A stretch of DNA of 64,000 bases from Mesorhizobium onobrychidis. Its GTDB lineage: Bacteria > Pseudomonadota > Alphaproteobacteria > Rhizobiales > Rhizobiaceae. Made by a program: the position numbers and the translations under genes. The DNA lies in contig NZ_CP062229.1 of assembly GCF_024707545.1 (NCBI RefSeq), forward strand, positions 2,151,501-2,215,500, in the 5' to 3' direction. The notes under the pieces were generated by a model that had not been told where the DNA came from, did not search any database, and saw only the letters and a list, made by a program, of their open reading frames with translations. Shown piece after piece: positions 1 to 64,000 of the stretch (position 1 is the stretch's first letter; each line of letters opens with the position of its first letter).

Positions 1-930
1 GTGGTCAGCGACAGACCGGTGGAGCGCGAGACGCTGCTGCCGCAAGAGCGGGACAGCTTCACCCGTACCTTGCCGGGCAGCCTGCCCAGCCGCGCGGCGG
101 AAAACCTGACGTGGCTCGGCCGCTATATCGAGCGATCGGAAGACACGGTGCGCATCTTGCGCGCCTATCACGTGCGGCTGGCCGAGGCCTCCGACCCGGA
201 TATGCCGCTGCTTGCCGATATCAGAGATTATCTCGAACCGTTCGGCATCGACGTCGAAACCGCGATCCCGCCGGGGCTGATCGGCACCTTGGACAGCGCC
301 GTCTACAGCGCCGGACAAATCCGCGACCGCTTCTCGCCCGATGGCTGGCTGGCGCTGAAGGATCTGTCGAAGACCATTCATCAATTCGCGACAACGGTTG
401 CGCCGGGCGATGACGCAACGCGGGCGATGACGGTCATCCTGCGCAAGCTCGCCGGGTTTTCCGGCCTGCTGCATGAAAATATGTACCGCTTCACCGGCTG
501 GCGCTTCCTGGAGATCGGCCGGCGGTTGGAACGCGGCATCCAGATCGCCCGCACGCTGGCCCGGTTGACCAGGACTGCGGCGCCGGACGGCGCGCTCGAC
601 ATGATGCTGGAGATCGGCGACAGCGTCATGACCCACCGGCGGCAGTATCCGGTGCAGGCCGGCCGGCGCACGGTGATCGACCTCCTGGTGCTCGATCCGC
701 TCAACCCGCGCTCCATCCTGTTCCAACTCGAGCGGCTGAAGGCCGAAATCGCACTGTTGCCTGCTGTCGGCGGCGAGGGGCACATGTCGCCGGCGGCGAA
801 AGAGATCCTGCAGCTCAACACGGCAATCGCCATCAAGGAGCCCTCGGACATGACGGCGCAGGCCCTGGCCGATCTCGCCAACGAGATCGGCGGCCTCTAC
901 AACAGCCTCGCCAAGGCCTATTTCGGCTAA
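1..930 (+). CDS. Alpha-E domain protein (DUF403), probably cut by the window edge
   Basis: The 309-residue frame is open from the first base, so the GTG at position 1 may be internal. From about residue 28 it shows the alpha-E pattern SRAAENLTWLGRYIERSEDT and a helical region to the end. Known members are separate proteins of about 310 residues or the C-terminal half of a fusion with a circularly permuted ATP-grasp domain. The Pro- and Glu-rich first 27 residues look like a linker, so I favour the fusion. A transglutaminase gene follows 25 bp downstream, the usual ATP-grasp/alpha-E/transglutaminase trio, often linked to peptide-like modification. The exact reaction is unknown. Confidence 0.8.
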   Translation: MVSDRPVERETLLPQERDSFTRTLPGSLPSRAAENLTWLGRYIERSEDTVRILRAYHVRLAEASDPDMPLLADIRDYLEPFGIDVETAIPPGLIGTLDSAVYSAGQIRDRFSPDGWLALKDLSKTIHQFATTVAPGDDATRAMTVILRKLAGFSGLLHENMYRFTGWRFLEIGRRLERGIQIARTLARLTRTAAPDGALDMMLEIGDSVMTHRRQYPVQAGRRTVIDLLVLDPLNPRSILFQLERLKAEIALLPAVGGEGHMSPAAKEILQLNTAIAIKEPSDMTAQALADLANEIGGLYNSLAKAYFG

Positions 931-955
931 GGGCGGGCTCAGATAAAGGCGGGGC

Positions 956-1840
956 ATGCTCTACGACATCAGGCTCAATCTGCGTTACGACTATGACGCG
1001 GCGGCGGGCGGCGGCCGCCATCAGGTGCGCGTGCTGCCGCCGACGATATCGGGCGTGCAGCGCGTGATCGCCGCTTCGCTGTCCTTCGCGCCGGCGCAGA
1101 GCGAACGCTCGGATTTTTCCGATTTCTTTGGCAACAATGTCACGTCGATCGCCTTTCGCGACGTTCACGATGCGCTCGACATCAGGATGAGCGCGCGCGT
1201 CGCGGTCTCGCGGCCGGAGCCTGGGCTTGACGTGTCGCCCGACATTCGCCGGCTGCGGGAGGAACTCGACGCGGTGCGGTCGCTGTCGCCTGATACACCG
1301 CATCACTTTCTGGCCGCCAGCGACCATGCCGGCATCGATGCTGATATCACGGGTTACGCGCGGAGCAGTGCCGGCAACTCCGCTGTCAGCACGGCCATGG
1401 ACCTGTGCAGCCGTATCTACCGCGATTTCACCTATGATGGCGAGGCGACTACGGTGCAGACCCGGGCAAGCGATGCCTTCGACCTGAAGCGGGGCGTCTG
1501 CCAGGACTTTTCGCATATCATGATCGCCGGCCTACGCGGCCTCGGCATTCCCGCCGGCTATGTCAGCGGGTTCCTGCGCACCATTCCGCCGCGCGGAAAA
1601 CCGCGGCTGGAAGGGGCCGACGCCATGCATGCCTGGGTGAAGGTGTGGTGCGGGCGCGACACCGGATGGCAGGAGTTCGATCCGACCAACGGCATCCGGG
1701 CAAGCAACGACCACATCACCGTCGGCCACGGCCGCGACTACTCGGATGTCGCGCCGATCGTCGGCATCCTGAAGACGACCGGAGGGCAGGTCGGCGAGCA
1801 AGCGGTCGACGTCATTCCGGTCGTGCTCGAGAAAGCATGA
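956..1840 (+). CDS. Transglutaminase-like cysteine protease family protein
   Basis: This 294-residue protein has the bacterial transglutaminase N-terminal domain (about 1-80) and a transglutaminase core. The catalytic triad is visible: Cys182 in GVCQDFSH, His225 in DAMHAWV and Asp242 in FDPTNG. No signal peptide is seen, so it is probably cytoplasmic. It follows the alpha-E gene by 25 bp and is likely co-transcribed. Family members next to ATP-grasp/alpha-E proteins are thought to act as amidases or peptide-processing enzymes. The substrate cannot be read from the sequence. Confidence 0.88.
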   Translation: MLYDIRLNLRYDYDAAAGGGRHQVRVLPPTISGVQRVIAASLSFAPAQSERSDFSDFFGNNVTSIAFRDVHDALDIRMSARVAVSRPEPGLDVSPDIRRLREELDAVRSLSPDTPHHFLAASDHAGIDADITGYARSSAGNSAVSTAMDLCSRIYRDFTYDGEATTVQTRASDAFDLKRGVCQDFSHIMIAGLRGLGIPAGYVSGFLRTIPPRGKPRLEGADAMHAWVKVWCGRDTGWQEFDPTNGIRASNDHITVGHGRDYSDVAPIVGILKTTGGQVGEQAVDVIPVVLEKA

Positions 1841-1987
1841 CGGCAGGCGATGCCGCATCGATTTGTAGGCGCTGAACATAGACGGAAGACGGGTTCTCAT
1901 GCGGTCAGCCTGACATGTTTGTGAAAGCCATGGCGGAACCAGCGGCCGGTCCGTCGCTTATCTACGGGAAAATTCCGTGGAGAGGAT

Positions 1988-3094
1988 ATGCTGGACAAAT
2001 CCGGGTCGTCGTCTGGCCAATCGGCTGCCAGGGAGGTTGCACCAAAGAACGGGGCGCCGAAAAATGGGTCGCAAGCCTCTGCCGATCGAGCCTCACTCAC
2101 CTACATCACTGACGCTGAGCCCGGTATCCGCCGTTTTAGGACTGGCAGGGGATTTTCATACAAAGGACCTGGCGGGCAGGGTGTCGACGACGACACTATG
2201 ACCCGCATCGAGGCGCTCGCCATACCGCCGGCGTGGACGGATGTGTGGATATCGCCGGATGCTGACGGTCACATTCAGGCGACTGGCCGGGATCAGCGTG
2301 GGCGTAAGCAATATCGGTATCATGCGCTGTGGGCGGAGGAGCGTGACGGCGTCAAATATTCGAGCCTGGCTGCCTTTGCAGAAAGCCTGCCTGAGTTGCG
2401 GCGCCAGATCGATGCCGACCTGCGCCGTCACGGCCTGCCGCTGGAACGCGTTGTCGCCGCTGTGGTCTGGCTGCTCGACAACACAATGATCCGCGTCGGC
2501 AACGCCGCCTACGCTCGCGACAACAACAGCTTTGGGCTGACCACGCTGCGCGACCGCCATGTCGACGTCAATGGCTCGAGCCTGCGTTTCGCTTTCAAAG
2601 GCAAGTCCGGCAAGGAATGGAAGCTGAAGCTCGTCGATCGCCGGATTGCCAGGATCGTGCGCGGGGTGCAGGATTTGCCGGGCCAGAAGCTGTTCCAGTA
2701 TCTCGACGAGGATGGAAGCAGGCGACCGATCCGCTCCGACGAAGTCAACCGCTACATCAGGGAGAACGCAGGGGACGATTTCAGCTCCAAGCATTTCCGA
2801 ACCTGGGGCGGCACCATCCATGCTGCGTCACTGTTTGCGCAAATCGAACGACCCGAAAGCCAGGCACAACAGAAGCGGGTGATGAACGGCGTCATCGACA
2901 AGGTGGCCGAGCGGCTGGGCAACACGCGCGCCATCTGCCGCAGGTGTTACATCCACCCGCAAGTTTTCGAAGCCTGGTCCGAAGGACGGCTGCTCAGCGA
3001 AATGGCGGATGTGAATAAGCGGAAGCGATCGATACCCGGTCTTGATGACGAAGAAGCCCTCGTTCTGAGATGGTTGAAGGCGCAGGAAAGCTGA
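1988..3094 (+). CDS. DNA topoisomerase IB (poxvirus-like)
   Basis: A 368-residue type IB topoisomerase, which relaxes supercoils by transient 3'-phosphotyrosyl nicking. The N-terminal domain holds the family block around GFSYKGPGG (residues 55-63). The catalytic domain shows the YARDNNSFGLTTL block (175-187), lysines near 204-206, Arg271 in SKHFRTWGGT and the likely nucleophile Tyr321 in CRRCYIHP. Length fits bacterial homologues, about 330-370. The ATG at 1988 is used; the first 30 residues are low-complexity and may be a tail. It stands alone between the transglutaminase and the sigma-factor pair. Confidence 0.92.
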   Translation: MLDKSGSSSGQSAAREVAPKNGAPKNGSQASADRASLTYITDAEPGIRRFRTGRGFSYKGPGGQGVDDDTMTRIEALAIPPAWTDVWISPDADGHIQATGRDQRGRKQYRYHALWAEERDGVKYSSLAAFAESLPELRRQIDADLRRHGLPLERVVAAVVWLLDNTMIRVGNAAYARDNNSFGLTTLRDRHVDVNGSSLRFAFKGKSGKEWKLKLVDRRIARIVRGVQDLPGQKLFQYLDEDGSRRPIRSDEVNRYIRENAGDDFSSKHFRTWGGTIHAASLFAQIERPESQAQQKRVMNGVIDKVAERLGNTRAICRRCYIHPQVFEAWSEGRLLSEMADVNKRKRSIPGLDDEEALVLRWLKAQES

Positions 3095-3157
3095 ACCGAA
3101 CAGAGCAGCCACAGGCTTTCATTGTGCTGGCAGGACGGAATTTTTTTATCGACGTTA

Positions 3158-3184
3158 TGTCGGGATAGGTCCTACTGTTTCGTC
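3158..3184 (+). promoter_or_regulatory. Candidate ECF-type promoter of the YciI-sigma pair
   Basis: TGTCGG at 3158-3163 and CGTC at 3181-3184 are separated by 17 bp, about 27 bp upstream of the YciI-family start. This resembles the TGTCG / CGTC promoters used by ECF sigma factors of the DGPF-associated group, which usually act on their own operon. It is a pattern match only. Confidence 0.4.
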
Positions 3185-3210
3185 CTTTTGACAGAGAAAA
3201 GGACACACCC

Positions 3211-3585
3211 ATGCTCTACGCTATCCTCTGCTATGCCTCCGAAGACGTCGTCTGCTCCTGGAGCAAGGAACAGGACGATGCCGTCATGGAAAAACTCCTG
3301 GGCGTGCAGGAAAAATACGCTCAGGCTGGCCGGCTTGGCCCGGTGGCGCGGCTGCTGCCGACAACCGCTGCGACAACCCTGAGAAAGGTCAAGGGCGAAG
3401 CGGTCGTCATCGACGGACCATTTGCCGAAACCAAGGAACAGTTCCTCGGCTTCTACACGCTCGAATGCGCCGATCTCGACGAGGCCGTCGACTTTGCGCG
3501 TGAACTTTCCGAGGTCAACCCGAGCGGCGGCTCCTACGAAATACGGCCGGTTTCGCTCTTCAATCCCGCCAGGATTCCCGCATGA
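3211..3585 (+). CDS. YciI/DGPF family protein
   Basis: A 124-residue protein of the YCII/DGPF family; the DGPF motif itself is visible (VIDGPFAETKEQFLGF). The fold is ferredoxin-like and the catalytic role is mostly unknown. It overlaps the downstream sigma gene by 4 bp (ATGA), so translation is coupled. This pairing is the hallmark of the ECF42 sigma group, where DGPF genes sit in the regulated operon. An ECF-like promoter lies just upstream. Confidence 0.88.
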   Translation: MLYAILCYASEDVVCSWSKEQDDAVMEKLLGVQEKYAQAGRLGPVARLLPTTAATTLRKVKGEAVVIDGPFAETKEQFLGFYTLECADLDEAVDFARELSEVNPSGGSYEIRPVSLFNPARIPA

Positions 3586-4856
3586 CCGATCTCACCTGGA
3601 TCAGCACGGCGATCAGCACCGCCCGCCCACAAGCGATGGGCGCGCTGCTGCGCTACTTCCGCGATCTCGATGCGGCGGAGGAAGCCTTCCAGGACGCTTG
3701 TCTGCGAGCTCTGAAGAACTGGCCGACAAACGGCCCGCCGCGCGATCCGGCAGCCTGGCTGATCTTCGTTGGCCGCAACAGCGGCATCGACGCGGTGCGC
3801 AAGCGTGCCAAGCAGGCGCCGCTGCCGGAAGAGGACCAGATCTCCGATCTGGAGGATGCCGAGACCAATATTGCCGAACGGCTGGACGGCGCGCATTACC
3901 GCGATGACATATTGCGGCTGCTGTTCATCTGCTGCCATCCCGACCTGCCGGCGACGCAGCAGATCGCCGTGGCGTTGCGCATCGTTTCAGGCCTGAGCGT
4001 CAAGCAGATCGCCCGCGCCTTTCTCGTCGGTGAAAGCGCCATGGAGCAGCGCATCACACGTGCCAAGGCGCGCATCGCCGATGCCGGCGTGCCGTTCGAG
4101 ACGCCCGGTGCGGTCGAGCGGTCCGAACGGCTCGCCGCCGTCGCCGCGATGGTCTACCTGATCTTCAACGAAGGCTATTCGACCAACAGCGGCGAGGCGC
4201 CGGCCCGCGCGCCGCTCTGCGAAGAGGCAATCCGGCTGGCCCGGCTGCTGCTCAGGCTGTTCCAGACCGAGCCGGAGATCATGGGCCTGACGGCGCTCTT
4301 GCTTCTCCAGCATGCGCGGGCGCCGGCGCGTTTCGACGAGAACGGCGAAATCGTGCTGCTCGAAGACCAGGACCGCAGCCTGTGGAGCCGCAAGATGATC
4401 GACGAGGGGCTGGCGCTGGTCGATAAGGCGCTGCGCCATCAGAAGCCCGGTCCCTACCAGGTGCAAGCGGCGATCGCCGCCCTGCATGCGCGGGCGGAAA
4501 AGCCCGAGGACACGGACTGGAACGAGATCGAGCTGCTCTACAGCCTGCTCGAGCAGATGCAGCCGTCGCCGGTGGTGACGCTCAATCGCGCCGTCGCGGT
4601 CGCCAAGGTGCGCGGGCCGGAAGCGGCACTTGCCATGATCGAGCCGTTGGAGCAAAGGCTTTCCGGCTATTTCCATTTCTTCGGCCTCAAAGGCGGCCTG
4701 CTAATGCAGCTTGGTCGTGGCGAGGAGGCGCGCATCGCCTTCGACCGCGCTATCGCGCTTGCCAATACGGCAGCTGAGGCCGCCCATATCCGCATACATA
4801 TCGACCGGCTGATGAAGGAAGGCGCCGCGCGGGGAACCGCGCAGACAGCGCGCTGA
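3582..4856 (+). CDS. ECF RNA polymerase sigma factor with C-terminal helical extension (ECF42-like)
   Basis: A 424-residue sigma factor, more than twice the length of a simple ECF sigma. Residues 1-170 hold sigma region 2 (DLDAAEEAFQDACLRAL) and region 4 (LSVKQIARAFLVGESAMEQR). The rest is a long helical, TPR-like domain (DUF6596 style), including YLIFNEGYSTNSG. Coupling to a DGPF gene places it in the ECF42 type, which lacks a classical anti-sigma factor and is thought to be controlled through the extension. Start ATG overlaps the upstream stop. The signal sensed is unknown. Confidence 0.9.
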   Translation: MTDLTWISTAISTARPQAMGALLRYFRDLDAAEEAFQDACLRALKNWPTNGPPRDPAAWLIFVGRNSGIDAVRKRAKQAPLPEEDQISDLEDAETNIAERLDGAHYRDDILRLLFICCHPDLPATQQIAVALRIVSGLSVKQIARAFLVGESAMEQRITRAKARIADAGVPFETPGAVERSERLAAVAAMVYLIFNEGYSTNSGEAPARAPLCEEAIRLARLLLRLFQTEPEIMGLTALLLLQHARAPARFDENGEIVLLEDQDRSLWSRKMIDEGLALVDKALRHQKPGPYQVQAAIAALHARAEKPEDTDWNEIELLYSLLEQMQPSPVVTLNRAVAVAKVRGPEAALAMIEPLEQRLSGYFHFFGLKGGLLMQLGRGEEARIAFDRAIALANTAAEAAHIRIHIDRLMKEGAARGTAQTAR

Positions 4857-5016
4857 GACGACTCGCTGGTTCAACGGTCTGACTTTGGCTTAGACCATGC
4901 CGGGGTGGTGATTTTTCCCTGAAACGAGTAATGCCACGCCATGACAGCGCCTGATGTGCCGATCGGCACACGGACGGCATGGCACGAAGCTTTGACCGAC
5001 GTGCTTTTAACTTTGG

Positions 5017-5070
5017 TTTATGCATGTCGTTGTCCCAAAACCGCTGCGCACTTTTGGGCGACATGCATTA
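5017..5070 (+). repeat. 54-nt palindromic intergenic element, copy 1
   Basis: Identical over 54 nt to 27109-27162. The arms ATGCATGTCG (5020-5029) and CGACATGCAT (5059-5068) are perfect inverted repeats, with inner CCCAAAA / TTTTGGG extending the stem. It lies about 30 bp upstream of the aldehyde dehydrogenase start. Rhizobial genomes carry many short palindromic intergenic elements of this kind. Confidence 0.85.
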
Positions 5071-5098
5071 TGAGCGACGGGATCTGAAAGGGAAAAAA

Positions 5099-6610
5099 AT
5101 GACGATTGCGAAGGAAACAGCCGGGCTACTGGCGAAACTGGGTGTCGCTGAGGCCGCGCTTTCGGGCGGCGATCTTATCGTGCGCAGTCCGGTTACGGGT
5201 GAGCAGATCGCTGCGCTGAAGACGATCTCGCCAGCCGGTGCGGCAGAGACCATCGACAAGGCGCATAAAGCCTTCCAGGCTTGGCGTCTGGTGCCGGCAC
5301 CGAAGCGCGGCGAACTGGTGCGGCTGCTTGGCGAGGAACTGCGTACCCACAAGCCCGAGCTTGGCCGGCTGGTGTCGATCGAAGTCGGCAAGATCCCGTC
5401 CGAAGGGCTCGGCGAAGTGCAGGAGATGATCGACATCTGTGATTTCGCCGTCGGCCTGTCGCGCCAACTCTACGGCCTGACCATCGCCACCGAACGGCCC
5501 GGTCATCGCATGATGGAAACCTGGCATCCGCTGGGTGTGGTCGGTGTGATTTCGGCCTTCAACTTTCCGGTTGCGGTGTGGTCGTGGAACGCCGCGCTTG
5601 CGCTTGTCTGCGGCGACGCGGTGGTGTGGAAGCCGTCGGAAAAAACACCGCTGACGGCGCTCGCCTGCGAGGCGATCTTCAAGCGTGCGGCAGAACGTTT
5701 CGGCGATGCTCCGGAAGGCTTGACGTCGGTGCTGATCGGCGATCGCGCCGTCGGCGAAATTCTGGTCGATCATCCGAAGGTGCCGCTGGTTTCGGCCACC
5801 GGCTCGACCCGCATGGGCAGGGATGTCGGTCCGCGGCTGGCGAAGCGCTTTGCCCGCGCCGTGCTGGAGCTCGGCGGCAACAATGCCGGCATCGTCTGCC
5901 CGACGGCCGATCTCGACATGGCCTTGCGCGCCATTGCCTTCGGCGCCATGGGCACGGCCGGCCAGCGCTGCACGACGCTCAGGCGCCTGTTCGTGCATGA
6001 GAGCATCTATGATGCCTTGGTTCCGCGCCTGAAGAAGGCCTATGAAAGCGTCTCGGTCGGCAATCCGCTGGAGACATCAGCGCTGGTCGGACCGTTGATC
6101 GACAAGGCGGCCTTCGGCAGCATGCAGAATGCGTTGAAGGAAGCCGCCGCTCACGGCGGCAAGGTGACCGGTGGCACGCGGGTCGAGAATGGCCATCCCG
6201 ACGCCTATTACGTTCGTCCGGCGCTGGTCGAGATGCCCAAGCAGGTCTCGCCGGTGACGGAAGAGACCTTCGCGCCGATCCTCTATGTGATGAAGTACTC
6301 GGATTTCGACGCCGTGCTCGACGAGCACAATTCGGTCGGAGCGGGGCTGTCGTCGTCGATCTTCACCCGCGACCTGCAGGAATCCGAGCGCTTCCTCGGC
6401 GTCGACGGGTCCGACTGCGGCATCGCCAACGTCAACATAGGCACATCGGGGGCCGAGATCGGTGGTGCCTTCGGTGGCGAGAAGGAGACCGGCGGCGGCC
6501 GTGAGTCGGGCTCCGACGCCTGGAAGGCTTATATGCGGCGCGCCACCAACACGGTGAACTATTCCAAGGCGCTGCCGCTGGCCCAAGGCGTATCCTTCGA
6601 CATCGACTAG
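5099..6610 (+). CDS. Aldehyde dehydrogenase, ALDH7/aminoadipate-semialdehyde type
   Basis: A 503-residue NAD-dependent aldehyde dehydrogenase. Catalytic Cys291 lies in GTAGQRCTTLRR and Glu257 in LELGGNN; the ALDH7 (antiquitin) block is clear. Family members oxidise alpha-aminoadipic semialdehyde in lysine catabolism, so that is the likely but unproven substrate. An open frame extends upstream to 4979, but it would cross the palindromic element; the ATG at 5099, after AAAGGGAAAAAA, is the better start. It is not in an obvious operon. Confidence 0.9.
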   Translation: MTIAKETAGLLAKLGVAEAALSGGDLIVRSPVTGEQIAALKTISPAGAAETIDKAHKAFQAWRLVPAPKRGELVRLLGEELRTHKPELGRLVSIEVGKIPSEGLGEVQEMIDICDFAVGLSRQLYGLTIATERPGHRMMETWHPLGVVGVISAFNFPVAVWSWNAALALVCGDAVVWKPSEKTPLTALACEAIFKRAAERFGDAPEGLTSVLIGDRAVGEILVDHPKVPLVSATGSTRMGRDVGPRLAKRFARAVLELGGNNAGIVCPTADLDMALRAIAFGAMGTAGQRCTTLRRLFVHESIYDALVPRLKKAYESVSVGNPLETSALVGPLIDKAAFGSMQNALKEAAAHGGKVTGGTRVENGHPDAYYVRPALVEMPKQVSPVTEETFAPILYVMKYSDFDAVLDEHNSVGAGLSSSIFTRDLQESERFLGVDGSDCGIANVNIGTSGAEIGGAFGGEKETGGGRESGSDAWKAYMRRATNTVNYSKALPLAQGVSFDID

Positions 6611-6784
6611 GCTGGTGAGACCCTTGTCGTGGCGGCTACGCCAATAGCTGCCACGATTTATCTCGGTCGCCGTTCAGCGGCTTCCGGGAGATCCAAACAG
6701 TCTGCGAAAGCCGCATCAAGGATGGCGAGCTCGGGACTTCGGCGCTCGTAAGGGCTCTTGGTCGCCGCAAGATCGCTTCCAAAA
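6611..6784. other. Intergenic stretch before the polyol operon promoter
   Basis: Between the aldehyde dehydrogenase and the promoter block at 6785 there is no credible gene. A further 130 bp of untranslated leader (6829-6959) precedes the kinase start. Confidence 0.6.
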
Positions 6785-6828
6785 ATCACACATGTTGACG
6801 TTAATTTAACACCAATGTATGGTCGATT
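6785..6828 (+). promoter_or_regulatory. Promoter/operator block of the kinase operon, copy 1
   Basis: TTGACG (6795-6800) and TATGGT (6818-6823) are spaced by exactly 17 bp. The surrounding 44 bp closely match 11142-11185, ahead of the transporter operon, including ATCACA upstream, AATTTAACAC between the boxes and CGATT downstream. The shared block suggests a common operator, most simply for the DeoR regulator at 8492. Confidence 0.7.
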
Positions 6829-6959
6829 CCGCTGGCTCGGAATTCCCATCGGTGTTAGGCGGTTGCTTCGCCGGGCAGCTTTCCCCGCCGTCGTCAAGCG
6901 CAATGCACCAAAATCCTATTCGCAACGCGTATCGGCAAGCGATGAGCTGAGAGGTAGCC

Positions 6960-8495
6960 ATGTCCAGCCTGCTTGGGATCGACAACGGCCTGACGGTGAC
7001 GAAGGCGGTGATCTTCGACGCCGACGGTTCGCAATTGTCGGTGGCGCGCCGGCGGGTGCCGCAATCGATGCCGCACGCGCGCTGGGTCGAACGCGACATG
7101 GCCGGTCTCTGGCAAGCGACCGCCGAGGCGATCCGGGAAGCCATTGCCTTGAGCGGCCGGCCGGCCAGCGACATTGAGGCAGTGGCGGCGACCGCGCATG
7201 GTGATGGCCTGTACCTGCTCGACAACGATCGCCGGCCGCTAGGCCCCGGCATATTGTCGCTGGACAGCCGGGCGGGCGAAATCGTCGACAGATGGTCGCG
7301 AAGTTCGGTCTTCGCCGAAGCGCTCGCCCTGACCGGCCAGGTGCCGCACGCTTCCTCACCGTCGTCGCTGCTGGTCTGGTTGCATGAGCACGATCCGGAA
7401 CGCTTCGGCCGGGTCGCGCACATACTCGCCTGCAAGGACTGGCTGCGTTTCTGCCTGACCGGCACCATCGGCACTGACCTCACCGAGGCGAGCACCTCGT
7501 TCACCAATGTGCGTACGCAAAGCTATGTGCCGGAGGCGATGCGCATTTTCGGTCTTGAGGCATTGTTTGAAGCCTTGCCGCCGGTGACGCATTCGGCCGA
7601 CATCGTCGGCTACGTCACCGCCGATGCAGCGGCGCTGAGCGGGCTTGCAGTAGGCACGCCGGTCGCTTGCGGCCTGCATGATGTCACTGCCTCGGCGCTT
7701 GGCATGGGCGGCCACGAGGAGGGCGTGGTCAGCATCGTCGCCGGCACCTATTCGATCAACGAAATAGTCTCCACCGAGCCGCGCGTCGACACGCGCTGGT
7801 TCTGCCGCAATGCTATTGATCTTGGGCGCTGGAACAACATGTCGATCTCGCCGGCCTCGACGGCGAATTACGACTGGTTCCTCGACACGCTCTGCCGCCC
7901 GGAACAGGACGAAGCAAAAAGGACCGGCGGCTCGATCCACGAGATGCTGGCGGCAGAGATCGACATTGCGCTTGGCAGGCCTTCGACCATCTTGTTCCAT
8001 CCCTATCTGTTCGGCTCGCCTTACGGCAATGCCGCCAGCGCCAGCTTTCTCGGCCTGCATGGCTGGCATCGTCGCGGCGACATGCTGAAGGCAGTGCTGG
8101 AAGGCATCGTCTTCAACCACCGCACTCACGTCGAAGCGCTGCGCGACGGCTTTGCCGTTCGTGAGGTGCGGCTCACCGGCGGCGGTTCGCGCAATCCGGC
8201 CTTCGCGCAGATGTTCGCCGACGTGCTCAACGTGCCGGTCATCGTGACGTCGACCGACGAGGCGGCTGCCTTCGGCGCAGCCCTTTGTGCCGGCGCCGCT
8301 GTTGGCCTGTTTGCCTCGCCGCAACAGGGCGCGCGCGCCGTCAGCAAGATGAGCCATGAATATCTGCCCGACGCGGCGCGCAATGCGGCTTTCGAGGACC
8401 GTTTTTCTCTCTATTGCCGCATTGCCGAATCGCTCAAGCCGCAATGGCCGGAGATCGAAAGGCTGGCGGGGCAAAGCATTGAGGGGGCTGCATGA
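6960..8495 (+). CDS. FGGY-family carbohydrate kinase (LyxK-like)
   Basis: A 511-residue FGGY kinase that phosphorylates a sugar or polyol with ATP. The N-terminal phosphate loop LLGIDNGLTVTKAVIF and the C-terminal ATPase block RLTGGGSRNPAFAQMFADV are present; length fits the family (about 500). The central sequence resembles L-xylulose kinase LyxK more than glycerol kinase. It is first in a tight operon with a DeoR regulator (4-bp overlap) and a GlpD/EryB-like dehydrogenase. The likely substrate is a ketopentose or a tetritol/pentitol; this is inference. Confidence 0.87.
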   Translation: MSSLLGIDNGLTVTKAVIFDADGSQLSVARRRVPQSMPHARWVERDMAGLWQATAEAIREAIALSGRPASDIEAVAATAHGDGLYLLDNDRRPLGPGILSLDSRAGEIVDRWSRSSVFAEALALTGQVPHASSPSSLLVWLHEHDPERFGRVAHILACKDWLRFCLTGTIGTDLTEASTSFTNVRTQSYVPEAMRIFGLEALFEALPPVTHSADIVGYVTADAAALSGLAVGTPVACGLHDVTASALGMGGHEEGVVSIVAGTYSINEIVSTEPRVDTRWFCRNAIDLGRWNNMSISPASTANYDWFLDTLCRPEQDEAKRTGGSIHEMLAAEIDIALGRPSTILFHPYLFGSPYGNAASASFLGLHGWHRRGDMLKAVLEGIVFNHRTHVEALRDGFAVREVRLTGGGSRNPAFAQMFADVLNVPVIVTSTDEAAAFGAALCAGAAVGLFASPQQGARAVSKMSHEYLPDAARNAAFEDRFSLYCRIAESLKPQWPEIERLAGQSIEGAA

Positions 8496-9268
8496 TCAAG
8501 GCCGACGAACGGCGCGAGGAAATCGCCGACTATGTGATCAAATTCGGCCAGGTGCGCATCGACGACCTGGTCGAGCATTTCGGCGTGTCGCGGATGACCA
8601 TCCACCGCCATATCGACCAACTGGCGCACCAGGGCGTGCTGCGCAAGCTGCACGGCGCGGTGACGGTGCAGCCTTCCGGCCTTTATGAAAGCGCTTTCCG
8701 CTATCGGGTGACGGTCGGCAGGTCCGAAAAGGATGCGCTGGCGCATGCGGCGCTGGATTATATCGAGGCCGGCCAGGCCGTCATGCTGGACGATTCGACG
8801 ACGGCGAACGCGATCGCGCCACTGCTGCCCGACATCAAGCCACTGACCGTCATCACCAACAGCGTCGCGACTGCAGCACTGCTGACCAATGTCGACGATA
8901 TCGACTTCATCTGCCTGGGCGGTCAGTATCACCGCACCTACAATGCCTATATCGGCATCGTCTGCGAGAATGCCGTGGCGCAATTGCGCGCCAATCTTCT
9001 GATTTGCTCGGCTTCGGCGATCTCAGGCACCACGGCCTTCATCCAGGACCAGCATGTGGTCCGGGTCAAGCAAGCGATGGTCGCTGCCTCGACCAAGCGC
9101 ATTCTTGTCGTCGACCATTCCAAATTCGACAAGGTCGCCCTGCATGTTTTCGACGATCTGACCCGTTTCGACGCGGTGCTGACGACCGACGGCGTAAGCG
9201 ATGCGCAGGCGCAAAAGCTCGAACAGGCCGGCGTAAAGCTGCGCATCGTCAAGATGACTAAGCCATGA
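8492..9268 (+). CDS. DeoR/GlpR-family transcriptional regulator
   Basis: A 258-residue DeoR-type repressor: winged helix at about residues 4-58 (FGQVRIDDLVEHFGVSRMT), then the sugar-phosphate sensing domain, with the DDSTTANAIAPLL loop near 103. Family members bind a phosphorylated intermediate and release their operators. It overlaps the kinase and the dehydrogenase by 4 bp on each side, so all three are translationally coupled. It is the obvious candidate regulator for the matching promoters at 6785 and 11142. Confidence 0.9.
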   Translation: MIKADERREEIADYVIKFGQVRIDDLVEHFGVSRMTIHRHIDQLAHQGVLRKLHGAVTVQPSGLYESAFRYRVTVGRSEKDALAHAALDYIEAGQAVMLDDSTTANAIAPLLPDIKPLTVITNSVATAALLTNVDDIDFICLGGQYHRTYNAYIGIVCENAVAQLRANLLICSASAISGTTAFIQDQHVVRVKQAMVAASTKRILVVDHSKFDKVALHVFDDLTRFDAVLTTDGVSDAQAQKLEQAGVKLRIVKMTKP

Positions 9269-11013
9269 GCCCTTCCGACGGCGCAGGCGCATCCGACCCT
9301 GGCTTAGCCGACCCCATCGGCCGCCTCGCCTTTATGAACAAGACGGGCGACGTCGACGTCGTCATTCTTGGCGCCGGCATCAATGGGGCTGGTCTGTTCC
9401 GGGATCTGTGCGCGCAAGGCGTCAGTTGCCTGATCGTCGACAAGGGCGATTTTGGCTCGGGCACAAGTGCTGCGCCATCGCGGCTGATCCATGGCGGCCT
9501 GAAATATCTCGAAACGGGCGAGTTCGGGCTGGTGGCACAGTCAACGCTGGAGCGCAACCTGCTGTTGAAGAACGCGCCGCACTATGTCAGTCCGCTGCCG
9601 ACGGTCATCCCGATCTTCTCGTGGGGCAAGGGCATGTGGGCGGCGCTGCGCACGCTGCTGGGCTCGACCAGCGCGCCGCGCAGCCGCGGCGCCGTCCTCA
9701 TCAAGATCGGCCTGACGATCTACGATTTCTATGGGTCGCGGCATCGTGTCATGCCGCGCCACCGGCTGGTCGGGCGACGGCGGGCGCTGAGCGAGATACC
9801 GGCACTGACCAAGTCGATCGTCGCCACCGGCATCTATTACGACGCCAAGATCAGCCATCCCGAAAGGCTGGTGTTCGAACTGATCACCGACGGGCTGGCA
9901 GCAAATGCCCTCGCCGCGGCCGCCAACTACACGAGGTTGGTTTCGTCGTCCAATGGCGTGCTGACTTTCCAGTCAAAAGGCGGGGGTCGGTCCGAGAACG
10001 GCGCCGTATTTGCGGTACGGCCGAAACTGGTCGTCAACGCCGCCGGCCCGTGGATCGACGATGTCAACGCCTCGCTCGGCGCGCCGTCGAAAATGATCGG
10101 CGGCACCAAGGGCTCGCACATCCTTTTGAAGCATGACGAACTGGTACGAAGCCTGGCAGGCCGCATGCTCTACTTCGAAGCCGACGACGGCCGCATCTGC
10201 CTTGTCTACGACTATCTCGGTCTGGCGCTCGTCGGCTCGACCGACATCCAGGCCGACAACCCGGACACAGTACGCTGCGAGCCGCAGGAGATCGACTATC
10301 TGCTCGAGAGCGTGCGTGCGCTGATGCCGGGCATGAGCTTTGGACGCGACCAGATCGTCTATGCCTATAGCGGCATCAGACCGTTGCCTGCATCCGACGC
10401 CTCTGTCCCCGGCTTGATCAGCCGGGATCATTCGGCACCGCTCGTCGAGCCGGAAGATTCGCGTCCGTTTCCGGTTATCTCGCTGGTCGGTGGCAAATGG
10501 ACGACGTTCCGCGGCTTTGCCGAGGAGGTTGCCGACACGGTACTCGACCGGCTGGGACGCGGCCGCAAGGTCACCACGCGATCGATGCCGATCGGCGGCG
10601 GCAAGGGTTTTCCAACCGAGCCTGCGGCGCGAGCCGCCTGGCTGGCCGATGCCAGATCGGCTTCGGGCGCCGACGAACGCCGTCTCGACCAGCTTCTGTC
10701 GCGCTACGGCACCAAGGCGTTGCCGATCGCCCGCCACCAAAGTTCAGGAGACAATGAAGATCGCCTGCCGGGGGCAAGCGACTACGGCACATCCGAAATC
10801 GACTACATCGTTCGTAATGAATTCGTCGAGCATCTGGCCGATATCGTCATGCGGCGCACGACGTTGGCCATTGGTGGCTCCCTGACCATGAGCGATTTGA
10901 AGCAGATCGCCGCCATTGCCGGCCGTGCACGTAACTGGGACCCGCAGCGGATGTCCGAAGAACTCGATGCCGCTGTAGCGCAGCTCAGCGACAGGAATCT
11001 GATGCGATTGTGA
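9265..11013 (+). CDS. FAD-dependent glycerol-3-phosphate/erythritol-phosphate dehydrogenase-like protein
   Basis: A 582-residue GlpD-family flavoenzyme. The FAD-binding ILGAGINGAGLFRDL motif lies near residue 35, followed by GSGTSAAPSRLIHGGLKYLE, which closely resembles EryB (erythritol phosphate dehydrogenase). The C-terminal DAO_C region is present. It probably oxidises the kinase product and passes electrons to quinone. The first 28 residues are not conserved-looking; an inner ATG (MNKTGDVDV, residue 29) is a possible start, though the ATGA overlap with deoR favours 9265. Substrate remains open: glycerol, erythritol or pentitol phosphate. Confidence 0.85.
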   Translation: MSPSDGAGASDPGLADPIGRLAFMNKTGDVDVVILGAGINGAGLFRDLCAQGVSCLIVDKGDFGSGTSAAPSRLIHGGLKYLETGEFGLVAQSTLERNLLLKNAPHYVSPLPTVIPIFSWGKGMWAALRTLLGSTSAPRSRGAVLIKIGLTIYDFYGSRHRVMPRHRLVGRRRALSEIPALTKSIVATGIYYDAKISHPERLVFELITDGLAANALAAAANYTRLVSSSNGVLTFQSKGGGRSENGAVFAVRPKLVVNAAGPWIDDVNASLGAPSKMIGGTKGSHILLKHDELVRSLAGRMLYFEADDGRICLVYDYLGLALVGSTDIQADNPDTVRCEPQEIDYLLESVRALMPGMSFGRDQIVYAYSGIRPLPASDASVPGLISRDHSAPLVEPEDSRPFPVISLVGGKWTTFRGFAEEVADTVLDRLGRGRKVTTRSMPIGGGKGFPTEPAARAAWLADARSASGADERRLDQLLSRYGTKALPIARHQSSGDNEDRLPGASDYGTSEIDYIVRNEFVEHLADIVMRRTTLAIGGSLTMSDLKQIAAIAGRARNWDPQRMSEELDAAVAQLSDRNLMRL

Positions 11014-11105
11014 TGGCGCCCTGATTTGGGACGAACACCTCGCGGGTATGCGCTGTTTTCAAAAAATACCACACGAAAACAGCATATTAAGCTTTGTTGA
11101 CAGGT

Positions 11106-11136
11106 GCCCATTCTCCGCCAGTGCCGGAGAACGGGC
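11106..11136 (+). promoter_or_regulatory. Strong inverted repeat just upstream of the transporter promoter
   Basis: TTCTCCG (11111-11117) and CGGAGAA (11125-11131) form a perfect 7-bp repeat that continues into GCCC/GGGC after one mismatch. No T-run follows, so it is either an operator or a weak terminator for the upstream operon. It ends 16 bp before the -35 box. Confidence 0.45.
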
Positions 11137-11141
11137 AAAAT

Positions 11142-11185
11142 ATCACATATCTTGACGTGAATTTAACACTAACGTATGGTCGATT
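11142..11185 (+). promoter_or_regulatory. Promoter/operator block of the transporter operon, copy 2
   Basis: TTGACG (11152-11157), 17-bp spacer, TATGGT (11175-11180). It matches 6785-6828 almost base for base across 44 bp, which links this transporter to the kinase-DeoR-dehydrogenase operon. About 340 bp of leader separates it from the DUF2291 gene. Confidence 0.7.
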
Positions 11186-11224
11186 TTGTGCCTGAGGCCT
11201 GACTGTTCCGAAAGGCTTCGGCTC

Positions 11225-11344
11225 GTGAGGAATATCTTGCTTACGGCGGTTGGGCTGACGACCAGCGCATGCAATCGCGGTCACACGATCGTGCAGCCGA
11301 ATACCGGCTGGGTTCTCGGCCGCAATCAACTGCTACGCGATTAG
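11225..11344 (+). CDS. Possible tiny exported peptide in the transporter leader
   Basis: A GTG-initiated 39-codon frame downstream of the promoter begins MRNILLTAVGLTTSACN, which resembles a short lipoprotein signal with a weak lipobox ending at Cys16. No convincing ribosome site precedes it; a CCGAA/TTCGG hairpin sits just upstream. It may be chance. No homologue is recognised. Confidence 0.22.
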   Translation: MRNILLTAVGLTTSACNRGHTIVQPNTGWVLGRNQLLRD

Positions 11345-11457
11345 AGTTCCTCTCGATGACGCCGGCTGCACGCTGAGTGAAGGCGGATTGACAACGACAT
11401 GAACGCGTGAAAAATTTTTCAACTGAAGATAATAATATCATCTCGGGAGGAGATGGA

Positions 11458-11529
11458 ATGAAAGCCAGCAGCGCCGCCAGTGGTGACCGTGACCTGATCG
11501 GCGTCATGCCGCAGGTCGTTGCGCCATGA
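11458..11529 (+). CDS. 23-residue leader ORF coupled to the DUF2291 gene
   Basis: ATG at 11458 follows a strong ribosome site (CGGGAGGAGATGGA). The 23-codon frame (starts MKASSAASGD) ends in a TGA that overlaps the next ATG as ATGA at 11526. The DUF2291 gene has no good ribosome site of its own, so this leader probably delivers ribosomes to it. Whether the peptide has a function is unknown. Confidence 0.45.
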   Translation: MKASSAASGDRDLIGVMPQVVAP

Positions 11530-12176
11530 GTTCGCAGCCCGCCACCACGATCAATCGGCGGGTCGGCGTTCGTTGGATTGTTGCCGCGGCCGCGATCCTG
11601 ATTTTGCTCGGCGCAATGGTTCTCGACACCAAGGTCGTCATAATTGGTTCGGCGGAGGACGCGCGAAAGGCTGCGTTTTCCCCGGAAGAATACGGCAAGT
11701 CCGAGTTTCCGAAGGTTCAATCCGCCGTGGAGCAGCGCGCGGTGAACGCCGCTACTCTCGCGTCAGCCATTGCCAAGGACAAGGCGGCAGCAGAGAAGGA
11801 GTACGGCGTGCCGGCCAATGTCGGTACGGAATTCTCAGTCAAATTCACCGGCGTGGTCGGTGAGGGAAAGTCCGGCATCTACGCCGTCAAGGTCGACGAT
11901 GTTCCCAGCACCTTGGTCATTCGCGTGCAGACGGGGCCGGCGATCAACGGAACCGACCTGCGCGATGCCACGGGCACGATCACCTTCGGGCAATTCACCA
12001 ACCAGATCGAGTATCAGAACGCCGGATCGGCCTTGAACAACGAGATGAAGAAGCAGGTGTTGTCGGCCATCGACAATACCAAGCTCACCGGGAAGGCGAT
12101 TTCGGTGATCGGCGTATTCAAATTGATCAATCCCAAGGGCTGGCTCGTCACACCCGTAAAGCTGAGCGTTCAATGA
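11526..12176 (+). CDS. DUF2291 family membrane-anchored periplasmic protein of a sugar ABC operon
   Basis: A 216-residue protein with an N-terminal membrane segment (about 16-37, VRWIVAAAAILILLGAMVL) and a soluble periplasmic domain. It fits DUF2291 proteins, found with ribose-type ABC transporters of rhizobia and their polyol loci. It overlaps the ATPase gene by 4 bp. The role is unknown; an accessory in substrate delivery or assembly is plausible. The start is set by the ATGA overlap with the small leader ORF. Confidence 0.72.
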   Translation: MSSQPATTINRRVGVRWIVAAAAILILLGAMVLDTKVVIIGSAEDARKAAFSPEEYGKSEFPKVQSAVEQRAVNAATLASAIAKDKAAAEKEYGVPANVGTEFSVKFTGVVGEGKSGIYAVKVDDVPSTLVIRVQTGPAINGTDLRDATGTITFGQFTNQIEYQNAGSALNNEMKKQVLSAIDNTKLTGKAISVIGVFKLINPKGWLVTPVKLSVQ

Positions 12177-13714
12177 ATGCGGCGCCTCAATTCGAGCCGG
12201 CGGCCGGCGACACCGTGCTCGCGGCGCGCAACATCGTAAAATCCTATGGCGGAACGCATGCCCTCAAGGGGGTCAATTTCGACATCCGCCGTGGCGAGGT
12301 CACCACGCTGTTCGGAGAGAATGGCGCAGGCAAGTCGACGCTGATGAAGATCCTTTCCGGTGTCGAGACGCCGACATCCGGAAGCATCGAGCTCGATGGC
12401 CGTCCTGTCGTCTTCTCCTCGACCGTCGACGCGCGGGATCGAGGCATCTCGATAATCCATCAGGAGTTGAGTCTCGCGCCCAATCTGAGTGTGCGCGACA
12501 ATATTTTCATGGGCCGTGAGTTGCGGGGCGCGACCGGCCTCGACTTCGCGGAAGAGGCTCGTCAGACGCGGATGTTGATGGGCGATCTCGAGGAAGACAT
12601 CGATCCGATGACCTTGGTGCAGGATCTACGCCTGGGCCAGCAGCAGATCGTCGAAATCGCACGCGCGCTCTCCGTCGATTCACGCATCCTGATCATGGAC
12701 GAGCCTACCTCCGCATTGAGTGCGACCGAGGTGGAGGTGCTGTTCAAGGTGATCCGGGACCTGACCGCCCGCGGTGTTTCGATCGTGTACATTTCTCATC
12801 ACCTCGAAGAAGCGCTGCAGATCACCGACCACGCCGTGGTGCTGCGCGACGGAGCGATCACTGCGACGGCCAATGCGAAGAACATCGATCTCGAATGGAT
12901 CGTCCGTAACATGGTGGGCGAGAACTTCGACCTGGGATCGCCGCCCACGGGATACGCATTCGGCGACGTTGCCCTGTCAATCGACGATGTGAGCGTCGCC
13001 GATGTTTCGGGTTCGGACCGCTTGGTCGTCGACCGGCTGTCGCTCGATGTCCGCGCGGGCGAGATCGTCTGCATTTACGGGCTGATGGGCGCCGGGCGCA
13101 CGGAATTGCTGGAGTGCGTCGCCGGACGATTGCCGGTGACGGGCGGCCGTGTCTTGCTGGAGGGCGACGACATCTCCCGCCTCAGCATTGCGGAGCGGAT
13201 AAACAGGGGGCTTGTGCTGGTGCCTGAGGACCGCCAACGCGACGGGCTGGTCCAGACGATGTCGGTAGGGGCAAATCTGTCGCTCGCCAGCATTGGCGCC
13301 TTCGTCAAGGGGATGCTGCTTTCGCGGTCGCGGGAGCGGTCGCTGATCGACGGAACCATTCGCGATGTGCGCGTCAAGACGGCGGGCGCAGGCGCGCCCA
13401 TCGGATCGCTGTCCGGCGGCAATCAGCAGAAGGTCGTCATCGGCAAGATGCTGACCACCGACCCCAAGGTCATGCTGCTGGACGAGCCCAGTCGCGGGAT
13501 CGATGTCGGTGCCAAGGCGGAGGTGTTCCGGCTGCTCGGCGAGCGGGCCGCGCAGGGGCTCGCGGTCGTGTTCTCGACCTCGGAAGTCGCCGAGTGCCTT
13601 GGTATCGCGCACCGGATCATCGTCATGCGCCGAGGCAGGATTTCGGCTCAGTTCGGCGCCGACGTCACGAAAGAGCAGATCATGGCCGCCTCGGGCGAGG
13701 CCGTGCTCGTCTGA
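12173..13714 (+). CDS. Sugar ABC transporter ATP-binding protein (RbsA/MglA type)
   Basis: A 513-residue protein with two fused ABC domains. Domain 1 has Walker A GENGAGKST and Walker B ILIMDEPTSAL; domain 2 has the signature SGGNQQKVV and LLDEPSRGIDVG. It powers import through the permease that follows. As in other RbsA-type proteins, the second Walker A is degenerate (GLMGAGRTE). It is part of the operon from DUF2291 to the binding protein. The substrate is probably that of the LyxK-like kinase. Confidence 0.93.
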   Translation: MNAAPQFEPAAGDTVLAARNIVKSYGGTHALKGVNFDIRRGEVTTLFGENGAGKSTLMKILSGVETPTSGSIELDGRPVVFSSTVDARDRGISIIHQELSLAPNLSVRDNIFMGRELRGATGLDFAEEARQTRMLMGDLEEDIDPMTLVQDLRLGQQQIVEIARALSVDSRILIMDEPTSALSATEVEVLFKVIRDLTARGVSIVYISHHLEEALQITDHAVVLRDGAITATANAKNIDLEWIVRNMVGENFDLGSPPTGYAFGDVALSIDDVSVADVSGSDRLVVDRLSLDVRAGEIVCIYGLMGAGRTELLECVAGRLPVTGGRVLLEGDDISRLSIAERINRGLVLVPEDRQRDGLVQTMSVGANLSLASIGAFVKGMLLSRSRERSLIDGTIRDVRVKTAGAGAPIGSLSGGNQQKVVIGKMLTTDPKVMLLDEPSRGIDVGAKAEVFRLLGERAAQGLAVVFSTSEVAECLGIAHRIIVMRRGRISAQFGADVTKEQIMAASGEAVLV

Positions 13715-13739
13715 TCATGAAGAATACAGGAGCCAGACC

Positions 13740-14876
13740 GTGACCAACGCCAGTCAGAATCGTAGCCGCTCCGGCCCGAGGACATCGAGCGGTGGCTTCA
13801 GTGTGGCCAAGCTGTTGCTGGAGGGCCGGGCGTTTCTCGCGCTGATGGTGATCATCTTCGTCTTCTCGATGCTGTCGCCCTATTACTTCTCGTTGGGCAA
13901 TTTCCTCACCATGGCGTCGCATGTCGCCATCTTCGGCATCCTCGCGGTCGGCATGCTGCTGGTCATCCTCAATGGCGGCATCGACCTGTCGGTGGGGTCG
14001 ACGCTTGGGCTGTCGGGGGTCATCGCCGGATTCCTGATGCAGGGCGTGCAGTTGCAAATGCTCGGCGTCGTGCTGTTTCCCCCCGTCTGGGTGGTCGTGG
14101 TGCTGGTGTGCGTGCTCGGCGCACTGGTCGGTCTGGTCAACGGCGTCCTTATCGCCTGGTTGAAGGTGCCGGCCTTCGTTGCCACGCTGGGCATGCTCTA
14201 TGTGGTGCGCGGCGCCGCGCTGCTGATGACAAACGGCCTCACATATAATGATCTCGGCGGCAAGCCGGAGCTGGGCAATACCGGCTTCGACTGGCTGGGC
14301 TTCAACCGCCTGTTCGGTATCCCTATCGGTGTGCTGGTCATGGTGGTCATCGCGATCATCGGCAGCATCATCCTCAATCGCACGGCCTTCGGCCGGTGGC
14401 TCTATGCCTCCGGCGGCAACGAGCGCGCGGCGGAACTGTCCGGCGTGCCGGTGAAAAAAGTGCAGGTGTCGGTGTATATGCTGTCCGGCATCTGCGCCTC
14501 GGTAGCCGGCCTCATCCTGTCCTCGGAACTGACCTCGGCAGGGCCGACCGCCGGCAACTCCTACGAGCTGACCGCCATTGCGGCCGTCGTCATCGGCGGC
14601 GCGGCACTCACCGGTGGTCGAGGCAATATCCGCGGCACGCTGGTCGGGGCCTTCGTCATCGGCTTCCTATCCGATGGCCTCGTGATCATTGGCGTGTCCG
14701 CCTACTGGCAAACAGTGTTCACCGGCGCGGTCATCGTGTTGGCGGTGCTGCTCAACGCCATTCAGTATCGCCGTCGCGTCAAGCTCCCGGGCTCGACCGG
14801 CGGCCCTTCGACTTCTCCGCAACAAGCCGGCAAGGCCCGAACGGCCGATCCCGCTCACGAGAAGATTGCCGGTTGA
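13740..14876 (+). CDS. Sugar ABC transporter permease (RbsC type)
   Basis: A 378-residue inner-membrane permease with about ten hydrophobic segments. The RbsC family motifs GILAVGMLLVILNGGIDLSV and AAVVIGGAALTGGRGNIRG are present. An open frame runs upstream into the ATPase gene, but GTG at 13740, after CAGGAG, gives a normal N-terminus (MTNASQNRS). It sits 25 bp after the ATPase and 32 bp before the binding protein. Confidence 0.92.
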   Translation: MTNASQNRSRSGPRTSSGGFSVAKLLLEGRAFLALMVIIFVFSMLSPYYFSLGNFLTMASHVAIFGILAVGMLLVILNGGIDLSVGSTLGLSGVIAGFLMQGVQLQMLGVVLFPPVWVVVVLVCVLGALVGLVNGVLIAWLKVPAFVATLGMLYVVRGAALLMTNGLTYNDLGGKPELGNTGFDWLGFNRLFGIPIGVLVMVVIAIIGSIILNRTAFGRWLYASGGNERAAELSGVPVKKVQVSVYMLSGICASVAGLILSSELTSAGPTAGNSYELTAIAAVVIGGAALTGGRGNIRGTLVGAFVIGFLSDGLVIIGVSAYWQTVFTGAVIVLAVLLNAIQYRRRVKLPGSTGGPSTSPQQAGKARTADPAHEKIAG

Positions 14877-14908
14877 CCGGTACCATCGCTAACCAAGGAG
14901 GAAATTTC

Positions 14909-15868
14909 ATGTATGGCAAGGCAAGAATTCTAATGCTCACGGCCTTTGCGCTGGCCGCTCCGGTCCTCGCAGGGTCGGTAAGCGCAGCGTCGGCCGAAGG
15001 CCTCATTTCGATCATCGTCATCGATCCCGCCAACCCGTACTGGCTCACCGAAGGCAATGTGGCCAAGGCCGAGGCCGAAAAACTCGGCTACACCGCGACT
15101 GTCGGCGCATCGAAAGCCGACACGAACACGGAAAGCAGACTGATCGACACCGCAATCACCAACAAATCCGTGGCGATCATCCTCGATCCTGCCGACGCCA
15201 GCGGATCCATCGGCGCCGTCAAGAAGGCGATTGCCGCGAACATCCCGGTCTTCCTGGTCAACGCCGAGATCAATCAGGAGGGTCTGGCCAAGGCGCAGCT
15301 CGTTTCCAACAACGCACAGGGCGCCGCTCTTGGTGCACAGCAATGGGTGACGAACATCGGCGAGAAGGGCAACTACGTCGAACTTCTGGGCGCCCCGTCC
15401 GACAACAACGCAGCCACGCGGTCAAACGGATACGAGACCGTGATCAGCCAGTATCCGGACCTCAAGAAGGCCGGCTCGGAGGTCGCCAACTGGGACCGTA
15501 CCCAGGGCCACGACAAGATGCAGAGCCTGCTGCAGGCCCATCCCGATATCATCGGCGTGACGAGCGGCAATGACGAGATGGCGCTCGGCGCGATCGCCGC
15601 GCTGAAAGAAGCCGGAAAGCTGTCGAGCATTAAGGTCGGCGGCTTCGATGGCTCTCCGGACGCCGTCGCCGCGATCAAGGCGGGTGACCTGCAGTACACC
15701 GTGCTCCAGCCGGTGGCCGTCTACTCGGCGAAGGCCGTACAACAGGCCGACTCGTTCATAAAGACCGGCAAAACCGGCGCGCCGACCGAGAAGCAGCTGT
15801 TTGACTGCCTTCTCATCACCAAGGACAACGTCGACAAATACACGGCTCCCTTCACGCTCTCGGAGTAA
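14909..15868 (+). CDS. Sugar ABC transporter periplasmic binding protein (RbsB type)
   Basis: A 319-residue periplasmic binding protein. A signal peptide covers about residues 1-29 (hydrophobic ILMLTAFALAAPVLA, then AASAEG). The family-1 periplasmic-binding fold is visible (IIVIDPANPYW, ILDPADASG, VTSGNDEMALGAIAAL). ATG at 14909 follows AAGGAGG; the longer open frame upstream is a shadow of the permease. It is last in the operon and followed by a strong hairpin. Confidence 0.92.
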   Translation: MYGKARILMLTAFALAAPVLAGSVSAASAEGLISIIVIDPANPYWLTEGNVAKAEAEKLGYTATVGASKADTNTESRLIDTAITNKSVAIILDPADASGSIGAVKKAIAANIPVFLVNAEINQEGLAKAQLVSNNAQGAALGAQQWVTNIGEKGNYVELLGAPSDNNAATRSNGYETVISQYPDLKKAGSEVANWDRTQGHDKMQSLLQAHPDIIGVTSGNDEMALGAIAALKEAGKLSSIKVGGFDGSPDAVAAIKAGDLQYTVLQPVAVYSAKAVQQADSFIKTGKTGAPTEKQLFDCLLITKDNVDKYTAPFTLSE

Positions 15869-15877
15869 AAAACGAAG

Positions 15878-15903
15878 GAGGAGTGTCCCGCGGGGCACTC
15901 CTC
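15878..15903 (+). terminator. Hairpin after the binding-protein gene
   Basis: GAGGAGTGTCCC pairs with GGGGCACTCCTC around a short loop (11 Watson-Crick pairs and one G-U). No T-run follows, so it may mainly protect the mRNA end or stabilise the binding-protein message. Confidence 0.65.
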
Positions 15904-16079
15904 GCCTGACCCGAGGCGGCGACCTCTTTGATCGGGCCGACGCACCGCTCACATGTCTGTTACGCTAAAACTGAAACACAGGCCGTGACCTGAATCCACA
16001 CTGGTGGCTCTATGGAGCGGCTGATGTGGCCCACCACATATTGTTGAAACGTCACCTGTGCCGACCCATTTACGCATTG

Positions 16080-16174
16080 CGTCGGATGTTTTCCTCCCAT
16101 TGCGTCCGGCGCGTTCCCCTCTGGAGGTTTTGAACCTTCATGCTTGGCCGGACTTTAACAGTCCGGCCTTTTTT
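16080..16174 (+). ncRNA. Candidate trans-acting small RNA with CU-rich anti-Shine-Dalgarno loop
   Basis: TTGAAA (16044-16049) and CATTTA (16067-16072), 17 bp apart, could start a transcript near 16080. The roughly 95-nt RNA would carry CCTCCCATTG near its 5' end, pair CCTCC with a later GGAGG, form a GGTT/AACC hairpin and end in a textbook terminator. The CTCCCA motif and size recall the AbcR (alpha-r15) sRNAs that regulate ABC transporter mRNAs in rhizobia, but I cannot confirm the family. Confidence 0.5.
16146..16174 (+). terminator. Perfect rho-independent terminator
   Basis: GGCCGGACT and AGTCCGGCC form a perfect 9-bp stem with a 5-nt loop followed by six T. No protein gene on this strand ends just upstream, which is why I infer an RNA gene. 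Confidence 0.9.
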
Positions 16175-16354
16175 ATTGGTCCTGTGAAGCCAGCGCGCAC
16201 GGGCGCCCAATCAGCATAATGAGCCCGAAGAGCGGGAAAATGTCCGGGCCATTTCGTCACACTCGACGGCGGCCTAGCCGAGGGGGGCGGCAACGGAAGC
16301 TGCCATTTTGTCGGGAAATCCACTAGGCTCGCTTGGTTTGCGAGACGGCGAGAG

Positions 16355-17467
16355 ATGCCCGACCTGAAACAGATGCCCGATATGAAACAAATGAGATTGC
16401 TCGGCATCGTGGCCGCGACGACGATCGGTCTGTATGTCTGCTATCTCTTGGCGTTGCCTTTTTTGCCCGCATTGACCTGGGCGGTGGTGTTGGCAATCGT
16501 CCTGTATCCGGCTCATCGACGGGTCGAGGAAAGGCTCAGGAACCAAAACCTGGCCGCACTGATATCGGTCAGCATCGCGGCGGTTGCAATCGGCCTGCCG
16601 CTCATCTTCGTGGCACAGCAGCTTGTTCGCGAGGCGGTAAACGGCGCCACCTATATGGAGGAGGTCATCCGGGGTTGGAACACAGATGCCTTCCTGTCGG
16701 GCTATCCCAGGCTTTCGGCGGTTGCCCAGTGGGTTGAGAACCAGATCGATCCGGCCGGCACGGTCGCCGCATTTGTACAATGGCTGACGGCACAAAGCAC
16801 ATCGCTGTTGCGCGGCTCGATCAATCAGGCCGTGATGTTCGTTCTGACATTCTACCTGCTGTTCTATTTTCTGCGGGACCGTGAACTCGCCCTGCGGGGG
16901 ATCGAGCGCCTCTCGCCCCTGCGTGCACCGGAGACGGGATACACGCTGTCCCGCCTTGCCGAGACGGTACATGCGATCCTGATAGGCACCGTATTTGTCG
17001 CCGCTGTGCAGGGAACGCTGGGCGGCCTGATGTTCTGGTGGCTCGGCCTGCCCACTCCGGTCTTCTGGGGCCTGGTAATGGGACTTCTTGCCATCGTGCC
17101 GGTGCTCGGCGCATTCGTGATCTGGGTGCCGGCAGCGATCTATCTCGCGCTGGAGGGGGCTTGGGCGAGCGCGGCGATCCTGACCATCTGGGGCGGCGTG
17201 GTCGTCGCCGGCATCGACAATCTGCTCTATCCGATGCTTGTCGGGAGCCGGCTGCGGCTCCACACAGTGATGGCCTTTATCGGTGCTGTCGGTGGCATCG
17301 TCCTGTTTGGAGCATCCGGGCTCGTCCTCGGCCCGGCGGTGATCGCGGTCACCATCAGCCTCATTGACATCCTCAAGAAACGATTGAGCGACCAGCCCGA
17401 GGCGGAAATGACGCCAAAGCGCGACACAAAGCCATCACGTCAGTCCGGAGCCGCGCCCCGTGAGTAA
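16355..17467 (+). CDS. AI-2E family transporter (PerM/UPF0118)
   Basis: A 370-residue inner-membrane protein with about eight hydrophobic segments and a hydrophilic domain after the second. The C-terminal block GLVMGLLAIVPVLGAFVIW and DNLLYPMLVG is typical. Family members export small molecules or ions; the AI-2 role is known for only a few. The start is ambiguous among ATGs at 16355, 16373, 16382 and 16391, because the N-terminus repeats LKQMPDMKQM. It stands alone. Confidence 0.88.
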   Translation: MPDLKQMPDMKQMRLLGIVAATTIGLYVCYLLALPFLPALTWAVVLAIVLYPAHRRVEERLRNQNLAALISVSIAAVAIGLPLIFVAQQLVREAVNGATYMEEVIRGWNTDAFLSGYPRLSAVAQWVENQIDPAGTVAAFVQWLTAQSTSLLRGSINQAVMFVLTFYLLFYFLRDRELALRGIERLSPLRAPETGYTLSRLAETVHAILIGTVFVAAVQGTLGGLMFWWLGLPTPVFWGLVMGLLAIVPVLGAFVIWVPAAIYLALEGAWASAAILTIWGGVVVAGIDNLLYPMLVGSRLRLHTVMAFIGAVGGIVLFGASGLVLGPAVIAVTISLIDILKKRLSDQPEAEMTPKRDTKPSRQSGAAPRE

Positions 17468-17718
17468 GCACCGCCGCGCGCGACCAGTTCATCATGCGGA
17501 CCTTGTTCGACGATGCCCGTATCGGCGACCACCACGATGCGATCGGCATTGCGGATCGTTGCCCACCAGTGTCGTTCGGCCCTGCGCAAGCTCTGCCAGC
17601 GACTGCTGGATCTCCCGCTCGGTCTGCGTGTCGAGTGCCGACGTCGCCTCGTCCAGGATGAGGATTGTCGGGTTCTTCAGGAACATACGCGCGATTGCCA
17701 GGCGCTGCTTTACAACCC
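17466..17718 (-). pseudogene. Relic of an ABC exporter (MsbA-like) ATPase domain
   Basis: Reading the minus strand gives [20 protein letters not shown] and then the D-loop region, up to GRTTLV. The frame then shifts and continues as [20 protein letters not shown] and [13 protein letters not shown]. The H-loop residues between the two parts are missing, so a small frameshifting deletion occurred there. Nothing recognisable of the membrane domain or Walker A remains. It is a broken C-terminal end of an exporter ATPase, lying antisense after the AI-2E gene. Confidence 0.8.
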
Positions 17719-17871
17719 GGCATCCTCTTCGAGATCGCTCTCAAGATGTCGATCGACAGTTTCCCGTTCGTCACCATTGTCGATGCTAGGCGTTTGGTGA
17801 ATTGTGGAAGCATCCGTTGTAGGCAGCGGGTTCCTTTCGCCAATTACAACCGCGCTTTATTGGAGAGCCAA

Positions 17872-18648
17872 ATGCAGGAATTTATCCTTTTTGCGCTCGT
17901 AGGGTTTGTAGCTCAGGCTGTCGACGGGGCTCTCGGCATGGCCTACGGCGTGATTTCTTCGACCACGCTACTGGGGTTTGGCGTGTCTCCTGCACACGCT
18001 TCGGCTTCAGTTCACGCAGCTGAGCTGTTTACCACTGCCGCGTCGGGTTCGGCTCACCTCTATCATCGCAATATCGACTGGAAGCTTTTCTGGCGGCTGA
18101 TGCCATTTGGCGTTCTCGGCGGCGTTCTCGGCGCTTATGTGCTCACCTCGTTTGAGGGAGCGATTATGAAGCCATATGTGACCACATATCTGGCGCTTGT
18201 CGGAGCTTGGCTCCTGTTCCGTTCATTCCGGCGGATCCCGAGTAAGCCGGTCCCTGCAGGCGCGGTACCTCCTCTTGGGCTTGGTGGTGGATTTCTCGAT
18301 GCCGCAGGGGGTGGTGGATGGGGACCCATCGTAACGACGGGCCTTCTCGGTTTTGGCGGGACGCCCCGCTACGTTATTGGTACCGTAAATGCCAGCGAGT
18401 TCCTCATCACGCTCTCGGTGTCTCTGACCTTCTTGTTTGCGGTGCTAACGGGCCACTGGGAGGAGGCAGGAGAGCTAACGGAAAATCTATTCTCTGTCGC
18501 CGGCTTGATCCTTGGCGGCGTAGTCGCAGCGCCGATGGCCGGATGGGTAGTGAAGTCAATCGCAGAAAAGACGCTTCTCAGGCTCGTTGGTATTCTCATC
18601 ATACTGCTGGCGGGCTGGCAAACCGCGCAACTCTTCGAATGGGTGTAA
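17872..18648 (+). CDS. TauE/SafE-family permease
   Basis: A 258-residue membrane protein with about eight hydrophobic segments. Both halves carry the TauE/SafE repeat: GFVAQAVDGALGMAYG near the start and GGGFLDAAGGGGWGPI in the middle. Family members export sulfite, sulfoacetate or related anions across the inner membrane. The frame is open upstream to 17665, but the ATG at 17872 follows GGAGAG and starts right at the first membrane helix. No sulfur genes are adjacent. Confidence 0.9.
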   Translation: MQEFILFALVGFVAQAVDGALGMAYGVISSTTLLGFGVSPAHASASVHAAELFTTAASGSAHLYHRNIDWKLFWRLMPFGVLGGVLGAYVLTSFEGAIMKPYVTTYLALVGAWLLFRSFRRIPSKPVPAGAVPPLGLGGGFLDAAGGGGWGPIVTTGLLGFGGTPRYVIGTVNASEFLITLSVSLTFLFAVLTGHWEEAGELTENLFSVAGLILGGVVAAPMAGWVVKSIAEKTLLRLVGILIILLAGWQTAQLFEWV

Positions 18649-18780
18649 ACTGGGGCACATCGAAAAAGTTGTCGGCGTCGCTTCCCTGGCGGCCGTGCCG
18701 GAGACAAAAACTCAATTCCCAAATGGAACGAAGAGACCTCTTTGATGTTTGGCTTCCTTGGACAACCGGAGGACGAGTCG

Positions 18781-19290
18781 ATGAAAAAATTGGTTGCAAC
18801 AGCAGGGTTGGCGCTGGCGGTCGCGATGCCTGCAGCGGCTCAGGACACCGCGACCGCGAAAGCCGAATTCGTCAACATGGCTGGCGAGAAGAACGGAACG
18901 GCCACGCTGACCGAGACGGCGCACGGCGTGCTGATAGCGTTGGAGGTAACAGGACTGCCTGCGGGTGAATGGGTCGCGTTCCATGTTCATGAAACCGGAA
19001 AGTGCGACCATCAGACCGGCCATGACTCGGCAGGGGGGCACTTCAATCCGACGAATGCCGAACATGGATATCTCGCCGGAAAAGGACCGCACGCGGGCGA
19101 TATGCCAAATCAGCGGGTCGGCGCCGACGGCGTTTTGCGTGCCCAGGTTTTCAACAGCATGGTCAAGCTGGATGGTGGAGAAACGGCGATACGAGGCAAG
19201 GCATTGATGATCCACGGCGGACAGGACGACTACAAAAGCCAGCCTGCCGGTGATGCCGGAAATCGTCAGGCCTGCGCCGTGATCGAGTGA
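18781..19290 (+). CDS. sodC: Cu/Zn superoxide dismutase
   Basis: A 169-residue periplasmic enzyme converting superoxide to peroxide and oxygen. A signal peptide covers about residues 1-20 (ending AMPAAAQ). Metal ligands are all present: copper His68, His70, His87 and His145; zinc His87, His95, His104 and Asp107. The disulfide pair Cys75-Cys165 and the guiding Arg162 are also present. ATG at 18781 follows a GGAGGACGAG site; the upstream ATG at 18742 would spoil the signal peptide. Confidence 0.93.
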   Translation: MKKLVATAGLALAVAMPAAAQDTATAKAEFVNMAGEKNGTATLTETAHGVLIALEVTGLPAGEWVAFHVHETGKCDHQTGHDSAGGHFNPTNAEHGYLAGKGPHAGDMPNQRVGADGVLRAQVFNSMVKLDGGETAIRGKALMIHGGQDDYKSQPAGDAGNRQACAVIE

Positions 19291-19482
19291 GAAGCCCCAA
19301 GATGAGTGGCGGGCCTGTCCGACATATGATCTGACCGGCGCTTCAGCTCGGCGGCCAGGTAGATGGTCGGAGCCTCTGGCATGAGGATAGGCCGGACGGT
19401 AAGCTCGTGCGCCTGCTGAGAAATTGACGACGCAGCCAGCGCGCCGAAGTTGGTCTTCATTTTGCGACTGCCGGATGATTGC

Positions 19483-20493
19483 ATGAACGATACTTCTCCT
19501 ATGGGCGTGCCCGCCACGGGTCTTGCCCAGTCAGCCATTTCCGCCCGCGGCCTGGTCAAGACGTTCGGCAAGCTGCGCGCCGTCGATGGTGTCGATCTCG
19601 ATGTGCCGCGCGGCATGATTTTCGCTATCCTGGGTCCGAACGGCGCCGGCAAGACAACGCTGATGCGGATGCTCGCGACGTTGTCGCGCCCCGACGCCGG
19701 CTCCGCGACAGTGATGGGGCACGATCTCGTGCAAGCCCCGCATGAGGTCCGTGCGGCAATCGCCATGACCGGGCAGTTCGCTTCGCTAGACGAGGACTTG
19801 ACTGGCCGGGAGAACCTCGTCCTGCTCGCCCGACTCTGGGGTTTTCGCGGTCGCGCCGCGAAAGCCCGTGCGGACGACCTGCTCGCGGCTTTCGGCTTGT
19901 CCGAAGCGGCGGCGAAGCAGGTGAGGGACTATTCGGGTGGCATGCGAAGGCGGCTCGACATAGCCGCCTCGCTGATCGTCACTCCGGGCGTGCTGTTCCT
20001 TGACGAGCCGACCACAGGCCTCGATCCGAACGCCCGCAAGGATGTCTGGGGCATGATCCGCGGCCTCGCCGAGGCCGGCGTCACCATCCTGCTCACCACG
20101 CAATATCTCGAAGAGGCCGATCAACTCGCAGCGCGCATCGCCGTCATCGACCACGGCAGGAAAATCGCCGAGGGTACCAGCCGCGAATTGAAGGCGGCCA
20201 CCGGCTCCGGCTTCCTCCATGTCGCGCTCGCCGATGTTGCGCGGCTGGACCAAGCGGCGACCATTCTGGAACGACGCCTGGAACATCCTGTCCAACGCAG
20301 CGCCGAAGGCGCGGAACTCTCCGTCCTTGCCGGCACGGCGAAGGCCGCCAACCAGGCGCTGGCCGATCTGGTCGCCGCCGGCATCGAGCTGTCGGATTTC
20401 TCCATGGGCCAACCCAGCCTCGAGGAGGTCTTCTTCGCGCTGACGGGCCAGCCAGGCCTCGGTGAAAGCCGGAAGGGAGGCGACAAGCCATGA
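19483..20493 (+). CDS. ABC exporter ATPase, DrrA type
   Basis: A 336-residue single-domain ATPase with Walker A GPNGAGKTT (51-59), signature DYSGGMRRRLD and Walker B LFLDEPTTG. The C-terminal extension is typical of the daunorubicin-resistance (DrrA) family. It overlaps its permease by 4 bp. Such pairs export drugs, lipids or polyketides; nothing here identifies the substrate. The start at 19483 is preferred over the in-frame ATG at 19450 because family homology begins shortly after it. Confidence 0.9.
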   Translation: MNDTSPMGVPATGLAQSAISARGLVKTFGKLRAVDGVDLDVPRGMIFAILGPNGAGKTTLMRMLATLSRPDAGSATVMGHDLVQAPHEVRAAIAMTGQFASLDEDLTGRENLVLLARLWGFRGRAAKARADDLLAAFGLSEAAAKQVRDYSGGMRRRLDIAASLIVTPGVLFLDEPTTGLDPNARKDVWGMIRGLAEAGVTILLTTQYLEEADQLAARIAVIDHGRKIAEGTSRELKAATGSGFLHVALADVARLDQAATILERRLEHPVQRSAEGAELSVLAGTAKAANQALADLVAAGIELSDFSMGQPSLEEVFFALTGQPGLGESRKGGDKP

Positions 20494-21296
20494 TCGACAC
20501 GACATCCCTGCAGCGGCTGCAAAGGGTCGCCCGACCTAAAACCCCATCAGCCCTTTCCAACGCGCTCGTCTTCGGATGGCGCGCGGTGCTGAAATTCAAG
20601 CATGTGCCGGAGCAACTCTTCGATCTGGTGATGACTCCGATCATGTTCACCCTGCTCTTCACCTTCGTCTTCGGCGGCGCGCTCGCCGGTTCGCCTGGCG
20701 AATACCTGCAGTTCTTCCTACCAGGCATCCTGGTCCAGACCGTGGTGTTCAACGCAGTCTATTCGGGCATGGGATTGTCGACCGACCTCGGCAAGGGCTT
20801 ATTTGACCGCTTCCGATCGCTGCCGATCTGGTCGCTGTCTCCGTTCGCCGGCCTGATGGTGGGTGACATCCTGCGCCATTTGATAGCCGCCTCGATCATT
20901 CTCACCATCGGGCTGATCCTCGGCTACCGGCCTGAGGCGGGCATCCCTGGCGTGCTTGCCGCCTTCGCCATGCTGATCGCCATCGGGTTCGGCATGGGCT
21001 GGGTATTCATCGTGCTCGGCCTGCTGATCCGCACGCCGACCACCGTGATGACGCTCGGCTTTACCTTCCTGTTCCCTCTCGTCTTCGCCTCCAACATCAT
21101 GGTCGACCCCGGCACCATGCCGGACTGGCTACGGGCTTTCGTTGAAATCAACCCAGTGTCGCTGATGACGACGGCGCTGCGCGGGCTGATGGGTGGCGGG
21201 GCGACGCTCAGTCAGGTCGTCCTCGCGCTGATCGCGCCGCTGGCGCTGACCGCGATCCTGGCGCCGACGACGCTATGGCTGTATCTCAGAAGGTGA
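20490..21296 (+). CDS. ABC-2 type exporter permease, DrrB type
   Basis: A 268-residue inner-membrane protein with six hydrophobic segments of the ABC-2 family (FNAVYSGMGLSTDLGKGLFD, FASNIMVDPGTMP). It pairs with the DrrA-type ATPase through an ATGA overlap. Function is drug or lipid export by analogy. It is the last gene before the convergent selenocysteine operon. Confidence 0.9.
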   Translation: MIDTTSLQRLQRVARPKTPSALSNALVFGWRAVLKFKHVPEQLFDLVMTPIMFTLLFTFVFGGALAGSPGEYLQFFLPGILVQTVVFNAVYSGMGLSTDLGKGLFDRFRSLPIWSLSPFAGLMVGDILRHLIAASIILTIGLILGYRPEAGIPGVLAAFAMLIAIGFGMGWVFIVLGLLIRTPTTVMTLGFTFLFPLVFASNIMVDPGTMPDWLRAFVEINPVSLMTTALRGLMGGGATLSQVVLALIAPLALTAILAPTTLWLYLRR

Positions 21297-21364
21297 GAGG
21301 AGCTAAACGGTCGCGATCCGGATCGCCTGGGCGTCAATAATGCCCCGGGATGGACCTGCGCTTC

Positions 21365-21814
21365 TTAAAAGTCGACGCGGGGCGTGTCCTGCATCTGGCG
21401 CTCGAACAGGAGCCAGAACGGCGATCCCCGGGTTTCGGCATACCAATGTTCGAAACCCGCCAGGGTCTCAGGAATGTCGTTGGCGGATTCCTCTTCGTCC
21501 GAAGCCCGGAATATCGCCAGCACAACCTGACCGAAACGCGCAATCACCTCCGAACGCGCTTCGCTGTCGGAATTCCAGCCGAGTCGCGTGCGCAGCGTGG
21601 CGAAGGCGCTGGCGACGGCTATCTCCTCACTCTCGGCCGATGCCATGGCCTCGGCGATCCCCTGCATGAGATTGAGCCGCCTGAAGGCGAAGGCGCGCTC
21701 TTGTTCGAGCGCAGCTATCCGGACTGCAGCTTCGCGCCGGAAGCGGCCTTCAGCGACCTTCGCGGCCTCGGCCGCTGTCTTGAGATCAACGAGAAAGCGG
21801 GTTGTCACTGTCAT
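21365..21814 (-). CDS. Hypothetical protein at the end of the sel operon
   Basis: A 149-residue, mostly helical protein with no signal peptide; I do not recognise the family. ATG at 21814 follows AAAGG at good spacing, and the longer frame to 21862 would start inside selC. Its start overlaps the end of the selB reading frame by 29 bp and lies 17 bp after the 3' end of selC, so it is probably transcribed with them. Composition is protein-like, rich in Ala and Glu. Confidence 0.6.
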   Translation of the reverse strand: MTVTTRFLVDLKTAAEAAKVAEGRFRREAAVRIAALEQERAFAFRRLNLMQGIAEAMASAESEEIAVASAFATLRTRLGWNSDSEARSEVIARFGQVVLAIFRASDEEESANDIPETLAGFEHWYAETRGSPFWLLFERQMQDTPRVDF

Positions 21815-23885
21815 CGCGCCTTTGCGAGAGTGGCGGAAGAGAGTGGGAGTCGAACCCACCAAGGACCGGCTCGCGGCCCCTCCCGGATTTGAAGTCCGGA
21901 CGCCCCACCGGGGACGATGCTCCTCCAGAAGCTTCCGCTATTGCCGGCTCATTGTCGGCCGGCGAGCGAAACAGATCCCGTCGATGCCTGTTGACGAGCC
22001 GCAGGTCGCCGCGTCGCAGAGTGACGCCATGCCTATCGAGAAATTCGAGGATCTGGATGGCAACCTTGCGTCCGCTGCCGGCACGATCGCGAAACTGGGC
22101 GGCGTTAAACCGCCCGCCCGGCTCCGTCGCCGTCAGATCGTCGACGATTTCGACAATCCCGGCCAATGCCGGGCGCAGGAAGAAATGATCATGGGCGACT
22201 TCGTATACTCTCCCGATGCGGCCGGTAAGTTTCAGGATCCGGCGGATTTCCGTTTCCGGCTTCGCCAACATATCGGCTATATCGCGGACTCTCGGCGGAT
22301 GATATCGCGTCGAGCCGCCGATGAGCCGCTCGATTTGCAGCCACAGCGTCTCGTCCTGAGGTGTCAGACGGACCTCATGGCCGGGCAGCCGCACCCAGGC
22401 GCCGTCAAGGGCGAGCTTGCCGGCGCGCGCCAGCATTCGCAGAGCGGCTGCAAACATCGGCGCCGGAAGTCGTGGGTCAAGCTGAAGGCGCAATCTCTCC
22501 ATGCCGATTCCCGGCAGATCCGGATTGTCCGCGTGAAAGGTCTTCAAGTTCGCGGCCAGGCCGAGCCTGAATTGCATCCAGCGTGCCAGCGAGAGAACGA
22601 ACAGCGTTTTCCTGACGGGAATGCAGACCAGTCCGAGGTTGTCGACCAGTCTCTGCATCTCGTCGCTGCCGAGTGCCCGGTCGCGCGCGAAAGCGCCAAG
22701 GTCAAGGTAATGGGGCGGCGCGTCGAGCAGTGCGGTGACAGCCGCCTCGGGATCCGGGACGGCATATGCTTCGATCTGGATAAGCCGTTCCGGCGTGCGG
22801 CGCTTCCGGCTCGGCGCCCGCAGATCGATCAGGCGTCCGCCGCCGATGGTCCGCTGCGCCGAGGTGTCGCGCACAACATAGGGGTCGCCCGCGGCAGCCG
22901 CGATCGGATTGTCCAGCACCAATTGAACCTTGGCGACGCCGCCGGGTCTGACCGGCTCGTCACTGAGAAGCACGACCCTTGCCCCAACCTCGGCCGCGGC
23001 GTGGTGGAGGCGTACCGGGAACCACTGGCCGATCGGCCTAGGCTCTCCTGGCAAGACGCGCAGCCTTGCGTCGATCCGACCCGTCGGCGCGTGAAGTTCC
23101 GGGTCGAGTATGATGTCGCCGCGCCGGATCGCCTCCTTGCCGATGCCGTCACCAGCCAGGTTGAGCGCGCAACGGTCTCCTGCCCGCCCGCGCTCAGCCA
23201 GCCTGTTCTGGGCGTGGATCGAGCGAACACGCGCCGCCAGGCCCGACGGGCTGACGACAACGTGGTCGCCGACGCCGACTGATCCTGAAAGGACCGTACC
23301 GGTCACGACAGTGCCGATGCCGTGCATTATGAAGCATCGGTCGACCGCCAATCTGAATCGTCCAGAGGATGCGCGGCCGGCAAAGCGCGACGCCTCCTCA
23401 AACAAGAAATGCCGCAGATCGTCGATACCGTCACCGCTGACGGCCGAGGTGGGCATTATGTCTGCTTCGGCAAGTGCTGTATCGGCAAGCGCGGCACGGA
23501 TGTCCGCTTGAACGGCGGCGCGCCGTGCGGGCGCGATCAGATCGGATTTGGCCAGCACGACCGCGCCGCGCCTGATGCCGAGCAGATCGATGATTGCCAG
23601 ATGTTCGCGCGTCTGCGGCATGATCCCGTCGTCGGCGGCAATGACCAATAGCACGAAATCGATGCCACTGGCGCCGGCGAGCATCGTATGCACGAACCGT
23701 TCGTGCCCCGGAACATCGATGAAGCCGATGACGTCCCCGTTCGGTGCCGGCAGGTAGGCAAAGCCGAGATCGATGGTCATGCCCCGCGCCTTTTCCTCCT
23801 GCAGGCGGTCGGTGTCGACGCCGGTCAGCGCACGCACCAGCGCGGTCTTGCCATGGTCGACATGGCCCGCCGTGCCGACGATCAT
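21786..23885 (-). CDS. selB: Selenocysteine-specific elongation factor SelB
   Basis: A 699-residue translation GTPase that brings Sec-tRNA to UGA codons. N-terminal motifs are GHVDHGKT, the [13 protein letters not shown] switch and DVPGHE; winged-helix domains occupy the C-terminal part, as needed for SECIS binding. Known SelB proteins are about 610-680 residues. The last 50 or so codons read straight through the whole selC gene and stop 45 bp beyond it, so the tail is encoded by tRNA sequence. It overlaps the Sel1-repeat gene by 4 bp. Confidence 0.95.
21831..21926 (-). tRNA. selC: tRNA-Sec (anticodon TCA)
   Basis: A 96-nt tRNA including encoded CCA. It has the long acceptor (GGAGGAGC with CTCTTCC), a D-arm close to E. 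coli selC (CGTCCCCGGTGGGG), the anticodon loop ACTTCAAA with TCA at 21890-21892, a long variable arm (GGGGCCGCGAGCCGGTCC) and the T-arm GTGGG/CCCAC. The eighth acceptor pair is a mismatch. It lies wholly inside the selB reading frame on the same strand. Confidence 0.95.
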
Positions 23886-24688
23886 GATCCGTCTCCCGTC
23901 AATGATGCCGCGGCACGACTTTCGGCCTCGGCGGTCTCGTCAGGGGTGAGGCCGGCACGCGCGGCCGGCAGATACCGCTCGGCGAGCGAACTGCCTGCTG
24001 CGTTCGCGCGCAGAAGCCAGGCATATGCCTCGACCGCGTCGGTCTCCACACCCGCTCCCAAGTGATAGGCGGCGCCGAGCATGGCCTGCCCGTCCGCATC
24101 CCCGCGCACGGCAGCCCGACGCCACCAGCGGACTGCCTCAGCGGGATCGCGCGGCACACCCAGCGCATTGTGATGGATCATGCCGAGCCGCGTCATGGCC
24201 GGCGCTATTCCCTGCTCGGCGGCGGCAGTCGCCCAGCGCCGCGCCTCTGCGGGATCGGGTTCGACCACCTCGCCTTCGAGCAGCATCCAGCTCAGCATGT
24301 CCTGCGCCGGTCCGTCGCCCTGATCTGCGGCTGCTCGATAGAGATCGGCTGCGCGGCCGTAGTCCTGCGCAATGCCTTCGCCGCGGAAATAGAGCGACGC
24401 CAGGTTCCGCTGCCCGACGGCGTCGCCGGCCTCGGCGGAGAGCGCCAGCCAGCGGAAGGCTAGGTCGCGGTCCCGCTCGACGCCAAGCCCTTCTGCGAAG
24501 CAGGCGCCGATATTATTCTGCGCACGTGCGACCCCAGCATGGGCCAGCGGCTCCCATATGCCCAAGGCCACCGCATAGTCACTGCGCCTGGCCGCTTCCA
24601 GGGCCTTTGCCAGGCGTTCGGCGACCGGCACGTCAGCCGGCCGGGGCACTTCGACCGGCCGGCGCGCGAAGTTCTCAAACCAGCGCAT
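23882..24688 (-). CDS. Sel1-like repeat protein between selA and selB
   Basis: A 268-residue helical repeat protein. At least five Sel1-type repeats are visible (for example [60 protein letters not shown]). There is no signal peptide, so it is probably a cytoplasmic scaffold. It starts after GGGAGGGACCG, overlaps selA by 14 bp and selB by 4 bp. The embedded, coupled position suggests a link to selenocysteine insertion or FDH assembly, but no function is established. Confidence 0.85.
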
Positions 24689-26093
24689 CGGTCCCTCCCG
24701 GATCGAAGCCGGCGAGGTTTACACAGAAGCCTGCTTCGTCTTCGAGGCAGCGCAGATCGAGCACAAGTGCCCGGTTCTCGATGCGCCCGATCACAGGAAC
24801 GCGCAGCCCGCGCAATGCCGCTGCAAGCGCTTCGAGCGACTTCCCGCCGCCGGACTTTACCCGCAGAACAAGACCGGCGCTGGATATCGTCTCAAGCGGC
24901 AAGGCACCCGAACCGACCTGACTGCGGCATTCCGCTGTCTCCACCACGAAAGCCTCACCCAAAGCATTGGCAACCACAGGGGCAAGGCGCTCCGCCTGGA
25001 TTGCGATCTCGGCCGAGGGGCGCGTCAGCAATCTCAGCGTCGGCAGTCTCTCCGCCAGGCGATCAGGGTCGCGGTAGAGCTTCAACGTCGCCTCCAGCGC
25101 GGCGAGCCGAAGCTTGTCGACCCGGAGCGCCCGCTTCATCGGATTGCGGCTGATCGCGGCGAGCAGAGCCTGGCTGCCGACGATGAAGCCCGCCTGGGGT
25201 CCGCCGAGCAGCTTGTCGCCGGAAAAGGTAACCAGATCCGCGCCGTCGGCAATCGCCTCGCGAACGGTTGGCTCATGTTTGAGGCCATAGGCAGCAAGAT
25301 CGAAAAGCGTGCCGGAGCCGAGGTCATGAACCAGGGGCACGCCCTGCGCCTTGGCGATGGAAGCCAGTTCGCGCGCACCCACCTCAGACGTGAAACCCTC
25401 GACGCGGTAGTTCGAGGTGTGCACCTTGAGGACCAGCCCGGTCTCCCGGCCGATCGCCGCGACATAGTCCTTCGGATGCGTGCGGTTGGTGGTTCCGACC
25501 TCGACCACCTTGGCGCCGGCGCGGGCCATAATCTCGGGCATCCTGAACGAGCCGCCGATCTCGATCAATTCGCCGCGCGAGACGATCGCCTCGCGGCCGA
25601 GCGCCAGCGTGTTGAGGACAAGAAGGACAGCTGCCGCATTGTTGTTGACCACAGTTACGTCTTCCGCTCCCGTCAGTTCGCAAACGAGCGAACGCAGATG
25701 ATCATCCCGATCGCCGCGCTTTCCCGTCTCGAGATCGAACTCGAGAGCGACCGCTTCGCACATTGCAGCGCGCACCGCCTTGATCGCCTCCTCAGCCAGT
25801 GGCGCGCGGCCGAGATTGGTGTGCAGCACTGTGCCGGTCAGGTTGAAAACCGGACGCAGGGAAGGGCGCTCTGCCACCTTCAGCTGTTCAACCGCGTCGG
25901 CGGCGACATCGCCGGGCTGCGGCACTGCTGCTCCGCCACGGCAGGCCTCCCGCGCTGCGGCAAGTGCCGCGCGGACAGCCGCCGTCGCGACTTGCCGGCC
26001 GAAGCGCTGGATAGCCGTGGATCCAAGCGGCGTCTTCAATACCTGATCGACCGATGGAAGATCACGCAGGCGACGTGCGGGCAAAGCTGTCAT
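24675..26093 (-). CDS. selA: L-seryl-tRNA(Sec) selenium transferase SelA
   Basis: A 472-residue PLP enzyme that converts Ser-tRNA(Sec) to Sec-tRNA(Sec) using selenophosphate. The PLP lysine is Lys294 in SGDKLLGGPQAG; the block PVFNLTGTVLHTNLGRAPL (81-99) is typical. Length equals known SelA (about 460). The frame is open to 26201, but that part overlaps fdhE and is not conserved; ATG at 26093, 8 bp after the fdhE stop, is chosen. It overlaps the Sel1-repeat gene. Confidence 0.96.
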   Translation of the reverse strand: MTALPARRLRDLPSVDQVLKTPLGSTAIQRFGRQVATAAVRAALAAAREACRGGAAVPQPGDVAADAVEQLKVAERPSLRPVFNLTGTVLHTNLGRAPLAEEAIKAVRAAMCEAVALEFDLETGKRGDRDDHLRSLVCELTGAEDVTVVNNNAAAVLLVLNTLALGREAIVSRGELIEIGGSFRMPEIMARAGAKVVEVGTTNRTHPKDYVAAIGRETGLVLKVHTSNYRVEGFTSEVGARELASIAKAQGVPLVHDLGSGTLFDLAAYGLKHEPTVREAIADGADLVTFSGDKLLGGPQAGFIVGSQALLAAISRNPMKRALRVDKLRLAALEATLKLYRDPDRLAERLPTLRLLTRPSAEIAIQAERLAPVVANALGEAFVVETAECRSQVGSGALPLETISSAGLVLRVKSGGGKSLEALAAALRGLRVPVIGRIENRALVLDLRCLEDEAGFCVNLAGFDPGGTDALV

Positions 26094-26100
26094 CGCGTCC

Positions 26101-27018
26101 TCAGTAGCCGACAAGGAATGGGTTGAACGACCCGCGACGGTAGCCGCTCTCGCGGACGAGCAGGTCCAAGCCGAGCGTCGCCACGTCGTCGGCAACCGCA
26201 TCGAGGTTCGGATCCTTGTGCTGATGCAGGATTTTCACATAGCAGCCGCATGAATCGCAGGTCTCGGCCTTTACAGTGCCGGGTCCGCCTTCGACTTCCA
26301 CATAGCCTATTCCCTTGGTCGAGCCGCACAGGGTGCATTTGATGCGCACGTAGTTCCAGAGAGTCCCGCAGAGCGAGCATGCACAGAACCTTGCCCCGTG
26401 GGAGCCATGCCAACCGACGATCATCGAGGACACCGGCGGGCCGCCGCAGACGGGACATGCGCCGTCACCTACCGGGACCAGCGCGGAGGCGTCGAGGCAA
26501 GCGGCAAGACGCGCGAAATGAAGCTGCAACGCCGCCGCGACATAAACATGCTCGGCCAATGCGTCGGCCGCGATGGCATCGGCGAGCACGTTGCGCACCA
26601 TGGCATCGCGCTCTGCAGGCGCGGCCAGCTTCAGTCGGTCGAGCGCGTCTGCCGCGGCCCGAGGCTTCTCGATGGCCGAAGCTGCCAGCACCAGGCGGTC
26701 GAGTGTCTCGAAGAACGCCCCGGAGGCGAACCTGTCACGATCGAGTGGAGGCATCCCGAAAGCGTGCGCCCGTTCACGCACCTGCGTTTCCGGCAGATCC
26801 GGATCGGACAGGCCGTCCTGTATGCCGTGCTGGACATCGGCGACAGCAGCGAGGAAGCGGAGATAAGGACCGAGTTCATGGATTTCGGCCAGTGCATTCA
26901 GCCTCTGCGCGCGTCGAACGAACAAACGCGTCGGATCAGGCAGACGGACGAAAGGCGGCGCCGAGACCTCACCGATGGCGGTAGGATCGATATCCGACGG
27001 AACGATCTGCCTTGGCAT
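26101..27018 (-). CDS. fdhE: Formate dehydrogenase accessory protein FdhE
   Basis: A 305-residue cytoplasmic rubredoxin-like protein needed for formate dehydrogenase maturation. Four zinc/iron-type CxxC knuckles are visible: CPVCGG, CSLCGT, CTLCGS and CDSCGC. Length matches E. coli FdhE (309). ATG at 27018 after GAGGTGAGT is preferred to the GTG at 27045. It lies between fdoI and selA, which binds the enzyme genes and the selenocysteine machinery into one operon. Confidence 0.95.
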   Translation of the reverse strand: MPRQIVPSDIDPTAIGEVSAPPFVRLPDPTRLFVRRAQRLNALAEIHELGPYLRFLAAVADVQHGIQDGLSDPDLPETQVRERAHAFGMPPLDRDRFASGAFFETLDRLVLAASAIEKPRAAADALDRLKLAAPAERDAMVRNVLADAIAADALAEHVYVAAALQLHFARLAACLDASALVPVGDGACPVCGGPPVSSMIVGWHGSHGARFCACSLCGTLWNYVRIKCTLCGSTKGIGYVEVEGGPGTVKAETCDSCGCYVKILHQHKDPNLDAVADDVATLGLDLLVRESGYRRGSFNPFLVGY

Positions 27019-27108
27019 ACTCACCTCACGAACCACACGGGCCACGTGGTTGGCTGACTAAGCGCATCGCGCCTGAAGGGACTCATGCGACGCGCTTTAA
27101 GTTCTTGT

Positions 27109-27162
27109 TTTATGCATGTCGTTGTCCCAAAACCGCTGCGCACTTTTGGGCGACATGCATTA
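27109..27162 (+). repeat. 54-nt palindromic intergenic element, copy 2
   Basis: Identical to 5017-5070, in the same orientation. Arms are ATGCATGTCG (27112-27121) and CGACATGCAT (27151-27160). It fills the gap between fdoI and fdhE, inside an operon, so its hairpin would be transcribed and could affect the relative levels of the two parts. Confidence 0.85.
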
Positions 27163-27170
27163 GCGCCCGC

Positions 27171-27875
27171 TCATTCGGCGGGCTTCGATCCCGATCTTCC
27201 GCCCGGTTTCGTAACAAGTTCCCGTAACCATTTGCGATGATGCCGCCAGGCCCAGCCGCCCGTCACCGAACCGCGTATCATGGCGGGAATCGTGCCTCGC
27301 ACCCAGAGGGCCGAATAGGCGTGGATGATCCAAACGCCGATCATCGCAACGGCCGCGATGGCATGAATGAGGAGCGCCACCCGCTGTTGACCGACCGTCG
27401 TGTAGGCGGAGAAATATTGATCCCAGATGACCAGGCCACTCGATATCAGGATGATGATCAAGACCGACATGGCCCAGAATACGAATTTCTGGCCGGCATT
27501 ATACTTGCCGACTTCCGGCACGTTCTCCTCGTGATTGGCCAGCACGTCGCGAAAGCGCGTGAGCCAGGCCCCATCTTCGCGCTTCCACAGATTCGCCTTC
27601 CAGAACCGGATGAAAAGCCCGAAGAAGCTGAAGAAGAGAACGACACCGATCCACGGATGGATGAAGCGCGTGAACTGGCCACCACCGAACAGTCCTGACA
27701 GAAAGAAAAGGCTCGGGTGAAACAGCGCGAGGCCGGACAGGGCAAGCAGGATCAAGCTCGCCGCAGTGATCCAGTGATTTATCCGCGCGCCCACCGTATA
27801 CCGGTCCACCGTGACGGGCTTGCCGGGATGAACTACGCTATCAGGTTCGACATCATGCGCTGTCATGGCGGTCAC
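27171..27875 (-). CDS. fdoI: Formate dehydrogenase gamma subunit, cytochrome b556
   Basis: A 234-residue integral membrane cytochrome b with four hydrophobic segments. Heme-ligand histidines fit [19 protein letters not shown] and [19 protein letters not shown]. It takes electrons from the beta subunit and reduces quinone. It overlaps fdoH by 23 bp; an inner ATG at 27866 would shorten the overlap. It belongs to the FDH-N/O type (fdnI or fdoI equivalent). Confidence 0.93.
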
Positions 27876-28803
27876 TCCGCACTAGCCGTTCGGCATTCTC
27901 CTCATCCGTGTCCGAAACCCTGTTCGGCCCCATCACCAGATGGTGGAGCAGGCCGACGCCGGCCGCGACCCCAAGCACGGTCAGGCCGGCATATTTGGTG
28001 ATGCCCTTCCACGCCTCCACGAGAGGACTGATCCTAGGCTCCTTCGGCAGGCCGGAATAGAGTTCGGGCTGGTCGGCGTGATGCAGCACGTACATCACAT
28101 GCGTTCCGCCGACACCTGGCGGATCGTAGAGGCCGGCATTGGCATACCCGCGCGCCTTCAGGTCGGTAATGCGGCCCTCGGCATGCTGCTTCATCTCTTC
28201 CTTTGTGCCGAAGACGATGGCCTGGGTCGGACAGGCCTTGGCGCAGGCTGGACCCTGGCCGACGGCGACCCGGTCCGAGCAGAGCGTACATTTGTAAGCC
28301 GTATGGTCGACGCGGGAAATGCGCGGGATGTTGAAGGGGCACCCCTTGATACAATAGCCGCAGCCGATGCAGCTCTCGTGGACGAAATCGACGATGCCGT
28401 TGGAATATTGAACGATAGCGCCGGGCGCCGGACAGGCCTTGAGGCAGCCCGGATCTTCGCAGTGCATGCAGCCATCCTTCCGGATCAGCCACTCGAGGTT
28501 GTTCGTCTCTGGGTTCTCCCACTCGCTGAAGCGCATAAGCGTGAACATGTCCGGCGTCAGGTCGGGCGGATTCTCGTATACGCCGGCGTTGACGCCGATC
28601 TCCGGATGCGTGTCGTTCCACTCGATGCAGGCTGTCTGGCAGGCCTTGCAGCCGATGCATTTCGAGACGTCGATGAGCTTGGCCACCTCCGTCAGCCGCT
28701 CGGCCGGCGCGGGTACCGTTGAGGCGGAACGGCGGACGAGATCCTTCTCCGAGAAGCGGGGCGTCACGTCCGTTACCGAGGGATTGGCAATTGGAGGAAA
28801 CAT
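27853..28803 (-). CDS. fdoH: Formate dehydrogenase beta subunit, four-cluster ferredoxin protein
   Basis: A 316-residue electron-transfer subunit with four [4Fe-4S] motifs: [27 protein letters not shown] and CTLCSDR with CAKACP. A C-terminal membrane helix (about 274-292, [19 protein letters not shown]) anchors it, as in FdnH/FdoH. It lies 11 bp after fdoG and overlaps fdoI. It relays electrons from the selenoenzyme to cytochrome b. Confidence 0.95.
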
Positions 28804-28814
28804 CTGCCGCCTCC

Positions 28815-31800
28815 CTATGCCACCGGCCCGGAGATGGGCTCGATATTGACCAGAAACGCCTTGTATTCGGGCGTCTCGATGTTGGCGTCGCCGACATAGG
28901 GCGTCAGCATGTTCGGGCCGAAGCCCTTCTTTGCCGCTCCGGTGAAGCCCCAGTGCAGCGGAATGCCGACGATGTGGACGGTCTTGCCGTCACAGGTCAG
29001 CGGCTTGATCCGCTTGGTTACCACCGCCTTCGCCGTAACCGAGCCGCGCTTGGACCAAACGCGCACCCAACCGCCTTTGGCGATACCCTTTTCGGCCGCT
29101 AGCTGTTCCGATATCTCCACAAAAAACTCCGGCTGCATCGCTGCGTTGACGACAACGTGCTTGGTCCAGAAGTGGAAATGCTCGGTCAGGCGATAGGAGG
29201 TCGCCGCATAGGGGAACTCCGCCGAGGCCGGCTCGGCGAACTGCCTGAAATCCCCTTCGAATACCCGCGCTGCCGGGTTGCCCCGGACGTTGGGCGCGAC
29301 CGGATTGACGATGGGCGATTCGAACGGCTCGTAATGCGCCGGGAACGGTCCGTCACGCATCATGCCCCGAGTGAAGAGGCGCGACACGCCTTCCGGATTC
29401 ATGATGAAGGGGCCGACCTCGCCGGGCTTAGCTGTCGGCGCGATGTCCGGGACGTCGTAACCCGACCATTTCGCACCGTCCCATTCGATCACCTTGCGGT
29501 CGGGATCCCAGGCCTTCCCGTTCAAATCGGCCGAAGCCCTGTTGTAGAGGATGCGGCGATTGGCAGGCCATGAGAACGCCCATTTCAAGTAGGCGCCTGT
29601 CTCGTCGGGATCGTCAGTGTCCCGGCGGGCCATGTTGTTACCCTTCTCGTTGAAGCAGCCGGAATAGATCCAGCAGCCGCAGGATGTGGAGCCGTCGTCG
29701 CGCAGCGCGGCGAAGCCCGGTAACAGTTTTCCGGTCTCGGCAAGCACCTTGGTCGGATCGGTCGTGTCCGTCACCGTCGCGAGCGCCCGGCCGTTGAGCT
29801 CCTGGGCGATTTCCTCGGCCGTCGGATCGCCCGCATCGGCATAGGGCCAGTGGAGATTAAGGATCGGATCGGGGAAGGCGCCCCCTTCCTTGCGATAGAG
29901 TTCCTTCAGGCGAAGATGTATCTGCGCCATGATCCAGGTGTCGCGCTTGGCCTCGCCCGGCGGTGTGCCGCCGGCCCAGTGCCACTGTAGCCAGCGCCCC
30001 GAATTTGTAAGAGAGCCGTCGTCTTCGGCAAAGCACGTCGACGGCAGTTCTATCACTTCGGTCTGAATCACCGACGGATCGACGTCATTGTGCGCGCCGT
30101 GGTTCTCCCAGAAGCGCGCCGTCTCGGTAGCCAACGGGTCCATGACGACCAGGAGCTTGAGCTTGGAGAGCGAGGCCGTGATCTTCTGCTTGTTGGGGAA
30201 CGACTGCAGCGCGTTGAACCCTTGGCAAAGATACAGGTTGATCTTGCCCTGGTGCATCATATCGAAGGCGCGCAGCACGTCGTAGCCGGGCACGTCGAGC
30301 TTCGGCAGGTAGTCGTAGGCGAAGTCATTTTCCGGGGTTGCCGCCGGGCCGTACATGGCCTTCTGGAAACTGACGAAGAATTTCCTGTAGTTCTGCCAGT
30401 AGCTCATCTGGTTCGGCCTGAGCGGCTTGAAACCGCGCGTCGACATATAGGCGGTGAGGTCCGGTTCCTTCTCGTTGGGCAGCGTCAGATAGCCAGGAAG
30501 CAAGTTGGACATCAGCCCGACATCGGTCAGTCCCTGGATGTTGGAGTGGCCGCGCAGCGCGTTCATGCCGCCGCCACGAATGCCGATATTGCCCAGAATG
30601 AGCTGCAGCATCGCCATGGCGCGGATGTTCTGCGAGCCCTTCGAGTGCTGCGTCCAGCCGAGCGCGTACATCGAGGTCATCGCCTTGGTCGGCGACGAGC
30701 ACTCCGCCACCATCTCGGCCACCTTCAGGAACTTATCCTTCGGCGTGCCGCAGATGCGCTCGACCATTTCCGGCGTGTAGACCGCGACATGATTCTTCAG
30801 CAGGTTCCAGACGCAGCGAGGATTTGCCAGCGTATCATCGACGACGGCGAAGCCGTCTTCGCCGATCTCGTAGTCCCAGCTCGACTTGTCGTAGTCGCGC
30901 TTCGCCTCGTCGTAGCCGGAAAACAGGCCATCCTGGTAGGTGAAGCCCTGCTTGACGACATAGCCAGCGTTGGTGAACGCCTTCACATAGTCCCGCTGCA
31001 CCTTGTCGTTTTCGATGCAATAGTTGATCAGTCCGAGCAGGAACGCGATGTCCGTGCCTTGACGGATTGGTGCATAGAGATCCGACACCGAAGCCGAGCG
31101 CGTGTAGCGCGGATCGACGACGATGAGCTTGGCGCCACGGTTGGCCTTCGCCTCAGTGACCCATTTGAAGCCACAAGGATGGGCCTCGGCGGCATTGCCG
31201 CCCATGATCACGACAAGATCGGTGTTCCTGATGTCGGTCCAGGAATTCGTCATTGCTCCGCGGCCGAATGTTGGGGCGAGACTCGCCACCGTCGGGCCGT
31301 GTCAGACACGTGCCTGATTATCGAACACCAGCATGCCCGCGCTACGGACCACCTTGTAGGTCTCGAACGCGGTTTCATTAGTCGTCGCCGAAGCGGCGAG
31401 GAAGCCGGTGGTAATCCATCGGTTGACCGTCACACCGTCATTGTTCGTCGCGACGAAGTTCTGGTCGCGATCGTCCTTCATCAGGCGGGCGATACGGTCA
31501 AGCGCGTTTTCCCACGTTGTCGGCTCGAACTTGTCCGCCCCGGGCTTGCGGATCATCGGCTGTTGCAAGCGGGTCGGGGCCTTGACGAAGCCGAGCAGGG
31601 CCGAGCCCTTGGGGCACAAGGTGCCGCGGTTGGTCGGATGGTCGGTATCGCCCTCGATATGGGTGATCTCGGCCTTTTCGCCCTTCCTGAGATCACCCTT
31701 TGAGTAGAGGATCACACCGCACGCCACTGAGCAGTATGGACAGGTATTGCGTGTCTCGGTGGTGTTGGCGAGTTTGAAGGATCGTATCGCCTTGGCATGT

Positions 31801-31901
31801 GCGGCTTCGATATCGCCGAAACCGAGAGCTCCAAGCGTAGTACCGGCGAGACCCGCGCCTGCCGTCTGCAGGAACGCGCGCCGTGACAATTCGATGTTCA
31901 T
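28815..31901 (-). CDS. fdoG: Formate dehydrogenase alpha subunit, selenoprotein
   Basis: A 1028-residue molybdopterin selenoenzyme if the TGA at 31302-31304 is read as selenocysteine (residue 200; Sec196 in E. coli FdoG). The sequence runs NQARV, Sec, HGPTVASL, exactly the family active site. A Tat signal (SRRAFLQ, residues 6-12) exports it; the [4Fe-4S] cysteines CPYCSVAC and LCPKGS follow. Without recoding it would split into two pieces. Start ATG at 31901 follows GGGAGG. It oxidises formate in the periplasm. Confidence 0.96.
31262..31304 (-). promoter_or_regulatory. SECIS-like element at the fdoG UGA
   Basis: Directly after TGA the message begins CACGGCCCG, as in the E. coli fdhF element, then GGCGA-GTC-TCGCC forms a hairpin whose loop carries the conserved GU. 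SelB winged helices bind such apical loops, about 15-20 nt after the UGA. The element is within the coding sequence, as usual in bacteria. Confidence 0.85.
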
Positions 31902-32379
31902 TTGAATGTCCTCCCGAAGCGGATGCTCCGAAGGGCATCCCGAACCAAGGGTACGAATGCATTTTGATCCAAAATAGGACAATGTCAAACAAAGCCAAGT
32001 GTGCGTTGCACCGGGGCCGCCGACTGCTCTGCATTTCATAGTGGTTTATAGTTGATATCTGTACTCATGTTTTTGGATGAGAGAGTGCGATTGACGCTTG
32101 TCCACGGATGATCTTAGAGTGCAGCGTGGTATTGGAAACGGCTCCCGCGTGCCGGGGCGCTTTTCGGACGACGGCCGACGGTGGCGTAAACGTGCGCTCC
32201 GGTGCTGCGCATGTGTCCCGCTTTTCCCCTCTCGCCAAACGTATTCGGACCGCCCTTACCGTTTCCGCGTCTGATCTCTCCGTTTCCGTCCAATCGGTCC
32301 CGATCGATCGCCGGCGTGCGGCCAAGGCCAATTCCGCAGGCTCGGTATCTCGCTCGGTTCCAATCCAGGGAGGCTTGCC
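31902..32379. other. Divergent regulatory region between fdoG and selD
   Basis: No gene is seen here. It holds a short hairpin in the fdoG leader (GGATGC/GCATCC, 31921-31940), the palindrome at 31961, and must contain both the fdo operon and selD promoters. Confidence 0.6.
31961..31975. promoter_or_regulatory. Palindromic operator-like site upstream of fdoG
   Basis: ATTTTG-ATC-CAAAAT is a perfect 6-3-6 palindrome 60 bp upstream of the fdoG start. It could bind a dimeric regulator of the fdo operon. No regulator gene lies next to it. Confidence 0.4.
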
Positions 32380-33453
32380 ATGGCGATTGTCCTCGCGCCT
32401 GAGGTCGCCGACGCTCCCGTGCTTCGCTTGACCAGCCTCGCCCATGGCGGCGGCTGCGGCTGCAAACTGGCGCCGTCCGTCCTTCAGCAGCTTCTCGCAG
32501 ACCAGGTCGAGGCCAATCCCTTTCGTCAGCTTCTTGTCGGCACCGAGACCGGAGACGATGCTGCAGTCTGGCAGCTTGACGACGACACCTGTGTCATCGC
32601 CACCACTGATTTCTTCATGCCCATGGTGGATGATCCGTATGATTTCGGCCGGATCGCCGCGACCAACGCGATCTCCGACGTCTATGCGATGGGCGGCCGG
32701 CCAATCATGGCGCTGGCCATTCTCGGTATGCCGCTCGACAAGATGCCGACGCATATGGTCCGGGACATTTTGAAGGGCGGACGGGCAGTTTGCGCCACCG
32801 CCGGAATCCCGGTCGCCGGCGGCCACTCGATCGACTCGCCGGAGCCGATCTATGGTCTTGCCGTGATCGGTACATGCCGGCCCGAAGACGTCCGGCGCAA
32901 TTCGGGTGCGAGGCCGGGAGACGCCCTGATTCTGACGAAGGCACTCGGCGTCGGCATCTACTCCGCCGCGATCAAGAAGCAGGCACTCCCGCCCAGCAGC
33001 TATGTCGAGATGATCGCCTCGACCACCCTGCTCAACCGGATCGGTTCGGAGCTCGCGCAGGACGAGAGCGTCCATGCGATCACCGACGTGACCGGTTTCG
33101 GGCTGCTCGGACATGCTCTCGAGATGGCGCGCGGCTCAGGCTGTGCTCTGGTCATTCGGGATCGCGACGTTCCGCTCTTTTCCGAAGCCGTGCTGTTGGC
33201 AGAGCAAGGATTTGTCACCGGCGCTTCGCGGCGCAACTGGGCGAGCTATGGCGACGCGGTGCTCCTGCCTGCCGATATGCCGGAGTGGCGGCGCCATCTT
33301 CTTACCGATCCACAGACTTCGGGCGGGCTGCTCGTCGCCTGCGAGCGCGACAGAGCGGCGGCCCTGGTCGAAAAGATTGTCGCGGAAGGTTACACGTCGG
33401 CTTGCGTGATCGGCCATGTCGAGCCCGGCGCACCCGCGATAACGGTCCAGTGA
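32380..33453 (+). CDS. selD: Selenide, water dikinase (selenophosphate synthetase)
   Basis: A 357-residue enzyme making selenophosphate from selenide and ATP. The active loop GGGCGCK places Cys26 and Lys29 at the E. coli Cys17 and Lys20 positions. The ATP-binding aspartates lie in GDDAAVW and [15 protein letters not shown] at 32380 follows AGGGAGG. It is divergent from fdoG and completes the set selA, selB, selC and selD within 12 kb. Confidence 0.96.
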
Positions 33454-33567
33454 AGCCGTTAAACCTGTGATTGGCGCGGGTGCCCGGATAATCAGCGCCA
33501 GCGAACCAACCCATTCGCCAGCATTCCCGATCTGAGTTCCGGCCCCTGCAAAGTCTCCCAAGGCCGC

Positions 33568-33599
33568 TTGACGCTGGTTTTATATCGGCTATTCTAGAA
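33568..33599 (+). promoter_or_regulatory. Promoter with overlapping palindrome upstream of the TetR gene
   Basis: TTGACG (33568-33573), 16-bp spacer and TATTCT (33590-33595). The palindrome TTCTAGAA (33592-33599) overlaps the -10 box, and a related TTTTAGAA follows at 33606. This suits autorepression by the TetR protein encoded 24 bp downstream. Confidence 0.55.
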
Positions 33600-33622
33600 T
33601 GGCAATTTTAGAAAGACCCTAG

Positions 33623-34192
33623 ATGACCAGACCGCGATCGTTTGACGAAGCCGCCGTGCTCCATGACGCGATGGACGCGTTTCGGCGAAGCGGTTTCGCT
33701 GGCGTTTCTATTAAGGATCTGGGCAACGCCACGGGCCTGACATCCGGCTCGATCTACAATGCCTTTGGCGACAAGGAAGGTCTCTATCGGGCGGCATTCG
33801 GCTATTACGTTGATGCCGTCATCCGCCGCCGGATCGAGACTTACGTCGGCGAGGCAAACGATCTGGACGGTCTGGAACAATTGTTCCTGTCATTGCTGTG
33901 CGCTCCGGAATCCGACGAGAATGGCTGTCTGTTGACGAATGCTGCCGTCGAGTTCGGCGCGCGGCCGTCGGTCGCCTCTGAAGGTCTCGCCGAAGGCTTC
34001 GCCATGCTGGAAGCTGCCATCAGACGGGTCGTCGAGCGCCAGATTGGGGGAGGGCAAGCCGATCTCCTGGTCGTCAGGCTTCTGCTTCTCTACCAGGGCA
34101 TTCTCGTCCTGATCCGCGCCGGCCAGAACGTCTCGGCCTGCCCGGCCGTCATTCGATCAGAGTTCGAGCAACTACGGAAACTTCTGCCATGA
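33623..34192 (+). CDS. TetR/AcrR-family regulator
   Basis: A 189-residue regulator with an N-terminal helix-turn-helix (about 27-46, IKDLGNATGLTSGSIYNAFG) and a C-terminal ligand domain of the TetR_C type. It overlaps the hydrolase gene by 4 bp, so it probably controls it. The promoter carries a TTCTAGAA palindrome over its -10 region. The ligand is unknown. Confidence 0.88.
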   Translation: MTRPRSFDEAAVLHDAMDAFRRSGFAGVSIKDLGNATGLTSGSIYNAFGDKEGLYRAAFGYYVDAVIRRRIETYVGEANDLDGLEQLFLSLLCAPESDENGCLLTNAAVEFGARPSVASEGLAEGFAMLEAAIRRVVERQIGGGQADLLVVRLLLLYQGILVLIRAGQNVSACPAVIRSEFEQLRKLLP

Positions 34193-35304
34193 TCAGTCTT
34201 TCCCGCAGAGCGGTGCTTCTCGGCACCGCCGGCAGTCTCATTGCGCCTTTCGTGCCGGCCCTCGGCACAACAAGGATCATGTCGCCCGTCCGATACGTTC
34301 GGACCAACGGCATCAATATGGCAGTTTACGAAGCCGGCAAGGGGCCGGCGGTGGTCTTGCTGCACGGCTTTCCCGAACTCGCCTTCTCCTGGCGCCACCA
34401 GATTGCGCCGCTGGGGGCCGCCGGCTACCGCGTCATCGTTCCCGATCAGCGCGGCTATGGCCTGACCGATCGGCCATCAAAGGTCGAGGACTATGATATG
34501 GCGCATCTGACCGACGACCTCGTCGGCCTGCTCGATGCGCTCGGTGTCGAAAAGGCCGTGTTCGTTGGCCACGACTGGGGCGGCCTAGTGGCGTGGCAGA
34601 TGCCGCTTTTCCACCTGAAGCGTGTTGCTGGCGTCATCGGCGTGAATACACCGTTCATTCCTCATGAGATGCTGTGGCTGCATCCGAGCCTCACCAGAGG
34701 CCTGACGGCGCCCGACAAGCCGTTCGTGGCCGACGAGACCAAAGACCCGATCACGCAAATGCGAGAGGTCTACAGTCCCGAGATGTATGTGCTGATGTTC
34801 GAGGATGGTGATCTCGCCGACCGGCTAATGGCGCACGACGTGGCCCGCGTGTTCAGAGACAATATGCGCAAGGGCGTCATCACCGCCGCGCAATACGCCA
34901 AACTGCCGCCGCAGGCCCGGCACATGACCTTCATCAAGGCACTTGAGCGGCCGGAACCCAAATCGCTACCCGGCGAATTGATCCTGACGCCGGACGAGCT
35001 TGCTTTCTACGTCGAGAGCTTCGAGCGCACTGGTTTCTCGCCCGGCATCAACTGGTACCGCAACTTGTCGCACAACTGGAAAGCCGGCTTGAACGTCGAC
35101 CAAACGATAAAAGTGCCGTCCCTGATGATTGCCGCCGAGGACGATGTCGTGCTTGCCCCGGCGCTGATGGATGGAATGGACGCCCACATAGCCGATCTCG
35201 AGAAACACGTGGTCGCTGGTTGCGGACACTGGTCCCAGCAGGAGAAGCCTGAAGAGGTCACCGCCCTCATGGTCGACTGGCTGAAGCGGCGTTTCCCGGC
35301 GTAG
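34189..35304 (+). CDS. Alpha/beta hydrolase, epoxide hydrolase-like, Tat-exported
   Basis: A 371-residue hydrolase with the epoxide-hydrolase pattern: oxyanion HGFPELAFSWRHQ (59-71), nucleophile Asp129 in GHDWGG, and a C-terminal His in GCGHWSQQEKPEEV. The N-terminus MISLSRRAVLLG resembles a Tat signal, so it may act in the periplasm, which is unusual for this family. It is translationally coupled to the TetR gene, consistent with a detoxification or quorum-signal cleavage role. Confidence 0.82.
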   Translation: MISLSRRAVLLGTAGSLIAPFVPALGTTRIMSPVRYVRTNGINMAVYEAGKGPAVVLLHGFPELAFSWRHQIAPLGAAGYRVIVPDQRGYGLTDRPSKVEDYDMAHLTDDLVGLLDALGVEKAVFVGHDWGGLVAWQMPLFHLKRVAGVIGVNTPFIPHEMLWLHPSLTRGLTAPDKPFVADETKDPITQMREVYSPEMYVLMFEDGDLADRLMAHDVARVFRDNMRKGVITAAQYAKLPPQARHMTFIKALERPEPKSLPGELILTPDELAFYVESFERTGFSPGINWYRNLSHNWKAGLNVDQTIKVPSLMIAAEDDVVLAPALMDGMDAHIADLEKHVVAGCGHWSQQEKPEEVTALMVDWLKRRFPA

Positions 35305-35345
35305 CGGCCTAGGGGGAGCCCTGCATTCTAGCGGCCGGCGCGCCT

Positions 35346-35560
35346 CTACAGGTGCACGTCACGCAGGTAGGGAGCGGCGATAGCTGACGCTGCAAAGTCG
35401 TGCGGCCGGATGTCGGCGATAAGCAATGCCTCGGCCTTGCTGTCGGCAGAGGTCAGAAGGGTGCCGTCGGGGGCGCCGATCGCTGACAGGCCGGCATAGC
35501 AGAAAAGGTCGTCCGCGCCGCAATGGTTCACATAGGCGACGATGCGGATATTCCCTACGC
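35346..35560 (-). pseudogene. C-terminal relic of a nitrilase/carbon-nitrogen hydrolase
   Basis: The last 70 or so codons before the TAG read as a nitrilase-superfamily C-terminus (RIVAYVNHCGADDLFCYAGL, SAIGAPDGTLL, EALLIADIRP). The catalytic part is absent: upstream sequence is the DMT permease gene in another frame. This is a truncated leftover, probably cut when the permease gene moved in. Confidence 0.65.
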
Positions 35561-36514
35561 GACATGCACCGTGCGCTGCCTCGGCTTGATCGCGGTGGCG
35601 AGCAGCAGGCCGGCGACGATAAAGGCAGCGCCGGCGAGGTCGTAGTCGTGCATGCTTTCCCCAAGAAAAAGAGAAGCGAGCACGGCGACGAAGACAGTCT
35701 GCAGATAGAGCAGCATGCTGGCGCGCCCGGCGCCAAGCGTCTCGACGCTGCGGTTGTAGAGGTAATACATCAGAGCGCCGCCCGGGCCAGCGACATAGGC
35801 GAGTGCCAGAAGGCCGTTCGCATGCAGCGCCGAACGCTCGCCGGAAAACAGTTCCCAGAGATAAAGGGGCAGTGCGGCCAGCGCGCCGGCTCCTAGCAGC
35901 AGGACCACCATCGGCAGAAGCTCGATAGAGAATTTGGAGCGACGCAGCAGCACGGTGTAGAGGCCCCAGCAAAACGCGCTGCCGACGATCCACAACTCGC
36001 CGGGATTGAACTGGAGCCGCATCAGCGCGGTAAGGTCGCCGCGCGCTACGATCACCACCATCCCGACCAGAGCGAGCAGCGCGCCAAGCGCCTTCCAGAC
36101 GCCGAGGGGCTCGCCGAGCACGAAGCGGGCAAGCACCATGGTCATGATCGGCGACAGGGCCATGATGATACCGGCGGTCGTCGCGTCGGTGTAATTGAGG
36201 CCCGTGTAGATCATGCCCTGACAGAGGGTCAGCCCGATGGCACCGATGGCCAGCACCTCGATCGCCCGGGATTGGATCAGCACGAGCATCGCCCCGTGAT
36301 GACGATGGACGATAGGCAGCAGGATCGCGCAGGCGAGCGCCAGCCGCCAGAAGCAGAGCGCCCAAGGCGGCATTTCGGGGGCAACCCATTTGGCTGCGAT
36401 GTAGACGCCGGCGGACAGGAGCCAGCAGAGCGTCGCGGTGGAATAGGCGAGAGGAAGCGATACCCCGGCTGTCGCCTTCGCTACGCTTGGATGGGCTATC
36501 GGCAGCGATTGCAT
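35555..36514 (-). CDS. EamA/DMT-family permease
   Basis: A 319-residue inner-membrane protein with about ten hydrophobic segments in two EamA repeats (for example YTDATTAGIIMALSPIMTMV and AGPGGALMYYLYNRSVETLG). Family members export amino acids or metabolites. Its stop overlaps the nitrilase relic by a few bases. The regulator at 36881 lies upstream on the same strand, but spacing of 370 bp argues against an operon. Confidence 0.88.
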   Translation of the reverse strand: MQSLPIAHPSVAKATAGVSLPLAYSTATLCWLLSAGVYIAAKWVAPEMPPWALCFWRLALACAILLPIVHRHHGAMLVLIQSRAIEVLAIGAIGLTLCQGMIYTGLNYTDATTAGIIMALSPIMTMVLARFVLGEPLGVWKALGALLALVGMVVIVARGDLTALMRLQFNPGELWIVGSAFCWGLYTVLLRRSKFSIELLPMVVLLLGAGALAALPLYLWELFSGERSALHANGLLALAYVAGPGGALMYYLYNRSVETLGAGRASMLLYLQTVFVAVLASLFLGESMHDYDLAGAAFIVAGLLLATAIKPRQRTVHVA

Positions 36515-36669
36515 GTCCGTCTCCTCCCACCGCCGATCTTAGCAAGATTGCTGCGTCTTGCCGAGCAGCAACGCCACCTATTTCACCAATCCTTGTGCGG
36601 CGGTTTTTTCCGTGTGGAACACAGGCCAGCGACGAAAGTTCGGCTTTTGCAGCCGTAGACAAATGCTGC

Positions 36670-36727
36670 CAGATCGGATCCTCCCGCCGATCACAGCCCG
36701 CGTCCTTCTCTCCCTGGCGCGGGCTTT
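36670..36727 (+). ncRNA. Hairpin plus terminator unit 1 (candidate sRNA end)
   Basis: GATCGG/CCGATC encloses a CU-rich loop containing CCTCCC, followed by AGCCCGCG (36695-36702) and CGCGGGCT (36718-36725) with a CT-rich loop and TTT. A very similar unit repeats at 36776. The pattern resembles rhizobial sRNAs with anti-Shine-Dalgarno loops. No coding gene ends upstream on this strand. Confidence 0.4.
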
Positions 36728-36775
36728 CATCCATTTGACCGATGCGCTGATCATGGAAGGTACCCAGATTACAAC

Positions 36776-36839
36776 TGGATCAGTCCCTCTGATCCCAACA
36801 GACCGTTGCCCGCGTCCTCTCCCGGAGGCGCGGGCTTTT
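36776..36839 (+). ncRNA. Hairpin plus terminator unit 2 (candidate sRNA end)
   Basis: GGATCAG/CTGATCC with loop TCCCT, then GCCCGCG (36808-36814) and CGCGGGC (36829-36835) and TTTT. Architecture and terminator stem match unit 1 at about 110-bp spacing, suggesting a tandem duplication of an RNA gene. Confidence 0.4.
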
Positions 36840-36880
36840 CGATTCTCAGACTGGTCCGCAACGCTGCGCTTTTCAGACGT

Positions 36881-37882
36881 TCAGTCGGAGCAGTTGAACG
36901 TCTGCGTGGGCCACGAGCTGCCAGCGCCCGACCTGAGCCTTATAACCACCCTTTCGAAGCTGGGTGATCGACCGACATAAATCAGTTTTTGTGTCGAAGC
37001 GCGTCGACGAGCAGGGCGAAAGCGGGGGACGTTTGACGGCGGCTGGGATATGGGATAATAGAGGTGATATCCTGGCCAAGGCGGGGACCACTCATCCAGC
37101 ACCCGAACAAGACGACCGCTCTCAAGATGAGGCTCCGCCACGTCCTCCGGCACATAGGCGAGGCCGAAACCATCCAGCGCGGCTTCGAGAATCTCGAAGG
37201 TGCCATTCAGGACGATCTGGCCGTCCACCCGCACCTTCAGTTCGCGACCGTCTCGCTCGAAATCCCAGGCCCACAGCCCGCCATTGGTGGAAAAGCGCTG
37301 GTTGATGCAAATGTGACCGGTTAGCTCCTGCGGCGTCGTTGGCGGCGGCCGCTTGGCGAAATAGGACTTCGCACCAACGACAGCGAAGCGGATATCCGGT
37401 CCGACGCGCACGGCGATCATGTCCTTTGCAACCTGCTCTCCGAGTCGCACGCCGGCGTCGAACCGTTCTGCGGCGATGTCCGTCAGTGCGTTGTCCATGA
37501 AGACCTCGACCATGATGTCGGGATAGCTCGGCAGCAGCTTCGCCAGCTTCGGCCGGAGCACGGATTTGAATGCGTGGTCACTGGCGGTGAGACGAATGGT
37601 GCCGGCAGGCTTCTCCCGCAACTCGCTCAATGCGTCGAGTTCGGCCTCGATCTCCTCGAAATGCGGGCCAATGTTGCGAAGCAGGCGCTCCCCGGCCGCT
37701 GTCGGTGAAACGCTGCGGGTTGTGCGGGTCAGCAGTCGAAGGCCCAGGCGCTCTTCGAGTTCGCGGATCGTGTGGCTCAGTGTGGACTGCGAAATTCCGA
37801 GCTGCGCGGCGGCCCGCGTGAAGCTGCCTTCCCGTGCGACGGCCAGAAAGGCCAGAAGCATATCATGTCTTCCACGCTGCAT
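36881..37882 (-). pseudogene. LysR-family regulator frameshifted near its C-terminus
   Basis: The N-terminal HTH (FTRAAAQLGISQSTLSHTIR) and the effector domain are intact to about residue 275. There a tandem 7-bp duplication (37044-37057) shifts the frame. Removing one copy restores the normal ending YYPSRRQTSPAFALLVDALR and a stop at 36982, giving about 297 residues, the usual LysR length. As it stands the protein is 333 residues with an unrelated tail of about 55. It may still bind DNA. It represses or activates an unknown target. Confidence 0.82.
37044..37057 (+). repeat. Tandem 7-bp duplication in the LysR gene
   Basis: TGGGATA occurs twice in a row (37044-37050 and 37051-37057). One copy is enough to restore the expected reading frame. 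Such short tandem repeats arise and revert by slippage. Confidence 0.9.
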
Positions 37883-37965
37883 TTATGGCTCATGCCGATA
37901 AGTCGATACTAGTTATACAAGCTAGTGAGACGAGTTGCACCCGGGCACGATCGACGTGGAATGTC

Positions 37966-38287
37966 CTAAACGGATCAGGCGTTCGGTGATCGACAACCGC
38001 AACGGGCGCGTCACGAACGCAACTTCGCCGAATATGCTGTGCCGGTTCACGCCGACGCGCCGCCCGTCGTGGACGTGATCTTCGTCGACAAGGAAGACCC
38101 GTAAGTGGATTCTCTCGGCGTAAACGGCCTCGGCGAGATCGCAATGGTCGGCGTCGCGCCGGCAATCGCCAACGCCATCCTCCACGCCGCAGGGCGGCGT
38201 ATCCGTGCGCTAACGATCACGCCTGACAAGCTGGAGTGGCGCCAGTCGACCTCTGTTGCCAGCCGCCGGGCTATGGCTGTCGCGTGA
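37966..38287 (+). pseudogene. C-terminal relic of a molybdopterin-binding xanthine dehydrogenase-family subunit
   Basis: Conceptual translation gives VIDNRNGRVTNA, a 1-bp frameshift, NFAEYAVPVHADAPPVVDVI, FVDKEDP, then an in-frame TAA (38102-38104) where Tyr is expected, then VDSLGVNGLGEIAMVGVAPA and AIANAILHAAGRRIRALTIT. This is the last 100 or so residues of the large subunit of a YagR/aldehyde oxidoreductase-type enzyme. At least two inactivating changes are visible. No other part of the gene is near. Confidence 0.8.
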
Positions 38288-38474
38288 CGCACCAAGGCGG
38301 TCAGAACCTGGACTGACGCCGGAGCCTTTTTCCGACTATTTGCCGAAAAAATCCAACAATATCATGCCTTTAAACGTCTAAAATGGTAGAGGGAAGGGCG
38401 CTGGAAACTAACCTTCTCCATTTTCGGCAATTCCCCAACCGTCGCGAATCTCGCGATCGAGCAGCGTCCTCCAG

Positions 38475-39536
38475 TCACTCATAGCCTGTCATCTCGAGAT
38501 AGCCGCGCCCGGCATGGCTGCCCTCAAATCGGATCGGGCCCTCCCAATAGGGAAAGCGTGTGTCCATCCAGGCTTGCGGGTTCAGCGCCTGCGTGGTCAC
38601 ATCTACCTCTTTTTCCGGCAATTGCACCCGCCAACGGATCGGCACGCTGCGTCCCGCGACTGCCGCCGTTTCGAGCGGCGTGACCCTTAGCGCGCCGGGG
38701 GCCTGCGGCTGCGGCCTGCCGTCGGCCTTGATCCATGTGGCCGATGTAAAGCCCGCGCCTCCGCCGCGCAGACGAAAGCCCATCATCTTTTCGCCGCTGT
38801 CGAAATGCAGCGAGAACCAGTCCCACCCGGTTTGATCCTCAGCCAGCGGCTGCGAGGACCATTCGTGGTCCAACCACGCCTGACCGGTCACCGCAATCGC
38901 GCCCGCGGGAAGGGTCAGCGTCCCGGTCACGTGGTAGAATGGTTGCGAGTAATAATAGCTCGCCTGCCCCTTCTCGGATTTCACCGAATAGCCCTGCACT
39001 CCCTGCGGCACCAGAGGGCCTTTGGCGTCCAACGCCAGTTCGTAGGAAAACGCCTGTCCTGCCGCACGCAGATCGAGCGCCGACAGCGCATCCGCCTCTG
39101 GCAGGGCCTGGCCTGCCATCTGCCAATTGTCAATCCAGGCCGCAAAGGGCGCAGCCGTAACCCCCGCCTGGCCGATGCCGCCCCGTGCCATCCGTTCGTC
39201 CACGAATTGGTGCGTTTGCGTCGTCAGCCCCGCATGACCCATCCAAAGCTGCGGACTGGACCAGCCGGACCGCTCCACCGGGGCCAGGGCGGATCGGAAA
39301 AGAGTCCATTGCACACCATAGTCCGTTCCATCCGCAGCTTGCAGGTTGGCGGTCAAATACCACCATTCGATCCGGTAACCGGGGTGCGGGCCGTGGTCTG
39401 CCGGGAAGTTGAATGCAGTCCCCGGCTGCGGCACTGAAAACCCGTCAGCCTCTGTGCCAAGCCCAGCAAAACCCTGGCCAAAGGCAGGTGCGGCCAAGCA
39501 CAGATAGATCAGCAATGCCCTAACGCTCATGTGCAA
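38475..39536 (-). CDS. CrtC/AttH-like lipocalin-domain protein, exported
   Basis: A 353-residue protein with a signal peptide (about 1-21, LLIYLCLAAPAFG) and the CrtC/AttH fold motifs HPGYRIEWWYLTANL and WLDHEWSSQPL. CrtC members hydrate carotenoids, but AttH-type members are exported partners of FtsX/LolD-like ABC transporters, which fits here. It overlaps the FtsX-type gene by 17 bp. A lipid or hydrophobic-ligand carrier role is plausible. No carotenoid genes are nearby. Confidence 0.82.
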   Translation of the reverse strand: MHMSVRALLIYLCLAAPAFGQGFAGLGTEADGFSVPQPGTAFNFPADHGPHPGYRIEWWYLTANLQAADGTDYGVQWTLFRSALAPVERSGWSSPQLWMGHAGLTTQTHQFVDERMARGGIGQAGVTAAPFAAWIDNWQMAGQALPEADALSALDLRAAGQAFSYELALDAKGPLVPQGVQGYSVKSEKGQASYYYSQPFYHVTGTLTLPAGAIAVTGQAWLDHEWSSQPLAEDQTGWDWFSLHFDSGEKMMGFRLRGGGAGFTSATWIKADGRPQPQAPGALRVTPLETAAVAGRSVPIRWRVQLPEKEVDVTTQALNPQAWMDTRFPYWEGPIRFEGSHAGRGYLEMTGYE

Positions 39537-41931
39537 ATACGCTCAACAAATCCGATGGCGAAAGACGCGCCAGCCGCCAGGCAGGCACGGCGGCTGCGAG
39601 CCCGGCCGCCAGCAGCGCGAGCGCCGCCAGCCGCACCCAGTCACCGGGAAAAAGGTGCATCGGCAGACGCCAGCCAAAAGCCTCGACATTCACCACCGCC
39701 AGCAGAACAAAGGCGAGCCCGATACCTACAGGCAGAGCGGCCAGCATGGTCAAGGCTGCCAACAACAAGCCGCGCCAAAGCTCCAGCCATACGAGGTGGC
39801 GGCGGGGCAGACCCATGGCCCAGACCGGCGCCAGTTGCGGTAGGCGCATCCCCGACAGGGTCATGAGGCTCGCAAACATCGCCAGCCCCGCGACTCCCAG
39901 CGTCAGCACATTCAGCGCGGCTGTCACGTTGAATGTGCGCTCAAATACTTTGAGCGAAAAGACCTTGATCCCGGCCTGGTCAATCACGTTCTGCGCGGGC
40001 AGCCCGAATTCCGCCCGCAAACCCGCAGCCAGTGATTCGGCCTTGCCGGGGGCAATCCGAATGGCATAGCGCAGGCGGGAGACGTCAGGATAGTGCTGGA
40101 GCAGTGTGTCGATCCCGATGATCACTTGGCCGATCGGGTTGCCATAGTCGGCATAGACGCCGACGATGCTGGCCCGCCAGCCACCGGGCAGCGTGATCTG
40201 GTCCCCCAAGCCCAACTCCTGGCGCCGCGCCAGTTGTTCGTTGATCAGGGCGCCGTCGCCTGTGGCGATCCGGTCCCACACCTCCGGCACTGCAGAGAGG
40301 ATCGGCCAGTTGTCGCGATAGGTGGCATGATCGGCCACGCCGTATATTGCCGCGGGCTGGCCTGCGACCCGGCCCTCAATGCTCCAGATCGGCAGGACCG
40401 CGTCGCTGCGCTGGGCCAGCCAGTCGTGTATCGCCGTGGCCTCTGCTTCAGTGCGGGCGGTCACGTAAAGCTCAGAGGCGAGACGCTGATCGAGCCAGCC
40501 GGTGAAGGTCAGCCGAAAGCTCGACACCATCGTGCTGACGCCCACATTGACGGCCAGCGCAAGCAGCAGTGCCATTAGCGCCAATGACAGGCCGGGAAGC
40601 TGTTGACGCGTGTCGGCCCAAAACCATTCAGCCAATGGTCCACGCGCCAAGCGGCCGCCAAGGTGCAATATCCCCGTCAGCACGAGCGGCAGCGCCAGTG
40701 CCGCCCCCAACAGCAGTGCCGCCAGAAGCGCAAAACCCGCCTCGAGGCCGGATCCGAACTGTGCAATTCCCGCCGCCGTCAACAGGAGCACCATCGCAGC
40801 CACGCCTTGCGCGCGCAGGGCCCGCTCCGAAGCCCGCGCCCAGGCCCGAGGCTGGGCCGACGCAAGCAGCGGCAGGTGCCATAGCCGCCAGAGGCTCTGT
40901 GCGGCCGCTACCAGCGTGCCGATTACCGAGATCGCCAGCCCCGCTGCCCACACTGCGGGGCGGATCGACAGCGTTCCCGGCACATCGGCCCCGTAAAGCC
41001 CGCGCAGGGTGGCGGCGACGTCGGGCAAAAGGGCCGAGGCGACTACATAGCCATGTGCCACGCCCACCAGTCCCGCGAGGAGGGCGAAGATCAGCAGCTC
41101 GGCGATCAGCAAAAGGACCAGCACGCGGGCCGGCAAGCCCAGTGCGCGCAGCGTGCGAAATACCTGGCGGCGCTGTTCAAAAGCCAGACCGATGGCGGAA
41201 TGCACGATGAAGAGCCCCACCGCAAAGGCAAGAAAACCGAAAGCCGTCAGGTTCAGGTGAAAACTGTCGGTCAGCCTGGCAAGATCCCCCGTTTCGCTCG
41301 GCTCGCGCAGGGTCAGGCCGGGGGCTGTCACCTCTAGAGGGGCACGGCCAATCGGTTGGTCCGGCCAGAGCAAAAGACGAGAGATCTTGTCCTTTGCCCC
41401 AAGCAGGACCTGTGCCTGCCCGATGTCGGTGAGGACTGTGCCAGGCGGCAAACCCTCGGCCACGCGCACGGGAGGTGTCGCTTGCTCGGTTAGTCGTGCC
41501 GCGGTTTCCGGGGCTGCATAGAGCACACCGGGCGCCGTGATGAACGGCAATAGCTCATCACCCACCGCAACATCCACCTGCTGCGCCTGCGGCGGCAAAG
41601 TCAGTGGGTCAATGCCGAGGACGCGCAACCGCACATCCCCAAACCGCATTTCACCTTCAATCACCGGCGAAGCCAGCCAGCCTGCTCGCCGCAGTCTCAC
41701 AAACACCTGTTGATCCATCCGGGCCCCGTCCTCACGCACCAGTTGCGCGAGCCGGTCCTGCCCAAGGATCGCCGCTGCACGGTCATAGCTCGCCCGCGCC
41801 TCACCGTTGATCGCCTGAACCGCTGACCACAGCGCCGTTGCCAGCGATAGCCCCAAAAGCAGCATCGCCAATTGGACAGGCCGCCTGCGCCAGTGAGACA
41901 AGAGCGCTGTCAGCCCGGTCCACACCATCAC
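39520..41931 (-). CDS. FtsX/LolC-type ABC permease, large
   Basis: An 803-residue inner-membrane protein with an N-terminal helix, a periplasmic domain and two sets of FtsX-type membrane helices (about ten hydrophobic segments), the architecture of macrolide-exporter or AttG-like permeases. It overlaps its ATPase gene by 4 bp and the CrtC-like gene by 17 bp. It probably couples ATP use in the cytoplasm to extraction or loading of a lipid by the exported partner. The substrate is not known. Confidence 0.87.
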   Translation of the reverse strand: MMVWTGLTALLSHWRRRPVQLAMLLLGLSLATALWSAVQAINGEARASYDRAAAILGQDRLAQLVREDGARMDQQVFVRLRRAGWLASPVIEGEMRFGDVRLRVLGIDPLTLPPQAQQVDVAVGDELLPFITAPGVLYAAPETAARLTEQATPPVRVAEGLPPGTVLTDIGQAQVLLGAKDKISRLLLWPDQPIGRAPLEVTAPGLTLREPSETGDLARLTDSFHLNLTAFGFLAFAVGLFIVHSAIGLAFEQRRQVFRTLRALGLPARVLVLLLIAELLIFALLAGLVGVAHGYVVASALLPDVAATLRGLYGADVPGTLSIRPAVWAAGLAISVIGTLVAAAQSLWRLWHLPLLASAQPRAWARASERALRAQGVAAMVLLLTAAGIAQFGSGLEAGFALLAALLLGAALALPLVLTGILHLGGRLARGPLAEWFWADTRQQLPGLSLALMALLLALAVNVGVSTMVSSFRLTFTGWLDQRLASELYVTARTEAEATAIHDWLAQRSDAVLPIWSIEGRVAGQPAAIYGVADHATYRDNWPILSAVPEVWDRIATGDGALINEQLARRQELGLGDQITLPGGWRASIVGVYADYGNPIGQVIIGIDTLLQHYPDVSRLRYAIRIAPGKAESLAAGLRAEFGLPAQNVIDQAGIKVFSLKVFERTFNVTAALNVLTLGVAGLAMFASLMTLSGMRLPQLAPVWAMGLPRRHLVWLELWRGLLLAALTMLAALPVGIGLAFVLLAVVNVEAFGWRLPMHLFPGDWVRLAALALLAAGLAAAVPAWRLARLSPSDLLSVFAHER

Positions 41932-42584
41932 ACCAGCCGGCCCGCGTGCAGGTGAACGCGGGCGTTCAGCCGGTTTGCCAGACGGTTGGAATGGGTGACC
42001 ATTAACAGGGCGGCACCCGTTTCAGCCACCAGCGACAGCATAAGATCGAGTACAGCGTCCCCTGTTGCCTCATCCAGATTGCCCGTGGGCTCATCAGCCA
42101 GAACCAGCCGGGGCCGGGCGGCCAAGGTCCGGCCGATCGCCACCCGCTGTTGCTGGCCGGCCGACAGTTGTTCAGGGTAGCGCGTGAGGACTTGGGAGAG
42201 GCCCAGCCGTTTGGCAAGGACTTTCAACCATGCCGGATCAGGGCGGCCAGCAAGCCGAGCCTGAAAGGCAAGGTTGGCCGCCACATCAAGCGAAGGGATC
42301 AGGTTGAACTGCTGGAACACAAGTCCGATTGTTCCCCGCCGCAGGGCGGCAAGGGCTGTATCGTTCAGCCCCACAATATTGGTACCGCCAAGGTGGATTT
42401 CTCCCGCATCAGGGCTGTCGAGCCCTGCAACGAGGTGCAAAAGCGTGCTCTTGCCGCTGCCAGACTCGCCGGTCAGCGCAAGGCTCTTGCCCGCCTCCAG
42501 CGAAAGATCGATCCCGTTCAGAACATGCAACGTCCCCTCGCCAGTGGGGTAGAATTTGTCGATCTGGTGCAGCCTCAGCAGCAT
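41928..42584 (-). CDS. LolD/MacB-type ABC ATPase
   Basis: A 218-residue ATPase with Walker [10 protein letters not shown], the [13 protein letters not shown] signature and Walker [14 protein letters not shown]. The length is standard for LolD. The frame is open to 42722, but ATG at 42584 after GGGGAG is the right start; homology begins there. First gene of the three-gene operon with the FtsX-type permease and CrtC-like protein. Confidence 0.92.
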
Positions 42585-42756
42585 GTTACTCCCCGGAGGT
42601 CCGCGTGCATCTGACACGGCATGCCCGTGAAATAGCGCCAAACAACGACCCCTTTCATACAGCCTCCAAACCCACTGCCTTATTTGGACAATGGTTTTTT
42701 TCAGAGGGCTCGCGATTTGCATCTAACGCGACCTCCACTTGGAATTCGATGTACAA

Positions 42757-42960
42757 TTACGATCTAGAGCGGTTCTCAGCTAGGCGGGATAGGCGTTGAC
42801 CGTACCGTCGCAACTCACTCTCCAAACGGAACTGGAGCGCTGTCTTCAATTCCTCAGCAGTGCCGATGCCGTTGTTGAAAAGCGCCATGATTATGCCTGC
42901 AGCCTGGTCACACTCAGGCGTGCTTGGCTCTATGCCAGCCTCACGGCAATACACGATCAA
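42757..42960 (-). CDS. Small hypothetical protein
   Basis: A 67-residue protein starting with TTG at 42960, coupled to the DUF3606 gene (TTGA overlap); GTG at 42954 is an alternative start. It contains CDQAAGIIMALFNNGIGTAE, which looks like a short structured helical domain. Function unknown; the coupling to a DUF3606 gene suggests a shared, perhaps stress-related, unit. Confidence 0.55.
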   Translation of the reverse strand: MIVYCREAGIEPSTPECDQAAGIIMALFNNGIGTAEELKTALQFRLESELRRYGQRLSRLAENRSRS

Positions 42961-43142
42961 ACCTTTCGGGCAACGAGTTCCTCTTCGATCTTTGCGCGGT
43001 TGTTTCCATACTTTTTTACCAGCCTGAGGGCATCAGCCCGTTCGAGATGGTGCTTCTTCATGAGGTACCCGACTTCATAGTCTTCGCCACCGTCGACCCG
43101 TGCTCTGTCTTGCGGACCACGCTTTGACTTGTCGTCTGCCAT
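42957..43142 (-). CDS. DUF3606 domain protein
   Basis: A 61-residue protein with the DUF3606 pattern MADDKSKRGPQDRARVDGGE and a helical GYLMKKHHLERADAL region. ATG at 43142 is used; the ATG at 43154 adds only MEVV. Members are small, abundant in rhizobia and of unknown function, often stress-induced. It is followed by a TTGA-coupled small gene. Confidence 0.85.
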   Translation of the reverse strand: MADDKSKRGPQDRARVDGGEDYEVGYLMKKHHLERADALRLVKKYGNNRAKIEEELVARKV

Positions 43143-43272
43143 GACAACCTCCATGGGCGATCGCCTCGCCCAAACGTGTCAAGGATAATCCTCTAATCGT
43201 CGGGGACAAGGACGTAGTCCCCAACCATGTCGAAACCGCACAACTCCGCGGTCGCAGGGATAAGCCGATCCC

Positions 43273-43566
43273 TTACGGGGAACGCTTTGCTCGTCCGCCG
43301 TCGAAGCGTTGAGGTCTTCTGGGCTGGTACACGTTCTTGCGGCCGTGGGAGTAAACTTTCCGCGCGACATCACGAATGGAGTCCCGTGATGCATCGAAGG
43401 TCGCCAAATAACCCGCTTCGGCTGTGGCTGCTTCCGGTTTTGCGTTCGCGAGCGCTTCGATCTCAATCAAGAACAGCATTTCAAACATGCCATTGTAGCC
43501 GAGAAAATGGAGGTATTGTCCGGCCTCGTCGTAGCTGCGGCTTCGGTTCGGAAAAGTCAGCGCCAA
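43273..43566 (-). CDS. DUF1488 family protein
   Basis: A 97-residue protein with the DUF1488 features MALTFPNRSRSYDEAGQ and YLATFDASRDSIRDVARKVY. TTG at 43566 is the likely start, after GAGG. Members usually end soon after the GRK motif with a short hydrophobic tail; here an Arg-rich 20-residue tail (YQPRRPQRFDGGRAKR) follows, so a frameshift near the 3' end is possible. Function unknown. Confidence 0.7.
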   Translation of the reverse strand: MALTFPNRSRSYDEAGQYLHFLGYNGMFEMLFLIEIEALANAKPEAATAEAGYLATFDASRDSIRDVARKVYSHGRKNVYQPRRPQRFDGGRAKRSP

Positions 43567-43579
43567 GGTTGAACATACC

Positions 43580-43915
43580 TCAAGCCGTTAAGAACCGCGT
43601 AGCGAACGTCTGTTGCAGGCTCGCGGCCTTGCGTCTCTTCGCATTGTGCGCGTTCAGAATTATCATTCTGGTAGTGGCATCTGTTTTGCTGAGCCCAGCC
43701 ATGGATCGGCTTCCCATATCTGCCGGTGCCCCGGTGAAGACGTGATAGATCGTCCATGACCCGTCCGGCTCTACGCGCCGGCCGTAGTGATAATTCATAT
43801 CGTATCGATCCGAGGCTCCGCCTTCGTTCTCCCAAATGCTGATATCAACAGCATCGCGAATGCTGATATCAACAGCATCGCGATTTTCGCGGGCTTTGTC
43901 GTTGGTGTCGTTCAT
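43580..43915 (-). CDS. Hypothetical protein with internal 8-residue tandem repeat
   Basis: A 111-residue soluble protein, not recognised. Residues 13-20 and 21-28 repeat nearly exactly (RDAVDISI / RDAVDISI), from a 24-bp duplication at 43835-43882. It includes ASDRYDMNYHYGRRVEPDGS and ends in basic residues. ATG at 43915 is preferred to 43945, because homology-like composition begins there. No neighbour suggests a role. Confidence 0.5.
   Translation of the reverse strand: MNDTNDKARENRDAVDISIRDAVDISIWENEGGASDRYDMNYHYGRRVEPDGSWTIYHVFTGAPADMGSRSMAGLSKTDATTRMIILNAHNAKRRKAASLQQTFATRFLTA
43835..43882 (+). repeat. 24-bp perfect tandem duplication
   Basis: The unit starting AATGCTGATATCAACAGCAT is present at 43835-43858 and again at 43859-43882 without a mismatch. 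It lies in frame inside the hypothetical gene 43580-43915, adding eight codons. Perfect identity suggests a recent event. Confidence 0.95.
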
Positions 43916-44047
43916 GGCGGTGCACCTCTTGGGTGGGATAATCAAAGATCCCTATGGTAGAACTAGACCAGCGGCCTCCAGCGAAGCCCGCGCTCTAGAA
44001 GCGCCACTCCAGGACGTTTGGCCGCCAGTCGCTACCGACGTCTGGAC

Positions 44048-44170
44048 TTACCAGGTGATGCCGAAAAGCGTCAAATAGACGATGATGCCTATGGCAATCG
44101 TGACCGACGCTCTTACGAATAAGCTCTTGTAGTCGTAAAGGTAAACCTGAGCAGGGATATAGGTTTTCAC
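44048..44170 (-). CDS. 40-residue single-pass membrane protein
   Basis: A GTG start at 44170 follows a perfect AAAGGAGG at 5 bp spacing. The 40-residue product begins MKTYIPAQVYLYDYKSLFVR and then has one hydrophobic helix (about 21-38, ASVTIAIGIIVYLTLFGI). It is below normal size cut-offs but the ribosome site and membrane helix make it convincing. Function unknown. Confidence 0.65.
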   Translation of the reverse strand: MKTYIPAQVYLYDYKSLFVRASVTIAIGIIVYLTLFGITW

Positions 44171-44487
44171 AGCGGCCTCCTTTGTTTTGTTATTTTTTCG
44201 GCCAGAAAATCACCCTATCACACAAAGAGCCTCCATAATAGTTTTTTTGGAGCTTTCCTGGCGGAAGCGGCTTAGCGGCCAAAACAGGGCATTCGGCAGC
44301 TAGCGGTTCTCCAGACAAGCGGCAGTTAAACCGCAATTGGCGCATACCGTTCGTGTATCGTTCTTTTGGCCATGCTTGCTATCGCGGCGTCACAGGCTCT
44401 CGACCCGCCAACTCCCCAAATCATCGATTTTGAAAGGGCTGCGTCGCTTCGCGAGCGCAATAATCTGCTCTTTCCAGGGATATGCAA
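44171..44487. other. Intergenic stretch without recognised feature
   Basis: AT-rich near 44190-44250 (probably a promoter for the small membrane protein, with T-runs). No supported gene or repeat. Confidence 0.5.
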
Positions 44488-44781
44488 ATGAACACCCGCA
44501 CAAAGCACACGACCGTGAAATTCACGGCACCATTCTCGCTGGGAGGCGTCGATGAGTTTCAGCAGCCGGGCGATTATGCAATCGACGAGGACGACGACTG
44601 GATCGACGGGATTTCCTGGCTCGCCTACCGGCGTGTCGCCACCTTCATCCATATTCCCGCCGTCTCCTCGACTCTCTATCTCGCGAGCCAGCTTGTGGGT
44701 ATCGACCATTACGAACTCGAAGCTGCGTTAGAGCAGGATCAGGAACAGGCGCTAGGCACAATCAGGAGGATCCAGCAATGA
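44488..44781 (+). CDS. Hypothetical rhizobial protein
   Basis: A 97-residue acidic protein (MNTRTKHTTVKFTAPFSLGG, then WLAYRRVATFIHIPAVSSTL), without membrane segment or known domain. It resembles small proteins seen widely in Mesorhizobium and relatives. A start at 44482 is possible. It overlaps the next short gene by 4 bp (ATGA), indicating a pair. Confidence 0.65.
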   Translation: MNTRTKHTTVKFTAPFSLGGVDEFQQPGDYAIDEDDDWIDGISWLAYRRVATFIHIPAVSSTLYLASQLVGIDHYELEAALEQDQEQALGTIRRIQQ

Positions 44782-44855
44782 ACGTTCATCGTTTCGCCGT
44801 CGGGCAGTCGGTCAGATGCTATGGTCAAAAAGATAGCCAAGGCCGCACATACTAG
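44778..44855 (+). pseudogene. Truncated 25-codon partner gene
   Basis: ATG at 44778 follows AGGAGG and overlaps the previous stop. The 25 residues (MNVHRFAVGQSVRCYGQKDS...) look like the beginning of a short rhizobial protein of about 60 residues (typical start MNTHRFxxGQSVRL), but a TAG ends it early. It is probably decayed. Confidence 0.4.
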
Positions 44856-44891
44856 TGAGCGGCGAGACGAGAAACCATCGGGACAGAAGTA

Positions 44892-45275
44892 ATGTCTGGA
44901 TCTTTCGAGAAGGGGTATTTGGACGGTTGGAAGACGGTTTCGCCCGGCATCCTACCCGGCATCCCAAGCCACTCCATCCCCGCAGGCAAGACCGAATACC
45001 AAGCCGGGTTTGACCGAGGCGTTGAAGTGCGAAGGAACGGAAGCGGCCTACCAAACCCAAGTAGGCCCGCCATTCCCCTACGGCTGGGTAGCGTGGCAAC
45101 CCCGCATCATCCGGCTAATCAGGTGTTTGTCGGCGTTCTCTTGGCCGGTGAGTTCGCGCACCAGATTCTTGGCGTGCTGAATCCTGTGCGCTTTGGTTAC
45201 CCGTCCTTCCTCGACCGAAGCCTTGAAGGCGTCGCACAGAATGTCAAAGTCGTGAGCGGAGATAAATCCGTCTGA
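44892..45275 (+). CDS. Small hypothetical protein, 3' part doubtful
   Basis: The first 45 or so residues (MSGSFEKGYLDGWKTVSPGI, SIPAGKTEYQAGFDRGVEV) look like a genuine compact conserved protein. The remaining frame runs antisense through another small gene and has low protein-like character, so the real gene may have been frameshifted near 45030. Function unknown. Confidence 0.35.
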   Translation: MSGSFEKGYLDGWKTVSPGILPGIPSHSIPAGKTEYQAGFDRGVEVRRNGSGLPNPSRPAIPLRLGSVATPHHPANQVFVGVLLAGEFAHQILGVLNPVRFGYPSFLDRSLEGVAQNVKVVSGDKSV

Positions 45276-45293
45276 GCGGCTGTCGTTTTCCAT
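45078..45293 (-). CDS. Hypothetical 71-residue protein
   Basis: ATG at 45293 follows GGGAG at 7 bp. The product is charged and helical (MENDSRSDGFISAHDFDILC, EEGRVTKAHRIQHAKNLVRE), resembling short rhizobial proteins of unknown role. Its last codons lie in the first ACGGCTGGGTAG repeat (45080). It overlaps, in antisense, the tail of the 44892 frame. Confidence 0.5.
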   Translation of the reverse strand: MENDSRSDGFISAHDFDILCDAFKASVEEGRVTKAHRIQHAKNLVRELTGQENADKHLISRMMRGCHATQP

Positions 45294-45457
45294 CACATAA
45301 CTCCCATAGGGGGCGGGAGTACGATCTACGCTCTCAAGCGCGAGCGCCCGTTCAGTGGCCAGCGACATTAGGACTGTACGCTTTCGACAATCCGTTAGCG
45401 AGTCATTATGTGCCGGCATGTCACCGGTATTGGTGAATCCGTTCGCTGGGAAGGCAC

Positions 45458-45498
45458 AAAAAAACCCGCTTTCCAGAGGGGATGTTTGAAAGCGGGTT
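45458..45498 (-). terminator. Rho-independent terminator on the minus strand
   Basis: AACCCGCTTTC (45463-45473) and GAAAGCGGGTT (45488-45498) form a perfect 11-bp stem; on the minus strand it is followed by a T-run (complement of 45458-45464). No complete minus-strand gene ends just before it. Confidence 0.75.
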
Positions 45499-45684
45499 CG
45501 TAGCCACCGGACGCGGCGGGGGGGCCGCCCGGTCTCTATCCACATATGCGCGAAGTGTTGGTTCCACGGCTGGGTAGCGTTTGGCTCGCGTCTAGCCTTC
45601 CACACTCTGCAAGCCGCGCCGATGGCGCTTGCAAGGACGACGGGAGAACACCATCTAAAGGTTGATAGCGAACAAGCTGGAAAC

Positions 45685-45712
45685 GTCGGTTCGAGTCCGG
45701 CGGCCCCGACCA
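45685..45712 (+). other. Orphan tRNA 3' end (T-arm, acceptor, CCA)
   Basis: GTCGG-TTCGAGT-CCGGC forms a T-arm, then GGCCCCG, A and CCA: a complete tRNA 3' end whose C1-G72/A73 signature suits tRNA-Pro. I find no matching 5' half upstream. Directly after it, CGGGGTTTCGTCTAAGGGTT looks like a tRNA 5' half with a D-arm. It may be an attachment-site remnant or recombined tRNA. Confidence 0.5.
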
Positions 45713-45783
45713 ATCGGGGTTTCGTCTAAGGGTTAGGACGCCACACTTGATAAACGCCGCTTCCTTCCGGTCGAGCGGCGTTT
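45704..45783 (+). other. Two hairpins after the tRNA end
   Basis: CCCCGA (45704-45709)/TCGGGG (45714-45719) and AAACGCCGC (45752-45760)/GCGGCGTTT (45775-45783) are perfect stems; the second is followed by a short T-run. Confidence 0.55.
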
Positions 45784-45807
45784 TCGTATCTTCTGTAAAA
45801 AGCGAAC

Positions 45808-45844
45808 GAACGGCCCGCCTTGTGAAAGGGCGTGCCGTTCTTTT
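45808..45844 (+). terminator. Rho-independent terminator
   Basis: GAACGGC (45808-45814) and GCCGTTC (45834-45840) followed by TTTT. No protein gene on this strand ends upstream, so it may serve the tRNA-like locus. Confidence 0.6.
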
Positions 45845-45883
45845 CGGATTTGTCATTCCCTGACGGCTGGGTAGGGTCAACTT

Positions 45884-45947
45884 GGCCTGCTGCCTGTCCA
45901 CTGAACCGGCAGCAGGCCAGAGAGACGCACTCCGGCGGGCTTTTTTT
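45884..45947 (+). terminator. Long hairpin followed by T-run
   Basis: GGCCTGCTGCC (45884-45894) and GGCAGCAGGCC (45908-45918) are a perfect 11-bp stem; GGCGGGC plus seven T follows at 45934-45947. Stem and T-run are separated, so this may be an alternative-folding terminator or the edge of an RNA gene. Confidence 0.5.
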
Positions 45948-46024
45948 GTGCGCGACTTCGATAAACCACGGATGATCCTGCGATTGTAGGCCTATCTTCC
46001 AGCAGCCGAGATGTGCAACTCGGC

Positions 46025-47215
46025 TTAACGATCGATCTCTCCGAACACGATGTCGAGCGAACCAATGATCGCAGAGACATCCGCGATCATGTGGCCCCGA
46101 CACAAGAAATCCATTGCCTGCAGATGGGCGAAGGAGGGTGCTCGGATCTTGCACCGGTACGGAACATTGCTGCCATCGGAAATCAGATAAACGCCGAACT
46201 CACCCTTCGGTGCTTCGACCGCAGCGTATACCTCTCCGGCGGGCACGTGATGCCCTTCCGTGTAGAGTTTGAAATGATGGATCGTCGCTTCCATCGAGCG
46301 TTTCATCTCGGCACGCGACGGTGGCGTGATCTTTTGATTTGGAAGTGCGACCGGCCCCCGGCCTTCCGGTGAACGCAGCTTTTCCAGACATTGCTTCATG
46401 ATCCGAACCGATTGGCGCATTTCCTCCATGCGGACGAGATAGCGGTCATAGCAGTCGCCGTTCTTGCCGATGGGAATGTCGAAATCCATCTCGGGGTAAC
46501 ATTCATATGGCTGCGCCTTGCGCAAATCCCATGGTGCGCCCGACCCGCGCACCATGACGCCGGAGAAGCCCCAGGCCCAGGCGTCGTCGAGGCTGATCAC
46601 GCCTATGTCGACGTTGCGCTGCTTGAAGATACGGTTGCCGGTGAGCAATTCGTCGAGGTTGTCGCAGACCTTGAGGAACGGGTCGCAGAAATTCCAGATG
46701 TCGTCCAGCAGCTTCGGAGGCAGATCCTGGTGCACGCCGCCGATCCTGAAATAATTCGCATGCATGCGGGCGCCGGAAGCGCGCTCGTAGAAGACCATCA
46801 GCTTCTCGCGCTCGGCAAAACCCCAGAGCGGCGGGGTGAGTGCACCGATATCCATGGCTTGCGTGGTAACATTGAGGAGGTGCGACAGAAGCCGGCCGAT
46901 TTCGCAAAAAAGGACACGGATGAGCTGTCCGCGCCGCGGAACCGATATTTCAAGCAGCTTCTCGGCGGCGAGGCAGAACGCATGCTCCTGATTCATCGGC
47001 GCGACGTAGTCGAGCCGGTCGAAATAGGGCAGGGCCTGCAGATAGTTCTTGTGCTCTATGAGCTTCTCGGTCCCGCGATGGAGCAGGCCGATATGCGGAT
47101 CGACGCGCTTGACGACCTCGCCATCGAGTTCAAGCACGAGCCGCAAGACACCATGCGCGGCCGGATGCTGCGGTCCGAAATTGATGGTGAAGTTGCGAAT
47201 TGCGGCCTCGGCCAT
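46025..47215 (-). CDS. nuoD: NADH-quinone oxidoreductase subunit D, isolated copy
   Basis: A 396-residue 49-kDa-type complex I subunit, which helps form the quinone pocket. Signature blocks are [33 protein letters not shown] and [18 protein letters not shown] at the end. The frame and length are intact. No other nuo gene is nearby, so it is a paralogue of the operon copy. It could replace NuoD in an alternative complex I, or be on the way out. Confidence 0.93.
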
Positions 47216-47288
47216 GGCAATCCTTCCGGCCTCGTAGTTCGCAGTCGATCTCGAATGCCCGATGCAAAGTGCGGCGCCTGACCGACGA

Positions 47289-47641
47289 TCAAATCAAGTC
47301 GTCGTCTGGGCCATCGTCACCGATGTTGGCAGCGACCACATGCGACGAATCCAGCCCGACCGCTGCCGACACCGACACGGCAGGTGGCGTCACATCGATC
47401 GAACTTTGCAGAATATACAACTCTTCCGAGCTCGTTTGGGTAATCACGGCATCGACCTCCGATTTAATTTCCGGAGACAAATCCTCGATGTCGATGACCG
47501 CTACGCTCGTGAAGTCTGGTCACACAAAGTTGCCGGAGCCTGGGTTACATCTGGGGGAAGTTGCGCGCCCGGGGATTGAGCGTAAACTGGCGACGCCACG
47601 CCAAGTGCCAAGAGGACGGCGATTGTCGTCTGCATGCGCAT
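47289..47641 (-). pseudogene. Small secreted protein split by a frameshift
   Basis: ATG at 47641 opens a clear signal peptide (MRMQTTIAVLLALGVASPVY, AQSPG) that stops at 47501. In another frame, directly overlapping, VAVIDIEDLSPEIKSEVDAV continues to 47289 with protein-like composition but no good start. The two halves read as one secreted protein of about 110 residues broken by a frameshift near 47510. Family not recognised. Confidence 0.5.
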
Positions 47642-47785
47642 GATCTTTCCGTTCCCGTTTGCTCGAAGGAGGATCATCTTGATGGCAACAAAGAGTATCC
47701 CTTAGTTGTGGCCCTCGGCTGCTACAGATGTGGCCAAATGGTGAAAGCCGTGCCTCGGAGCTGTTGCCTTGGACATGTAAATCGT

Positions 47786-47929
47786 GAGACCGGTAATTTG
47801 CTGGGGTAGTGTCTACAGGGATTGGCAGCAAGGTCCGATGCAACACGGTCGTTTTCGTCATGGACGCGACGATCGAATGGATTACCTCGATCAAGGGGCG
47901 GAATTTACCCCAGCAAAATTACCGGTCTC
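47786..47929. mobile_element. 144-bp element with 23/24-bp terminal inverted repeats
   Basis: GAGACCGGTAATTTGCTGGG (23 nt, 47786-47808) and its reverse complement with one extra A (24 nt, 47906-47929) bound a 97-bp core without a convincing gene. This looks like a non-autonomous element (MITE) or the fused ends of a deleted insertion sequence. No target duplication is obvious. Confidence 0.6.
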
Positions 47930-48049
47930 CCCCCGAGGATGGGCCGAACGCCTTGCCAGGAAACTCAGGCTCTGATGAGATAGCAGGGCTCCGAAAGCTC
48001 ACGGCTTCGGAGCAGGTAAGGTACCGATCCGCATCGGCGCCGCTCCATT

Positions 48050-48412
48050 CAAGCCGCAATCCTCGCGGAACTCGCCGGGCAAGTTTGGAGCGTCGAAATC
48101 ATCGAGGAATTCGCAAGCTATGCCGGGGCTCTCCTGCAGGGCCTCGGCACCTCCAATGTCGGCATTCGTGTCGGAGACGGGTCTCGCGGCTGGCCTGAGC
48201 ACGCCCCATTCGACAAGATCCTGGTCACCGTGGCGGCTGAACGGACGCCGCCGGCTTTGCTTGAGCAGCTCAAGCCAGGGGGACGCCTGGTACTGCCTGT
48301 TGGATCTGAAGAAGTCCAGTTACTGACTGTCATCGACAAGGACGCGGCAGGGCAACTCGAGGTTCGGAAACTCATCCCAGTTCGGTTCAGTCGGCTCGAA
48401 ACGGTCACATGA
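48050..48412 (+). pseudogene. pcm: Protein-L-isoaspartate methyltransferase, N-terminally truncated
   Basis: From 48050 the frame reads QAAILAELAGQVWSVEIIEE, then VGIRVGDGSRGWPEHAPFDK and LLEQLKPGGRLVLPVGSEEV to a TGA at 48410. This is the C-terminal two thirds of PIMT. The N-terminus and the first SAM-binding block (normally EIGTGSGYQ) are absent: sequence before Gln48050 is unrelated and a TAA lies 30 bp upstream. The protein should be inactive. Confidence 0.82.
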
Positions 48413-48701
48413 GGGGTGCGGCTGCGCGGAGCCGTGCTGGAAGATCAGGATAACGCGCGCCGCATCGATCATCGCCGATCTTTTGACATCCATGCCGCAA
48501 CGCTACTCGTCGAGCACGCCTGCAGCCGCCGGTCGCAGCCGCTGGCGATCATGCCGGCGGGTCGTATGCGCGCTTCTCAAAGACCCTTATCCAGCCTACT
48601 GTGTGCCTACCAGAGGGCAAATGGGTCGCTCATCTGGGAATGACGGCCAAAGGCTCAAGGAATTCGCCCAGTGGCCAACACCTAGCGGGCAGGAGGTAAC
48701 G
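48413..48701. other. Intergenic stretch without supported gene
   Basis: Several short frames are present, but none shows a ribosome site or recognisable domain. Probably more decayed sequence following pcm. Confidence 0.45.
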
Positions 48702-48821
48702 ATGGATCTCAAGGACAGGCGCCTCTGGTACGGCGTGGTAGCCGTGATCGTGGTATTGGTCGTGATTGCGTATGCGGCTGGTTGGTTTGGCGGCACACCG
48801 ATACCAGCGCCGCAGCAGTGA
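48702..48821 (+). CDS. 39-residue single-pass membrane protein
   Basis: ATG at 48702 follows AGGAGG at 5 bp. The product (MDLKDRRLWYG, then one hydrophobic helix VVAVIVVLVVIAYAAGWF, then a Pro-rich tail) is typical of small rhizobial membrane proteins. Function unknown. Frames extending it upstream lack coding character. Confidence 0.6.
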   Translation: MDLKDRRLWYGVVAVIVVLVVIAYAAGWFGGTPIPAPQQ

Positions 48822-48913
48822 GAGCGATCGTCATTCTCGCTTGGCGGCAGCTGACTGCTCAGTCTCTAAAGGTCGAAGGAAGGGACACCTGATTGGCTGT
48901 TTCGCTGGTTCGG

Positions 48914-49405
48914 CTACCATCCTGACGACGCACAGCCTGGACCGTTTTTGAGATGGCTTCCGCTCAACTTGTTGGACGGACCGGTCCTTGGATCGCGCGC
49001 AATCCGCAACACTCCGCCATCGGGCCGGGTAACTTCGATAATGGTTTCGACACGGACAAACTGCGATCCTACGGAGTAGCCAGGCGCCAGGTCATGCCGG
49101 AAGTCGTACACTGGAGCCACAAGGGCCCAACGACCGGGCGGAGAACTCGCATCAGCCCGGTCTTCGGCGGTTTCGAAGCTCATCTGCCACTCGCTTGATC
49201 CCGCTGCCCCGGCCAGCAATGGAGCCGGGGCACTCCAGCACAGACTCTGCCCATCGATCACCTCGATCGGCACGGACCCCAGACCGACATCGTCGAACAG
49301 CCGCGCATGTTGACCGCGTTCGCCAATTGAACTGGCCGAACCCTTGCGAAGCCTCCGCATTTTCGTGGGGGAAGCCCTCCCAGCATCATCGTGATTGGAC
49401 TTCAC
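48914..49405 (-). CDS. Hypothetical protein, uncertain
   Basis: A 163-residue frame, partly protein-like (VIEVIDGQSLCWSAPAPLL-type stretches; EVTRPDGGVLRIARDPRTG). The first 30 residues look random, so the start is unclear. No domain or ribosome site is convincing. It may be a relic. Confidence 0.3.
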   Translation of the reverse strand: MKSNHDDAGRASPTKMRRLRKGSASSIGERGQHARLFDDVGLGSVPIEVIDGQSLCWSAPAPLLAGAAGSSEWQMSFETAEDRADASSPPGRWALVAPVYDFRHDLAPGYSVGSQFVRVETIIEVTRPDGGVLRIARDPRTGPSNKLSGSHLKNGPGCASSGW

Positions 49406-49482
49406 AATCGGTCGGAGTCACGCTGGCCGCAGGTATAAGAAGGATATGGGTGGGCCAACTATCGTCCGAATAGGAGGCTAAA

Positions 49483-49920
49483 ATGAAGCACCAGACGCTT
49501 GAGCAACTGCAGATCGTCGCCGAGATCGATCAGGACTACCCGCGCCAGGCCATGTCGCGCAGCGAACGTCTTGAACGCTGGGCGGAGCTCCTTGACCGGA
49601 ACCCTGACCGGCGCCTCTCGACGCTGCACCAGACCGAGTATCAGCCGGCTAGGGCGCGCGCGGCCATGCGCGGCGACGGCTCGCCGATCGCGGTCGCTTT
49701 CGAGGATCCTGTCCTCCGCGCCGCCGGGTTGGAAAACGACAACTACGGCGAAGCGAAGCGGTTCTTCGAACTGACCGACAGGCAATTGCATGAGATCATC
49801 TGCTATTGTCATTTCGGCGCGACGGTGAGCGCCGTAACGGCCGCCCGTCACATCCGTGCGGCGATTGCCGGGAGACAGCCCGGCATGTTCGCTCGGATGC
49901 GTGAGGCGTTCATCGGATAA
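49483..49920 (+). CDS. Hypothetical protein
   Basis: A 145-residue soluble protein beginning MKHQTLEQLQIVAEIDQDYP and containing MSRSERLERWAELLDRNPDR; no membrane segment or known domain is seen. A GGAGG site lies 6 bp before the ATG. It looks like a genuine, intact gene with rhizobial orphan character. Function unknown. Confidence 0.7.
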   Translation: MKHQTLEQLQIVAEIDQDYPRQAMSRSERLERWAELLDRNPDRRLSTLHQTEYQPARARAAMRGDGSPIAVAFEDPVLRAAGLENDNYGEAKRFFELTDRQLHEIICYCHFGATVSAVTAARHIRAAIAGRQPGMFARMREAFIG

Positions 49921-50486
49921 AGCCGGCATCATTGTTGAAGCGGCTCGCATGGAAAGCAAAGCACGCCGCCGCAGCAAGCGCTCCCCACGCGGGGAGGCTG
50001 CGTTGCATGAGGGGGTGCGGCTTTCCGCAGGAGCACGCCGACGCCCCTCCTGCATCTTTTCCATCCGAACCGGAAAGATCCCAATGCTGCCAGTACATCC
50101 GTGGTCAGCGCCAGTACATCCGTGGTCAGCGCCGTGGTTCAAAGGCTCCAACAGAGCGACATGCGCGCCGAATAAGCGCTATACATTCGCTGTCGGAAAA
50201 TTCGGTGCTTCATGGCGGGTCGAAGGTCGCGGACCTATGTCGATCGGGACCGCGAAAGCCAAATCGGCCAAATCCACGCAATCTATATATATGTCTCGAT
50301 GCACATTCAATCAAGGCTCAATAGGTTTGGTTCGTAATTGCTGATTAATATAGTCTGTTGTCGGCAAAATTAAGAGAGATGTATTACGATAAAATTGCTT
50401 ATTGCTCCGCTTTTCGGACGGCCAAAAGCGCCGGTAACAACGACTGATTTACATTTCAAATATTTTCGGCTTGAGGAATTAAAAAT
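49921..50486. other. Gene-free region upstream of groESL
   Basis: No supported gene. It contains the 21-bp tandem duplication at 50091 and becomes AT-rich towards 50340-50486, probably the groESL promoter zone (TTGAGG at 50471). Confidence 0.5.
50091..50132 (+). repeat. 21-bp perfect tandem duplication
   Basis: CAGTACATCCGTGGTCAGCG plus C is repeated exactly at 50091-50111 and 50112-50132. It is intergenic and, being perfect, recent. Confidence 0.95.
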
Positions 50487-50513
50487 TTGGCACTCCTATC
50501 ATTCGAGTGCCAA
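50487..50513 (+). promoter_or_regulatory. CIRCE operator (HrcA binding site)
   Basis: TTGGCACTC, 9-bp spacer, GAGTGCCAA: a perfect inverted repeat matching the CIRCE pattern (TTAGCACTC-N9-GAGTGCTAA) with one symmetric change. It lies 56 bp upstream of groES, so this copy should be repressed by HrcA and induced by heat. Confidence 0.93.
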
Positions 50514-50568
50514 AGGGGCTATGTTAAGTGTTGCAGTCGCTCTATGTGCGGCGGCAGAAAGAACCCCA

Positions 50569-50883
50569 ATGAAATTCCGGCCACTCCACGACCGCGTCGT
50601 CATTCGGCGCGCGGAAGGCGATACCAAATCCAAGGGCGGGATCATTATTCCCGACACCGCCAAGGAAAAGCCTCAGGAAGGCGAAGTGATCGCCGTTGGG
50701 CCCGGCTCGCGTGACGAGAGCGGCAAGCTGATCCCGCTCGACGTCAAGGCCGGCGATCTCATCCTGTTCGGCAAATGGTCCGGCACCGAGGTCAAGATCG
50801 ACGGCGAGGATCTCCTGATCATGAAGGAGAGCGACATTTTGGGCATCGTCGAGAAGACCAAAGCGGCCAAGAAAGCCGCCTGA
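50569..50883 (+). CDS. groES: Co-chaperonin GroES
   Basis: A 104-residue heptameric lid of the chaperonin, starting [20 protein letters not shown] with the mobile loop [19 protein letters not shown] at 50569 is the family start; the longer frame crosses CIRCE and is not real. It is 50 bp upstream of groEL and controlled by the CIRCE site. Rhizobia carry several groESL operons; this one sits in a variable region. Confidence 0.95.
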
Positions 50884-50918
50884 CCGGGCGATTTCCGATC
50901 CCGCAATTTCAAGACTGA

Positions 50919-52568
<1,650 letters not shown>

Positions 52569-52613
52569 GCGGCGCCTGAGACTATAGCCAGGACGACGGA
52601 AGGCCAGCGACGC

Positions 52614-52685
52614 GGGCACATGCGAGCCGATATCTCGGCGATCATCGGTTCGCTCGACATCGTGTTCGGGGAGATCCATCGATAG
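52614..52685 (+). pseudogene. nuoD 3'-end relic downstream of groEL
   Basis: The sequence reads [20 protein letters not shown], then IHR and TAG: the last 23 residues of NuoD. It is similar to but not identical with the end of the nuoD at 46025 (opposite strand), so it derives from a diverged copy. No more of the gene is present. Confidence 0.85.
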
Positions 52686-52734
52686 GCTCGTCGCTGTCGT
52701 ATTTGCTGCTAAAAATGGTCTTGGAGACAAGAAC

Positions 52735-53100
52735 ATGACCGACACTCTTGCCGAGAAAACATGTACGCCTTGTCGCGGCGGCGTCCCGCCGCTCACGCGT
52801 GATGAAGCCCAACGCTTCCAGGCACAGGCTCCCGATTGGGAGCTGGGTGACGATGCCCACCGCATCCAGCGAAGCTTTCGATGCCGCAATTTCCGGGACG
52901 CGCTCGCCCTTGTTCAGGAGATCGGTGAGCTCGCCGAAACCGAAAGCCATCACCCCGACATCAGCTTCGGCTGGGGTTATGTGACGGTTTCCCTGAGCAC
53001 CAAGAAGATAAAAGGACTGCACGAGAACGATTTCATCATGGCGAGCAAGATCGATCGGGTGTTCGATCGCTCGGGCCGGCCCCTCGACCGCCAGCAGTGA
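52735..53100 (+). CDS. phhB: 4a-hydroxytetrahydrobiopterin dehydratase (PCD/DCoH)
   Basis: A 121-residue pterin-4a-carbinolamine dehydratase, which recycles the pterin cofactor of aromatic hydroxylases. The family pattern HHPDISFGWGYVTVSLSTKK contains the catalytic histidines. No phenylalanine hydroxylase is adjacent. The next gene starts after 36 bp. Confidence 0.9.
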   Translation: MTDTLAEKTCTPCRGGVPPLTRDEAQRFQAQAPDWELGDDAHRIQRSFRCRNFRDALALVQEIGELAETESHHPDISFGWGYVTVSLSTKKIKGLHENDFIMASKIDRVFDRSGRPLDRQQ

Positions 53101-53135
53101 CACGGCAAATCCATCGCCAATCTAGCGAGGTTTCC

Positions 53136-53462
53136 ATGACAGAGATCCGAACCGGCAACCAGCCCGTCACCCAAATCACCATCGTCGATTCTGAACCGGA
53201 CAAGCAGACCGAGGCATTGTCCGTCATGACCGAGCGGGCGCGCTTTATGGCGCGCCAGCCTGGGTTCATCTCAATCAGCCTGCATCGCAGCCTCGACGGG
53301 CGGCGCATCGTCAACTACGTCCAATGGCAGAATCGCGATCTCTTGCGATCGGCTCATCAATCGCCGGAATTCCGGAAGGAGTGGGGTCACTTCGATCAGT
53401 TGACGGACGAGATCGATCCCAATCTGTACGAGGTAGCCCAGGTGATAGATGGTGGTCAGTAG
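53136..53462 (+). CDS. Antibiotic-biosynthesis-monooxygenase (ABM) fold protein
   Basis: A 108-residue dimeric alpha/beta-barrel family protein. Typical core: VMTERARFMARQPGFISISL and RRIVNYVQWQN. ABM proteins act as monooxygenases, heme-degrading enzymes or sensors, so function cannot be set. ATG at 53136 after GCGAGG is preferred to GTG at 53097. Confidence 0.78.
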   Translation: MTEIRTGNQPVTQITIVDSEPDKQTEALSVMTERARFMARQPGFISISLHRSLDGRRIVNYVQWQNRDLLRSAHQSPEFRKEWGHFDQLTDEIDPNLYEVAQVIDGGQ

Positions 53463-53538
53463 CCGTGCTGTTCAGGTGACCTGAACAGCACGGCCGAGAC
53501 AGCTCGACATAAGCTGGCGAATTTGAGCCACGACGGCC

Positions 53539-53780
53539 ATGAACGATCGCATTGTAACCGTTTTCGGCGGATCCGGCTTTCTCGGCCGCCGGGTCGTTCG
53601 GCATCTCTGCAAGCGCGGGTTTTCCGTTCGGATTGCATCAAGGCATCCGGAACGGGCCAAGATAATTGATGATACCGCTGGTGATCGATTTACGTGCCGA
53701 TATTGATGCGTCTCTCGCCGTGCACGGGCGAACGGCGTCGCCAGAGGACAAGCATATAGGGGCCGGCCGGACGCGAAAAG
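53539..53780 (+). pseudogene. N-terminal relic of an NDUFA9-like NAD(P)-binding protein
   Basis: ATG at 53539 begins MNDRIVTVFGGSGFLGRRVV, RHLCKRGFSVRIASRHPERA, the Rossmann start of complex I NDUFA9-like or atypical SDR proteins. A frameshift follows and the frame stops at 53706; a matching continuation (LRADIDASLAVHGRTAS) is visible in another frame to about 53780. The rest (over 200 residues) is missing. Confidence 0.7.
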
Positions 53781-53790
53781 GTCCTCGGTC

Positions 53791-54462
53791 TCAAAGACGA
53801 CCGAACTCGTTAAGCAGCTCTTCAAGTGTTTTCCCTTGGGCGACCCATTCGCGGGTCTTCTGTTCGCGCGCTGCCTGTTCGCGCGCGAGCTCCACGACCG
53901 TTTCGGCGCTGGCTACCGGCACGACGGTCACGCCGATTGTGTCGGCAACCACGAAATCGCCGGGATTGATAGGTACGCCGCCGCATTGAATTGGCACGTT
54001 GATCGAGAGCTCATCCTTTCGGCCTGAATACATTGTGTGCGTGCCTCGCGCCGTGATGGCGCGGGCCCAGATCGGCCAGCCGATCGCCTCAAGCTCGTCG
54101 ATGTCGCGGCCGGAGCCATCGATGATCATGCCGCGAATGCCGCGGTTCCTGGCGAGCCCGCCCATCAGCCCGCCGCACACCGAGGTCTGCCGGTCGCCGC
54201 CCGCGTCGACGACGATGATGTCACCATCCCTGCCCATCTCGATTGCCCTGAGCGGGTCAACGAGGTCTCCCGGCGAGAGCTGGACCGTGAGGGCTTGGCC
54301 GACGATTCTCGCCGGAAACGGCGGCTTGATCTCCGAATCCATCACGCCCTGACGGTATTGAGCGTCGGCAAAGACGCATGAGGCGCTGTAGCATTTGGCG
54401 ACCTCTTCGAACTTCGCAAGCAGCACCGGCTGCCGCTCGAAATCGTTGAAAACCTTGAGCAT
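53791..54462 (-). CDS. RraA-like aldolase/decarboxylase family protein
   Basis: A 223-residue protein with the RraA/HMG-aldolase core: GDLVDPLRAIEMGRDGDIIV, GGLMGGLARNRGIRGMIIDG and the RD pair typical of 4-hydroxy-4-carboxy-2-oxoadipate aldolases. These are metal-dependent class II aldolases or oxaloacetate decarboxylases. It is the last gene in the operon led by the SMP-30 gene and transporter, and could cleave the final intermediate of the pathway. Confidence 0.82.
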   Translation of the reverse strand: MLKVFNDFERQPVLLAKFEEVAKCYSASCVFADAQYRQGVMDSEIKPPFPARIVGQALTVQLSPGDLVDPLRAIEMGRDGDIIVVDAGGDRQTSVCGGLMGGLARNRGIRGMIIDGSGRDIDELEAIGWPIWARAITARGTHTMYSGRKDELSINVPIQCGGVPINPGDFVVADTIGVTVVPVASAETVVELAREQAAREQKTREWVAQGKTLEELLNEFGRL

Positions 54463-54475
54463 CGCATGACCTCCC

Positions 54476-55486
54476 TTATCTTCGAGCCGGCGTTCGCGTC
54501 AGCTCTACTGCGTTAACCGGGTTGAGCGGCATGCCGCCGGTCAGCACGCGCGCGACTTCAGACGCGGCGGTTTCGCGGGCAACCCGGATCGACTCTTCGG
54601 AATAGTACGCCGTGTGGGGCGTCACGATGACGTTGGCAAGCGAGAACAGCGGATTGCCGCTTGGGTTCCACTTGGCGAGCTTGGCCGGCTCCTCTTCAGG
54701 ATCATCCAGGCCGGCGCCGGCGATGCGGCCTTCGGTCAGCGCCCGATAAAGCGCGCGGTTGTCGATGGTTGGACCGCGGCCGGTATTCACTATAATTGCC
54801 CCCTTCTTCACTTGGCGGAATTCCGCCGCGCCCAGGAAATGCCGGGTCTCGGGGGTTATCGGCACCTGCATCATCAGATAGTCGGAGTTTTGGAGAATCT
54901 CTGCCTTGCCGACGCGGCGCGCGCCTTTCGCCTCGGCGACGCCCTTCTCGATGTAAGGATCGTATACAAGGATATCGACGCCGAAGCCTTTGGCGCGCTC
55001 GGCAATCGCCTGGCCGATCTTGCCGAAGGAGACAATGCCCATCGTGCGTCCCTTCAACCGATGGATCGGTTGCCCGGTCTGCCAACGCCAGATCCCTTCA
55101 TGGGTCGCGGCGTTGTATTGGAAAAGCTTGCGGGCGAGCGCGAGCCACAGCCCGATCGCATGGTCGGCGACCTCGTCGGTGCAATAGTCGCGGACATTGG
55201 TGACAAGAATGCCCTTGGCGGTCGCCGCGTCGACATCGACGATGTCGACACCGATGCCGTAGCGGGCGATCACCCGGCAGCGCTGCATGCGTTCGATGGT
55301 CTTCGCGCCGATGCGGGCATACTGGTTCATCATCGCGTCGCAGTCGATCGCCTCGGCAGCCAGTTCCTCCTCCGACTTGGCCTGGAGCCCTACGACGCGC
55401 GCCCCGACTGCCTCCAGCACGGCCCGTTCGATATCCAGATTGCCGTAGTCGTAGTCGGTGATGACGACCTTGGGGTGTTCCGCCAT
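54476..55486 (-). CDS. D-isomer-specific 2-hydroxyacid dehydrogenase (CtBP-like)
   Basis: A 336-residue NAD-dependent dehydrogenase. The Rossmann motif is in GIVSFGKIGQAIAERAKGFG, the catalytic Arg in NTGRGPTID, the Glu in GLDDPEEEP and the His in TPHTAYYSEES. It resembles phosphoglycerate/C-terminal-binding-type dehydrogenases. ATG at 55486 after AGGAGAG is chosen over 55540. The operon context suggests oxidation of a sugar acid or reduction of a keto acid. Confidence 0.88.
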   Translation of the reverse strand: MAEHPKVVITDYDYGNLDIERAVLEAVGARVVGLQAKSEEELAAEAIDCDAMMNQYARIGAKTIERMQRCRVIARYGIGVDIVDVDAATAKGILVTNVRDYCTDEVADHAIGLWLALARKLFQYNAATHEGIWRWQTGQPIHRLKGRTMGIVSFGKIGQAIAERAKGFGVDILVYDPYIEKGVAEAKGARRVGKAEILQNSDYLMMQVPITPETRHFLGAAEFRQVKKGAIIVNTGRGPTIDNRALYRALTEGRIAGAGLDDPEEEPAKLAKWNPSGNPLFSLANVIVTPHTAYYSEESIRVARETAASEVARVLTGGMPLNPVNAVELTRTPARR

Positions 55487-55505
55487 GCCGCGTCTCTCCT
55501 GCGCT

Positions 55506-56000
55506 TCAGACGTAGGCGCCGGCCGAATAAGTGAGCTCATAGGAGTGACTGTAGAGCTCGATGATATTGCCGAAGGGATCCTCGCAATAGACCATGCGGT
55601 AAGGCTTTTCGCCCGGATAGTAGTAGCGGACCTGGCTCATCCGCTGGCGGCCGCCGAGGGCCTCGATGCGCTTGACGCGCTCTTCGAGATGCTGGTCCTG
55701 CAGGCAGATGTGGAAGATGCCCGGACGCCAGTATTCGAAGGGCCGCTTCTCAGGGCGAGTTTTGGGGAACTCGAAGAGCTCGATGCCGATGCCGTCGCCG
55801 GTCGAGAGGTGAGCGATCCGGAAACTTCCCCAGCCGGCTCCGAAGACGTCGTCGCACATCTGGCCGATAGCGCTGTCGTCCTGGCTGACCTTGGTCGGCC
55901 CCATGATCACATAACAGTCGAAGGCCATCGAGTAGAACTCGACTGCTCTTTCGAGGTCGGGCACAGTGATGCCGATGTGGGAAAAGGTTATGGCGGTCAT
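55506..56000 (-). CDS. VOC/glyoxalase-fold protein
   Basis: A 164-residue protein with the vicinal-oxygen-chelate pattern: FSHIGITVPDLERAVEFYSM at the start, HICLQDQHLEERVKRIEALG, and DPFGNIIELYSHS as the metal-binding end. Enzymes of this fold include glyoxalase, epimerases and dioxygenases. It overlaps the permease gene by 4 bp and lies between transporter and dehydrogenase, so an isomerase or epimerase step is plausible. Confidence 0.85.
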   Translation of the reverse strand: MTAITFSHIGITVPDLERAVEFYSMAFDCYVIMGPTKVSQDDSAIGQMCDDVFGAGWGSFRIAHLSTGDGIGIELFEFPKTRPEKRPFEYWRPGIFHICLQDQHLEERVKRIEALGGRQRMSQVRYYYPGEKPYRMVYCEDPFGNIIELYSHSYELTYSAGAYV

Positions 56001-56995
56001 TGATCTACCTTTCCTTTTTGTCCTGGCAAGGTGAGCGGGCCGACGATGAAGGCGAATGCGCGACCGATCTCGCCGCGCCACATGTCGACGCCGACCGCGG
56101 TCACGATGATGGCGCCGATGATGACGTTCTGGGCCGACGCCGGCACGGCGTTGAGGTTGAGCGCGTTCTGGACGATGACGATGGTAAGCGCGCCGATCAC
56201 GGTGCTCACGATCTGGCCGCGACCGCCGGCGAGACTTGCGCCGCCGATCACTGCGGCGGCGATCGCCGAGAGCTCCATCCCAACGCCATAATTAGGCGAG
56301 CCGGAATTGAGCCGTGCGGCCATGAGCACGGCTCCGACCGCCGCCATCGCACCGGCAATGACGAAGGCAAGGAAGCGCGTGCGGGCGACATTGAGCCCGG
56401 AGAGCGCCGCGGCCTGCGGGTTGCCGCCGACCGCGTAGATCGTGCGGCCGAAGGCGGTGTAGCGCATGACGAAGAAGGCGAGTGCGTAAAGGCCGACGAC
56501 GTAGAAGAGCGGCAGCGGCACCCCGAGAAGAGAGCCGTAGAAGATCGGCTCGAGCTTCGGGTGCACGGAGAATACCGGCGAGCCGTTGTTGAACATGAAG
56601 GCGATGCCGCGGAACGCCGAGAGCGCCGCGAGCGTGGTGATGAACGACGGGATACGAAGGTAGGCGGTGAGGACGCCGTTCACGGCGCCAAGGAGCACGC
56701 CGATCAGAAGGACGAGCAGAATCGCCAACGGCAGCGGCACGTCCCCGAATTTGATCGCCATGGCGAAAACCATAGTCATCAATGCGATGGCCGAACCGGG
56801 GGAAAGGTCGATGCCGCCGGTGAAGATCACGATGGTCGAGCCGATCGCAACGATCGCAACGATGCTCACTTGCAGAATGAGGTTGGACAGATTGCCGACA
56901 TCGAGAAAGCGGTTGGTGGTGAGCGCGACGACGACAGCCACCAGGAGAAGGGCAGCAAGCGGACCGACGATCTGGTTGCTCACCAACCGCTTCAT
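55997..56995 (-). CDS. Sugar ABC transporter permease, system A
   Basis: A 332-residue RbsC-type permease with about ten hydrophobic segments and GSTIVIFTGGIDLSPGSAIA and AAAVIGGASLAGGRGQIVST motifs. It overlaps the ATPase gene by 4 bp and the VOC gene by 4 bp. Together with 56992-58494 and 58578-59627 it makes one complete importer. Confidence 0.92.
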   Translation of the reverse strand: MKRLVSNQIVGPLAALLLVAVVVALTTNRFLDVGNLSNLILQVSIVAIVAIGSTIVIFTGGIDLSPGSAIALMTMVFAMAIKFGDVPLPLAILLVLLIGVLLGAVNGVLTAYLRIPSFITTLAALSAFRGIAFMFNNGSPVFSVHPKLEPIFYGSLLGVPLPLFYVVGLYALAFFVMRYTAFGRTIYAVGGNPQAAALSGLNVARTRFLAFVIAGAMAAVGAVLMAARLNSGSPNYGVGMELSAIAAAVIGGASLAGGRGQIVSTVIGALTIVIVQNALNLNAVPASAQNVIIGAIIVTAVGVDMWRGEIGRAFAFIVGPLTLPGQKGKVDQ

Positions 56996-58494
56996 GCGGC
57001 GAGCTCCTCCTGGTCGGCGGAGGCCTTGACCAGGTCGGCCTTGTCGAGGCTCCTGGCATCGCGGATTGCGACGATCCTTCCGCGGCTTACAATGCCGATC
57101 CGGTCGCTCATCGCGAGCAGCTCGTCATAGTCGGAGCTGATCAGGATGACGCCCTTGCCGGCGGCTGTAAGCTCGTTGATGAGCTGATACACGGCGATCT
57201 TGGCCCCGACATCGATACCTTGGGTCGGCTCGTCGAGAACGAAAAGCTCGGCCTCCGCGAACAGCCACCGGGCAATCACGATCTTCTGCTGGTTGCCACC
57301 GGAAAGCTCGCCGACCAGCGCCGTCCCGGCAGTCGGCGTGATTCTGAGGCTCCGGATCAGGCCGTGGGCAAGCCGTCGTTCGCGGGCGTGGTCGAGCATG
57401 GCTCCGCGCGTGATCCGGCCGAGCCCGGCGATCGAGATGTTCTCGAGCCCGCTGAAATTGAAGAAGAGCCCGTCGGATTTTCGATTCTCCGGCACAAGCG
57501 CGATCCCGGCGGCGATCGCGTCGCGCGAGGACAGAAGCTTGAGCGATTTGCCGCGAAGCCGGATTTCGCCTTGCCGAAGCACATCGACCCCGAACAGGGC
57601 GCGGGCGATTTCGGTGCGGCCGGAGCCGAGCACGCCGCCAAGGCCGAAGACCTCGCCGCGGCCAACCGTAAAGCTAGCGCCGGCGACGCGGTTGCTCGTG
57701 TGGATGGAGCGCACGTCGAGGAGGGCGTCACCCGTGGCATTCGCCGCCTTGGGAAAGTGTTCGTCGACGCGGCCGACCATCTTAAGGACAATGGCGCTGA
57801 TCTCGACCGGCGTTTCCGCTGCGTTCGATACCACGCGCCCATCCTTGAGGATCGTTGCTTCGTCGACGAGTTCAACGACCTCGTCCAGGCGATGCGAGAT
57901 GTAGAGGATGATCCTGCCATCGTCCCTGAGGCGCAGGAGAAGGCGATGAAGCTCGGCGATCTCGTCGGGGCCGAGGGCGGTGGTCGGCTCGTCGAGAATG
58001 ATCATCGAGGCGTTGGCCGCGATCGCCTTGGCGATCTCCACGAGTTGCTGGCCGGCGGTTGAGAGTTCGCCCACGATCGCGTCCGGGTCGATCGCGACGT
58101 GGATGCGGCCAAGCACGCGCCGGGCTCCCTCGCGCATTGCCGGCCAGTCTATCCGCCATCGGTTTCCCGGAAGCCGGCCGAGATAGATGTTCTCCGCGAC
58201 CGATAGCGTTTGGACGAGCGAGAACTCCTGAAAGACCGTGGCGATCCCTGCGCGCCGCGCGGCGATCGGGTCGGAAAGCACGACCGGCTGGCCCGCACAC
58301 AGGATCTCGCCCGAATCGGGCTGATGCACCCCGCATAGCACCTTGACAAGCGTGGACTTGCCGCAGCCATTCTCGCCGAGCAGGCCGTGAATCCGCCCGG
58401 CAACGAGGCTGAGCGACACGGAATCGTTGGCCACAACGCCGGGGAAACGCTTGGTCACGTTCCTCAGCTCCCAGACGGGAACGCTCTCTTCCAT
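56992..58494 (-). CDS. Sugar ABC transporter ATPase, system A
   Basis: A 500-residue tandem ABC protein: GENGCGKST, MIILDEPTTALG, SGGNQQKIVIARWLF and LDEPTQGIDVGAK. It energises system A. It begins 83 bp after the binding protein stop and overlaps the permease. The substrate is probably shared with the nearby lactonase pathway. Confidence 0.93.
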   Translation of the reverse strand: MEESVPVWELRNVTKRFPGVVANDSVSLSLVAGRIHGLLGENGCGKSTLVKVLCGVHQPDSGEILCAGQPVVLSDPIAARRAGIATVFQEFSLVQTLSVAENIYLGRLPGNRWRIDWPAMREGARRVLGRIHVAIDPDAIVGELSTAGQQLVEIAKAIAANASMIILDEPTTALGPDEIAELHRLLLRLRDDGRIILYISHRLDEVVELVDEATILKDGRVVSNAAETPVEISAIVLKMVGRVDEHFPKAANATGDALLDVRSIHTSNRVAGASFTVGRGEVFGLGGVLGSGRTEIARALFGVDVLRQGEIRLRGKSLKLLSSRDAIAAGIALVPENRKSDGLFFNFSGLENISIAGLGRITRGAMLDHARERRLAHGLIRSLRITPTAGTALVGELSGGNQQKIVIARWLFAEAELFVLDEPTQGIDVGAKIAVYQLINELTAAGKGVILISSDYDELLAMSDRIGIVSRGRIVAIRDARSLDKADLVKASADQEELAA

Positions 58495-58577
58495 AGCTCT
58501 CCACGCGATCCTTGCTTCGCCCGACCGGGTGATCCGGCCGAGCGAGGGAGGTGCTGCTTAAGGAACATGAGTTCGTC

Positions 58578-59627
58578 TCAATACTGTATCGACGGCTTCG
58601 GATAGAGCTTGTCGGGCGCCTGCAGAACCGGCAGCACATTGGCCTTGTCGACAATCGTTGTCGGTGTTTCGACAAAGCCTCCTGCGAAATTGCCGTCGAG
58701 CACGTCGATCGCGACCTGCAACGCAATCTGGCCCATGACGAATGGTGTCGTGTTGACAGTCGCGGTGACCGTGCCTTTGCTGATCTCCTCGAGAGCGGCG
58801 GTGTCGCCATCATTGCCAAGCAGCATCAAGTCGTTTCGACCGAGCGACTTAGCGGCGAGTTGGGCACCCATGATCATGTAGTCGTTCGCGGCAAAGATGA
58901 CGTCGACGTCCGGATGACCCTGGAGCAGGTCCATGCCGGCGGTGTTGCCACCCTCAACATTCCAGCCGCCGGGAATGCTCGCAACAATATCCACATTCGG
59001 CTTGCCCTTGACGGCGTCGAGGAAGCCGCCGACGCGCTCTGTCGAATGGTAGCCGGGCTGGCCTTCGATGACCGCGGCTTTCACCGATTTATCGCCGAGC
59101 CTCTCAAGGAGGTATTCGCCGATCTTATGCGTGCCTTTGCGTTGCGAATAGCCGACCACGGCATGGACCGGGGTCGGAAAGTTGGCGATGTCGGAGTTGA
59201 CGATGACGACGGAGATGCCTTTGTCGACGGCCTGCTTGACGAGCGGAGCGGCGGCCGCCTCGTCATGGGTCGACAGGACGATGGCGTCGACGCCCTGGGT
59301 GATCACGTCCTGGATCATGCCCATCTGGCCGTTGATGTCGGCGCCGCTTTGCGGGGCGAGCATGAAGGTCTCAACATTGCCCTTCTCGGCCGCTGCGGTT
59401 TTGAGGCCCTCGCCGATGGCGATGTAGTAGTTGAACTCGGTCGCCGGCGGCATGTAGGCGATGCGGATCTTGTCCTTGCCGGCGCCCTTGGTGATCGGCG
59501 CCTGTGCGCCGGGTTGAAGCGGTTGCGGTGCGGCGTAGTCGATGGCGAGGGCAATACCGGTCGCCGTGAGTACTACGACCGCGCTTGTCGCTGCTATCGC
59601 GATCAACGATCGAAAGCTGAAGCTCAT
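58578..59627 (-). CDS. Sugar ABC transporter periplasmic binding protein, system A
   Basis: A 349-residue RbsB-type protein. A hydrophobic N-terminus (LIAIAATSAVVVLTATGIAL) acts as signal or anchor. The fold is clear from RIAYMPPATEFNYYIAIGEG, QGVDAIVLSTHDEAAAAPLV and DVIFAANDYMIMGAQLAAKS. ATG at 59627 follows GGGAGGAAAGG. It lies 30 bp after the SMP-30 gene. Confidence 0.9.
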   Translation of the reverse strand: MSFSFRSLIAIAATSAVVVLTATGIALAIDYAAPQPLQPGAQAPITKGAGKDKIRIAYMPPATEFNYYIAIGEGLKTAAAEKGNVETFMLAPQSGADINGQMGMIQDVITQGVDAIVLSTHDEAAAAPLVKQAVDKGISVVIVNSDIANFPTPVHAVVGYSQRKGTHKIGEYLLERLGDKSVKAAVIEGQPGYHSTERVGGFLDAVKGKPNVDIVASIPGGWNVEGGNTAGMDLLQGHPDVDVIFAANDYMIMGAQLAAKSLGRNDLMLLGNDGDTAALEEISKGTVTATVNTTPFVMGQIALQVAIDVLDGNFAGGFVETPTTIVDKANVLPVLQAPDKLYPKPSIQY

Positions 59628-59657
59628 GCCTTTCCTCCCTTGGACGCTTGACGGGTT

Positions 59658-60530
59658 CTATCCGGCGAACGGCGCGTCCACGACGCCGCGCACGCCGGGT
59701 TTGAAAGCGAAGAGAGAGCCGGCCGTCGGCTCGGCGGCGATCTGCTCCCGCGTCGCCTCCAGTCGCGATGTGGTGATGTAGAGAGTCTCGAGCTCAGGCC
59801 CGCCGAAAGCGCAGCAGGTCGGCTTCAACACCGGCACCTCGACCACCCGGTCGATGCTCCCGTCGGGCAGGATGCGGACGACTCGCCGGCCTTCCCATTC
59901 GGCATTCCACACGGCGCCTTCAGCGTCGACGCACGAGCCGTCCGGAATGCCCGGCTCTCCCTTGAAATCGTTGAGGACTTGTCGGTTGCCTGGAACCCCG
60001 GTGCCCGGATCGTAGTCATAGACCCAGATGGTTCCGACGGAGGTGTCGGCGAAATACATGCGGCGCCCGTCGGGCGAGAAACAGGTCGAGTTGGCGCAGC
60101 CAACGCCGGTAATGATCGTCGTTACCGATTCGTCGGGATCGATCCGCAACACGGTCGACTTTTCCGGTCCGGAACCCTCGTTCATTCCGCCAGCGATGAA
60201 TCGGCCCTGGCGATCCGTGCGGCCGTCATTGAGGCGCGTCGCCAGTTTGTCGGGCTCGAAGCGATGGATCGTCGCGAGTTCGCCGGTGCCGGGGTCGAAG
60301 AACGCCACCTCCTTTGCGAGGGCGAGAATGAAACCGCCTTTCTCGCGGGGCGCGAAGCAGCAGACGCGGTCCGCCATGGCGATTGAACCCGAAGCACCTG
60401 ATGAGGGTTCGAGCCACCACAGACGCTTCCCGTGGATGTCCGTCCACCAGACCCGGCGGTCATGGTGGTTCCACAGAATTCCCTCGCCGTGCAGGTTACG
60501 GCAGTCGAGCGCGAGCTCGGCTCTGTCCAT
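59658..60530 (-). CDS. SMP-30/gluconolactonase-family sugar lactonase
   Basis: A 290-residue six-bladed propeller lactonase (regucalcin family). Metal-site blocks are HGEGILWNHHDRRVWWTDIH, RLNDGRTDRQGRFIAGGMNE, NSTCFSPDGRRMYFADT and PDGSCVDAEG. It hydrolyses sugar lactones made by sugar dehydrogenases. ATG at 60530 after GGGGAGGAG. It heads the minus-strand operon and implies an oxidative, non-phosphorylating sugar route. Confidence 0.88.
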   Translation of the reverse strand: MDRAELALDCRNLHGEGILWNHHDRRVWWTDIHGKRLWWLEPSSGASGSIAMADRVCCFAPREKGGFILALAKEVAFFDPGTGELATIHRFEPDKLATRLNDGRTDRQGRFIAGGMNEGSGPEKSTVLRIDPDESVTTIITGVGCANSTCFSPDGRRMYFADTSVGTIWVYDYDPGTGVPGNRQVLNDFKGEPGIPDGSCVDAEGAVWNAEWEGRRVVRILPDGSIDRVVEVPVLKPTCCAFGGPELETLYITTSRLEATREQIAAEPTAGSLFAFKPGVRGVVDAPFAG

Positions 60531-60611
60531 GTCTCCTCCCCGGAGCACGTACCTTGGCTTCGTAACGGGCCGTCAGCGAAGCCGCTTCTTGTTGCCGAAC
60601 TTTCTGGTGTC

Positions 60612-60621
60612 TGGTATATCA
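60612..60621. promoter_or_regulatory. GntR-type operator candidate
   Basis: TGGTATATCA is a near-palindrome (8 of 10 positions symmetric), like FadR/GntR-FCD sites (TGGTNNACCA). It lies in the 99-bp divergent gap, 8 bp before the gntR start, where it could act on both promoters. Confidence 0.4.
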
Positions 60622-60629
60622 CCTTGCAG

Positions 60630-61355
60630 ATGGCAGGCAATACCAAAATCAGCGGCCGGCTTCCCGTCGCCAGGATCAAGCGACCCAAATCGCTTGCGGA
60701 AACCGTGCTCCACCAGCTCCGCCAGTCGATCGTCCACGGTGACCTCGCGTTGGGTCAGCCTCTCTCTGAACGTCAGCTCGCCGACGATCTCGGCGTGTCG
60801 AAGACTCCCGTCAGAGAGGCGCTCGCCCAGCTCCGCGCCGAGGGCCTGGTGCTGATCTATCCGCAGCGCGGCGCCTTCGTCTTCACGCTGAGCGCTCGCG
60901 AGGTTCATCAGATCTGTGAATTCCGGAGTGCGGTAGAAACGGCGGCGCTGAGGCTCGCCATCGCGCGCGGCCCGGATGGCTTCGCGGCGGAGCTTGAAGA
61001 CATCGTGCGCGGCATGGCAACCGCGCAGCGTCAGGGTGACCAGCGGCTCTATCTGTCCCTGGACACCCGCTATCACGCGGCCTTCTTCGAGCACTGCGGC
61101 AATAGCTATCTCCGCGACAGCTATGAGCGCTATGTCGGCAAGATCGCAGCGCTCCGGACCCACCTTGCCGGCAAGCCGCTTCACACGAAGCTGTCGTTCC
61201 AGGAGCATCGACAGATGCTCGACACCATCCGGCGTGGCGACGCAGACGCAACGATAGCGGTTCTGGATATCCATATCGGACGGACGCGCGAGACCTATTC
61301 CAACGGAATTGAGGACATTGCCGCCGCGGATAAAGGAATTCCGGAGGCGAGCTGA
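60630..61355 (+). CDS. GntR-family regulator (FadR/FCD type)
   Basis: A 241-residue regulator: winged helix with SLAETVLHQLRQSIVHGDLA and LADDLGVSKTPVREALAQLR, then an FCD ligand domain with metal/acid-binding residues (LDTRYHAAFFEHCGN, EHRQML). FCD regulators sense sugar acids or organic acids. It is the first gene of the plus-strand operon and divergent from the SMP-30 operon, so it probably controls both. The ATG at 60630 is used; the longer upstream frame is not coding. Confidence 0.9.
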   Translation: MAGNTKISGRLPVARIKRPKSLAETVLHQLRQSIVHGDLALGQPLSERQLADDLGVSKTPVREALAQLRAEGLVLIYPQRGAFVFTLSAREVHQICEFRSAVETAALRLAIARGPDGFAAELEDIVRGMATAQRQGDQRLYLSLDTRYHAAFFEHCGNSYLRDSYERYVGKIAALRTHLAGKPLHTKLSFQEHRQMLDTIRRGDADATIAVLDIHIGRTRETYSNGIEDIAAADKGIPEAS

Positions 61356-62869
61356 TGGCGGCACCGCTCCTCGAGCTCAGCGGCATCACGAAGTGGTACG
61401 GCACGACGCGGGCCCTTGGCGACGTCGATTTCGATCTGAGGCAGGGCGAGGTGCATGCGCTTGTCGGCGAAAATGGTGCCGGGAAATCGACACTCCTCGC
61501 CATCCTCTCCGGTGTGGTCGCGCCCGACAAGGGTACGATCAACATCGACGGGCGGGCGGTCACCATTGACGACCCATCCAGAGCGCAGGCGCTCGGCATC
61601 AGCACGGTCTTCCAGGAGCTTAGCCTCGCCGGGGCCTTGACGGTCGCCGAGAACGTCTTTGTCGGCCGGGCTCCGACGGCCTGCGGGGTCATACGCTGGA
61701 GCGAGCTCCGGCGGCGGACCCAGCAGATCCTCTCCCCCTTCGGCATCGAAATCGATGTCGGTCGCCCGGTTGACCGCTTGCCCGCGGGCACGCGCCAGCT
61801 CGTCGAGATTGCCAAGGCGCTGTCGCTCGACGCTCGCATCCTTCTCCTCGACGAGCCCACCTCGGCGCTCACCTCCGATGAGGTCGCAGCGCTGTTTGAC
61901 ATCATCACTCGGCTTAAGACCCGGGGCATCGGCATCGTCTATGTGAGCCATCACATGGCCGAGGTCTTCCGGATCGCCGACCGCGTCACCGTGCTGCGCG
62001 ATGGCCGAAGGATGACCACGCGCGCGGTGCCGGAGACTTCCATCGACGACGTCGTCCGCGCCATGGTCGGCCGGAACCTCGAAATCTTCGCAGCCGAGAC
62101 GGCGCTCGTGCCGGGTCCGGTGGCGCTTGCAGTCCGTGGCAACGGAGCCAAGGGCAAATCTCGACATCTGGAGCTTGAAATACGTTTCGGTGAGGTCGTC
62201 GGTCTCGCGGGCCTGATGGGATCGCGCCGCAGCGAGCTTGCACGCAGCCTCGTCGGCCTGCGGCAGCCGTCTGGAGGAACTGCGATCGAGATCAAGGGCC
62301 GTCCGACGCGCCTGCGTGGTCTCCGCGACGCGATGGCGCGCGGCATCGCCTATGTGCCGGACGATCGCAAAGCGGAAGGCCTGTTCCTGTCGATGTCGGT
62401 CACCGATAATTTCGTCGTGACTGCGCTTCGCCGCTTTGCGCGGCTCGGTTGGATTGAGAGGGCGGCGGCGACGGCGGCGGCGGGTAGGGCGGTCGAACGC
62501 TTCCGGATACGAGTGCCGAGCCTTGCGGCGGCGGCTGGAAAACTCAGCGGCGGCAACCAGCAGAAACTGATGCTGTCGAAGTGGCTTGCGAGCGACCCGG
62601 CGATCGTCGTGATTGACGAGCCGACCAAGGGCGTCGACGTCGAAGCGAAAAGGGAGATCCACAAGGAAATCCGCCGCCTCGCTGCTGCCGGTAAGGCGAT
62701 TCTCTTGATCTCCTCTGACCTCCCGGAGCTCTTCACCATCTCCGATCGGATCGTCGTCATGCGAGAGGGACAGATCGTCGGCGATCTCCCGACACGTTTG
62801 GCAACGGAAGAGAGTGTAATGGCTCTTGCCTCCGGCATCGGTCACAAGCGCGAAGGGGAGGCGGCATGA
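61355..62869 (+). CDS. Sugar ABC transporter ATPase, system B
   Basis: A 504-residue tandem ABC protein: GENGAGKST, ILLLDEPTSALTS, SGGNQQKLMLSKWLA and VIDEPTKGVDVE. It overlaps the gntR stop (TGATG) and the permease start by 4 bp, so the three are coupled. Domain order and length are as in RbsA. It differs clearly from system A, so it is not a recent duplicate. Confidence 0.92.
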   Translation: MAAPLLELSGITKWYGTTRALGDVDFDLRQGEVHALVGENGAGKSTLLAILSGVVAPDKGTINIDGRAVTIDDPSRAQALGISTVFQELSLAGALTVAENVFVGRAPTACGVIRWSELRRRTQQILSPFGIEIDVGRPVDRLPAGTRQLVEIAKALSLDARILLLDEPTSALTSDEVAALFDIITRLKTRGIGIVYVSHHMAEVFRIADRVTVLRDGRRMTTRAVPETSIDDVVRAMVGRNLEIFAAETALVPGPVALAVRGNGAKGKSRHLELEIRFGEVVGLAGLMGSRRSELARSLVGLRQPSGGTAIEIKGRPTRLRGLRDAMARGIAYVPDDRKAEGLFLSMSVTDNFVVTALRRFARLGWIERAAATAAAGRAVERFRIRVPSLAAAAGKLSGGNQQKLMLSKWLASDPAIVVIDEPTKGVDVEAKREIHKEIRRLAAAGKAILLISSDLPELFTISDRIVVMREGQIVGDLPTRLATEESVMALASGIGHKREGEAA

Positions 62870-63852
62870 GCGTCGACGAGGTCGGTCGGTGGCCTTCGCG
62901 TTTCGGCAGCCGTGTCCTTCGGCGCTTCGTCGAGACGCGCGAGTTGACGCTACTGGTTCTTATCGTTGCGATCATCGTCGGAATGTCGCTGGCTTCGCCG
63001 GTCTTCCTGTCGCTGGCGAACTTCCGTGCGATAGCCATCGGCATGGCGCCGACCGTGATCATCGCTGTGGGCATGACGGTGCTCCTGGTCTCTGGTGGAT
63101 TCGATCTCTCGGTCGGCTCCGTGCTGGCGCTAGCGAGTACCGTGGCGGCGCTTCTTCTGTTAAGCGGCGCCTCCATCCCGCTGGCGATTCTTGGTGCGCT
63201 TGCTCTTGGCGTCATCATCGGCCTTGCCAACGGCATCGTCGTCACCAGGATCGGTGTCAATCCCCTGGTCGCCACTCTCGGCTCGATGTCGATCGCCCGC
63301 GGGATCGCCTTGGTGCTGACCGAAGGATTCTCGCTCAGCAATCTACCGCCGGCCTTCGGGTGGGCCGGCCGCGCCGAGATTCTCGGCCTGCCGTTTCTTC
63401 TTTGGGTCGCGCTCGCACTGGTGGTCGTCTTTGACCTCGCCATGCGGCATGGAAGCTTCTTCCGGCAACTCTACTACATCGGCTCGAACGAGAAGGCGGC
63501 GCGTCTCTCGGGTTTGGCCGTCAATCGCGTCCGCACACTCGCCTACATGCTGAGCGGACTGCTCGCCGCGCTTGCCGGCGTCCTCCTCGCCTCGCGGCTG
63601 ATGAGCGGTACGCCTACAGCCGGCAACGCGCTCGAATTGCAGGTGCTCGCAGCCGCCGTGATCGGCGGCGCAAGTCTGCGCGGCGGGGAGGGCACCGTCC
63701 TGGGCGCGTTTCTCGGCGTCATCTTCGTCGCCTTGATCAACAACGCCATGACCATGCTCGCCGTGTCGATCTACTGGCAGATGATCGTCACCGGCGCCGT
63801 TCTTGTCCTGGCCGTTGCGCTCGACATGCTGGTGCGCCGCGGCGACGGGTAA
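62866..63852 (+). CDS. Sugar ABC transporter permease, system B
   Basis: A 328-residue RbsC-type permease with about nine hydrophobic segments and TVLLVSGGFDLSVGSVLALA and VLAAAVIGGASLRGGEGTVL. It overlaps the ATPase gene. The matching binding protein starts 44 bp downstream. Confidence 0.92.
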   Translation: MSVDEVGRWPSRFGSRVLRRFVETRELTLLVLIVAIIVGMSLASPVFLSLANFRAIAIGMAPTVIIAVGMTVLLVSGGFDLSVGSVLALASTVAALLLLSGASIPLAILGALALGVIIGLANGIVVTRIGVNPLVATLGSMSIARGIALVLTEGFSLSNLPPAFGWAGRAEILGLPFLLWVALALVVVFDLAMRHGSFFRQLYYIGSNEKAARLSGLAVNRVRTLAYMLSGLLAALAGVLLASRLMSGTPTAGNALELQVLAAAVIGGASLRGGEGTVLGAFLGVIFVALINNAMTMLAVSIYWQMIVTGAVLVLAVALDMLVRRGDG

Positions 63853-63895
63853 GCCAAGGGCCCATTGGGCTCCAATCGAAGAAGGGAGGAAAGTG

Positions 63896-64000
63896 ATGAC
63901 GACACTCGATCTCGACCGCCGCAGCCTGATGAAGCTCGGCGGCATTGGCCTCGCCGGGACGGGGCTCGGCCTCGTACCCCAATTCAGCGATGAAGCGCTC
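63896..64000 (+). CDS. Exported binding protein of system B, 5' end only
   Basis: Only 35 codons are in the window. ATG at 63896 follows GGGAGGAAAG. The N-terminus MTTLDLDRRSLMKLGGIGLA has a Tat-like signal (DRRSLMKLGG), unusual for sugar binding proteins and different from system A. Operon position after ATPase and permease makes it the probable substrate-binding component. Confidence 0.7.
   Translation, partial: MTTLDLDRRSLMKLGGIGLAGTGLGLVPQFSDEAL

Follow-up and report, generated by a model that had tools for sequence, protein, structure and literature searches.

Organisation of the selABC locus

The selenocysteine locus of Mesorhizobium onobrychidis was analysed in a window of 64,000 nucleotides (contig NZ_CP062229.1, positions 2,151,501 to 2,215,500). 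The features relevant to this work are the following:

24675..26201, minus strand: selA (Pfam SelA, 544.9 bits)
23882..24688, minus strand: gene for a Sel1-repeat protein, its stop overlapping the selB start by 4 nt (ORF list, Pfam)
21786..23885, minus strand: selB ORF, from ATG at 23885 to the TGA ending at 21786; 699 codons (699 aa) including the selC part and the tail (ORF list)
21969..23885, minus strand: SelB proper, comprising GTPase, beta-barrel and winged helices and taken to end at F639 in the RDLF motif (Pfam, NCBIfam)
21927..21968, minus strand: in-frame spacer of 42 nt between SelB proper and selC
21831..21926, minus strand: selC (tRNA-Sec), 96 nt with encoded CCA, i.e., 32 codons in the selB frame
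21786..21830, minus strand: selB tail 3' of selC, 14 codons plus the TGA stop
21365..21814, minus strand: downstream ORF of 149 aa, starting 29 nt inside the selB tail

The selB product was identified as a SelB elongation factor by Pfam matches and by NCBIfam TIGR00475 (selB; 416.8 bits, residues 1-631), and both an EF-Tu-like GTPase and the SelB winged helices are present. With F639 of the RDLF motif as end anchor, SelB proper ends near residue 631-639, which is earlier than residue 650; an end well before that residue had been named initially as a point against the interpretation. The 149-aa downstream ORF, scanned from an earlier TTG, had no match in Pfam or NCBIfam. Its homologues occur 3' of nested selC in relatives, and it is probably the ORF1 or ORF2 of Mukai (2021; see below). 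A SECIS_3 match (window 31249-31307, minus strand, 86.5 bits) lies upstream of selA and selB in the same direction, presumably in a formate dehydrogenase selenoprotein gene. The window also contains a match to the alphaproteobacterial ar15 small RNA family (16079-16171, 53.4 bits).

ARAGORN places tRNA-Sec at 21831-21927, and Rfam RF01852 matches 21926-21835 above cut-off (74.4 bits; anticodon UCA; G1 = 21926). Among the 12 RF01852 matches in the genome the one nested in selB ranks top by 24.7 bits; ARAGORN typed the best 8 of the 12 (the other four score 31.8-36.8 bits) as one tRNA-Sec and seven tRNA-Ser or tRNA-Leu. The cloverleaf is the minimum-energy fold of the selC part inside a 197-nt transcript stretch, and the selC region showed no excess stability over shuffled sequences (z -0.95). 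A separate selC promoter had been named as an observation that would count against the initial interpretation; a weak sigma-70 scan of 21300-22300 found no promoter-like site. One terminator-like site was found around selC, on the opposite strand, with 1.1 expected by chance.

The ORF list, ARAGORN and Rfam agree that selC lies whole inside selB on the same strand with no stop codon before or within it, as had been claimed initially. The extension read from selC begins with Gly (GGA) and finishes with Pro (CCA). Openness of selC was rejected as evidence because all three sense frames are open in this genome anyway. A local Markov model gave P = 0.75 for an open 14-codon spacer and 0.56 for spacer plus tail. 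With chance openness of about 0.56 and a selC free of stops in every sense frame, the open frame is unremarkable in one genome; what is remarkable is the conservation of its phase across relatives.

Nested selB-selC is already known, since Mukai (2021, Int J Mol Sci 22:4605, PMC8124441) described it in various Rhizobiales and in some further Alphaproteobacteria, reported that the selB stop overlaps the start of ORF1 or ORF2 in many cases, and hypothesised that tRNA excision leaves a non-stop selB mRNA and lowers SelB. According to the same article selC measures 96 or 93 nt, lengths that may help to keep frame, and Methylopila and some Ensifer have lost the nested arrangement. A 2022 review (PMC9312934) repeats this account, and no experimental follow-up of the nesting was found in searches of an open-licence library. 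The locus resembles the nested loci of Mukai in having a whole 96-nt tRNA-Sec in the selB ORF with a GGA (Gly) start and a CCA (Pro) end, a selB stop that falls at or within the beginning of the ORF that follows, and a Sel1-like protein in a selABC cluster; it differs in that this stop is placed 29 nt into the following ORF. The article also names tRNA-Lys inside cox1 of Armadillidium mitochondria, likewise a tRNA within a coding region in the same orientation, which differs in belonging to a compact mitochondrial genome. Relative to the account of Mukai, the additions made here are a tree-based test of the reading frame and a prophage-like case.

Distribution of nesting and reading phase across selC

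Sixty-seven named loci were collected with peptide patterns from the window's SelB; because the patterns came from this very protein, the sample is biased to near kin. Genome surveys for SelB at E <= 1e-60 yielded matches in 54 of 385 genomes of the class, 11 of 199 of the order and 29 of 247 of the family (own genome counted in each), and in 20 of 43 genomes of another order. At E <= 1e-30 the phylum survey gave 97 of 398 (own genome counted), many of these being weak matches to about the first 350 residues only. Among the same-genus genomes listed, two of nine (own included) have a SelB match, i.e., the selenocysteine machinery is patchy in the genus.

Nesting was found at 52 of the 67 named loci, at 12 of 28 loci of the family, at one of 10 new loci of the order, at one of 21 loci of the other order, and at three of 54 class loci (window included); in 25 of these 54 the available DNA shows no selC within 1 kb. 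Among the stronger phylum matches listed, one of 26 new loci is nested (L191, same genus) and one partially nested (L192, same order). By these counts nesting is frequent near this genome and rare across the class at large. Taken together, the samples contain 70 nested loci; 69 read selC in frame 0, and L167 reads it in frame 2. One locus in the tree described below, L015, carries the record title Mycobacterium sp. KBS0706 but clusters with two loci of Inquilinus limosus, so that the record may be mistitled.

A single FastTree tree of SelB was built from 180 loci including the window, from which eight were dropped (four duplicates, four running off the contig); 59 loci without selC within 600 nt and L058, too short at a contig end, were also left out, which resulted in 112 tips. 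L191 to L216 are absent from the tree, and L058 is counted in the frame tallies only. Several loci come from draft genomes or MAGs. The smallest clade with all frame-0 nested tips in it comprises 77 tips, of which 66 are nested and 11 are not.

Of the 66 de-duplicated nested loci, 65 enter selC at G1 in frame 0, and the relatives bear out a constraint on the frame. Spacers of the frame-0 nested loci range from 18 to 102 nt, every one a multiple of three. Parsimony requires at least 22-23 changes of spacer length and one change of frame among the 66 nested loci, counts that hold after collapse of weakly supported nodes; the 11 non-nested clade members account for 10 length changes and six frame changes. 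Shifted frames would still read past selC in 46 of 66 loci (frame 1) and 36 of 66 (frame 2), together 82 of 132, the 66 loci here being the frame-0 loci including L058. With this proportion allowed for and the three indel classes modulo three taken as equally likely, the probability of the observed retention is about 2.5e-7 for 23 events and 0.001 for 12 independent ones. The test depends on the assumed indel spectrum, and the nested loci are kin, so that frame 0 may have been inherited from a single origin.

Stop codons within selC were also counted. Frame 0 has none in 65 nested loci but has them in 3 of the 11 non-nested loci of the clade and in 11 of all 45 non-nested loci (six events); frames 1 and 2 contain stops in 3 and 9 of the 65 nested loci (three and four events). 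Since frames 1 and 2 also carry stops in 9 and 21 of the 45 non-nested loci, non-nested selC is richer in stops in every frame, and in the non-nested clade members frame-1 stops are as common as frame-0 stops (3 of 11 each).

Single loci deviate from this picture. L167, nested in frame 2, is a true exception. L006 and L054 were rejected as off-frame loci: ARAGORN had shifted their tRNA boundaries, and anchoring on the anticodon loop restores the frame. In L122 and L192 the selB stop lies at about nt 46-48 of selC, a position also given for Dyella and Luteibacter by Mukai (2021, PMC8124441); L122, for which estimates of phase disagree, was excluded from the nested set of the frame test. L147 and L165, inside the nested clade, have the selB stop immediately 5' of G1 of selC in frame 0 and are likely recent reversions. 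The initial interpretation stands with respect to nesting, strand, shared sequence and constraint on the frame, whereas its expectation that close relatives have no stop before selC does not: 11 of the 77 clade tips are such relatives. As these exist and several lineages have lost nesting, nesting is dispensable and not essential.

Possible roles of in-frame read-through

Substitutions were counted by codon position. For the spacer, 57 of the 65 loci (those in same-length groups of three or more) give 125/135/151, and for the tail 55 of the 65 give 67/64/66; the final 90 nt of SelB proper in those 57 loci give 103/37/300. Spacer and tail show little or no constraint at the amino-acid level, their codon positions changing almost equally; from these near-equal rates we infer that it is reading through that seems to be kept, and not a peptide outside selC. 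A peptide encoded by selC itself might in principle be functional at the C-terminus of SelB. Among the loci listed, all 54 full-length nested ones encode a similar peptide in frame 0, and codon position 2 of selC is the least changed in nested loci (54/24/39; 65 loci) as compared with non-nested ones (126/126/134; 38 of 45); tRNA structure and the set of columns that vary confound this comparison. However, this peptide is largely dictated by the tRNA sequence anyway, codon position 1 is not reduced, and selB of Mesorhizobium temperatum retains just 44 of the 96 nt (see below); we regard such a function as very improbable.

Little amino-acid constraint in spacer and tail would also be expected if the stop before selC had been lost once and the unselected extension persisted because selC was open by chance in all frames. 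The stop-free selC of this genome, the chance openness calculated above and the reversions among relatives in the tree are compatible with such a relic. At odds with it are the 22-23 length changes set against one frame change and the distribution of stops, in which frame 0 of nested selC is free of them and frames 1 and 2 and non-nested frame 0 are not. The idea is already disfavoured, and we consider it improbable.

Retention of the frame is in itself a reason to think that translation of selC occurs and matters. In 34 of 66 nested loci ORF1 or ORF2 begins no more than 40 nt from the selB stop, which it does in none of the 11 non-nested loci of the clade (Fisher p 0.0017 without correction for kinship), the starts being deduced from tblastn matches with reference sequences taken from those very loci. 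The remaining 32 nested loci have no start as close as this, and for 16 of the 66 no ORF1/2 match occurs within 1.5 kb. These 32 uncoupled loci show 11 length changes and have kept the frame in all cases but L167 (31 frame-0 loci), so coupling is not the whole reason for the frame unless it was lost recently; an uncoupled Mesorhizobium subclade of eight loci contributes only one length change.

A rival reading, that of the initial annotation and of Mukai (2021), is that selection keeps a balance in which tRNA-Sec excision would turn selB mRNA into a non-stop message and reduce SelB. The geometry of the locus fits this proposal, nesting is conserved, and a published rationale exists in that surplus SelB sequesters Sec-tRNA (PMC8124441). 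Yet it predicts no particular frame although the frame is retained, several relatives manage without nesting, and no measurement of it was found in searches of an open-licence library; as the purpose of the arrangement we find it rather unlikely. A choice between message and tRNA requires only that no stop intervenes, whatever the frame; the frame is kept nonetheless, which points to a further constraint, for example coupling to the ORF. Judged from the sequences, translational coupling to the next ORF appears at least as well supported as the choice.

The explanation to which we give slightly better than even chances combines the two: one RNA would serve either as SelB/ORF1 message or as tRNA-Sec precursor, and in-frame read-through would deliver ribosomes to ORF1. 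Further points in its favour are the single tRNA-Sec typed in the genome and the cloverleaf that folds inside the longer RNA. In this combined explanation, selA, sel1, selB/selC and ORF1 are probably transcribed as one unit. After SelB proper, ribosomes would continue in frame over selC and the short tail and terminate beside or within the beginning of ORF1 (in some relatives ORF2), so that they could reach that gene. In other transcript molecules selC would fold first and be cut out by RNase P and 3' nucleases. By the geometry of the locus, excision would take away the selB stop; a molecule from which selC is excised could yield tRNA-Sec but no terminated SelB, and each RNA would therefore be message or precursor, not both at once. 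That selection acts on the passage of ribosomes across a functional tRNA gene, with access to ORF1/ORF2, competition with RNase P or both as the gain, is a narrower proposition that we rate just short of even; it is suggested by a phase across selC that survives many indels while the peptide outside selC varies. If ribosomes do cross selC, one RNA is both message and tRNA precursor, and the locus would provide a clean system for translation versus RNase P.

A split selC in Mesorhizobium temperatum

SelB of M. temperatum is 97% identical to the window's SelB over residues 1-668. Its gene holds the first 44 nt of selC only and ends at 682 aa. An intact, identical selC and the downstream ORF are found on another contig beside a phage-integrase gene, beyond which lie genes for a DnaB-like helicase and a phage lysozyme. 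The case involves the following coordinates:

L001, 6960-7049; L130, 1832-1927; L141, 404-1789

Apparently, a prophage or prophage-like element took the nested selC as its integration site in M. temperatum, and the two contigs would bound one element. In S. meliloti, Mukai (2021, PMC8124441) described a tRNA-Sec remnant in selB of pSymA, the 5' part having been left after a transposon insertion. M. temperatum L001 has the same anatomy, but differs in that the intact selC is present on another contig, where it adjoins the phage-integrase gene.
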